From Sipunculus nudus (Eukaryota > Annelida > Sipuncula > Golfingiida > Sipunculidae), in contig CM049316.1 of the NCBI GenBank assembly GCA_026874595.1, positions 63,593,176 through 63,657,175 on the forward strand: a stretch of 64,000 bases of DNA, given 5' to 3'. Below, in pieces: positions 1 to 64,000 of this stretch. The notes under the pieces are model-generated. The model was not told where the DNA came from, ran no database searches, and saw only the letters and a list, made by a program, of their open reading frames with translations. Position 1 is the stretch's first letter. Every line of letters begins with the position of its first letter. Both the position numbers and the translations under genes were made by a program.

Positions 1-3000
1 TGGAACTCCCAATCTAAAATTCAATGCTCAATGATTCAAGGCTATGTTTACAAGCAGGAAGTAAAAGCCTCACATTTTTAAAGCATTCCATTCAACTGTC
101 AAGAGACATTGTTGAGAATCTGCTTCCTAGTTTATGGTGTAGTTTAATATTATTCAACAGATAGGTGATATAAAAGAAATGTCAGTGTTTCATTACAGTC
201 CCTGCATAAACATCTGCTTCTGGGGAGTACTCAATACTATATATTAAGATCCTCTCCTGAAGTATCATTACAATTTTTCATTCAAAATAATATTCAGTGC
301 TGATAAAATAATATATATGGTCACTGACGGGAATTCGTCTTTGGCTAATCAGTAAAATGTTTCCAACAGTTCAGAACATTCTTTTCAATGCAAACTCGCT
401 TAGACATTCAGAGAGGTATATTATTTTAATGGGAATTGAAATTTTTCTAAATATTAAGATAGGCTTTCTACTTTATAATACTGGCAGGTTTAATGCTGCA
501 TTAGGTCTCAGCTCAATCAGTGTACCAAAATCGAGGTGTCACAATGGTCAATGTCTTTCATGATATTAAATGTACTGATCATTAGAGAATCACCATCATC
601 TGTGCACCAGAAGGGGTGCACAGTGACCCTTCATATATATATATATATATATATTGGCCTAAATATAATTATTTTTGTATAAATTTTAAATGTAAAAAAT
701 GGCTCAAGAAAGGGTTTCCTTTATTTTTAAAACCAATAAATATCTTCAGGTTCAGACAAATAACAGTTCAGAGTATTAAGGAAGCATCACAGTGAAAATC
801 AATGCATCTGGAGAGGAACAAATAACACCACTACATATGTACACCAGAATAATTCTATAATGGAGTCTAGGAAAACATAGTATCTTCAAAACCACTATTA
901 TTAGAGGTGCAGTCAGATTCTTGTCCTTAGTCTCACAGCAGAAAGCAGCGAAGCAAAGGGAGAGAGCGCAGGAGCTGTGGGCTCTCCTATTCTAAAATCA
1001 AGAATCTACCAAGGCAGAATGAGAATTTCAGCTCTTTCTGGGAAAAATGAGAGTTCCCATTCTTTTCAGAAAAAAAATGAAAATCAATTCATAATATCTC
1101 TTGATTCTCATTTTTCTAAAGAGAAAAAAGAATTCTGTTTTTCCCAGGAACAATTAAAAGGAATTCTCATTTTCCCTAGAACTAAATTAATATGGGATAT
1201 CGCTAATACCGATACTTTTGTGTTTGGAGGTAGATTATGCCTGCCTGCCTGAAAAATTGCAGGCAAACAACTAGGGGCCCTGTTCAGCCAATTTACTCAA
1301 TGCAGCTGCTTGTGCACTGAGCATGAAAAAGCTCAGAAATGACATACTGCACTAGAACTTTATCTTGTATCAAGGGACTGGCATTATAATGTAGGGCAAA
1401 GCTACACATGTATGGCCTTTCATTTAGGCCTACGGATAAATGTGAGGTTGTTCATTTAACCTTCCTTGAAGCATACCAAGAATTAATTACAGCCTCAATG
1501 GTGTATATAAGCTGGTATAGTGGGGATGGTCAGATAAGACAGTGCTAATGATTGTCTGGCTGAATCACACTTGCCTGCTTATATGGACTTGAAGCTGTGA
1601 TAGCCAGTGGTATTTCTCCTCCATTTACACAAGAGATTACATTACATTGCCTGCAAACAATTTTGTAAAATATCCATATCCTTAAAAGTATAAATAAGGG
1701 TGGGCATGACACGAATTCATTTCGCTCAGTTAATCCTTTACTACCGCCTTCCTATGCCAATCCTCAAAATTTGTTTTTTTATGAAGAATCATTTAGATTT
1801 CAGTCCTTACTTCTGTTATTATATAAATTCAACGACTATGTATTTTTTCGTCAAGTTAATGAAAAATGGACCACTTATTTCTCCAGGAGAGGTCGAGGTT
1901 ATGGAACTCCCAATCTAAAATTCAATGCTCAATGATTCAAGGCTATGTTTACAAGCAGGAAGTAAAAGCCTCACATTTTTAAAGCATTCCATTCAACTGT
2001 CAAGAGACATTGTTGAGAATCTGCTTCCTAGTTTATGGTGTAGTTTAATATTATTCAACAGATAGGTGATATAAAAGAAATGTCAGTGTTTCATTACAGT
2101 CCCTGCATAAACATCTGCTTCTGGGGAGTACTCAATACTATATATTAAGATCCTCTCCTGAAGTATCATTACAATTTTTCATTCAAAATAATATTCAGTG
2201 CTGATAAAATAATATATATGGTCACTGACGGGAATTCGTCTTTGGCTAATCAGTAAAATGTTTCCAACAGTTCAGAACATTCTTTTCAATGCAAACTCGC
2301 TTAGACATTCAGAGAGGTATATTATTTTAATGGGAATTGAAATTTTTCTAAATATTAAGATAGGCTTTCTACTTTATAATACTGGCAGGTTTAATGCTGC
2401 ATTAGGTCTCAGCTCAATCAGTGTACCAAAATCGAGGTGTCACAATGGTCAATGTCTTTCATGATATTAAATGTACTGATCATTAGAGAATCACCATCAT
2501 CTGTGCACCAGAAGGGGTGCACAGTGACCCTTCATATATATATATATATATATATTGGCCTAAATATAATTATTTTTGTATAAATTTTAAATGTAAAAAA
2601 TGGCTCAAGAAAGGGTTTCCTTTATTTTTAAAACCAATAAATATCTTCAGGTTCAGACAAATAACAGTTCAGAGTATTAAGGAAGCATCACAGTGAAAAT
2701 CAATGCATCTGGAGAGGAACAAATAACACCACTACATATGTACACCAGAATAATTCTATAATGGAGTCTAGGAAAACATAGTATCTTCAAAACCACTATT
2801 ATTAGAGGTGCAGTCAGATTCTTGTCCTTAGTCTCACAGCAGAAAGCAGCGTAGCAAAGGGAGAGAGCGCAGGAGCTGTGGGCTCTCCTATTCTAAAATC
2901 AAGAATCTACCAAGGCAGAATGAGAATTTCAGCTCTTTCTGGGAAAAATGAGAGTTCCCATTCTTTTCAGAAAAAAAATGAAAATCAATTCATAATATCT

Positions 3001-4633
3001 CTTGATTCTCATTTTTCTAAAGAGAAAAAAGAATTCTGTTTTTCCCAGGAACAATTAAAAGGAATTCTCATTTTCCCTAGAACTAAATTAATATGGGATA
3101 TCGCTAATACCGATACTTTTGTGTTTGGAGGTAGATTATGCCTGCCTGCCTGAAAAATTGCAGGCAAACAACTAGGGGCCCTGTTCAGCCAATTTACTCA
3201 ATGCAGCTGCTTGTGCACTGAGCATGAAAAAGCTCAGAAATGACATACTGCACTAGAACTTTATCTTGTATCAAGGGACTGGCATTATAATGTAGGGCAA
3301 AGCTACACATGTATGGCCTTTCATTTAGGCCTACGGATAAATGTGAGGTTGTTCATTTAACCTTCCTTGAAGCATACCAAGAATTAATTACAGCCTCAAT
3401 GGTGTATATAAGCTGGTATAGTGGGGATGGTCAGATAAGACAGTGCTAATGATTGTCTGGCTGAATCACACTTGCCTGCTTATATGGACTTGAAGCTGTG
3501 ATAGCCAGTGGTATTTCTCCTCCATTTACACAAGAGATTACATTACATTGCCTGCAAACAATTTTGTAAAATATCCATATCCTTAAAAGTATAAATAAGG
3601 GTGGGCATGACACGAATTCATTTCGCTCAGTTAATCCTTTACTACCGCCTTCCTATGCCAATCCTCAAAATTTGTGTTTTTATGAAGAATCATTTAGATT
3701 TCAGTCCTTACTTCTGTTATTATATAAATTCAACGACTATGTATTTTTTCGTCAAGTTAATGAAAAATGGACCACTTATTTCTCCAGGAGAGGTCGAGGT
3801 TATGGAACTCCCAATCTAAAATTCAATGCTCAATGATTCAAGGCTATGTTTACAAGCAGGAAGTAAAAGCCTCACATTTTTAAAGCATTCCATTCAACTG
3901 TCAAGAGACATTGTTGAGAATCTGCTTCCTAGTTTATGGTGTAGTTTAATATTATTCAACAGATAGGTGATATAAAAGAAATGTCAGTGTTTCATTACAG
4001 TCCCTGCATAAACATCTGCTTCTGGGGAGTACTCAATACTATATATTAAGATCCTCTCCTGAAGTATCATTACAATTTTTCATTCAAAATAATATTCAGT
4101 GCTGATAAAATAATATATATGGTCACTGACGGGAATTCGTCTTTGGCTAATCAGTAAAATGTTTCCAACAGTTCAGAACATTCTTTTCAATGCAAACTCG
4201 CTTAGACATTCAGAGAGGTATATTATTTTAATGGGAATTGAAATTTTTCTAAATATTAAGATAGGCTTTCTACTTTATAATACTGGCAGGTTTAATGCTG
4301 CATTAGGTCTCAGCTCAATCAGTGTACCAAAATCGAGGTGTCACAATGGTCAATGTCTTTCATGATATTAAATGTACTGATCATTAGAGAATCACCATCA
4401 TCTGTGCACCAGAAGGGGTGCACAGTGACCCTTCATATATATATATATATATATATTGGCCTAAATATAATTATTTTTGTATAAATTTTAAATGTAAAAA
4501 ATGGCTCAAGAAAGGGTTTCCTTTATTTTTAAAACCAATAAATATCTTCAGGTTCAGACAAATAACAGTTCAGAGTATTAAGGAAGCATCACAGTGAAAA
4601 TCAATGCATCTGGAGAGGAACAAATAACACCAC
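1..4633. repeat. 1901-bp satellite, 2.44 tandem copies
   Basis: The sequence starting at base 1 begins again at 1902 and at 3803, so the period is 1901 bp; the third copy stops at 4633. Copies 1 and 2 differ at only two positions I could find (A951 versus T2852, and T1775 versus G3676), so the duplication is very recent or kept homogeneous. Each unit carries an (AT)n run (about 633-654) next to a small GAAGGG/CCCTTC hairpin, and a purine-rich stretch with repeated GAGAATT-type words (about 1000-1170). The open frames of 68, 91 and 72 codons repeat because the DNA repeats; they resemble no protein I know. The array probably continues to the left of the window. An assembly duplication cannot be excluded. 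Confidence 0.95.
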
Positions 4634-5278
4634 ATCCGTCTTATAAACAAGCGATACCATAAAATAGAATTAACAAAGGGTCATTCATTGCAGGTGTATA
4701 TGGTCAAATATTCATAATTTTATCCTCAGAAATTATAGGAATGTCAGGAACTAATGTATTAATGTAGTAGAAATTTAGAAATGCAACATCAGCTCAAAAA
4801 TAAACTTCTGTTGGGAATAATGAAAGAAAAAGCTGTTAAATTCAATTTTTTTATGATATTTTATAAGTATAGTGATTAATTGCTTCATCAACAAAAATAC
4901 ATAATACATTTATATGATAATTGTTGTCAGTGACTTTTCCACACTATTTGCAAACAATGCAGTTTATTTGAAGTGAATATGTCAAATATTAAATATTACT
5001 ACCCCCCTATCAAGGCAACCTGTCTGCGGGTGCGTGCATAAAGACGCGGTTGTCTTTAAATGGCCTAAAAAGGGTAGTGTATCCCAAAATAATCAATGTT
5101 AACATCTTAATTCATTAATTGGACATACTTGGGGATCTAATTATACATATGTCATAAAATCCCGGAGGGGGTGCACGGTGACCCCTCCTAGCCCATGGAC
5201 TTATAAAATGAAAATCCTAATGTTGTTCAAATAAATTTCTGTTAACCTGAAACTGGGTCCAGAGTTGATTAATAAACC
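4634..5278. other. Intergenic, no gene seen
   Basis: This stretch is AT-rich with no convincing exon. The only structure is a 7-bp-stem hairpin at about 5164-5188 (GGAGGGG ... CCCCTCC with a TGCAC-containing loop). It matches in layout the hairpin in every 1901-bp unit (about 606-632), so the two may share an origin. Confidence 0.5.
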
Positions 5279-5640
5279 ATGATTTACATCTGTACCTTTG
5301 GCTTAATAGCAGTACTCATCACTAAGATTCACTCCTGGTCACTCTTGGTCACTACCTGTCAATCACCCACCAACAAGGATCACTGGTGGTCAAAGTCATT
5401 ATCACCTCTCATCAAGCTAGTGTCTGGTGGAGTAACTAAGTTCACTCAGCATCACTGCCAGTCACTCCTGGTCACTCAGCAAATTATCAATTAGTCACAC
5501 CCCATCAACTGATCCCCAGGGCTGCTAAACTATCACTGCTGGTCACACAGTGATAGTCTGTGAACAGTTTAGTCACTCCCTATCACTGCTAATTACCTGT
5601 TGCGTGGCAGTGACCAGGAGTGATGAAACCGGTCACAGAC
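5279..5640. repeat. Cluster of TCACTCCTGGTCACT words with inverted copies
   Basis: The word TCACTCCTGGTCAC and shorter relatives (GGTCACT, ATCACTG) recur many times. The reverse complement GTGACCAGGAGTGA occurs at about 5608-5621, opposite forward copies at about 5327 and 5461. A hairpin with stem ACTATCACTG / CAGTGATAGT sits at about 5528-5558. The block looks like a decayed fold-back or short-motif repeat. No coding signal was seen. Confidence 0.6.
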
Positions 5641-5800
5641 CTTCACTTTGTGATAGCCCAGTTCTCATAGTGTAAGTGCCAGTTATTTCATCTAAGTTAC
5701 AACAGTGTCCATTATTTATCTTTCAATGAAGTTGTTACATCATATGTATGACATAAAAGTGAAGCACTTGCTCAAGGCAAATGCAAGTCAGGAAAGAACA

Positions 5801-6964
5801 AGTTGTGGCTCTGTAGTATAAAACTTTAAACAGAGCCACAGGCAACAACCTTCATTTATCTAGTGGATGGAGCACAAACATGTTGTAGACGCTGCACTTG
5901 TTCTGAGTACCTTTGACCTTGTGTGATGGGTGCCTGTCCAAGTGAGTGAGTGTGATTGTTTCAGCCAGCGGTATGTACACGTGTTACATCATCACTGCTT
6001 GCCTCCCAGCCCAACCTGCTGAAATGTAAAGGCCCTGTCACATTAGCATTGTGTGGGCCACACGGGCTTGTTGCATGCATGAATTTTGTTGCACGCAGGA
6101 AAAATTGAGCGGGCAAGCCAAGATTTGGGTAGGTTTCGTGTGGAACTTGCCTGTTGGATGCGCGGAATCTGCGTGGGCCTTGCGTGTGCTCCATGTGACA
6201 TGCAGGCAAGCCTGTGAGAGCTTACAGACAGGTCTGTGTTAGCTCCCAAGCCACATATGGGCACTGCCAGTTATCTTAGGTCAGCTCCGGGCCAGATACA
6301 GGGGAGTTGCAGGACTATTTATACAATCGCAGAATGCCAGCAACTTGCCAGCCCTCAGATTACCAGCAGGAAGACAGTAACCCTCAACATGCTCTCATGT
6401 TACTCGTATACCTCGCTCTATGCCTACAGAAATCACGGGATACAAACGCAGGTCAGAAGTACTGATACTGTTCCTTGTCAGCAAAACGCTCCATGCCCGC
6501 ATCTGACAAGTGCTGGCGCGAAATTGCCACAGGTCTACAGCCAACATACTTTCTTCAAGCGGGTTAACTACCTGTGACCTGAGGCTGCTACGTGCCTCCT
6601 GCAGGTATTTTGCGTGGAATTTTGTGGGCAAGCCCGGATAAGATACGGGCGAGATACTGCCAGGTCCGTGCCAACTGCGGGGAGCTGCGGGCAGCAAAAA
6701 TTATCACCTGTAATTTGCATGCAGTGCTAATGTGGCAGGGGCTTAATACATGCACCTCTCAGACTGAAACAATCATGTATGTAACCAATGATCAAGTCAC
6801 TGGGATACTCACAGCAATGATTATGTAACACATGAACACCGCAGGCTGGAACAATTGAGTACTCAGAAAAAGTGCTATGTCTACCATTTGTATGCGCTCA
6901 ATCTGCTAGACAAATGAAGGCAGGGGTGTGTGGCTCTTCAGGTATATACTACAGAGCCACAATT
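5801..6964. mobile_element. Long-inverted-repeat (fold-back) element, interrupted
   Basis: The left arm (about 5801-6010) pairs with the right arm (about 6745-6964) on the opposite strand. Matching blocks in order are TTGTGGCTCTGTAGTATA, AGAGCCACA, CCTTCATTT.TCTAG, TTCTGAGTAC and a GCGGT...TGTTACAT block. I estimate about 70 percent identity by eye, with one gap of about 40 bp. Each outer end also folds into its own GTGGCTCT/AGAGCCAC hairpin. The centre of the palindrome is occupied by the Harbinger-like element at 6030-6743. I could not define a target duplication for the outer element and see no transposase. Confidence 0.65.
6030..6743. mobile_element. Harbinger-like MITE, 714 bp, TAA target duplication
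   Basis: Imperfect terminal inverted repeats of about 23 bp start AGGCCCTGTCACATTAGCA on the left and read AGCCCCTGCCACATTAGCA on the right when reversed. The element is flanked by TAA at 6027-6029 and 6744-6746. A three-base TWA duplication and GC-rich AGGC/AGCC ends are typical of the PIF/Harbinger superfamily. The interior is GC-richer than its surroundings and repeats short GGGCAAGCC-type words. It has open frames of up to 113 codons but no recognisable transposase, so it is non-autonomous. The family assignment rests on ends and duplication only. Confidence 0.7.
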
Positions 6965-9563
6965 GGGTCTACAGTGAGAACTGCCCATGAGCCAATGGTG
7001 TAACATTCTGCTTACACCAAGACTTTTCTGTTTTGATGGTGATGGGATGATGGCTATGAAAAAAATATGTTAATGAAGTGGAACAAAGTGGGAGTGTTAT
7101 ATGACCTATTATTAAAACCACCTTATGTAGCAGTCTACATTACAGGCTCTTGGATATACTAAGACTATACATGCGAAAAAAATGCAGTTGTGGTTCTGGA
7201 GTGTCAGTTTTGGTGCCCCTTTTGTACACAAGTACTCTATGTTATGTCATCACAGTTACCTGTAATGTCCATTTCATGCAGACTTTGAGAGGATCCTGAT
7301 ATTGTGATAAGCATGGACTTGTTTCACAGGAAAGTGAGGAAACTATTTTTTCCACATTTAATTATTTTCCTCTTTCTGCCATGACGTGGGTACAGTTTGT
7401 CAGTGAAATTTGCACTTACACTTTTACCAAGGCAAATGTGTTTCATGACGATATAATTGGATTAAGAACATATTTGCATGGTTAAACTAATAAAAGTGAA
7501 TTACTCCAAGCTGTTGTTAAGTGTTGTCAACTGTTGAACCCCTTTTATCGCTAATAAGTCACCCCCTTTTCGTTGACTTGGATGTCCCGTGATTTTTACA
7601 GACACTAATGATACTCACAAATAGAAATAAACCCAGTCCTTTCATCGTCTCACATTATTTATACATTTTGATGATCAATCTTCCCATAAATAAAGAGTTG
7701 CCAAATGGGTTAATAGCCGTCGGCCCAGAAAAACTGACAGTTCGCCTAATGACTAGCACCAATCATATTGTACATAGGTATGGATTAAAACCAGGTTGTC
7801 GAAAGGCGGATGCCACGTCGGACATCACTCTCGGATGCCCCACTTTATTCGTTCTAATAGAGAAATCAGAACATATATAGGTATTTTAAGTATACATTAC
7901 GTATGAGTGTATCCGTGCCTGAAACGTGTACTAAAATGAATATTATGTGAGCCACTCACCGTTCTACTTTTCCAATAGAAAATACAATTAACGTATATTT
8001 TATTATTTATATTATACAGTTTATATTATGTTATATTACAAGATTCTATATTACTGAATATGATACTATTAAACATTGTTGGAGATTCTTTGTAATAAAT
8101 ATATGTTAGACATACTGGGCCTAGGAAAAATATATGTTTAAATCGTAGATAAAATGATCGATATTTTTGTTATGCATTCTTGTCCCTCAACTACAGATAT
8201 TTGAACCATATTTGAGACAAATTTTCTATGAATTGGCACTTTCAATAACAGCTTACATACGATGCATTGAAAGTGTATAAAATAAGCTTTGTTCTTTATC
8301 CATATAATGTCTTCATGATATATTACTCAGATGCACTTAACTGAGTGGTATCAGTTTAATGTTTAACTTATTTCCTGAAAATGATAACAGACAAAACTGA
8401 CAGAATCTTTGTAGTGTACCATTAACAACCACAAGCAGTATCAATCAACGATACCCCGATTTCGGGCAGTATCAAATAATGGAAAAAAGTTGAACGTTTT
8501 ACAATATCATGATTTTTCCAGGTAGCCTTAAAGTAAAGAACATGTTAATTTAATATGAATTAGATTATGAAATTTTACTCACCATGTATACAAAAATGTA
8601 TAAAATGATACAAATAATTATGTACGAAGTGAAATATATTTTGGAATATTTCAAAAATAATTAAAGATTCCAAAGATTTTTTTATAATACGTCGCAATTT
8701 TTACTTTAAAATATAAAGAAAATAGTTCATATTTAGAAGAAAGTACCCTTTACATGTCAAACTGCACAGAAAACACACAAATGTGTTCTTATTCCTCTTT
8801 TTGCTGGTTCCATATAAATATATTGACTTCCCGGCTTGGCATCCTACTTGGTATCCATCATCCGATCTGCGACATCCATGTATTAGTCCGTACCTAATAC
8901 GTAGACTGGTTGCTTTAACAAAAAAAATGTCAAACGAAAAACTAAGAGAAAATAATGAACATGAGAATATGATCCGAGCAATTCTGATCACATTTTCAAA
9001 TTTTAAATATTTTTGTCAATATATATCAGATAAGTCTAAAATAGCTCCTTCAGCATCTGATTCGTTCAGACAGGCATCACTTAAGCACTGGTAACCAGAC
9101 AATGTTAACGGGATACCTTAATATAGACTCGTTTCCTGCTCAAAAGTTTGTTGAATGCCTTGTAATTTTGATTTTACCGTTTGTTAGAAGCCAAATTTGT
9201 ATAGCCAGTCCACAAGTTAAAACTTTTAATGTAGCGGAAATGTTATTGTCCGGAGAAAATATTACCGTTTGGAATCCTCTCCTAGTTAAATTAATGGTGA
9301 ATTTATCATTTATTTTTTTTGTCAAATTAACATAAAATTAATAAAATGTTAAGAGATACACCGGATGTTATATAAAATATGACTATATTCTTAAATTGTA
9401 TTATAATAATATGTTAATTCATCTCAATAAAATACCATAGAAAATTTATGGACAACAGTAGTCACGGCTACACGAATTCCCCCGCGCCCACATGTTCTGT
9501 GCGGTTTCTTGAATTCATGGCGCGTTTTTCTTAATTTTTTGTCAATAAATGATAATTCTTAAG
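6965..9563. other. AT-rich upstream flank of the 9.6-21 kb gene
   Basis: No exon is supported here. Two blocks, about 7760-7850 and about 8820-8905, look like diverged copies in opposite orientation; their translations share R-Y-G-L and G-C-R patterns followed by D and GC. Nearest the gene, 9465-9530 is locally GC-rich (CCCCCGCGCCC, GGCGCG), and TATAAAAT lies at 9371-9378, about 190 bp before the start codon; either may belong to the promoter. A short upstream frame (ATG at 9517, stop ending 9534) precedes the start codon. Confidence 0.4.
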
Positions 9564-9634
9564 ATGACAGGCAAGCGGAGAAGAGTGGGGCCATTACCAA
9601 GAGTTTTACATCATCATATTCAAAGATATTTAAG
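9564..9634 (+). CDS. Exon 1 of uncharacterised gene (start codon)
   Basis: ATG at 9564 opens 23 codons (MTGKRRRVGPLPRVLHHHIQ...) and ends in phase 2 at TTAAG|GTATAT. It joins exon 2 through a split arginine codon to give RYLRTGHLPERE. This was the only upstream exon I found with an ATG and the right phase. A five-codon upstream frame at 9517-9534 could dampen translation. Confidence 0.75.
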
Positions 9635-12600
9635 GTATATTTGAAAAGTACTTCAGGTTTAATCTCGGACCAATTGATGTTGATTATTAAAAATAAAACT
9701 TCATAATCATATTCATAGTTACTTTATTATAAAAAAAATATATAAAACTTGTCAGGCCAAAAAAAAAATATATGGTTGTGGTACTTTTTTTTCAGAAATT
9801 CGTGCAGTCGGGGAATATTTGATTTTTTTAACCTTTATTTGTATGTTTCGATAAAAATGTCATATGATAAGGGAAAAGCATGAAAATAACAATTTTTTTG
9901 CTAAACAGGTAAAAACACTCCATAACAGATGAAAACTTATCCAAATTGTAGTATTTTTATTTTTATCTTCTTGAAAGATGAAAACCATAATAAAATTTTT
10001 TTTATGCAGGGGTTAAAATGACGTTGGTGGACGGTGCCTGAGAATCATACCTATAATTTTTTTGGCTTTAATTTAAATATAAAATTAATATATACATGAA
10101 CTAGAGTAATTATGGTAACATGCTCTTATTTAATCTGAATTACAGTCAAGACAAGTAAAAGAGTAAAACCAATAGTAGATAGATTATGTCAATATAAATT
10201 TTAACATCCAAGATGGAGCCTGCAATTTAGTTATTGAGTTAAGTTCATGTTATGTTAAGATTAGCACTCTGTCGATTTGCTGCAAAGATTGTAGACAACT
10301 ACAGATATAACTGTCAAATATGAAATAGTGAACAAGTATGTATTCTGATGTTTGTAGTTGTACAACTATTTACTATATATATTGTATGTAGTGTATTTCA
10401 TACACTGCTACACATGTGTATGCAGTTATGCCATGGTATATTAATGTAATTAGTACAACTACTAGAAATAATTTACTCTTATTGCTTATACATATAGTTT
10501 ACTTATGATATTCTTCAGAAAATTAGTGGTGTTTTTCCACGATATTAAATATTAAATAATCAAAGAAATCTGACCAGTATAGTAACTCAATTACACTTTA
10601 CAGTTTACATGAATTATAATTTTATAAAAATATAACTGAATTTTTGTTTTAATTTTTATAATTGGTTATGGAAAAGGTGTTCATCTAACTCGGTTAGAAA
10701 AACACTTCTGACCATTATGGTTTTGTAAAGTTTAGCAAAGTTTAGACCCAAAATTAGTAACACTTTTGCTAGAATTAGAGCTAGTTTACCTGTAGCCATG
10801 ACAACCCCACTGAGTAGGCACTGATAATTGGGCTGGTAAGCCTACTTGAGTCTTGATACAAGCAATATTGAGGAATACATTGCAGTGGTCTTTGATCATG
10901 CTGCATTCATATTGTGGTAAACAGCCCATAATCTTAACATTAGGCTACAAATGTTGAATTAACCCAAAATAAGACGTGAATTCACAGCCAAAACTGAAAG
11001 TCTGTCTCTATGGTAACAGGTCATTTTCCATTTCGCTTACAAGTTGGCTGCATCCAGTAACCCATGTGAGCCATGCCAATGAGCATGCGGTCAGAAATTT
11101 AACAAACAAAGGAATGAATACCAACATGCTTAACAGAACTTTTCTCCCTCATGTTTCTTGTTGTTAGAAAGAATACTAAAATGCTAAGTTCAATTAGTCT
11201 GGTTTATGTCAATTGACCATGAAAAATATTTGCATCCTCATAGAACCTTAAAGTGTGTTCCTCACTGAAGGATGTAATGGCACTCTGATGGCCAGTAAAC
11301 TGTTCATAGACTTTCTAATGTTAGAGGGCCAGAATGGAGCAAGTATGCCTAACGTCAAATTTTATTGGTCAGACTCAGTATATATATAGTGGAATATCAA
11401 TCTCTTTTTCTTTAGTGTTACAGCCTCAGCTGCACCCAACATAATCTTTGTACAGACCAGAAATTAGGTCCAGTACCATAAATTGAAAAATATTAATCCA
11501 CAGAACTGCACCGGATTTTGCCTCAGCTGTTGTACAAGTTAAATTGTGCTATACTTATAAATTTGAGCATATTATATGCAGGACTCCCAAGTTCTATCAG
11601 ATAGCAGCTAGGAGTTATATTCGGTCTCATGTCCAAAAACATATCTTGTGGGTGATTAGATGTCATGGTTGTATTTCTGTCTTCCCAACAAAATTTTGAA
11701 GTTGTTATCATGAAATTTTCAAATTTCTTCATGGGAAAATCTGTGAATTTGTTTAAATGAAATGCTGGAAACCTTTTAACTATGAAACTGATTGATAGTT
11801 TGAGATTCCAACTTATCAGTTTCAAACATTTTAATCTTCCTTTAGAAACAAACATTTGATTATAACATTTTGAAGATTTCTACAAAGTAACAAGTTGTTA
11901 GTTAGTTACACAAATTCAATCTTTGAAATGAATGCAGGACAGGACACCTGCCAGAGCGAGAAACACTCCTACAGATATGGCCCTTGTCCTCCGAGACCGT
12001 TCGCAGCCACTGGGATTTGAGGAGGCGAAGGTTCGTACAGTGGGCATCAAAACTGAAGCTGAACCAACAAGGAGAGCTTGTTCATACACTAAGTGGTAAA
12101 CTTGTACCAGCCAAGGAAGATGTAAGGTATGCATTGTAATCCATAAATACTTGAAAAATCAATCATTATGATTTTGTAACTGTTTTGTTTCCATGTGTCC
12201 GTCATGTTTTCACCTGCCTTTGTGGTGATTTTCATGCATAGGGTCTGAGTCAACTTGGGTATTACCAGTAAAAAGACATCATGCCAGCATTTTTTGGGAG
12301 AACTCTGGCTGATAGATATTTGTACCACTATATGCAACTGCCAGTTCATAAGTATATACCAGTATGTGCTTAAATGGAAGCGTAAGAGGTCGGGGTTAAA
12401 ATTAACACTACCCAGAGGCTTGTGTAGTATTCTATTTTATTATTATTTAGATATGCTGCCAGAGGAATAAAACTGTTTTTGTTCTGTGCAAAAAAGAATA
12501 CAAATTTTGGAGATCACAGAAATTGTCTAATATTTCAACTTTTATATATGAAAGCATTATGGAACATCCAATTAAAATAAAAGGTAAGTTGCATGTTTTC

Positions 12601-15600
12601 ATTTGACCAAAACTGTATTATTAGGGCCCCGCTTGAAAAGCGGGTGCCCTATAGTAATCAACCTGTCCGTCTGTCTGTCGGTCCTTCCATCTGTCTGTCC
12701 ACAAATTCTTTTTTGGATGATAACTCCAGTTAGGATTGATGGATTGAGTTCAAACCTGAAATATGTATTAACCATCAATTATGGAAGATCCTTATCGATT
12801 TTGGGGTCGGGAGGTCAAAGGTCAAAAAAGTTATTCACAGTTTGGTGTTAAATTTTAGGTCCCTCTTTCAGCAGGGCAGAAATCATAATTGTAACCTTAA
12901 TTGTTTGTCCCACCTTAACAGTAGGACAGGTCCTCATGTCAGCTGCAACGAGGCATGATATATGGTCATAGTCAGCCATTTTTCTGGAAGTTATGCGGTA
13001 AAAACCATTACTGAACACCTAGTAAGATTGTGCTCTCTTAGCAAATATGCATGCAAAAGGACACACATTGTTAACACAATAACTTGTAAAAAGTATTTCA
13101 TATAAGGTCCTCAGACTCATGGCAGTGATGAACCTTTTGATGGGCTACATCATGTTTGAAGACGGGTGTCTTTGATGGATTTTCAAGGTCACAGACGTAA
13201 TAATGCTAAAATGATGTTAACCAAATAGCTCGCAAACAATTTGACTAACATTACTGAACTTGCACCAATAATGTTTGTTATGAAGGGCTAGGTCAAGTTC
13301 AAAGATGAATGACCTTGACAGAGGCGATAATTCTCAAATGATGTTAATGCCATTACTTGCAAAGAATTTGATGAACAATCAAATTCGTTTCTGCATAATA
13401 ACTCCCCTAACATAAGATGGATAGGATTCAAACATAATATGTATCACCCATGGCCTAAGGGAGAAGCTTATTGATATTTGGGTCAGAAGGAAAAAAAAAG
13501 AGCAGTACACAGTTTGGTGTTCAGTTGCTGGTGTATCCTTCAGCAGGCCAGAAATGGATGAATCTTTTTAGAGTCACTCGTTTACAGTGGCATTACATTT
13601 TCACAGCATATTTTGTACAGACAATTTGAAGATTCCCGAGAAAAGGATACACTGGCCCAACGCACCACAGTGGCTCTCATTTAGACCATGTTTGGACAAA
13701 TCTATCTCCACTTCCAACATCCCAAGGAATTTGGACCTATTATAGTGACCATCAACAAATTTACATTGATATTCATATTTAGCCATTCTACACAACACAG
13801 CGCATCTGTAGACCCAAGCCCAAGAACACCTGAATCTCAGTTCAAGAGAATGACCATTTTATCACTACTCACCAGCAGCTGACTCTCTCTAATACTACAT
13901 GGTTCACGTACAGACTCAAGCCTCACATATAATAAGGCCAATTCTTTAATTTTCAAATATCACTTTATTAGCCCATGCTACCAAAGTACACCAAATTCAC
14001 AGTACTTCAATTAATAATGACTGCATCTTTTGCGGAGCCCTTCCTGACCTGTCAGTTTTCTAGTTTATCTAAGTAGTGCTGACAGGCATCATACTTTGAA
14101 TGTACCCTCAGTTTAAGAATGTTCCTACCAGTGAGCGCTGCCAATTTTCTGAGGCCCTGCCCAGTCTCATTAGTTAGAACATTTTTGACCCTGTGTAAGG
14201 CCTTCCTTTGCAAGCAGTGGTTGCATGGCATGCATTTTGAACAAATGTAGTGTGACCATGACTGTTTTATTACAGAGCCTTGGTGGAGGAGATACACATA
14301 CAGTCCTGTATCCTGGCACAGATCGAGGGTCCACTCCATAAGAGGACAACTCGCTGCTTCACAGTCACGCTCAGAAAGGTATGAACAGAAAACCTATCAC
14401 TTGTATATACCAGGCTGCCCAACTACTCTGGAAGTAGTTGTCTCCAGCATCATGGTTTATATACAGGCTCCATGGAAGTAATTGAGCATCATGGTTTAAC
14501 TGTTAATACCTAGGCTCTTGATTGACCAATACATGCCAACATTAAATGCCCTTTCGAAAACTATGGTTGTTCTGACCTGCCTCTTGATGTCCTTGTTGAA
14601 TGTGTTTGGATTAATGTGGTGGGCAGCCAACTGTAATAAACACATTGATATAATAGAAGCATTCTCTAGCTGCATTAAAATCAGCTGTACCCATCATGTG
14701 TGTGTTTTTTCATCTTATTTAGTTCATATCCTCAAGAAAACCTTGTATCTGAAATATTAGTCATTACAGTTCACCTGGAAAGTTATTTTCGTAACCAGGA
14801 TAAGTGGCTTCGGTATAATACGTCATCATTTTTAACGGCTATTTCGTTGTTTTAAAGTGCGCTTGTATGAGCCATGACTTAGCTGACCCTGAGGTGCTGC
14901 TGTGTGTGTAAACAATAGATTACTTGTGTCCCGTGCACAGACATACCACACCCGTGCATCATTGGTCAGTTGAGCACCTGGGGCCCAAAGAGGTTTGGTG
15001 ATGGGATTATTTCTTAGACCTCAAGCGATTTGTGACAGCTTATAGCCTTTGTATGTCAGTAAATCTTTACCCAACTAGATTTATCTTCTTTAAACCTGTT
15101 CATAAAATAGCATGTAGATAGAAATATATATCATATTTCAGTATCTACTTCTCCCACTTGATTTAAAAAAAAATTATTTTATTCCTAGGGTTTGATAACG
15201 TTTGATAAAGTAATTTCATTTGTTTCACTGCACTCCACAGAGGAATGGCAGTAAAACTTGCACCTTTCATTAGTTTAATAGCATGATCCCAAGCATCTGT
15301 CAAAACCTTGAAAGTAAGGAGGGTTATCCAAGTCAGGGGAAACTGAAGAAAGAACAAGGGTAAAAAATATTGCAAGAATATACGGTAAATATAAGTATAT
15401 GGAAACTTATCATTTTACATTACAGGGTGATATGTATTTTGAAAGTCCATGAATTTTCATGCTCCCCTCAAAATGTTCTTGTTGTTAATTGTTTCCCAGT
15501 AGTGAGTATTACTCATGAAAAGTACTTTTAAGTACAAAACAACTGTAAAGTAAAATAATATGTTAGACCCAGAAATCTATTTGTGTTAAGTTTGTGTTAG

Positions 15601-18231
15601 TAGTTCTGTAAAATCTGCAAATTGTGGGGGTGTTTTCACAATTTTCCCTTTGCTAACATGTCTCAGACTCAACAACATAACTTAAACAGCATATTTCCCA
15701 ATTTACCTTCACTATCTTGATAGCTGAATTGAGAGAAATGATGGAGAATATGTAGATCATATTGATAAAGGATCCAGGAGCAAATTGATTCCATATATGG
15801 GTAGTGTAACAATACACTCCTTGTGCAGTGGTCACATTGCATTCCTGAAATTAATTTCATTCAACACACTGCTCCCACAGGGAACATTTTACCTTGGACC
15901 ATCACTAAGACAAGCCATGTATATAGGCGCTCTGCCAGGCATGGCTGTCTGGGTGAAAACTTGGCTAACACCCAGGTATTCATCACTCCCATTGGTTGAA
16001 AAACAGATATCACCCAGACAGCCATGCCAATATACATGGCTCCTCCCTAGTGGGAGCAGTGTGTCAAATGACATGGATTACTAGGAATGTAGTGTGACAA
16101 CTGTGTGAGGATTGAAATGATACTCACCTCCTTTCATGGGTGTCAGTGTTTACAAAACTTAACTTTTTTACCTTTTTGTAGTTCAAAGAGAGGTATGCAT
16201 TTGGCCGACGTCAGTTTGGTGTTACTCGCAAAACCCTGTGGAGGTATTTGACTTCTGGTGTGACAAACTGTCCAGATAAAGGAAGTGATACATCATCAGC
16301 TGAAGAGGAAAAACTTGCATCATCAGGTAAATATGTTGTCCTGTGGAAAAGAATGACTACTGGAAAACCTCAAATAGAAGTCGCGTCTTGTATTTGGAAA
16401 ACAAATACTAAAAACTTAAAAGTTATTGTGCGACTTATATTATGTACTTCTTTCTTCAGAGTAAGGATTGCCATTTCATGTGGTGATGTCTGTGGAGCAA
16501 TAACCAGAATTTTTTTTTCACTCAGGCTTTGTTGCACATCTTTTCCAAATCATTTACGCATATATCTGGTACATTGTGTTAAAGTGGTAGATAAAAATCT
16601 TACCCATTACAAGACCATTATGAACACTTTTGTATGCATTTATACAATTGTTCCAAATTTTCATTGATCGATTACAAGAATAAGTAGGGCAGAACATTGA
16701 TTCTGTAATGATCATATGTTAAGTACCATAGCTAGTATTTAGACTGAATCAGTCATCCTCCATGGTTTCCATTATAGTTTGAGGATTTAGGCTTAAAAAA
16801 AATGTTATTCAACTCTAAACATTGTCAAAATATTTCCCCTAGCCACCAAACTCTCTCCATGCACAGTTCCCGCCTGGAAGCTGTCCTCGGAGTTCACATG
16901 CCCATGCCCTTATCAAACCTGGACAGGTTTATTTCTCCCAGTTTCTTAAAACAGCTGTTTTGGATACACACTGAAACTAAGCAGTCACAAGTCATATGTT
17001 GAAATTTAGGGTATCATGTGACAGCTAGTATTTGAATTTGAAACTTGGAAATGGAATCTTCAAGTTGGAAAAGTCAGAGATATGCACAAGAACATAGAGT
17101 GAAATACTTCTGTTTTATATATTGGGAGAGTTATCTGATATTTTCATAAATATTTGTTCCCAGAAATCCTGTAAGATGAGTCTGTTATCTTGTTAACCAG
17201 TCTTTTCATGATTTTATAGTCTGATTTTATAGTCAGGTGTTACTCAAACACGCAGTTCAAAAAGGTGAAACAGTCATATCAATGCTGGCTTAATTTTCTT
17301 CATTTCCAATTTTACTGTACATTTATATTTGAGTAAAATTTGGTTTTCAATGACTGTTTGTCTTTGTTTATCATTGCAGATGAAAGTCAAGAAAAGGAAG
17401 AGGATAATTCTCAAGAATGGGGCAAGGATTCTCCTGGTCAGGCTGTACCGATGGATCAGGTGCCATGCTCCACATACAGCAAGGAACTCCTCAAGACCTA
17501 CGGCAAGTCCTCAACCATGCAGCAAGAAACACACAGCACAGACACAGCACAGTCAGCCGGCGATAGCCTGTTTGTGATTGGTGATAATTTTAAGTTAAAC
17601 AATGAGGACATGTTGATGCTGAGAACCTATCTGGACAGTAAAAATGGTGAGAGATGCAAAATTGTGCTTTCTTCCCCAGAAGCTGAGGGGACCAAGAATC
17701 CAAAGGACCAAAATGATTCTGAAACATCTCCTGTTGTAGAGATTCTACAAACTGCCGGAGGGATGGCAAGTTCTGTAGCCATAGACCATCCAACCATAGT
17801 CAATCTCATAACAGCCAAAGGCTTCAATGGAAATTTCCATCAAGGTGGCCTTGACCTTTCTTTGAAGGCCATGTCATCCCAGCAGCCAATCAAGGACGCT
17901 CCTGATGACCCTGATGATACCTGTGTGGGACAACTTACTGACCTGGGAAATGATGGTACATCCAAGCCATCAGATTCCTCCTTTACCAGTATTGTACAAG
18001 TCTCTGAAGCTTTAGAAAATGATTGTGGTAAGTTAAATGATATATTCAAATAATATTATATTGGTAGTTTTTTATTATTTCAGAGTTTAAATTATTACGT
18101 GAGATAAGGATGAAACCTGCCATTCTTAATTTTACATTTGTTGTAACTATTGTTTTTAAATAGTTAACATGTTTGGAAAAGGTATGTGCTCTACTAAGTG
18201 CAATTTAGGTTTGCGTTATGTTATATACATA

Positions 18232-18286
<55 letters not shown>

Positions 18287-21092
18287 TATGTAACATATAT
18301 ATATATATATATATTCTATAATTTGAGGATTTGGGTGTGGCTATATAAAAAGGTTATTCTGCTCTAAACTGCTGACACCCATGCCACCAGCTCTCTCTGC
18401 AGATTGATTCTTGCCTGGACGCTCTCCCTGAAGTGTCTTTCTGTCACATCACTCGCCCATATTGAACCCTGACAGATTTGTCTCGCAGTCTCTCTAAAGG
18501 TTAGAGTGACCTGTTTCTGGGTCCAGTCAAGGTTGGCTCATTGTGTAGCATCAGGAGTGGGCAGGCATTAAATATTGCAGGGCAGCAGAGAATATAAGGC
18601 ATTAAATGTATGAGGAAAAGTATATTGGACTGAGATGGTGGGAGACAGGAGACTTTTAATAATATTTTTTCCCAGTGGTAGCTATATTTTTAGTGCTGTT
18701 TATGGCGACTGAATGTGTCAGTGCTGATGGTGTGTGCATGGCTTGGCAGGTGGTGACATCTTTAGTGGACCACAGAAAATAGTCTGTAGTGGAAAAATGA
18801 GATACTGAACCCCATTTTCTGGACTAAAATAAAACTTCAGGTGTTGATTGTGAGTTTGCAGTATAACATGAAGCCAAACACTCGCACTTTCGTAGTGCCC
18901 CAAACATGTGCACCTTATATGAAAATAAAATATAGGGCCTGGAAATACATCCCTCTAACCTAAACCACTTATCGGCCAGCCATTTTGCATACACGCCAGA
19001 TGTCACAGGTTGCATGTTGAAATTATGGGTATACCACTAGTCAAGTTTATATTGAAACAATGGGCTTTCTGAGGCTGAGGTTAAACTCCTATTCATATCA
19101 CATTAAGGAGTATGATAATTATAGGCACTTTTCTGTGTCACTCTTTTTTTTTACGAATCTGGTAAGCAACTTTATGCTTCCATACAGTGTCTCCATACTT
19201 TTTAAGTGCAGTAAAAAAATTTTATAAGACCAAAAAAAAAAGTATGGTTCTCAGGCCTTTTTTTCTGAAATCACTGCAAGTGGGCAATTTTTTTTACCTT
19301 TTTTGGATGTTTAAATAAATATGTCATATGATCAGGGGAAAGCATGATAATAACATTTTTTTTTTAAAGATGAAAATAAAAATAAAAATTTTTGATGTGG
19401 GGGGTTAAAATTGACGTTGGCAGTGCCTGAGAACCATACCTTAATTTTTGCCTAAGTTACATTTCATATTTAATGCTTTAAATTCATTTTTGTGTCAATC
19501 AGCAACTTATGATTTAAGTCAATTAACCAGTTACTATCAACCCAATGGGCAAGACAAAGCTTGAAGGTACAGATAGAGTCTGATATAATTTAATCTCTTT
19601 ACAGATGGGTCAGTTTCCTCTCACTACAAAATCTTACTACAAAGACTGAAGATTATGGGCAGGAACGTCAAGAGAGCATACTGCCTGGGGACAAAGACAC
19701 CATTAGAAATGGTGAAATCAGGTAGTCATATTTCTAACCTGGAGTTCCTCATACCTAAACGAAATTGTTATCATTCTTTTCTTGTAGTGGAGAGGGTGGA
19801 AGGTCTTAAATATACTTGAATTTATATTCTGCAAATTCTTCCTTGCATTTCTGGGAAAATCTATGATTTGCAAAGAGAGAGAAAACTATTTTTTGAGAAT
19901 TTGAAAAGGATTTGAAATGTGAAATTGATTTTTAAAAATAAAATATGTAATGACTACTGAAATGTCAGGAAATTTTCAAAAAGTCATGAAAAGTCATGAA
20001 TTTTTATTGTTTGACATTGTGAAGTAATTGTCTCTTTCAGCTGACATAAATAAAATAAAGTAATCACCAGTGTTTGAAATCATTTGTAATTTCATGATCA
20101 ATCATCAGTTATTTCAAATCAGTTGAACCGTACTGACCAATAATCTGAAATAATCGTTTGCTCGGGAAGTAAATTTTGGACCATATATAGCCTGATCCAT
20201 CATCTCAGCCGATATCTAGGCCTACATTAAGGCTAATAATGTCATAATTTTACACCCAAAATGTCTATATAGTAACTTAAGAATTAAGGTTTTAAGGTTT
20301 TTAGTAACTGCAGACCTCTCTCTAGTTTGCTAGCATAATGTATATTAAAGCTTACATTTCCTCATCACAAAGCCATAGTTACATGCAAAAGTTTGCAATC
20401 GATTATGGCACTGCAAGATCGACATCAGTCTGACTGACCATAGGTAATAATCGATCATCAGCTCATCACTAGCAATCACCATAACATAATGTCCCTTTTC
20501 TGCAAAATCTGTTTATCTTTTTTGCAGGGGTCCTAGGAAAACACATATTTCTTATCACTCTGTACATCTTCTTTTGAGCCAGATACTGGGGAAAGACTTG
20601 GGGAAGACCCCATTTAATTTAGGTGTGGATCTTGATAAAGATTATTTTTCTGGATTTCTTAGAAGTGACTGCAGTTTTGTTTGTATTCTTTTGTAGTTTT
20701 ATGGTCAAATGTCATCAGTCACTATTCAAAATATCAGTAATTATGTCTCTTTAACTTGAACCACTCAACATCTGTTTTGTACAGTTTGGTACTTGAATTG
20801 TTTCCACCAAAATCTCAGATGAGTTCAAAATGATGATTTTTGTGAACCTCATGACTTTTGAAGTAGTCAATTAGGGGGGGGGGGGCATAGGGAGGGGAAA
20901 CATATATGTTTAAACATTCTAGTCCAATCAAACAAGGGGCACTTGAAACACTGATCCAATTGATATTTTCCTTTATACATACCAGTACACAAGTATAGTT
21001 CTATTGAATATTGTATTTCAGACATCATGGCTGCACAAGAGACAGTAAAAAACTGCCAAGCTGCACTTTTAAAGAGAGAACAGGCCTGTTGA
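9564..21092 (+). CDS. Uncharacterised seven-exon gene, 447-residue protein
   Basis: Joined exons are 9564-9634, 11938-12126, 14276-14378, 16182-16326, 17380-18027, 19605-19721 and 21022-21092. All introns are GT-AG, the phases match at every junction, and the total is 1344 bases (447 residues plus TGA). I do not recognise the family. Residues 1-145 are basic and look folded: MTGKRRR start, a W/R-rich segment around residues 40-60, a conserved-looking block at about 88-121, then FGVTRKTLWRYL (133-144), which resembles a helix-turn-helix recognition helix. Residues 150-385 are rich in S, E, D, Q and T and probably disordered. The tail (387-447) looks helical (YKILLQRLKIMGRNVKRAYC). No signal peptide or membrane segment is evident. 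A nuclear, DNA- or chromatin-associated role is a guess from the basic head and acidic middle. The exon model is strong; the function is unknown. Confidence 0.85.
9769..10052 (+). mobile_element. MITE copy A in intron 1
   Basis: This is a diverged copy of the element at 19240-19442. Shared stretches include ATGTCATATGATNAGGGGAA, AAAGCATGANAATAACA, ATGACGTTGG and the right end GCCTGAGAATCATACCT. The left end (TATATGGTTGTGGTAC) is decayed. It carries about 80 bp more in its middle than copy B. Confidence 0.6.
10053..11937 (+). other. Rest of intron 1, nothing specific
   Basis: AT-rich intron sequence. I find no exon in the right phase, no RNA gene and no repeat with clear ends. Confidence 0.5.
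11938..12126 (+). CDS. Exon 2 of uncharacterised gene
   Basis: 62 full codons follow ATGCAG and precede AAG|GTATGC. The donor at 12127 is chosen over GTAAGG at 12122 because only it keeps the reading frame into exon 3. The encoded segment includes ETLLQIWPLSSETVRSHWDL and the basic RRRRFVQW. The acceptor has a weak pyrimidine tract. Confidence 0.8.
12621..13565 (+). mobile_element. HINE-like element in intron 2
   Basis: It starts TTAGGGC followed by a perfect hairpin (CCCGCTT GAA AAGCGGG) and the closing arm GCCCTATAG. Next come a GTCCGTCTGTCTGTCGGTCC tract, then GGTCAAAGGTCA. A segment at about 12719-12887 recurs at about 13398-13555 (ATAACTCC..., CACAGTTTGGTGTT, TTCAGCAGG.CAGAAAT). Shorter subrepeats with ATGATGTTAA and CAAA.AATTTGA lie between. 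The order TTA, hairpin, GTCY tract, repeated core is that of Helentron-derived elements. The 3' end is not certain; CTAG at 13019-13022 is one candidate. Confidence 0.55.
14276..14378 (+). CDS. Exon 3 of uncharacterised gene
   Basis: This exon has a strong acceptor (CTGTTTTATTACAG) and the donor AGAAAG|GTATGA. It has 34 full codons after the split codon and encodes ALVEEIHIQSCILAQIEGPL followed by HKRTTRCFTVTLRK. It ends in phase 0. Confidence 0.85.
15865..16063. mobile_element. 199-bp MITE with TCAA target duplication, in intron 3
   Basis: Inverted ends CACACTGCTCCCACAGGGA (left) and CACACTGCTCCCACTAGGGA (right, reversed) are flanked by TCAA at 15861-15864 and 16064-16067. Inner arms also pair (GCCATGTATAT, GGCATGGCTGTCTGGGTGA), so the whole element can fold back. 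A four-base duplication with CAC-starting ends fits the Chapaev group of CMC transposons; that assignment is inference. No coding capacity. Confidence 0.75.
16182..16326 (+). CDS. Exon 4 of uncharacterised gene
   Basis: The acceptor is CCTTTTTGTAG and the donor TCATCAG|GTAAAT. It encodes FKERYAFGRRQFGVTRKTLW and then the start of the acidic, serine-rich region. It ends in phase 1. Confidence 0.85.
17380..18027 (+). CDS. Exon 5 of uncharacterised gene (648 bp)
   Basis: The acceptor is TTTATCATTGCAG and the donor GATTGTG|GTAAGT. This is the largest exon, with 215 full codons of low-complexity sequence rich in S, D, E, Q and T, plus a more ordered-looking stretch (SLFVIGDNFKLNNEDMLMLR). It enters and leaves in phase 1, so it could be skipped without breaking the frame. 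Confidence 0.88.
18229..18314. repeat. (AT)n microsatellite in intron 5
   Basis: A long TA dinucleotide run, broken by ACATTATGTAAC at about 18284, then a second TA run. It lies about 200 bp after the exon 5 donor. Confidence 0.95.
19240..19442 (+). mobile_element. MITE copy B in intron 5
   Basis: The left end AAGTATGGTTCTCAGGC is the exact complement of the right end GCCTGAGAACCATACTT apart from one extra C. The element is 203 bp with poly-A/poly-T-rich arms. A second, older copy lies at 9769-10052 in the same orientation. No target duplication is clear because the left flank is poly-A. Confidence 0.7.
19605..19721 (+). CDS. Exon 6 of uncharacterised gene
   Basis: The acceptor is TTAATCTCTTTACAG and the donor AAATCAG|GTAGTC. 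It encodes a basic, probably helical segment (HYKILLQRLKIMGRNVKRAY). Phase 1 at both ends. Confidence 0.85.
21022..21092 (+). CDS. Exon 7 of uncharacterised gene (stop codon)
   Basis: The acceptor is ATTGTATTTCAG. It encodes IMAAQETVKNCQAALLKREQ then AC and the stop TGA at 21090-21092. The 3' untranslated region follows directly. Confidence 0.85.
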
Positions 21093-21900
21093 AGAAGTGA
21101 ATGAGACGTTTATTGAAAGAAGATGATGACTAATGTATAGTTCTTGGATTAAGCTGTATGAATACATGTTTAAAAAAGTGCCTGTGAAAGCATTTGTAGA
21201 TTGAAAGGGATGGGTATCCCATGCTTTTAAAAAAATAGAAATTCAGGAATGACCATTTTATGGTTTACAAAAACTCTAAGTTGTGTAACCCATTCATATC
21301 TTAAGATTTTGCAGGTCTGATATTAAAGTATTTGAAACAAAAGTTGTAGCTGCTAAGGAATGGAGTATAGATAATATCTGGTCATTTTTTTGATGTAATT
21401 TTCACTTACCATCTGTTAGACATGATGCAGTATTTGAAGAAGACCAGTCCGTTTGCATTATATTTGTGATATACTGTTTATTTCTGAATTTTATATTTAT
21501 GTTTTTGATATTCAATCATTGGAATCTGTTGAAATTTTAAATGGGAATCGTCCCTTGAGTTTTTTTTCATGTTAGTGGTGCCATCTGTGTTTTTATTTTT
21601 ACTGTAGTTATCATCTTCAGATTTTAGAATATCTATAGCCCTATTTGAAAATCTTCACACAATTCTTAAAACTGCTGTAGATTCATTTGTGGGGTCTGTA
21701 AACCAAGAGATATTTAATAGCTAAAACAAATTTCCCACATTGTTTAAATTGACAGCAGTGAGTTTGGGGATTGCTCAGAAATTTGATAGGATTTAATTGT
21801 ACACCCTTGACTATCTACATTTTCCACATTTTATAACGGTTCTTGCTCATCTATAAATACACAAATTATATTGGCTGTAATAAAGCACTGAACTGGAACG
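21093..21900 (+). other. 3' untranslated region of uncharacterised gene
   Basis: Non-coding sequence after the TGA at 21090-21092, running to about 16 bp past the AATAAA at 21879-21884. The end is inferred from the signal. Confidence 0.55.
21879..21884 (+). promoter_or_regulatory. Polyadenylation signal AATAAA
   Basis: A canonical hexamer 787 bp after the stop codon. Another, ATTAAA (about 21320), lies closer and could be used instead. Confidence 0.5.
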
Positions 21901-22119
21901 CATCATCCAAGTTATCTGGTGTCAAACTATCCAGTGTCTTAAGTATATTAGAATTTTCTGTGTGACATCTTGATTTCATGTGAACACCACTAAGTTATAA
22001 AACCATGGAAAACCAGACCTGTCAAATCACTCTTTTGAAAAGAATCACTCTTTAGTTTGTAGGATTTCCTGAAAAAGATGCTAGATACTGTATCACTCTT
22101 TTTTTAGAAGCACTCTTTT

Positions 22120-24400
22120 TTAGTTCACTCTGTGAACTTATGCCATGGTGCAGCATCCACTGTCCACCGTCTGTTACCAAATATCTCAACAGCCACAGCA
22201 GCTACTTTCATGAAACTTTGCAGAATTACTGATCATGGGATGGACATGCAAAAATAAGTTTTTGGTGGCGCCACCTATGTTGACCTACTTTCTGCAGGAC
22301 GAAATGATCTTTTCCACTTCTTCCAAGATTAGTCATTAAGTATTAATATTTTGGCTTTCATATCATAGTCAACAGTCCCTTAAAGGAAGGGGAATAATTT
22401 GTGTGTAAATTCAGTCAAGTCATTTTCAAGATGGCGTCTCTAGGGAACTTCAAATTGTGTCAATCGCAAAATTTTGCAACTTGATGTGTTTCCATACATG
22501 ATGTATTGTCTGTTGCCAAATATTTTAGGAACTGCTGCAGCCTTCAGTTTCAAATTTCACAGGTATATTGATCATTTGACTGCTAAATGATTTTGACCTC
22601 CAGGTGGCGCCACCTGTCTTGACCTACTTTTTAGCCCTTAGGCTGATGGGCTATTGTCGTCACCCAAGCTGTCCGTCCGTCCGGCGTCCGTTAACTTTTC
22701 CCTTGTGAGTGGGATATCTGGAAAAGGATTCATCGTCAGAATTTTATTTCCTCGGTAAAGATGTTTATCGACAAAATCTCGGTCAAGTTCGAAGATGGGT
22801 GACCTTGACCTATTTTTCTACATTTTAGAGCTGATTATAGAAAAACACTTAGATGCTTATTACTCAGGAACCATTTGGTGGATTTTCACAAAACTTACTA
22901 TGATTATTGGGACTGATAGTCTGTACCTGCTATACAAGTTTGGTGGCGCCACCTACAATTTCTGATTTTTAATGAATTTTTATCGGATTTTTCAACTTTG
23001 GGCTTGTGAGCGGGATATCTCGAAAAGGATTCACCGTAAGAATTTTATTTTTTTCGGTGAAGATGTATATTGACAAAATCTCGGTCAAGTTCGAAGATGG
23101 GTGACCTTGACCTATTTTTCTACTTTTTAGAGCCGATTATAGAAAAAACATTTAGAAGCTTATTTCTCAGGAACCATTGGATGGATTTTCACAAAACTTA
23201 CTATGATCATAGGGACTGATAGTCTGTAACTGCTGCACAAGTTTGGGGGCGCCACATGCAATTTCTGATTTTTTTATTGAATTTTTCTTGGATTTTTCAA
23301 CTTTGGCCTTGTGAGCGGGATATCTCTAAAAGGATTCACAATAGGAATTTTATTTCTTTGGTGAAGATGTGTATCGACAAAAAACTTGTTCATGTTCGAA
23401 GATGGGTGACCTTGACCTACTTTTCAAGGTCAAAGAGCTTATAATAGAATAAAACTTAGAAGCTTATTTTTCAGGAATCATTTGGTGGATTGTTATGAAT
23501 CATGGTACATACCTCTCCATTTTAAATTTATAACTGAGACATGTACAGATATACATCCATGTGAGAACAGATATTTAGTACTTGTTACTGTTACCACCTC
23601 TAAACACTGTTCTTTTGGCTGAGGGCTTTTGTCAGCTTTTGCTGATATTCTAGTTGTGGGATGAAATGGTCTTTTCCACTTCTTCTGAGATAAGTCATAA
23701 AGTAATAACATTTTGGCCTTCATATCATAGTCAACAATTCCATAGAGGAAGGGGAATAATTTGACTATATATTCAGTCAAGTCATTTTCAAGATGGCATT
23801 TCTACGGAACTTCAAATTATGTCGATTGCAAAATTTGACAACTTGATGCGTTTCCATACATGATGTATTGTCTGTTACCAAATATCTTAGGAACTGCTAC
23901 AGCCTTCAGTTTCAAATTTCACAGGAATATTGATCATGTGACTGCTAAATAATTTTGACCTCCAGGTGGCGCCACCAGTGTTGACCTACTTTTTGCGGGA
24001 TGAATGGTCTTTTCCACTTCTTCCAAGATAATTCATAAAGTAATAATATTTTGGCCTTCATATCATAGTCAGCAGTTCCTTAGAGGAAGGGGAATAATTT
24101 GAGTATAAATTCAATCAAGTAATTTTCAAGATGGCATCTCTACAGAACTTCAAATTGTGTCTATCGCAAAATTTGACAAATTGATGTGTTTCTATACACG
24201 ATTTATTTTCTGTTACAAAAGTATCTTAGGAACTGCTGCAGCCTTCAGTTTCAAATTTTACAGGAATATTGATCATTTGACTGCTAAATGATTTTGACCT
24301 GCAGGTGGCGCCACCTGTGTTGACCTACTTTTTACAGGCTGTAAAGGTCTTTTCTGCTTTTTCCAAGATATATCTATACTTTCCAAGATAAGTATTTATT
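22120..24400 (+). repeat. 339-bp tandem array in a HINE-like element
   Basis: The element begins with a T run and TTAGTTCAC TCT GTGAACT (hairpin), then CATGGTGCAGCATCC and GTCCACCGTCTG. The core is a 339-bp unit. Its palindrome GGTGGCGCCACC starts at 22264 and 22603 (339 apart) and again at 23965 and 24304 (339 apart). Each is followed by TTGACCTACTTT, and the last three are preceded by TTTTGACCT. The array is split by the insertion at 22631-23653. It lies between the convergent 3' ends of the two genes. The 3' end of the element is not defined. Confidence 0.75.
22631..23653 (+). mobile_element. Helentron-like (HINE) insertion, 1023 bp
   Basis: It starts TTAGCCC, with a hairpin-prone AGCCC...GGGCT arm and a GTCCGTCCGTCCGGCGTCCG tract. 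It has three internal subrepeats with AAGTTCGAAGATGGGTGACC, and ends TCAGC TTTT GCTGA TATT CTAG. Removing 22631-23653 joins CTACTTT to TTGTGGGATGAAATGG, which matches the uninterrupted sister repeat CTACTTTTTGCGGGATGAAT at 23988. The spacing of the flanking 339-bp landmarks (1362 = 339 + 1023) agrees to the base. Insertion between two T residues without duplication, with a hairpin and CTAG end, is how Helentrons insert. There is no Rep/helicase frame, so it is non-autonomous. The opposite-strand copy is at 36186-36804. Confidence 0.8.
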
Positions 24401-24414
24401 TGTTATAATCCACA

Positions 24415-24835
24415 AAAACAGGGTCTCCTCTGAGACCCTTGGACTGATCTTTCCAAAACCCTTCATACCTGTTCCATCTTCTATGTAGTTGTAGGTAACA
24501 ATGATGGGTGACCTTTCTGTGCAGTACAAACCTGGGTGTCTTTTAGATAACAGCCCAAATCTCAGGAGTGGTTCAATGTATTGAGCTGAAATTGTGCATA
24601 TCCATAGATCTTAGACTCCTCCATCTAGTACTCAAGACTGGTGGTGCCTTCTGCAATCGTTTTCCCATTGCGTCTATTCATACATGTGCTTTGGGTGAAA
24701 ATTGCTTATATCTCAGGAGTGGGTAACGGTATTGGTCTGAAATTTGGCATGTGCATCCATCTTGGAAAGTTTTCTCATAAACCAGACAGGTGGTGCCACC
24801 TACCTTGTGCAATAGGATAGTATCTACTTGCAAAG
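24415..24835 (+). repeat. Another hairpin-led repeat (GGGTCTC family)
   Basis: It starts with AGGGTCTC CT CTGAGACCCT, a hairpin like those that open the other HINE-like elements. Two diverged subrepeats follow, at about 24555-24650 and about 24705-24800. Both carry ATCTCAGGAGTG, a GGT(A)TTG.(G)CTGAAATT(G)TGCAT word and GGTGGTGCC. No coding sequence. No GTCY tract follows, so membership in the same superfamily is uncertain. Confidence 0.45.
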
Positions 24836-25206
24836 GAATGAATGGTATTTTCACATTCACCATTTTTTTTTAATCACCTGCCACCATGCACAGTAATTCG
24901 CAGAGTGAATATTAGACCCCTGGGTCACTTGTTTCTTCTTTTTTTTCCATTGAAAAATTCTGATTTATACTATTTCCCTCCTACTATAAGAATCCAGTTA
25001 GAACAAGAATGGAACACTTCTCAGTTTTTCTCTGTGCAAATGTCCAGCATGTGTCACAACATGTGGAAAATTCTCCAGTTTTCATGCAGAGGGATGCGCA
25101 CCATGTTATTGTATTTTTCTGACTTTCGGAGTGATAAATATTACACATGCTTATTATGCTGATAAAAAAATGGGAAATTTCTGCTAATTTTACTCTTTTT
25201 TCACAC

Positions 25207-25212
25207 TTTATT
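25207..25212 (-). promoter_or_regulatory. Polyadenylation signal for METTL9 (minus strand)
   Basis: TTTATT on the plus strand reads AATAAA on the minus strand, 174 bp after the METTL9 stop codon. Its position fits a short 3' untranslated region. Confidence 0.5.
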
Positions 25213-25385
25213 TAAAAGAAGACTACTCCATTTGTTCAAAGCACTTACAATTTTTTGGGGTCTTTTACATTTGGCAGGCCTGAAAAACTCTTTTGAGTGG
25301 AATCACCCACAAAATTTTCTAAATTTACAGTACTTCACATTCACTTACCAGTCAAGACAACAAGGCATTTTTCTGTTTAATTATT

Positions 25386-35060
<9,675 letters not shown>

Positions 35061-35806
35061 CTAAAATAAGAAAAAAAATTTCACACTAGTTGTGTGTCAA
35101 ATACAATTGCCCCTCTAAAAAATTCGACATACAGTAATCGAGGAAAATGCAAAACAGTTTCAAGCTGTTTTGAATGCAGATTGAGCATCACTTGGCTATC
35201 CAAAGTATTTTCAAACCAATTTGGCAGAACTTTTTTTATCCAGCTCAAGAGGTGGATTCAAACCTTTTCCAATTATCTGCTCAGCTTATGTGCCGGGTGA
35301 ACCCTCAAATTACTTTCAAAATGGTTTAGACCATGTTTTATAGCAGCAACTGAATCACTGCACATGCTTGTATCAGCATGTTGTTACATTGTTCTATATG
35401 TGAAATATACACATCTCATGCATTGGTGCCAGATGCCTGTTTGAAACTGATCTGACTACTCCAATTTAAGTAAAACATTTTAAAATCGTTTGTGTGTGAA
35501 AGGGGTATATGTGTTCATACTGCACCATAAAATAAGCATAATCAGTACTGTATTTGATAAAGTATTAGATTCATTTCTCATGTCCACTGATATTGCACAT
35601 GCCCATAAATAATCTTGATGGGCTGATGCAAATACACTAGTTGCTCATTCAGTATGAACCTACCTCACTAGGTGGTTTCAATGATATTACAGATCAAAAC
35701 ACAAATGGACTGGGTGTGGTGTGAAATGAATGTGGACTTCAGGGGCTGATCCAGGATTTAGGAAAAGGGGGGGTCCAACCCAGGAGGACTATTGAAAAAC
35801 CTAAAT
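35061..35806. other. Sequence upstream of the first METTL9 exon found
   Basis: I looked here on the minus strand for the missing METTL9 start exon (phase 0 donor, hydrophobic leader) and found none. No other feature seen. Confidence 0.45.
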
Positions 35807-37594
35807 CTAGATGTGTCGGAACGACACAAATGCCCCCGAGTGGAGCAAATTATAAATATTTGTTTATTTTTTTTTTTAAGTTCAGGAGGTGTCTTATGGT
35901 CAAAAGAAGGTCAACAAGGGCAAAATGCAAACTCGATCTGTAACAGGTCATTATCAAGCAACACACCAAAAAGTCAGGCCAGTATCTGCAGGCATTGTGA
36001 AAAAAGTCCATACATGTGCATTTTTCATGAAAATTTCTGTCTTTCATGAAATTTTCTATGTTCAGGATCTGTCATATGGTCAAAAATAGGTCAACTGGGA
36101 CAAAAGTGAACTCAATCTGTAAGTGGTCATTATGTGCCCACAGACCAAACATTAGGCCAGTATCTGTAAGCACTGCATTGCGAAACTAGAATATTAACAA
36201 AAGCTGATAATCAGTTATAAATTTAAATTGGAGGGGTATGTACCATGTTTCATGACAATCCACCAAATGCTTCCTGAGAAATAAGCTCCTAAGTTTTTTT
36301 CTATACTAAGCTCTGTTACCTTGAAAAGTAGGTCAAGATCACCCATCTTTGAACTTGACCAAGAATTTGTAAATATCATGCAATAGCACTGAAGAAATGA
36401 AGTTCCTGTGTTGAATACCTTTGGAGATATCCTGCACAAAAGGCCAAAATTGAAAAATCTGATAAAAATTCATTAAAAAATCAGAAATTGCACGTACAGA
36501 CCATCATTCCAAATGTCCATAGTAAGTTTTGTGAAAATCAACAAAATGGTTCCTGAGATATAAACTTCTGAGTGTTTTTGTATAATCAGCTCTAAAACAT
36601 AGAAAAATAGGTAAAGGTCACCCATCTTCGCACTTGACCAAGATTTTGTTGATATATATCTTCACTGATGAAATAAAATTCCAACAATGAATCCTTTTAG
36701 AGATATCCTGCTCACAAGGTAAAAGTTAACAGACACGGGACGGACGCCAGACGGACGGACAGCTTGGGTGACAATAGCCCAACAGCCGATGGGCTTAGGG
36801 CTAAAAAAGGCTGAACATGTACATTTGCAATGAAAATTTCTTTTTTTTCATGAAATTTTCTATGTTTAAGGAGCCGTAAAACAACCGGGATAAAATGCGA
36901 ACTCGATCTGTAACTGGTCATTATCTGCCCACACATAAAAAATCAGGGCGGTATCTGCAGGCATTGTGGTAAAAAGTACATATGCATTTGTTATGAAAAT
37001 TTCTATTTTTCATAAACTTTCTATGTTCAGGGCACCATCAAACGGTCAAAAGTAGGTCAACTGAAACAAAACTGGAAATCAATCTGTAACTGGTCATTAT
37101 CTGCCCACACACCAATAATCAAGCCCATACCTGCAGGCAATGCGAAAAAAAAGTCAGTACATGTGCACTTGTCATGAAAATTTATATTTTTCATGAATTT
37201 TCTATGTCAGGGCACCGTCAAACGGTCAAAAGTAGGTCAACTGGGATAAAACACAAATTTGATCTGTAAATGGTCATTATCTGCCATCACACCAAAAATC
37301 AGGCCAATATCTGCAGGCATTGTGAAAAAAAGTCCTTACATGTGTATTTGTCATGAAAATTTCTATTTTTCATGATATTTTCTATGTTCAGGAGCCGTAA
37401 AACAGTCAAAAGTAGGTCAACCGGGATGAAATGTGAACTCGATCTGTAAGTGGTCATTATCTGCCCACAAATAAAAAATCAGGCCAAGATCTGCAGGCAT
37501 TGCAAAAAAAAAAAAAATTTGTACAACTGTTTGATTCCGGAATGACGGTCATGGGTAAAACTATATGCCCGACCACTTTGTGGCGGGGGCATAA
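35807..37594 (-). mobile_element. HINE-like element with about 178-bp tandem core
   Basis: Read on the minus strand it starts TTATGCCCCCGCCAC, with a hairpin closing in GTGGTCGGGCATATAG. It ends with GTGTCG TTC CGACAC AT CTAG at 35807. The core is five or six diverged units of about 175-180 bp, each with GTAGGTCAAC-type words, TGGTCATTATCTGCCC and TCTGCAGGCATTGTG (at about 36950, 37130, 37307 and 37487). The array is split by the insertion at 36186-36804. Confidence 0.7.
36186..36804 (-). mobile_element. Nested Helentron-like (HINE) insertion, 619 bp
   Basis: A shorter, reversed copy of the 22631-23653 family. On the minus strand it starts TTAGCCCTAAGCCCATCGGC and has CACCCAAGCTGTCCGTCCGT. 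It contains the same AAGATGGGTGACCTT.ACCTA subrepeats and ends TCAGCTTTTGTTAATATT CTAG. Removing it joins GCATTGCGAAA to AAAAGGCTGAACATG, which matches sister units (for example GCAATGCGAAAAAAAAGTCA), so it also went in between two T residues of the minus strand without duplication. Confidence 0.8.
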
Positions 37595-37874
37595 AAAGGT
37601 CCCCAGGTCCAGAAAAGGGGGGGGGGGGGGTTCAGACCAAAGAATTGTGTCTGAATTAAACCCTTATAAAAAGGTTGCTTCGGATATAAAGGGGTTCTGG
37701 ACTTGGAGGAAGTAAAATGGTTTTACATAGACCTTTTCTACAGTTTGCCCAGATTACTTAAATGTACCATACATCTCCTCATCACAAAGCCTTTGTTATG
37801 TGAAAAACAATGTGACTGATAAGTGTTCTGCAAGATCAATGATCAGATGGTTTTGCACCAACTGACCAATCAAA

Positions 37875-39310
37875 CTAGACGACCATAGGTCGAACGCTTG
37901 CCGGAAATCGGAAGTGAAACACAGATGGACAGAACATATTGTCGGTTTTCTATTAATGGAATGACTCTCAGGTATATTGCTGAGATTATGTGGCCCGTAG
38001 AATGACATATGAGACAAAAGAACAGGCAAGCAGAGAAAGCTGACTACAAAAGACGAACGGACAGACATACTGACTTTGTGAGACAAGATTGACACCAGAT
38101 GACTTAACCTAGTTATGGAGAAGATTCAAAGGAAGAAAATGAGTTATAATTTATGTAATTTAGATTTATAGTTTTGGAGGTATGGCGAATTAATGATATA
38201 CTTGGGAGGTTCGACTGTAGCGCCCTCTAGCGGACATATTCCGAAGACGACAAATGCATTTCGTATTATTAGTGTATGACATGAGATGTCCCAGTTTCAA
38301 AAGGATTCCGTCAAAGCTATGGCCTATAGAATGCTATATGTAAGGCGTAAGAACCAGCAAGCAGGCGACTTTGAGGGTAACGGACAAACAGATGGACACA
38401 CTGACAAAGTGATAGAAGATTGAAACCAGATGCCTTAATCAAGTTATGGAGAAGACTCAAAGGAAAAGAATAAGCTATAGTTTATGTAACTGAGGTTTTT
38501 GGTGTAGAGATATGGCCAATACAATGGTATGTGTGTGAGGGTCGTGTGCAGCGCCCACTAGTGGCCATATCCAGAAAATGAAAAATTTATTTCTAGATAT
38601 TAATGTATGACATAAGATGTAATAGTTTCAAAAGGATTCCTTCAAAACTGTGGCCTATAGAATGCTATATGTGAGACGCAAAAACCAGCAAGCAGGCGAA
38701 TTTGAGGACAACTGACAAACAGACGGACACACTGACAAAGTGACTCAAGATTGAGTCCAGATGACTACTCCAGGTTATGGAGAAGACTCAAAGGAAGAAA
38801 AAAGCTACAGTTTATGTAACTGAGGTTTATAGTTTTGGAGATATTGCCAAAGCATGATATGTTGGGAGAGGTTCAAGTTCAGCGCCCCCTAGCGGCCATA
38901 TCCGGAAAATGAAAAATTGGTTTCGAGATATTAGTGTAAGACTGAAGATTTAATGGTTTCAAAAGGATTCTTTCAAAACTGTGGCCTGTAGAATGCTATA
39001 TGTGAGACGCAAGAGCAAGCAGGCGAATTATAGGACAACTGACAAACAGACAGACACACTGACAAAGCATCACAAAATTGTGACCAGATGACTACACTGG
39101 TTTATGGAGAAAACTCAGAGGAAGAAAATAAGCTTTAGTTTATGTAATTGAGGCTTATAATTTCGGAGGTATGGCCAAAATATGATATGTTCGGGAGGTT
39201 CGCATCCAGCGCCCCCTAGCGGCCCTATTCAAAAATTGAAAAAAGATTTCGAGATACTAGTGTAGGACTTATAATATGTCAGTTTCAAAAAGATACCTGC
39301 AATAATGTGG
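37875..39310 (-). repeat. 330-bp tandem array, CTAG-ended element
   Basis: The lower end is CTAG (37875-37878) next to the hairpin CGACC ATA GGTCG, i.e. the 3' end of a minus-strand HINE-like element. The core has four units with landmarks AGCGCCC(C/T)CTAGCGG at about 38218, 38549, 38880 and 39208, a period of 328-331 bp. Each unit also has GGAGAAGACTCAAAGGAAGA, ATGCTATATGTGAGACGC and an ACAAACAGAC(G)GACACACTGA tract. The same family recurs at 52201-52760 and 55496-56215. Confidence 0.75.
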
Positions 39311-39659
39311 CCTTTGGCGCAAGATGAATGAAATCTCGAAATATCTCTATTCACGAGATATTTTACGAGATACTGCAAGACTTGTAATAAAATCTTGTTG
39401 TACTAGTTGAATGCTACCTGATGCAAAAAACTAGATCACTCTAGCTTTAAAACTGACAAAGTTAGAAAAATAAGACCCATTATTTTCGAATATCATGACT
39501 TTTCCCCTAAAATTTGTAACCATAGTTACGGCAAATTTGAGTCAGCTACACACCAGATGACAGGCCTTGGAATGACAATTAAAATAAGCTATTGTTGAAG
39601 TAGATACGACTAATAGTCACAAAGATATGAAGAAAAACCGTTTTGAGAAGTTTTGACGA

Positions 39660-39835
39660 CCTTGACCTTGACGTTTGACCTATTTTAACCAAAAACAATA
39701 GGGCACCTAGAAATTATGTTTTCATCATCCCTGTAAGTTTCAAGGTGATTGTGGCAAAATGCCAGGAGAGTGCAGACAAACAAACAAACAGACAGACAGA
39801 CAATCAGACAGACAAACAGACATACGCAACTGACC
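39660..39835. repeat. TGACCT half-sites and GACAGACAAACA microsatellite
   Basis: GACCTTGACCTTGACG (about 39659) followed by CAATAGGGC and AAGTTTCAAGGTGATTGTGG, then a (GACA/AACA)n tract at about 39774-39825 and GACCAATATGCTTGCCGAAA. The same block, in the same order, closes every copy of the 1269-bp unit below. Confidence 0.6.
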
Positions 39836-39889
39836 AATATGCTTGCCGAAATCTTTGATTCCGGCAAGCAACAAACTAGCTGCAAAAGT

Positions 39890-40570
39890 CGCCGTGTTAT
39901 CAGCATTTACGTGAAATCATGTTTTTTTCTCGCTTGACGAGATATAGTACGAGATTTGGCAAGACGAGCAGTTTTATTATGTCAAGACGGCCAAACGTTA
40001 CGAAATGGCGAAAACTAGATCCGTCTAGCTGTAAAAGTCGCCGAGTTATAAGCATTTCCGTGTACTCTCGTGTTTTCTCGTTTGACGAGATATGGTGCAG
40101 GATTTGGCCAGTCTTGCAGGTTTGTCATGTCAAGCCGTCCAAATGTTAATGAATGCCAAAAACTAGACCTGTCTAGCCGTGAAAGTCGCCGACTTATATG
40201 CATTTCTGTGAAATCTCTTTTTTCCACATTTGACCAGATGTAGTGCGAGATTTTGCCAAGTATCGCAGTTTTACTATGTCAAGTTGGCCAAATGTTACCA
40301 AATGCCAAAAACTAGACCTGAGTAGCTGTAAAAGTCGCCTAGTTATAAGCATTTCCATGATATCTCGTTTTTTTCTCGCTTGACGAGATATGGTGCGAGA
40401 TTTGGCCTGATTTCTTTTCTGGCGTGTCAAGCTGGTCATATGTTATGAAATGCCGGAAACTAGACCTGTGTAGCTGTAAAAGTCGCCGAGTTATAAGCAT
40501 TTCTGTGAAATCTCGTTTTTTCTCGTTTGACGATAAACCGAGCAAAATTTGACAAGACTTGCAATTGAAT
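39890..40570. repeat. 149-bp tandem array, about 4.5 copies
   Basis: The word GTTATAAGCATTTCCGTG and close variants recur at about 40045, 40191, 40342 and 40491. Each unit contains TCTCGTTTGACGAGATATGG, GCGAGATTTGGC, ATGTCAAGC, and AAACTAGACCTGTCTAGCTG. TCTCGT TTG ACGAGA is a small hairpin. No unit has a conserved reading frame. Diverged versions of this monomer make up much of the 1269-bp units. Confidence 0.8.
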
Positions 40571-41870
40571 GACTTAGAACCAAGGGGAAGCAGCCTCATG
40601 CAAAAGACTAGACCCTTGAAACATAAATATTAACCGAGATAGAAGCCAAAAACTGCATATTTTCAGATCGTCAAGTTTAACCCACAAATTTGGTAACCAT
40701 GGTAACGGCAGCACAAAGCTACATGTGCGGAGGAATAAGCCAATGTTCCTAGTTTAAGATACAACGATAAAAATTGTGCCATGTTTAAAATTATTTTAGA
40801 TATTGCAGAAAAATGATATGTTACAGTGTTTCAGGTACCACGCCCCCTGGTGGCTATTTCCAAAAAATAAAAAACTGATTTCGAGATATTTATAAATAAC
40901 ACAAAATATATCAAATTCAAAGCCATTGTTAAAAAAATGCAACCTGTAGGTCATATTTAATGAAATCTCGAAGACTCTCGTTTGACGAGAAATGGTGCGA
41001 GATTTGGCGAGACTTTCAGTTTTATCATGTCAAACTGCCTATAAGGTACATAATGACCAAAACCAGACGTCTGTAGCTTAAAAATTGAAAAAGTTACAAA
41101 AAATGGTCGTGTTATTTCCAATTTCCATGATTTTTGCCCAAAAAATGTTACCATGGTAACGGCACTTGCATATCTGTCGTGTCAAGCTGGTCTAGTGGAA
41201 CTAAATGCCGTAAACCAGACGTGTCTAGCTGTAAAACTGACCCAGTTATAAGCATTTCCGTGAAATCCCGTGTTTTCTCGTTTGACGAGATACGGTGCGA
41301 GATTTGGCCTGTCTTGCAGCTCTGTCGTGTCAAGCTTGTTTGGTGGAACGAAATGCCGAAAACCAGACCTGTCTAGCTGTAAAAGTCGCCGAGTTATAAG
41401 CATTTCCGCGAAGTCTCGTTTTTTCTCGTTTGACGAGATATGGCGCGAGATTTGGCGTAACTTTCAGTTCTGTCGTGTCAAGCTGGTCATGAGGAACAAA
41501 ATGCCGAAAACTAGATCTGCCTAGCTTAAAAACTGACAAAGTTACAAAAAAATGGTCGTGTTATTTCCAATTCCCATGAATTTTGCCCAAAAAATGTAAC
41601 CATGGTAACGGCAAATTTGAGTAAGCTACATATCAAAAGAAAGGCCAGGTGATGACGAAAAAAATGAGCTATTGCAGAAGTGGATAAGCCTATTTATGGC
41701 GAAGTTATAGTGCAAAAACCGTTAACCACACCTGTCGTGACCTTGACCCTTGACCTTGGAGCAATGTTGACCAAAAACAATAGAGTTCCAGGGTCTTCGG
41801 TTGTCAATCAACCCTGTAAGGGTCATGTCGATTGCTGCAAAATTGTGGCCAGGAGAGCGCAGACAAACAC
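40571..41870. repeat. Diverged copy of the 1269-bp unit with extra 149-bp monomers
   Basis: It contains, in the same order as the 1269-bp unit, GAGATAGAAGC, GGTAACCATGGTAACGGCAG, TTGCAGAAAAATGATATGTT, the CTCF-like CACGCCCCCTGGTGGCTA (40839-40856), CTCGTTTGACGAGAAATGGT and GAGATTTGGC. Two further 149-bp monomers are added at about 41170-41480. It ends with a TGACCTTGACCCTTGACCTT block at about 41740. Confidence 0.65.
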
Positions 41871-41895
41871 ACAAAAAAAACAAATAAACAAAAAA

Positions 41896-42090
41896 ACAAA
41901 CAAATGGACATACGCAACTGACCAACCAACTTGCCGAAATCGAAGATTTCCGGCAAGCAACAAACAGACAAATGGACATACGCAACTGACCAACATGCTT
42001 GCCGGAAATCTTCCGGCAAGCAAACAAACAGACAAATGGACATACGCAACTGACCAACATGCTTGCCGGAAATCTTCCGGCAAGCAATAA
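41896..42090. repeat. Three tandem hairpin units of 64-68 bp
   Basis: TGGACATACGCAACTGACCA starts at 41905, 41973 and 42037. Each unit ends in a hairpin, in its best form GCTTGCCGGAA ATC TTCCGGCAAGC. Single or paired copies of the same unit follow the (GACA)n tract elsewhere (about 48340-48466, 49681-49730, 50945-51000, 56215-56267, 57485-57538, 58740-58876). Confidence 0.8.
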
Positions 42091-42095
42091 ACAAA

Positions 42096-42292
42096 CTAGA
42101 CGACCTGAGGTCGAACGCTTGCCGGAAGTGACCGGAAATAAGACAGCGAAATAGATGGACAGTTACTAGGCAGACAGACAGGGAACATTTGGATCTGATC
42201 AAATGAAAAACCTCTATCATGGGGAAAACAGTAGCACATATGAATAAGGTCTTGCTGATTTTCAAAAGTCAAAGAGGAGTAGACAGAGAGAC

Positions 42293-42324
<32 letters not shown>

Positions 42325-42340
42325 GGATAGAGAGACATTA
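42096..42340 (-). mobile_element. CTAG-ended fragment with (GACA)n tract
   Basis: CTAG (42096-42099) and the hairpin CGACC TGA GGTCG mark the 3' end of a minus-strand element of the 330-bp family. A GACAGAGAGACAGAGAGACA tract leading into (GACA)n runs from about 42283 to 42336. The rest of the element appears lost or replaced. Confidence 0.55.
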
Positions 42341-44425
42341 ATAGTGTTGTTATTAGTAGCCATCCTATACAAGATAATCCATTTTTGGACAGAAATAAAA
42401 ATAAAGGAAGTCCAACTGAATCCTTGGCAGTTCTCCTATTCTTGAGTGCTGGAAATAAGAAAAGCACTGAAAATGAAACTTGAAGAGTTGAACGTCCAGA
42501 ATGCCGAAATGCAAGCGAAGCCGCGTTCGTGTTAGACAGAGACCCGACCTCTGGGTAAGGGAGACGTGACCTTTCATTCCTGGACAAATAGGTCGGCCTG
42601 AGGACATCTTCAAGTCTGATGATGGCTTAAATTAGGGCTGTCCTTGAAGAAAAAAGGCAGTCGGTCAGCCTGCGTCCGGGAATTATAAAATTCCAAGAAG
42701 TCCTGCCCATCACGGATTAACTGTAATGTCCCCTTCGTGTAATGTGAAATTTAATATATGTTAAAAATTGGAATCTTTGGTTAAAAAAGGAAAGCAGGGA
42801 TTTTTAAGGAGTCTGAAGTAGTAAGTAATAAGATAAAAAATTGTGAGGCCCTAGTTCCGTGGTGGGTTAGGACTTTATATATAAAACTATTTACTGGCAT
42901 GAGAAAGGGGTGCTGTCAAATTTTTTGGCGCCTGCCGCACGTTTGTGAATAAAACGGTACACTTGACACGGGCGCGATGGAAATTTTAGAGGAAAGGTAG
43001 TAATCCCAAGCCGTAGTTGAGTTGTTTTGACCCCAGAGTTTGCAGTCCTAGCTGAAATAGGCATGGGACGGGCTCTTTTTTAAACCCGGAACGCCAGAAG
43101 AGGCTGGAGATTGAATGAAGGATTGGGCCATTTTTTTATCCGAAAAACCTGGGAATTGACAATTAAAAAAAATGACAGGGACCTTCTTAGCCCGTTCCAG
43201 CTCAGGGAACGGTCATTAGAATATTGTCGGGAATCCATATTATCCTACCTGTGGGCTGGGACGGTCCAGAAAACCGCAATTATACGGGTATCCATAAAAT
43301 TGTATGTCAATTTTTGTCATTAATAAATACATATACATCTATAACGCGGACAGCTGGAGAATTCGCGGAGAATTCATCATGATGATATTATTAAATGTGA
43401 GCAAAGGTACAATTTATGTTTTGTATCATATTTCCTTAAGAACCTGTAATTTTGATATCCTGCATGGTTTTGTTACGGTTTGCACAGTAAACTGTTGAAA
43501 AAATATATAGTGTTTAGCGTTTTCGTCTGATGTAAGATCGGTAGTCAATGTTAGCTGGTGATCCAGATTGGTGTTAGTGGCAGTCCCACATTGTTTGCGC
43601 TGGTTATTATTTCGGTAATTTAACAGTGAATAAATGTCTTTAGAGTAATATAGTGGTAGATTTTAAATGATTTTAACGTGTAATTAAAAGTATCATTGCA
43701 TATAAAATCTCTCCGTGAATTGTCCGGGAATTCCCCGCGTTTACATATAAACGCATTTACCAGCCGTATGAATGTTTTTGTCCGCTTTCATAATGTTTGC
43801 CGTGCCCCGGACACAAATTTAAGACGAGATGGACTAAACCCCGCCCCTGTAGGATTGTTTGGACTCTGAAGAAACGAACCCTCGCAGGAAATGCGGTGGG
43901 ACGGGCTCTTTCTTATTCGATGAACGCTCGAAAAGAGTGGTGAATGATTGAAAAAATAGGGTCATTTTCACTGTCATCTTGAATAACGGAATAAATATTT
44001 TTTTTTAAATTCATAGAGACTTGGTCATCCAATAACAGCAGAAAAAAATGTTCTTTCAAATGTTGTGTGGTGTCCATTGTACCCTCGCCCACCGCCGGGA
44101 TCCAAAGAGAAGCCTGGATTTTACTGCAAAAAAAAACACAAACACCCCCCCCCCCCCCCCAAAAAAAAAAAACAAAAACAAAAAAACTTTTATTCATTTT
44201 ATTTTTATTTTTTATTACTGGATGTAATTGAATATCATGGTTTATTTATTAAAAAAATAAGATGCAATTCATTGGATGAAAAGAGATTTTATTAAATATA
44301 TTGATACATGTTTATAACAGTTTGATATTTGATTTTTTTTAATTTATAGACAGACAGTTTGTTACCTCAAATCTGTACTCATGGTCCAACATGCATGTAT
44401 TTGGTGTTCTTAGACCCATTTTAGG
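42341..44425. other. Mixed sequence with a diverged direct duplication
   Basis: A block at about 43015-43140 recurs, diverged, at about 43845-43970 (GGGACGGGCTCTTT, GAATGAAGGATTGGGCCATT versus GAATGATTGAAAAAATAGGG). I see no long terminal repeats or coding region that would make this a retrotransposon. A poly-C run followed by poly-A lies at about 44145-44187. No gene supported. Confidence 0.4.
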
Positions 44426-46560
44426 GTGTATATCCATGATAACAAGATAATATTACCTTGTTCCCACCAGCAAACATTTCAAGCCCCCAGAAAGCTGATT
44501 TCAGCTGAGGACAGTATATGGCTTATTATACACAGGCAAATAGTGTTTTGGACCACCTCATCTCCACCAGACTCATCACACACACCTGGTTTGGCTATCA
44601 TTGCAATCCATTTACACCCACTGGCTGGAATCTCAAAGCATTGGGTTCAAATCCCTCAGAAAAAAAATTAGGGCCAGTTTGAATTTCCAAATCTGGACAC
44701 AGTGGACATAGTGATATACAGAAAAAATCCATTTTTTCCCCTCAAATCTGTACTGATGGTCCCACAAACCTGGTTTTGGTGTCATTAGGCCCACTATAGT
44801 GTGTATATACAGGGAAACAAGATAATATTACCCTGTTCCCAAAAACAAAAATTTCATGCCCCCAGAAACCTGATTTCAGGCCAGTTTATGCTTATACACA
44901 GTCAAATAGGTTCTGGCCCCCCTCATCCCCACAAAACTCAACACACACTCCTGGTTTGGGTATCATTGCAATCCATTTACACCCACTGGCTGGCATCACC
45001 AAGCATTTGGCTCAACTCCCTCAGAAAAAAAATTAGGGCCAGTTTGAATTTCCAAATCTGGACACAGTGAACATAGTGATATACAGAGAAAATCCATTTC
45101 CCCCCCCCCCCCCCTCAAATCTGTACTGATGGTCCCACAAACCTGGTTTTGGTGTCATTAGGCCCAGTTAAGGGGGTGTATATACAGGGAAACAAGATAA
45201 TATTACCCTGTTCCCACAAACAAAAATTTCATGCCCCCAGAATCCTGATTTCAGGCCAGTTTATGCTTATACACAGTCAAATAGGTTCTGGCCCCCCTCA
45301 TCCCCACAAAACTCAACACACACTCCTGGTTTGGGTATCATTGCAATCCATTTACACCCACTGGCTGGCATCACCAAGCATTTGGCTCAACTCCCTCAGA
45401 AAAAAAATTAGGGCCTGTTTGAATTCCCAAATCTGGACACAGTGAACATAGTGATATACAGGGAAAATCCATTTTTTTTTACCTCAAATCTGTAATGATG
45501 GTCCCTAAAACATGGTTTAGGTGTCATTAGGCCCAATTCAAGGTGTATATACAGGGAAACAAGATAATATTACCCTGTTGACACAAACAAGAATTTCAAG
45601 CCCCCAGAAAGCTGATTTCAGGCCAGTTTATGCTTATACACAGTCAAATAGGTTCTGGCCCCCCTCATCCCCACAAAACTCAACACACACTCCTGGTTTG
45701 GGTATCATTGCAATCCATTTACACCCACTGGCTGGCATCACCAAGCATTTGGCTCAACTCCCTCAGAAAAAAAATTAGGGCCAGTTTGAATTTCCAAATC
45801 TGGACACAGTGAACATAGTGATATACAGAGAAAATCTATTTCCCCCCCCCCCCTCAAATCTGTACTGATGGTCCCACAAACCTGGTTTTGGTGTCATTAG
45901 GCCCAGTTTAGGGTGTATATACAGGGAAACAAGATAATATTACCCTGTTCCCACAAACAAAAATTTCATGCCCCCAGAAACCTGATTTCAGGCCAGTTTA
46001 TGCTTATACACAGTCAAATAGGTTCTGGCCCCCCTCATCCCCACAAAACTCAACACACACTCCTGGTTTGGGTATCATTGCAATCCATTTACACCCACTG
46101 GCTGGCATCACCAAGCATTTGGCTCAACTCCCTCAGAAAAAAAATTAGGGCCTGTTTGAATTCCCAAATCTGGACACAGTGAACATAGTGATATACAGGG
46201 AAAATCCATTTTTCCCCCTCAAATCTGTACTGATAGTCCCACAAACCTGGTTTTGGTGTCATTAGGCCCAGTTTAGGGTGTATATACAGGGAAACAAGAT
46301 AATATTACCCTGTTCCCACAAACAAAAATTTCATGCCCCCAGAAACCTGATTTCAGGCCAGTTTATGCTTATACACAGTCAAATAGGTTTTGGCCCCCTT
46401 CATCTCCACCAGACTCTTCACAAACACCTGGCTTGGGTTTCATTGCAATCCATTCACACCCACTGGCTGGCATCTCCAAGCATATAGCTCAACTTCTTCA
46501 GAAAAAAATATAGACCACTTTAAAGTTTATCAAATCTGGTCATAGTGGTTTATGCAGAAA
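44426..46560. repeat. About 370-bp tandem array, six copies
   Basis: GTGTATATACAGGGAAACAA (first copy GTGTATATCCATG) starts at 44426, 44801, 45177, 45543, 45913 and 46278. The middle copies are nearly identical; the first and last are diverged, as expected at array edges. Length differences come mainly from C/T homopolymers near TCCATTT. Each unit has a TTTCAGGCCAGTTTATGCTT block and GGTTTGGGTATCATTGCAAT. The reading frame MYIQGNKIILPCS... repeats with it but shows no sign of protein-level constraint. Confidence 0.9.
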
Positions 46561-46739
46561 TCAATTGTTCTGATCTCAAATCTGAAATAGTGGTCATAGA
46601 ACATTGGTTGGTTCTTGTATGATTTTATTCAATTTACAATCAATATGCAGGAAAACCTGGCATTTTATTTTACTTCAATACACCAACAATAAACAATCTA
46701 AGGACAAGTGAACAGGCTACCATACATATCTTAGGGAAA

Positions 46740-48470
46740 GGAAAACAGCAAAGGTTGTTTACATTGAGGACACATGGCAACTAGGTGGTTGGCGCTGGTC
46801 TGTGAAGCTTACGAAGCAGCAATCAAAGGAAGACGATAACAACACAATAGAAGTCTTCTTCATGGGCCATCGCACACCCATAGAACACGGCTCCAACTGT
46901 CAAGTGTAATGCCCCTGCCGACATTTACTATCACATACTGCCGCCACTTATGGTCACGGCAATAGGATGTACTTTTTTATTTGAAGAAAAAACGATCCCA
47001 GATTTGACGAAACTTACAATATAAACACATAATGTGACCGAGAGTGTTAGACGCTATCGAATGCTGAAAACTAAAGGTCTTCAGCATTAAAATAACAGAA
47101 TTATAGGCGTATCTTTGAATGGTCCCATGTTCTCGTTTGACAAGAAATGATGCGAGATATGACGAGATATTCAATTTTGTCACTTCAAACTAGTCAAGTG
47201 AATCTCGAACAATAGAAAAATAAAATCTCTGGCATTCAAATGACAGAGATATTGACATTTGTTCGAATTCTCGAATATTCTCGTTTGGCGGGAGATGGTA
47301 CGAGATGTGGCGAGATATAAGTTATTATCTTGTTAAGCTCCCAAAACGCAACAAAATGCTGAAAACTGCTCCTCTTTAGCCGAAAAGGTGACCAAGTTAT
47401 ATGCATTTCTGTGAAATCTCGTAATTTCTCGTTTGACGGAAAACAGAGCGAGATTCTACGAGACTTGCAATTAACTGCATTAGTGGCAAGGGAATGCTAC
47501 CTCATGCAGAAAACTAGACACTTGTAGTATAAATATTAACAGAGATAGAAGCAAAAAACTTATTATTTTCAGATTGCCAAGTTTTACCCCAAAATTTGGT
47601 TACCATGGTAACAGCAGCGCAAAGCTACATGTACGCAGGAATAAGCCGACGATCCTAGTTTCAGATAAGACAGTAAACATTGTGCCACGTTTAATATTTT
47701 TTTTGGTATTGCAGAAAAATGGTAAGTTGCAGTGTTTCCAGTACCACGCCCCCTGGTGGCTAATTTAAAAAAATGAAAAAACAAGTTCGAGATAATACAG
47801 AAAAACAGAAAATATGTCACTTTTAGAACCTTAGCTGTAAAACTGACACCTCTAAATCGTTTTTAATGAAATCTTGAAAAGTCTCATTTGGCGACAAATG
47901 GCACGAGATTTTGCGAGACTCCCGTTAATTTTCCATAGAGCATATTAAATGCTACACAATGCAAAAAACTAGACCTCTCTAACTTAAAAAATGAAAAATT
48001 TTGAGTGAAATTTTCGAATTTTCTGATTTTCCCCCAAAAATACGTTACGATGGTAACAATCGACCAGAAAAATTTGCTAGCACTTGGAAAGCTAACATAA
48101 AGAGGAATAAAATGAGCTACAGATTATGCGGCTACGATTATTATTGACAAAGATATGAAGAAAGTAAAAATGTTAGGTTTTTTGGTGACCCTGACCTTGA
48201 CCTTTGACCGATCATGACCAAAAACAATAGGCTCCGAGGAGAACCAATCTTACACTTAATGTATAAGTTTCAGAGCGATTGCTTAAAAACTGTGGCCTGT
48301 AGCGCGTGTACATACAGACAAACAGACAGACAGACAAACAAACAAACAAACATACGCGGGTGACCAACATGCTTGCGAAAATCGAAGATTTCCGGCAAGC
48401 AACAAACAGACATCCGCGACTGACCAACCAGCTTGCGAAAATCGAAGATTTCCGGCAAGCAATAAAGTTG
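46740..48470. repeat. Old, diverged copy of the 1269-bp unit
   Basis: Landmarks of the unit appear in order: GATTTGACGAAACTTACAAT, TTATAGGCGTATCTTTGAAT, CTCGTTTGAC, AGAGATAGAAGC, GGTTACCATGGTAACAGCAG, CACGCCCCCTGGTGGCTA (47745-47762), CTTGACCTTTGACCG (about 48195) and the (GACA)n tract with two hairpin units (48315-48466). It also carries extra 149-bp-type monomers at about 47150-47480. It directly precedes the homogeneous array. Confidence 0.7.
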
Positions 48471-51400
48471 TGACTGTGCCTCCAACATGTATGATCATAG
48501 ATGGGGCCCGGAGAGGCCGTCACGCACCGCTGCACACGCCGGCCGCCCACCGTAAGGACCCTGCCGCCACTTGCGGCGACGGCACGTGACTTCGTGGTTT
48601 GGTGAAACACGGCGCGAGATTTGACGAGACTGACAATGCGACCCCTGAATGTGACTGCGAGTGTCAGCCGCTATCCGGCGCTGCAAGCCATGTGTCTGTA
48701 GCGTGAAAAATGACAGAATTATAGGCATTTCTTTGAATGGTCACGTGTTCTCGTTTCACGAGAAACGGCGCGAGATATGACGAGACTTGCGATTGAATGG
48801 CTTAGAACTAGAGGGATGCTGTCTAACGCCGAAAACCAGACCTTTCTATCGCAAATATCAACAGAGATAGAAGCTGGAAAACTCCGAATTTTCAGATTGT
48901 CAAGTTTTACCCCGAAATTTGGTAACCATGGTAACGGCAGCACAAAGCAACATGTGCGAAGGGATAAGCCAATGTTCCTAGTTTTAGATACGACCAAAAA
49001 ATGGTGTCACGTTTAATATTTTTTTAGATATTGCAGAAAAATGATATGTTACAGTGTTTCATGTACCACGCCCCCTGGTGGCTATTTCCAAAAAATGAAA
49101 AATTGATTTCGAGATATTTCTAAACAACACAAAATATGTCATTTTCAAAGTCATAGTTTAAAAAATGCGACCTGTAAGCCATATTTAATGAAATCTCGAA
49201 AATTCTCGTTTGACGAGAAATGGTGCGAGATTTTACGAGACTTTTACTTGTATGATAAAAAGCTTATTTAGTACTATATGATGCAAAAAACTAGAACTCT
49301 CTAGCTTTAAAAATGACAAAGTTAGAAAAATTAGGCCTTTTATTTTCGAAAATCATGAGATTTCCCCCAAAATGTGTAACCATAGAAACAGCAGATTTCA
49401 GCAACATATACATCAGAAGAAAGGCCTTGGAATGCCGATTAAAATGAGCCATGTTTGAAGTGGCTATGACAAATAGTAATGGAGATATGAAGAAAAGAGC
49501 ACTTTAGGAACTTTTGATGACCTTGACCTTGACCTTTGACCTATATTGCCCCAAAACAATAGGCTTCTTGCATTTTTGATTCTACACAAACTGTGAAAGT
49601 TTGAAAGCGATGGGATGAAAATTGCGACCTGTAGAGACTGGACAGACAAACAAACAAACAAACAAACAGACAAACAGACATCCGCGACTGACCAACCAGC
49701 TTGCGAAAATCGAAGATTTCCGGCAAGCAATAAAGTTGTGACTGTGCCTCCAACATGTATGATCATAGATGGGGCCCGGAGAGGCCGTCACGCACCGCTG
49801 CACACGCCGGCCGCCCACCGTAAGGACCCTGCCGCCACTTGCGGCGACGGCACGTGACTTCGTGGTTTGGTGAAACACGGCGCGAGATTTGACGAGACTG
49901 ACAATGCGACCCCTGAATGTGACTGCGAGTGTCAGCCGCTATCCGGCGCTGCAAGCCATGTGTCTGTAGCGTGAAAAATGACAGAATTATAGGCATTTCT
50001 TTGAATGGTCACGTGTTCTCGTTTCACGAGAAACGGCGCGAGATATGACGAGACTTGCGATTGAATGGCTTAGAACTAGAGGGATGCTGTCTAACGCCGA
50101 AAACCAGACCTTTCTATCGCAAATATCAACAGAGATAGAAGCTGGAAAACTCCGAATTTTCAGATTGTCAAGTTTTACCCCGAAATTTGGTAACCATGGT
50201 AACGGCAGCACAAAGCAACATGTGCGAAGGGATAAGCCAATGTTCCTAGTTTTAGATACGACCAAAAAAATGGTGTCACGTTTAATATTTTTTGAGATAT
50301 TGCAGAAAAATGATATGTTACAGTGTTTCATGTACCACGCCCCCTGGTGGCTATTTCCAAAAAATGAAAAATTGATTTCGAGATATTTCTAAACAACACA
50401 AAATATGTCATTTTCAAAGTCATAGTTTAAAAAATGCGACCTGTAAGCCATATTTAATGAAATCTCGAAAATTCTCGTTTGACGAGAAATGGTGCGAGAT
50501 TTTACGAGACTTTTACTTGTATGATAAAAAGCTTATTTAGTACTATATGATGCAAAAAACTAGAACTCTCTAGCTTTAAAAATGACAAAGTTAGAAAAAT
50601 TAGGCCTTTTATTTTCGAAAATCATGAGATTTCCCCCAAAATGTGTAACCATAGAAACAGCAGATTTCAGCAACATATACATCAGAAGAAAGGCCTTGGA
50701 ATGCCGATTAAAATGAGCCATGTTTGAAGTGGCTATGACAAATAGTAATGGAGATATGAAGAAAAGAGCACTTTAGGAACTTTTGATGACCTTGACCTTG
50801 ACCTTTGACCTATATTGCCCCAAAACAATAGGCTTCTTGCATTTTTGATTCTACACAAACTGTGAAAGTTTGAAAGCGATGGGATGAAAATTGCGACCTG
50901 TAGAGACTGGACAGACAAACAAACAAACAAACAAACAGACAAACAGACATCCGCGACTGACCAACCAGCTTGCGAAAATCGAAGATTTCCGGCAAGCAAT
51001 AAAGTTGTGACTGTGCCTCCAACATGTATGATCATAGATGGGGCCCGGAGAGGCCGTCACGCACCGCTGCACACGCCGGCCGCCCACCGTAAGGACCCTG
51101 CCGCCACTTGCGGCGACGGCACGTGACTTCGTGGTTTGGTGAAACACGGCGCGAGATTTGACGAGACTGACAATGCGACCCCTGAATGTGACTGCGAGTG
51201 TCAGCCGCTATCCGGCGCTGCAAGCCATGTGTCTGTAGCGTGAAAAATGACAGAATTATAGGCATTTCTTTGAATGGTCACGTGTTCTCGTTTCACGAGA
51301 AACGGCGCGAGATATGACGAGACTTGCGATTGAATGGCTTAGAACTAGAGGGATGCTGTCTAACGCCGAAAACCAGACCTTTCTATCGCAAATATCAACA

Positions 51401-52190
51401 GAGATAGAAGCTGGAAAACTCCGAATTTTCAGATTGTCAAGTTTTACCCCGAAATTTGGTAACCATGGTAACGGCAGCACAAAGCAACATGTGCGAAGGG
51501 ATAAGCCAATGTTCCTAGTTTTAGATACGACCAAAAAAATGGTGTCACGTTTAATATTTTTTGAGATATTGCAGAAAAATGATATGTTACAGTGTTTCAT
51601 GTACCACGCCCCCTGGTGGCTATTTCCAAAAAATGAAAAATTGATTTCGAGATATTTCTAAACAACACAAAATATGTCATTTTCAAAGTCATAGTTTAAA
51701 AAATGCGACCTGTAAGCCATATTTAATGAAATCTCGAAAATTCTCGTTTGACGAGAAATGGTGCGAGATTTTACGAGACTTTTACTTGTATGATAAAAAG
51801 CTTATTTAGTACTATATGATGCAAAAAACTAGAACTCTCTAGCTTTAAAAATGACAAAGTTAGAAAAATTAGGCCTTTTATTTTCGAAAATCATGAGATT
51901 TCCCCCAAAATGTGTAACCATAGAAACAGCAGATTTCAGCAACATATACATCAGAAGAAAGGCCTTGGAATGCCGATTAAAATGAGCCATGTTTGAAGTG
52001 GCTATGACAAATAGTAATGGAGATATGAAGAAAAGAGCACTTTAGGAACTTTTGATGACCTTGACCTTGACCTTTGACCTATATTGCCCCAAAACAATAG
52101 GCTTCTTGCATTTTTGATTCTACAAAAACTGTGAAAGTTTGAAAGCGATGGGATGAAAATTGCGACCTGTAGAGACTGGACAGACAAACA
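48471..52190. repeat. 1269-bp higher-order repeat array, three copies
   Basis: The start TGACTGTGCCTCCAACATGT lies at 48471, 49739 and 51008 (periods 1268 and 1269). Copies 2 and 3 are identical except near their ends; copy 1 differs by an A-run indel and about one substitution. Each unit contains two or more diverged 149-bp monomers, a GC-rich block (GCACACGCCGGCCGCCCACC), GGTAACCATGGTAACGGCAG, a CTCF-like core (49067, 50336, 51605), TGACCTTGACCTTGACCT plus TTGACCT (from 49518 and equivalents), a (GACA/AACA)n tract and one GCTTGC...GCAAGC hairpin. The third copy is cut at AAACAAA|CTAG at 52200. Confidence 0.95.
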
Positions 52191-52200
52191 AACAAACAAA

Positions 52201-53393
52201 CTAGACGACCAGAGGTCGAACGCTTGCCGGAAATGGCTAGAAATAAGACAGCGAAACAAGCAGGACAAACTGTCGCTTTTCTATCAATTGAATGACTTTC
52301 AGAGCGATTGCTGGAAAGTTTTGCATGTTGAATGAAATATATCACACAAAAGATCATGAAAGTAGACTTGGCTCAAAACAGACAGATATACTGACACATC
52401 TGAGATAACAGACTACCAGAAAAAAAGTTGGGAACGTAAAGCAAAATGGGCTATAGTTTTAGTAGGTAGAGTTTATAGTGTCGGAGGTATGGCCAATATA
52501 TGGTAGCGGCCATATCCCAAACATTAAAAATTTCTTTTGAGACTTTAATGTAAGAAATAAGATATTGTTCCAGTTCCAAAAGGATTCCCTCAAAACTGTG
52601 TCCTGAAAATTGCTAACTGCAAGAAGCAAGGTCCAGCAAAGCAGGCGAAATTTAGGATCACTGACAAACAGACAGACATACTCAAAAAATGACACAAGAA
52701 TAAGACCCGATGACCTACTCAGATTATCGAGTAGACTCAGAGGAAGAAAATAAATCATAGTTTTCAATTGGCTACACTGCTTTTTTAAAGTTGCATTTAC
52801 CCAATCTCTTCTTATAAAACTGGCAGAAACCTACCATAGAATAATTCTTGTAAAGTTTAAACCAATCAGCCTAACAGTTTCATCATAAAACAGAGTATAA
52901 CCTGGAGTCTAAAATTATATTTTTTTCTTGTAAAAAACAGACCAATGCAAGTGGCGCCTCCAATACCTCAATTTCAGATATGACATATGAGACAAATATA
53001 GGTATAAAATTTGGTAATGACAGTTCTAGCCATTTCTGAGATTTTAATTTTAGTTTGCTTTTTTGGCAGATGACTAAGTTCAACCTCCTGTTTAATCTCC
53101 GAACTGAAACCAATCGAACAAACTTGAGATAGATTGTTCAAGAGATCATTTCTTAGAAATATTGGCCTATTTGGCCGGACAGTTTCCTAGAAGAAAATTT
53201 TTAAAGTTTTTTTAGCTTTTTCCCTATAAAATCTCAGTAAATGCAGAAAGCCAAAAATAAACAAAATCCGATAGTGCTTTTCAGATGACTGTTTATTTAC
53301 AAAAAAATTGGTAATGCTAGTTCCTGCCGTTTTTGAGATAACTATGGTTAACCTACAGACGACGGACGACGCTGCACCATAGGGGACTCTTAA
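52201..53393 (-). mobile_element. HINE-like element joined to the 1269-bp array
   Basis: CTAG (52201-52204) and the hairpin CGACC AGA GGTCG are its minus-strand 3' end. 52400-52760 is 330-bp-family sequence with a damaged GCGGCCATATCC motif. Two subrepeats with GGTAATG(A)CAGTTC(T) and TTTNTGAGAT lie at about 53010-53045 and 53310-53345. The other end reads TTAAGAGTCCCCTATGGTGC on the minus strand, followed by CGTCGTCCGTCG. That start is similar to the 22.1-kb element (CATGGTGCAGCATCC). Confidence 0.55.
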
Positions 53394-55495
53394 ATTCTAT
53401 GCATGCCACACATACCAGAGGCCAAAGCGAGGCCAATGGGGAATAACAAAGACACGTGCTTACTTGTCACAGCAGTAACACATGTGCTGATACAGTTTAG
53501 CTCAGCAAGGCAGGTCGTGTCACAGCCTATTCTGTTCTCTCATCCTACTCATTTACTAATTGGACATCAGATGTGATTTTTCATTAGTTTTCATAAGTGA
53601 TCCAGGTAGAAAGAAACAGTGGAAATTACTAATTAATTCATACATCTGGACGAGGGACTCTTTGTGATTGTGTGTTCATATGTTCCTGGTTTGGTCTGCT
53701 GTTTGTTATATTTGTTCATAGAATTAAGTAAATGAACAACCATTTTAGAACAATGATTTTTAATGATCTGTATCAATTTATAAAGGCACATATTAAAATA
53801 TCATTTTTACATTGTCCATGCCCTCATTTGGTTTTGCCTTACCTTTATTATGTACGTGTCAATATATTTTAAAATACTGTGCTGTTTCACAAAATCTGTT
53901 TCCATACACATGCAATTAATTGTACTTTATTATAATAAATAAATAACATAAATAAATAATGATAGAAGACTACCAACATATTTAACTTGATGGTGACATT
54001 TAGCAAAGATCTGCATATAGTTTTTACCAGCCAAGCATTGATCCCCTTACTGGTTTATAGATAATAGATACATTGGTATGTCTCAATTGGTTGAAGGGGC
54101 TTATATTTTGTATTACCAAAACTTAATGTCATCATTTCCTCATTTTTACTTGAGGCCCTCTAAGATGGCATCTGTGGATAGCTTTAAGGCCCTTAAATTA
54201 CATGATTGCGAAACAATTATAGATATATCCCCAAATGACCGGCCTAGACCCACTGCAATTTAAAGAATATTTAACTCATGCAATTCTTGTGTCACCGTTT
54301 CCATTGTTTGTCAATGCAGTTTATGTCTACAGCTGTAGGACACGCCGTCAGTATATTTTAACTCTTTATTCATAACAAATATGAAGTTTTAGTATATGAC
54401 ACATTACTTTTCATATTCGATTTATAAAGAATTTTTGAAGTAACTAACCTGAGTTAAAAGGTGTGGAGCTGGTGAAGTGTTGAGCATTAATTAAAATGAA
54501 TATATTATTCCATAATTCATACCTTACATATTTTTATATTTTTTTCTCAAATTATGTAAAGTCTTGCGGGAAAAAGGTATCATTTATAAAATTCTGTTTC
54601 TGCCCATGCACTAATATAATCCTTGCCATGCCCAGGAACTTACGATATCACTATCTAATGAGGAGCGATATATTTTTTTAAAATGACCTGTGACATAGTG
54701 TTTCACTTGAAAGCTATGTGTTGGTTATGCCACTAAAAATACAGAGTATTTTCTATTGGTGCCAGATACAGCATACCTACATCTATATTTTTAATAGGCT
54801 TGTGAATAGAAAACATTTCATAATTTCATTTCAGAACACTTTTAACAATCACAGAGGCAGACATGTTTCATTTATGCTTTATTAGTCTTCATTAAGTTAA
54901 TGACTTTATAATGGCAGTATAAGCAGCGTACTGCCGAAAGTGTTTTGGTGTGTGTGTCTCTTGGTGCCTACTGTACATGAAACAAGAAACTTAGTATTAA
55001 TGTACACAATCAGAGGAACCATGCACAGACCACCTCATTCTGTGCCGTCTGGAATGTGTATCAGTCAGCACCTGTGCCCGACACTTGTATATCTTGATAT
55101 TTTAATTGACCTCGGGTAATTAATGGCATCCTGTGGTTTAATTCATAGCTAGCATAGACCGTAGAGCCAAGTAGATGTGAGCCCAATTAAGGGTCTTTAA
55201 CTTTATTATGTTAAGAGTCACTGGAAAGTACCTCCCTTACAAGTCGGGTTCTCATTGTGCTCATAGCAGCAGATTCCTTTGGATTTACACTTCTTTCCAG
55301 ATGTTTTTAACAAAATTTGTTTGTAAGAATCCACAAATTTGAAGTGGATAAATGGAACCACTGACAGGTCTGTGTTGCTGTACATAGCCATGGTGAGTGA
55401 GCACATGCTCCCTGTTATTCCCAGTAAGCCTCGCTTTCGCTAGCTGATTAATTATTCATGAGGAATATTAAGAATTCCCTATAGCATAAGCTCAC
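53394..55495. other. Single-copy-looking stretch, no gene supported
   Basis: AT-rich sequence that does not belong to the surrounding arrays. A 62-codon minus-strand frame at 55218-55406 contains a Cys/Lys-rich stretch (GKKCKSKGICCYEHNENPTC) next to a GTAAGG, but it has no partner exon in phase. I leave it uncalled. Confidence 0.45.
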
Positions 55496-56215
55496 AGATT
55501 CGCTAATAATCTATTTCGAGATATAACTGTAAGACATAAGATTTAATGGTTTAAAAAAGATTCTTTTAAAATTGTGGCCTGTAGAATTCTATTAGTGAGA
55601 CGGAAGAACAAACAAGCAGGCTAATTTGAGGACAACTGACAAACAAACAGACATACTGACAAAGGGACACACGATGAAGACAAGATGACTTAACCAGGTC
55701 ATGGGGAAGACTCAGAGGAAGAAAATAAGGTATAGTTTATGTAATTGAGGTTTCCAGTTTTGGAGATATGGCCAAATAATGATATATTGGGGATGTTCGA
55801 CTGCAGCGCCCTCTAGTGGACATATCCTGGAGACGACAGATGCGTTTCGTGATATTAGTGAATGGCATAAGATGTAATCGTTTCAAAAGGATTCCTAAAA
55901 AAATCTGGCTTGTTGATTGCTATATGTGAGATGCAAGAACCAGCAAGTAGGCGAATTTGAAGATAACTGACAAACAGACAGACATACTGACAAAGTAACA
56001 CAAGATGGACACCAGATGACGTTACCATATTTTGCAGAATGCCAAGAGAAAGAAAATAAGTTACTGTTTGTGTAACATAGGTTTACTCTTACGGAAATAT
56101 GTCCAAAAACTGATTTGTTTGGATGTGTCTTGTGCAACGCCCCCTAGCAGCCATATCCGGAAAATGAAACATAAGTTTTGAGATATTAGTGTAAAACATA
56201 AGATAAAGGAACAAA
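55496..56215. repeat. Two more units of the 330-bp family
   Basis: AGCGCCCTCTAGTGGACATA at about 55805 and AACGCCCCCTAGCAGCCATA at about 56136 are 331 bp apart. They come with AGGCAAATTTGAGGACAACTG-like words and ACAAACAGACAGACATACTG. The second unit is cut at about 56215, where a hairpin unit of the next array begins. Confidence 0.8.
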
Positions 56216-56271
56216 CATACGCGGGTGACCAACCAGCTTGCGAAAATCGAAGATTTCCGGCAAGCAATAAA

Positions 56272-58808
56272 GTCTGGACTGTGCCTCCAACATGTATGAT
56301 CATAGATGGGGCCCGGAGAGGCCGTCACGCACCGCTGCACACGCCGGCCGCCCACCGTAGGGACCCTGCCGCCACTTGCGGCGACGGCACGTGTCTTCGT
56401 GGTTTGGCGAAAAACGGCGCGAGATTTGACGAGACTAACAATGTGACCCCTGAATGTGACTGCGAGTGTCAGCCGCTATCCAGCGCTGCAAACCATGTGT
56501 CTGTAGCGTGAAAAATGACATAATTATAGGCATTTCTTTGAATGGTCACGTGTTCTCGTTTCACGAGAAACGGTGCGAGATATGACGAGACTTGCGATTG
56601 AATGACTAAGAACTAGAGGGATGCTGTCTAACGCCAAACACCAGACCTTTCTATCGCAAATATCAACAGAGAGAGAAGCTGGAAAACTCCGAATTTTCAG
56701 ATTGTCAAGTTTTACCCCAAAATTTAGTAACCATGGTAACGGCAGCACAAAGCAACATGTGCGAAGGGATAAGCCAATGTTCCTAGTTTCAGATACGACC
56801 CAAAAAATGGTGTCACGTTTAATATTTTTTGAGATATTGCAGAAAAATGATATGTTACAGTGTTTCATGTACCACGCCCCCTGGTGGCTATTTCCAAAAA
56901 ATGAAAAATTGGTTTCGAGATATTTCTAAATAACACAAAATATGTCATTTTCAAAGTCATAGTTTAAAAAATGCGACCTGTAAGCCATGTTTAATGAAAT
57001 CTCGAAAATTCTCGTTTGACGAGAAATGGTGCGAGATTTTACGAGACTTTCACTTGTATAATAAAAAGCTTATTTAGTACTATCTGATGCAAAAAACTAG
57101 AACTCTCTAGCTTTAAAAATGTCAAAGTTAGAAAAATTAGGCCTTTTTTTTTCGAAAATCATGAGTTTTCCCCCAAAATGTGTAACCATAGAAACAGCAG
57201 ATTTCAGCAACATATATATCAGAAGAAAGGCCTTGGAATGCCGATTAAAATGAGCCCTGTTTGAAGTGGCTATGACAAATAGTAATGGAGATATGAAGAA
57301 AAGAGCACTTTAGGAACTTTTGATGACCTTGACCTTGACCTTTGACCTATATTGCCCAAAAACAATAGGCTTCTTGCATTTTTGATTTTACACAAACTGT
57401 GAAAGTTTGAAAGCGATGGGATCAAAATTGCGACCTGTAGAGACTGGACAGACAAACAAACAAACAAACAAACAGACAAACAGACATCCGCGACTGACCA
57501 ACCAGCTTGCGAAAATCGAAGATTTCCGGCAAGCAATAAAGTCTGGACTGTGCCTCCAACATGTATGATCATAGATGGGGCCCGGAGAGGCCGTCACGCA
57601 CCGCTGCACACGCCGGCCGCCCACCGTAGGGACCCTGCCGCCACTTGCGGCGACGGCACGTGTCTTCGTGGTTTGGCGAAAAACGGCGCGAGATTTGACG
57701 AGACTAACAATGTGACCCCTGAATGTGACTGCGAGTGTCAGCCGCTATCCAGCGCTGCAAACCATGTGTCTGTAGCGTGAAAAATGACATAATTATAGGC
57801 ATTTCTTTGAATGGTCACGTGTTCTCGTTTCACGAGAAACGGTGCGAGATATGACGAGACTTGCGATTGAATGACTAAGAACTAGAGGGATGCTGTCTAA
57901 CGCCAAACACCAGACCTTTCTATCGCAAATATCAACAGAGAGAGAAGCTGGAAAACTCCGAATTTTCAGATTGTCAAGTTTTACCCCAAAATTTAGTAAC
58001 CATGGTAACGGCAGCACAAAGCAACATGTGCGAAGGGATAAGCCAATGTTCCTAGTTTCAGATACGACCCAAAAAATGGTGTCACGTTTAATATTTTTTG
58101 AGATATTGCAGAAAAATGATATGTTACAGTGTTTCATGTACCACGCCCCCTGGTGGCTATTTCCAAAAAATGAAAAATTGGTTTCGAGATATTTCTAAAT
58201 AACACAAAATATGTCATTTTTTAAGTCATAGTTTAAAAAATGCGACCTGTAAGCCATGTTTAATGAAATCTCGAAAATTCTCGTTTGACGAGAAATGGTG
58301 CGAGATTTTACGAGACTTTCACTTGTATAATAAAAAGCTTATTTAGTACTATCTGATGCAAAAAACTAGAACTCTCTAGCTTTAAAAATGTCAAAGTTAG
58401 AAAAATTAGGCCTTTTTTTTTCGAAAATCATGAGTTTTCCCCCAAAATGTGTAACCATAGAAACAGCAGATTTCAGCAACATATATATCAGAAGAAAGGC
58501 CTTGGAATGCCGATTAAAATGAGCCCTGTTTGAAGTGGCTATGACAAATAGTAATGGAGATATGAAGAAAAGAGCACTTTAGGAACTTTTGATGACCTTG
58601 ACCTTGACCTTTGACCTATATTGCCCAAAAACAATAGGCTTCTTGCATTTTTGATTTTACACAAACTGTGAAAGTTTGAAAGCGATGGGATCAAAATTGC
58701 GACCTGTAGAGACTGGACAGACAAACAAACAAACAAACAAACAGACAAACAGACATCCGCGACTGACCAACCAGCTTGCGAAAATCGAAGATTTCCGGCA
58801 AGCAACAA
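56272..58808. repeat. 1269-bp higher-order repeat array, two copies
   Basis: GTCTGGACTGTGCCTCCAAC starts at 56272 and 57541 (period 1269). The two copies are nearly identical to each other (one CAA/TTA-type change near 58220). They share many fixed differences from the 48.5-52.2 kb array, for example ACGTGTCTTCG instead of ACGTGACTTCG and GTCTGG instead of GTTGTG at the start. CTCF-like cores are at 56873-56890 and 58142-58159. Confidence 0.95.
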
Positions 58809-59116
58809 ACAGACAAACAGACATCCGCGACTGACCAACCAGCTTGCGAAAATCGAAGATTTCCGGCAAGCAACAAGTGCAAGATGTAATCATGACATAG
58901 TCGCCAGTGTTTGCTAAGAACCGTGACCTTGCCCTTGGACCGATCAAGGCCAAAATCAATAGGCTCCGAGGGATACCGATTTTACACTTGACCTATAAGT
59001 TTCAGATCAATTGCTGCAAAATTGCGACCTGTAGCGTGCGGACAAACAGACAAACAAACAAACAAACAGACACGACGATTAGCCTATAGTCGCCAGACCT
59101 AGGCTGGCGACTATAA
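58809..59116 (-). mobile_element. HINE-like terminus with 12-bp-stem hairpin
   Basis: After one more 68-bp hairpin unit (to 58876) comes a shortened closing block (GACCTTGCCCTTGGACCGAT, CAATAGGCTCCGAGG, GCGACCTGTAG) and a (GACA/AACA)n tract (59040-59070). The end is the perfect hairpin TATAGTCGCCAG / CTGGCGACTATA at 59085-59115. Read on the minus strand this is TTATAGTCGCCAG..., i.e. a TTA start, hairpin and GTCT/GTTT tract. It is probably the 5' end of the composite element that contains the 1269-bp arrays. Confidence 0.65.
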
Positions 59117-59527
59117 TAATAATTGAACATTTTTTTGCGAAACTCAAATTTCTCATATTGAATTGACATAGACCTACCTTTTTCGAGCATTTTATTTTTG
59201 AGAATGGCCTATAGAATTATTTTTAACTCAAATCGATTTATTAATAAAACTATTCTTGCATAAGCAGCATAATGTAGTCATACTTAAGGCTTTAAACTCC
59301 AATAACGCCCGCCAGGGCGCGCGGTTTGTCACGGGCCTGGTGTTCAAAAACGCCCGCCCGGGCGCGCTAAAGCCCATTTTACATACCCGTAATTGGGGCA
59401 AGTTTTGGGGGTGAAATGTTTATTGTCATCCATCATATTTGTACTTAAATGAAAGAGAAAAACGTCAAGTGTTGTTCTAACATGTGACCAAGATCCAAAC
59501 TGGCGCGAACGCAGACTTGTTGGAAAA
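59117..59527. other. Start of the right-hand unique region
   Basis: Contains a direct pair of GC-rich words, CGCCCGCCAGGGCGCGC at 59306-59322 and CGCCCGCCCGGGCGCGC at 59351-59367, in an otherwise AT-rich setting. No gene supported. Confidence 0.45.
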
Positions 59528-59583
59528 AATATATAAATGATTGACTTTCACTCACGTGGCCTTGTTACGTGGGCCCTGGTAAC
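59528..59583 (+). promoter_or_regulatory. Possible TATA promoter
   Basis: TATATAAA at about 59529-59536, then TCACGTGG and TACGTGGG, then ATG at 59584. The spacing would allow a transcription start near 59560 and a short leader. This is sequence pattern only. Confidence 0.35.
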
Positions 59584-59636
59584 ATGTCGGCTGCGAGAGT
59601 AAAATCAGATACCTACGCTAAATTCATCAGAAATCG
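59584..59636 (+). CDS. Possible first coding exon of a rightward gene
   Basis: ATG opens 17 codons (MSAARVKSDTYAKFIRN) plus two bases and ends at AATCG|GTAAAT, a good donor. The start context GTAACATGTCG is acceptable and a TATA box lies 55 bp upstream. I found no following exon with matching phase before 64000, so the rest may lie beyond the window. I do not recognise the protein. An open frame this short can arise by chance. Confidence 0.3.
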
Positions 59637-62537
59637 GTAAATTACCAAATGTTGGCAATCAATCCTGGTGACAAAATCAAGTGCAGTGTGTTTACAGATT
59701 TAACTTCCGTTAAACATTTCCAAGATCATATATTATCCCCTTTTTTATTGGTTTAACTTGTGACCAATGATCGCCATCCGACTGACTGACGCGTCTGACA
59801 GACACCACGCACGTGATCTGCGTGACCTCCTTACTGTGTCATGTACTGGCACTTGAAAACCATTTTTAACCGATATCATATAATAAAATGAGTATTTATT
59901 TTAAATATTAACATATTTTCTTAACTAAAAATCGAAGATACTGTCATATATCATGTCGTATATATATGTGATGTCTGATTGTTTACTAGTGATCATTTCT
60001 GTGCCAAACATTCTATGTACAATCGTAATCGGGCACAATCGGCCGTGCACAAGAACTGTCAATCATTCTAAGAGGCTTTTTGGATTGAAAATAAAATTAA
60101 TACCGTCTTAAATTAGAAACAGCCAGATATTATATGGATATAGTTAATTTTCCAGTGTAAAATATAAAGATAACTTTATACTCCATGAAATATTGAAGTA
60201 ATTATTTTACGACGTACGTGGATCGAACTGTACGCCTATACACCCAGATCCTTGAATATGTAAAACAAGACAGTAAGTGACTTATACGCTTGAACAAATA
60301 TGTATTAATACGGTTTTAACACATACTGAACAGATTTTACAAATTTTTATATGTGTAGTACTTCCTGTATATGTATAGGCTACATGTGTACGTGCACGTG
60401 TGCGCGCTTTTGTGTGTGTGTGTATATATATAGGCCTATGTGCGTATTATAATTTTCATTAGTGATTGAAAAAAGCACCAGTAGTTGTCACTGCCAGTGA
60501 AACAGATTTTCGGCGGAGCTGCAAAACATCCTTAAATATATATGGCACATAGCAAACTAAATTTAAAAAATATAACCTATTATATTATGAATTGAAGTAA
60601 ATAATTTTTTTTGTAATACGTTTGCCTATAACAGGCTATTCATTGTTGTAAGGAACAGTTATAAATGTGTGTACCTTTTAAACATAAAATCTGATCACTA
60701 ATACCAGAACTTATAACTCCTTTTTATATTTCATCCATGAAAGTTTCTCAAATCGGGTTCATTCGCCGCCTATATTCATAAAAAATACATAACGTATACC
60801 GCAGACTGCATATATATCGCATATACCGTACGTGCACCCGGTATAAACGCCGCTTTATATTGATATCGCTCTCAAAACCCAGTCAACGCTTGCATGCATG
60901 GCCCAGGGATTAAATATGGAAAATGTGTCGTGGTCATGATAATCCTTTAAAGTCATACGGCGGAGTCAGTCTCAGTCATGATACATGCAAGAAAATGAAT
61001 AAAATGCATTCGCCAATCTTAAATTAGAAGCTATAGCGTATATATATATAGTGACGGTGACACAGTGAAAGTAAAATATTAAGACCAAAGATGCGGACTT
61101 TCGATATGCATGCGCATGGTGTATTCAAAATGACGATCGAGAAACCATGCAGGTGGACAAATTAGACTGAAATCTAATTGTACCTTTACATTGCTGTACA
61201 ATAAGATTTAAAAGACGCAGGTATACAAATATATCTATATTGCAAAATGTTTGATGGCTTTGTCTCAAACTTGCCCCTTTCGAAGACCTAAAATACCACA
61301 GGTTGTCGGCTTCTATTTTTACCCACCGACCTTGTCATTTTCACGTTTGATTGACAGTTTTATTAGCACAAGGAAATTTTCCTATCACACAGAAGATTTT
61401 AGCGGAAAAACAGCACACAACATGTGGCCAACCAGACGGGGATTCGGAGTGAAAATTACTACTTTAAATTGGCATCTATAACATTAATCATCAAAGGATA
61501 ATGACATCATTTACAATGTTCGGGAACCGAACGACATGTATAATTGCCAGGTGTAGGTCATGGTCCGCGTCTGTACAGCTGACGGGACTGGTGAATACAA
61601 AATAAATAAATAAACAAACACCCAAGAGATCATAACTTATTAGAAGTTTTTGGAACATTCCAGGTGCTTCTTAAGAATTATTGAATTGTTGCTGCATATT
61701 GTTTTATAATTAACTGGAACTCTGCCTCTCCGTGAAATCACCACCTTGCAGCCTGGGGAGACCGCATGCTTTCCTGCTGAAGCTGAAGTTTTATCAGCAG
61801 TGCATGATTTCTGACTATATGAGGGCTTAAATGTACAAAGTTGCATACGGAGGTTACCAGATTAGCTAAATGATTTGAAGTTAGGTCTCGTGTATACATC
61901 TAGTTAACCAAGGAATTGCATGTGCATCTCAAAATTATTAAATAAATTTTCTACTTTTCTTCAAGTGAAGTTGAATTGAATAAATGTAATTATATATTAT
62001 ATTTCCATTTTATATTAATTTCATATGACGTAATTATGCTTCATTTAAATGTCACTGAAATAAAGTGCAAATTGAAGACCTGGATAAGTAAGTGCATGAA
62101 GATATGTAGGCCTACATGCAATTGTCCTCTAAGATACCAGAATGTACTGCTATGAAATCATAGTAACTAGGCATGATTTTAATAAGCATTGTTGGACTTA
62201 CGTAGGCCTATATATTTGAATAACATAACCTACATTAAAATGTACTGTGAAAACATGTTTCTTTGGTGTTACTTCACAGTTTAGTATCGTTTTCCCACGT
62301 TTATAAACTTTGGTATTATGTGCATTATCCCCAATAGCACATTTTAAAAACACCTTTCCAACAATAAAAAATATTGATTTTCCGTTATTTTATATTCTTG
62401 TTAATAACGATTTGTTTACATTAATGTGCATAGGCCTATTTATTATATATGTAATAAATTATTGTTCCACTAGTACTACCAGTGTTCTCATTGTTTCTGA
62501 TCCCTGCGGGAAAAAAATCGATTCTAATGCATACATA

Positions 62538-62645
62538 TTGCATGACGTGAGAGGATGTTTCCAGGTAACTCTTGCATGACGTGAGAGGATGTTTCCAGGT
62601 AACTCCCCCCCCCCCCCCCACCCCCCCACCACCACCCCCACAAAA
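62538..62645. repeat. 34-bp tandem duplication followed by poly-C/poly-A
   Basis: TTGCATGACGTGAGAGGATG... occurs at 62538-62571 and again, exactly, at 62572-62605. It is followed by a C-rich run with ACCACCACC and then poly-A. TGACGT in each copy is a CRE-like half motif. Confidence 0.85.
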
Positions 62646-62695
62646 AAAAAAAGAATAATTCGCCAGTCGGCACAGCATCTCATGACGCTTCTTAT

Positions 62696-62800
62696 AATAA
62701 ACACGCCAGACTCAGTCACGTGAACCATGTCCATTTAAAAGAATTTACAAAATAAACACGCCAGACCCAGTCACGTGAACCTTGCCGATGTAAAAGTAGA
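62696..62800. repeat. 55-bp duplication with GTCACGTGAACC boxes
   Basis: AATAAACACGCCAGAC followed by CAGTCACGTGAACC occurs at 62696 and 62751. The two CACGTG E-boxes (62717-62722 and 62772-62777) sit in a GTCACGTGA context, close to the CLEAR/MiT-factor site GTCACGTGAC. They could belong to a promoter. This is motif-level evidence only. Confidence 0.6.
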
Positions 62801-63261
62801 TACGATTGGGTGAGAAAAGTTTACAGCGTCAGTGCGTCACCGCTGGCTGAGGGATGACGCGGTAAAATTGGACCGTTCAGGAAAAAAAACCCAAACAGAC
62901 GTGTCGTCTTGCATCTTAATTGTCCAGTAAATGTTTTATTTATTTTTATTTTTCCGTTATATTGACTAGATAGGATAATTCTGCAACTAAAGTCTGGAAA
63001 ACCGCCTCGTTAATGTACCTTGTGTGCTACATATTGCTAAATTCACTCATTATCGCTCAATCACCGTCAGCCGCGGGGGCGGGTACTACAAAAGAAATTG
63101 CATGGATACCCTCAATTAAGAAAATAAGAGTTTTCACAAGTGTAAGACATTTTGGTTTTGATTTTCTATTTCAAATTTTAGTACCATCGCACTGTTTCGA
63201 ATGGGAAAGATTTGGATATATCAACGTTTATTTAGGCTAATCGTTGATCGAACCAAGTGCA

Positions 63262-64000
63262 CACCTGTTTACCTGTCGCACCTGGATTTTTACCTGGGCA
63301 GATAAACGCGACAGACCAACTAAACAGCAATTTTATTATTGCATGAAATGTTAACAAACAGGGTAGACACATTTTTCCAGATTTTATTTTAAAATCAGTC
63401 GGCGATTTGTTTTTGCCTGCACATGTAAATATATATTAATTTGACATAAAAAGGTATATTACAGGTAACCAGATAATTAGTGCATTTCACACCCATAAAT
63501 TATATATTTTGCACATTGGAACAAAGTAAATAGTTTTTATTGCAATGTCCCTTATAACAAGTATAATATATAATTTAAATTAAAAAAATGAGAATTTACC
63601 TTTATTTACCTGATCTTACCTGTGCAGGTGAGTAAACTTTTACAGGTAGAAATTGGCAAAATTGAAATCCGCAAGTCTCGTCGCTGTGCAGTTAATTAAA
63701 AGATAGCTTCTGCATATTGTTTTAACTCCTTCAAAATTTTCCTCTCCACTTTTAAAATGAAAAGTTGTCTTTATATTCTGTACTTACAAAGGTAATTAAA
63801 TCTGTTTAAGATCAAAGGTATCATTTCAGGTAACCCAATAAATAGTGCAGTTAGTACCTATAATTCATAAATTTTACACATGGCACTCAAAATTAAGTTG
63901 TATGTTTTTTTTTCTCCCTTATTACATGTATAAAATATATACTTCATGAAAAAAATAATTTACCTGTATTTACCTGAACTCACCTGTACAGGTGAGTATG
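63262..64000. repeat. 366-bp tandem repeat, continues past the window
   Basis: CAGGTAACC(A/C)A at 63463 and 63829, and ACCTGTGCAGGTGAGTA / ACCTGTACAGGTGAGTA at about 63620 and 63985, are 366 bp apart. A diverged TTTACCTGTCGCACCTGG block at about 63270 is the tail of an earlier unit. The last unit contains the perfect 20-bp palindrome ACTCACCTGTACAGGTGAGT at 63978-63997, a head-to-head pair of CACCTG/CAGGTG E-boxes. Confidence 0.75.

What the first reader, a model, noticed from the sequence alone, without database searches (positions are those of the whole stretch)
22631..23653. Helentron-like insertion with exactly reconstructable empty site
Seen: removing this block restores a 339-bp tandem unit to the base (CTACTTT + TTGTGGG versus sister CTACTTTTTGCGGG; flank spacing 339 + 1023). 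The ends are TTAGCCC and hairpin-TATT-CTAG, with T on both sides and no duplication. Known: Helentrons and their HINE derivatives insert between two T residues and end in a hairpin plus CTAG. Inference: this is a non-autonomous, recently mobile Helentron family.
Basis: partly seen in the sequence, partly recalled or inferred. Interest (0 to 1): 0.8.

Follow-up and report, generated by a model that had tools for sequence, protein, structure and literature searches.

The report
Helentron-type mobile DNA inside tandem repeats
A 1,023-base non-coding mobile DNA of the known Helentron-dependent (HINE) kind jumped exactly between T bases of a tandem repeat; thousands of relatives share its ends in the same genome, but this copy has lost part of its left end.

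Summary
In detail: removing 22631-23653 restores a 339-bp tandem unit with the T5 run that neighbouring units show. The block is one copy of a large family: 2,634 3' ends and 3,496 full-type 5' ends in G000, reversed-pattern controls 0. At 11 insertions, 38 of 55 paralogous empty sites show that exactly two T were added; one site (L017) argues against a TT duplication. The element is therefore TT-AGCCC...TATTCTAG, target TTT|TT. Its architecture is that of HINEs, known from oysters (Cg_HINE). Two corrections: the window copy lacks 7 bp of the family 5' end, which removes its 5' subTIR and weakens the terminal hairpin; and such short ends recur (64 matches), scattered on a weakly supported tree, so this copy is probably a dead end. 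The genome holds Rep-helicase-endonuclease ORFs. One such Helentron family shares an 11-bp subTIR with a second candidate HINE in the window; no partner with the finding's own ends was seen at 27 Rep loci sampled, nine of them not read to their 3' end. New member of a known kind. Unexplained side result: its repeat holds GGTGGCGCCACC, present 111,729 times in this genome (reversed control 14).

The parts
22631..23653 (+). The HINE copy: TTAGCCC ... TATTCTAG, 1,023 bp, no ORF over 73 codons stop to stop
   Evidence: empty site, family ends and ORF scan
22628..22630 (+). target T residues on the left (TTT|)
   Evidence: host T5 run shared out as 3 + 2
23654..23655 (+). target T residues on the right (|TT)
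   Evidence: right flanks of the other copies begin T in 37 of 37 and TT in 36 of 37
22633..22652 (+). 5' hairpin, contracted: AGCCCTTAGGCTGATGGGCT; the family has AGCCCTC in front of it, which here is missing, and with it the 11-bp 5' subTIR AGCCCTCAGCC
   Evidence: 38 of 39 other copies fetched carry the extra 7 bp; folds at -4.6 instead of -12 kcal/mol as single-stranded DNA
22671..22682 (+). GTCC microsatellite
22693..23491 (+). central tandem repeats, period 305, 2.6 copies
   Evidence: Tandem Repeats Finder
23617..23627 (+). 3' subTIR GGCTGAGGGCT, perfect inverse of the family 5' AGCCCTCAGCC
23632..23645 (+). 3' hairpin TCAGCTTTTGCTGA, followed by TATTCTAG
   Evidence: fold -4.3 kcal/mol, z -3.1
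22264..24370 (+). host array of 338/339-bp units interrupted by the element
36186..36804 (-). second, older relative (80% identical to the family consensus), inserted in a 180-bp tandem array, also T-flanked
31488..34629 (-). candidate HINE of another family (B): 5' TTAGCTCAGCTGAC..., 3' ...TCAGCTGAGC-hairpin-CTTG|TT; read as one element by inference from the two ends

Best explanation
It is a HINE: a non-coding derivative of an endonuclease-encoding rolling-circle transposon (Helentron). Shown: family-wide ends TT-AGCCCTCAGCC...GGCTGAGGGCT-hairpin-TATTCTAG; insertion between T residues of a T run without duplication; thousands of dispersed ends; no ORF; Rep-PIF1-endonuclease ORFs in the same genome. 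Inferred from the Helentron literature: a trans-acting Rep protein nicks at the TT next to the 5' hairpin, one strand is displaced, replication ends at the 3' hairpin and CTAG, and the strand is joined into a T-rich target. Also shown: the window copy has a 7-bp contraction between the AGCCCT direct repeats of the 5' hairpin, and such short ends occur in 64 places. Inferred: the contraction arises again and again by slippage and leaves the copy immobile.
For: Empty sites at 11 insertions: +2 T in 38 of 55, majority in 7 of 11 insertions. L017: empty GAAGCTTTTC in 6 of 8 paralogues, filled GAAGCTTTTT[element]TC, which does not fit a TT duplication. 2,634 3' ends and 3,496 full 5' ends, controls 0. 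Perfect 11-bp subTIR pair, 5' inverted repeat, GTCC microsatellite, central repeats and 3' hairpin as in published HINEs. 143 Helitron_like_N matches; Rep + PIF1 + endonuclease over the Pfam cut-offs in L048 and L055. Short 5' ends are scattered on a tree (13 changes, shuffled mean 11.7).
Against: No autonomous element with these very ends among 27 Rep loci sampled, nine of which were not read to their 3' end. 17 of 55 empty sites do not give +2, mostly where the T run varies between paralogues. Only one site (L017) speaks directly against a TT duplication. The tree of short ends is weak (1 of 33 branches starred, bootstrap not settled, two long branches). Transposition itself was not observed.
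Confidence: 0.93

Rival explanations
1. A MITE of a cut-and-paste DDE transposon: element AGCCC...CTAG with a 2-bp TT target duplication.
For: +2 T at the window's own T5 site fits both readings; right flanks are TT in 36 of 37 copies.
Against: L017 has TTTTT on the left and T then C on the right at a TTTTC target, which a TT duplication would not give; ends are not terminal inverted repeats but subterminal ones plus a 3' hairpin. No search for a transposase with these ends was made.
Confidence: 0.04
2. The 5'-short form, to which the window copy belongs, is one mobile subfamily that moves without the 5' subTIR, rather than a recurrent lesion.
For: 37 places carry exactly the same short end; two short-only pairs in the tree.
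Against: Short copies do not cluster: 13 changes against a shuffled mean of 11.7, one clade rejected (p 3e-10); by path the window copy's nearest row is a full-type copy, 98% identical. The tree is weakly supported.
Confidence: 0.15
3. A canonical Helitron-derived element.
For: CTAG fits the recalled 3' consensus CTRR; rolling-circle anatomy with a 3' hairpin.
Against: Starts TTAGC, not TC; target TTT|TT, not A|T (both Helitron rules recalled); Rep ORFs read in this genome are of Helentron type (RGSPH, endonuclease).
Confidence: 0.03

Closest known systems
Cg_HINE elements of Crassostrea gigas (PMC7492417; Results read in full, other passages seen)
   Same: subTIRs of 11-12 bp, 5' inverted repeat, short GTCC-like microsatellite, central tandem repeats, 3' palindrome, TT target, no duplication, insertion also into repetitive DNA
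   Different: own end sequences; central repeats 305 bp instead of mostly 140-180 bp; no sequence comparison with the oyster elements could be made here
HINE-Mo of Metaseiulus and DINE-1 of Drosophila (PMC4067079; first third of Results, one section and passages read)
   Same: TT target, no target modification, subTIRs near the 5' end, palindrome near the 3' end
   Different: 3' subTIR ends 26 nt from the 3' terminus (38-60 in the mite elements)
Pearl elements of bivalves (known here only from passages of PMC7492417)
   Same: short arrays of central repeats between conserved ends; re-classified as non-autonomous Helentrons
   Different: central repeats about 160 bp; sequences not compared

Membership tests
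HINE / Helentron | insertion between T residues without target duplication | tested here: met
   38 of 55 empty sites at 11 insertions give +2 T; L017 against a duplication
HINE / Helentron | subTIRs (about 11-15 bp) near both ends | tested here: met
   family: AGCCCTCAGCC / GGCTGAGGGCT; in the window copy itself the 5' one is lost
HINE / Helentron | palindrome close to the 3' terminus | tested here: met
   TCAGCTTTTGCTGA 8 nt from the end; fold z -3.1
HINE / Helentron | no coding capacity (HINE) | tested here: met
   longest stop-to-stop frame 73 codons
HINE / Helentron | autonomous Rep-helicase-endonuclease partner sharing the ends | tested here: inconclusive
   machinery present, but 0 of 27 sampled Rep loci have these ends, nine not read to the end
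canonical Helitron | 5' TC and A|T target (recalled) | tested here: not met
   5' TTAGC, T|T target
MITE of a DDE transposon | target-site duplication | tested here: not met
   L017 lacks a TT duplication; single informative site

The most novel reading that the evidence does not exclude
HINE-type elements of this genome act as dispersers of one protein-binding palindrome: GGTGGCGCCACC occurs 111,729 times (reversed control 14), sits in the 305-bp units of this element and in further repeat contexts whose flanks mostly agree only near chance level, and may be a conserved binding site, for example of an architectural protein, spread by rolling-circle parasites.
Probability: 0.12. Interest if true: 0.65.

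Novelty: new member of a known kind. Interest (0 to 1): 0.34.

Why it matters
It gives a base-exact definition of ends and target for a very abundant HINE family, with many independent empty sites, and a natural series of 5'-contracted copies that could test whether the 5' subTIR is needed for mobility. It also ties one candidate HINE (family B of this window) by an 11-bp subTIR and the 3' end type to Helentron ORFs of the same genome; the oyster study could not relate its HINEs to autonomous elements (PMC7492417, passage seen).

Tried and rejected
Partner search for the finding's own ends: (1) eight 10-kb loci around long Rep ORFs, no such ends; (2) a pattern that excludes the HINE's usual upstream bases gave 14 hits; three were fetched (L076-L078), all show HINE sequence next to the end and none a Helentron protein match; (3) the same idea at the 5' end gave one hit, 1,044 bp from a listed 3' end, so most likely a HINE copy; (4) 3' regions of 19 further Rep loci, none with these ends. 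An early idea that the number of added T follows the target (2, 3 and 5 at the first three sites; note) was dropped when more empty sites gave +2; the third of these, L027, has a diverged paralogue (84%) and is left out of the count, as are L026 and L043, which are paralogues of each other. Selection on GGTGGCGCCACC inside this family: not seen (non-consensus fraction 0.024 and 0.031 at its two sites, 0.027 for the whole element). Paper searches for the palindrome gave one unrelated paper in the listing and, with 'CTCF binding' and AGGTGGCGCC, none.

Full report
Observation. The element occupies 22631-23653 in an array of 338/339-bp units. The anchors GGTGGCGCCACC of the units lie at 22264, 22603, 23965, 24304 (the one at 22942 is inside the element); the interrupted gap is 1362 = 339 + 1023. 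The joined unit is 90% and 89% identical to its neighbours; the two following units show the same T5 run, the preceding one TTTCT.

The family. A genome search gave 44 matches from 40 scored candidates of 2,924, most covering query bases 3-1023. I fetched the 39 places other than the window with about 100 bases or more on each side. In 38 of 39 the 5' end carries 7 bp more than the window copy, typically TTTTT-AGCCCTCAGCCCTTAGGCTGATGGGCT with point differences in some; L047 lacks them too and its 3' end was not found. L045 (an internally repeated copy) was left out of the alignment, L047 out of the consensus, which rests on 38 rows including the window. Those rows are 0.7-4.3% from the consensus, the window copy 2.4%; L047 is 8.1%. 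Patterns in G000: 2,634 3' ends with up to 3 mismatches, 3,496 full 5' ends with up to 3, 64 short 5' ends with T5 and up to 1 (37 exact, the window included); the reversed controls are 0. The stringencies differ, so the ratio of short to full is rough.

Ends and target. Right flanks begin T in 37 of 37 and TT in 36 of 37 copies; L038 was dropped there because the script misplaced its end (in one search it reads CTAG-TTT). A T5 run directly precedes the A in 35 of 38 copies; L020, L021 and L040 differ by one base. For 11 insertions, the window's included, joined flanks were aligned with 55 empty paralogues: +2 in 38, +3 in 9, +1 in 4, 0 in 2, +4 in 1, +5 in 1. +2 is the majority in 7 insertions (window, L015, L017, L020, L023, L025, L035). 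In L037 (99-100% identical) and L031 (93-96%) the T run differs between paralogues; L011 (81-95%) and L021 (85-88%) spread widely. In L017 six of eight empty sites read GAAGCTTTTC and the filled site reads GAAGCTTTTT[element]TC; a TT duplication would leave TT on the right. I conclude that the element is TT-AGCC...CTAG and the target TTT|TT.

Anatomy. Family 5' end: AGCCCTCAGCC + CTTA + GGCTGATGGGCT, -12 kcal/mol as single-stranded DNA (z -5.8); the window's short form -4.6 (z -2.1). Then a GTCC microsatellite, 2.6 units of 305 bp, 3' subTIR GGCTGAGGGCT, hairpin TCAGCTTTTGCTGA, TATTCTAG. The longest stop-to-stop frame is 73 codons. This is the plan of HINEs (PMC4067079: part 1 of 3 of Results and one section read; PMC7492417: Results read in full).

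The 7-bp contraction. AGCCCTCAGCCCTT to AGCCCTT is a deletion between direct repeats AGCCCT. The element's TT is kept (+2 at the window site), so it is internal and not a new start. Twenty of the 36 other exact short copies were compared with 15 full copies taken from the chromosome-1 list. On a tree of about 340 bp of body the short label needs 13 changes against a shuffled mean of 11.7, and one clade is rejected (p 3e-10); support is weak (1 of 33 branches starred, bootstrap not settled, long branches L156 and L142), and starred branches alone force only 2 changes. I infer recurrent slippage in the hairpin and loss of mobility.

Machinery. Helitron_like_N (PF14214) has 143 matches. L048 (2,235 aa) has OTU, Rep, PIF1 and endonuclease domains over the cut-offs; L055 (2,388 aa, cut at the fetched start) has Rep, PIF1 and Exo_endo_phos_2 over the cut-offs; in L054 (2,342 aa) the endonuclease match is below the cut-off; L053 (1,658 aa) shows none. 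All four read RGSPH, with the S that PMC4067079 gives as Helentron-type. Five copies of one family (L054, L084, L086, L099, L105) end in TGTCAGCTGAGC-ATYA-TGACCCATKGGTCA-CTTG|TT, 1,021-1,023 bp after the ORF. The window carries a candidate HINE (31488-34629, minus) with 5' AGCTCAGCTGAC, 11 bp of which equal the inverted 3' subTIR of L054, and a 3' end 93% identical to L053 over 41 bp; the published rule asks for 11 bp of identical subTIR. A 5' end of this kind was not found in 1.6 kb upstream of L054 and L055. For the finding's own family, 0 of 27 Rep loci had its ends; in nine (L048-L052, L081-L083, L087) long repeats or unread sequence follow the ORF and the 3' end was not reached, although two were read 6-7 kb further.

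Palindrome. GGTGGCGCCACC: 111,729 sites, reversed pattern 14. Among the first 100 listed sites, gaps of 128-131, 147-150 and 335-337 recur (14, 17 and 7 of 52 gaps under 700). Flanks of four contexts (338-bp unit, this element, L043 flank, L085) are 31-39% identical, except 51% between the 338-bp unit and L085. In this family it is no better conserved than the rest. It stays unexplained.

Judgement. It is a new member of a known kind.

Noticed in passing
window 22264, 22603, 22942, 23965, 24304; L085; flanks of L043: The 12-bp palindrome GGTGGCGCCACC recurs in several repeat types with mostly unlike flanks; 111,729 sites in the genome against 14 for the reversed pattern.
   Followed up: partly
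window 36186-36804 (minus) and 35900-37511: A second, older relative of the element (80%) sits in a 180-bp tandem array; the copies L011 and L144 are inserted at what looks like the same T run of that unit elsewhere in the genome.
   Followed up: partly
window 31488-34629 (minus): Candidate HINE of another family whose subTIR and 3' end type are those of Helentrons L053/L054.
   Followed up: partly
L144, 5' end: One copy reads TTTTTAGCCCTCAGC followed by TTTTTAGCCCTTAGG, as if the 5' end had been begun twice.
   Followed up: no
window 38052-41544; L079, L080: The 331- and 148-bp tandem arrays of the window resemble in period and consensus start arrays found downstream of two Helentron ORFs.
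   Followed up: no
L048-L055, ORF starts: The N-terminal parts of the Helentron ORFs hold in-frame 63- or 69-bp tandem repeats.
   Followed up: no
L101, L102: Two Rep loci have a 3' end of the TCAGCTGAGC type that ends in CTAG instead of CTTG.
   Followed up: no
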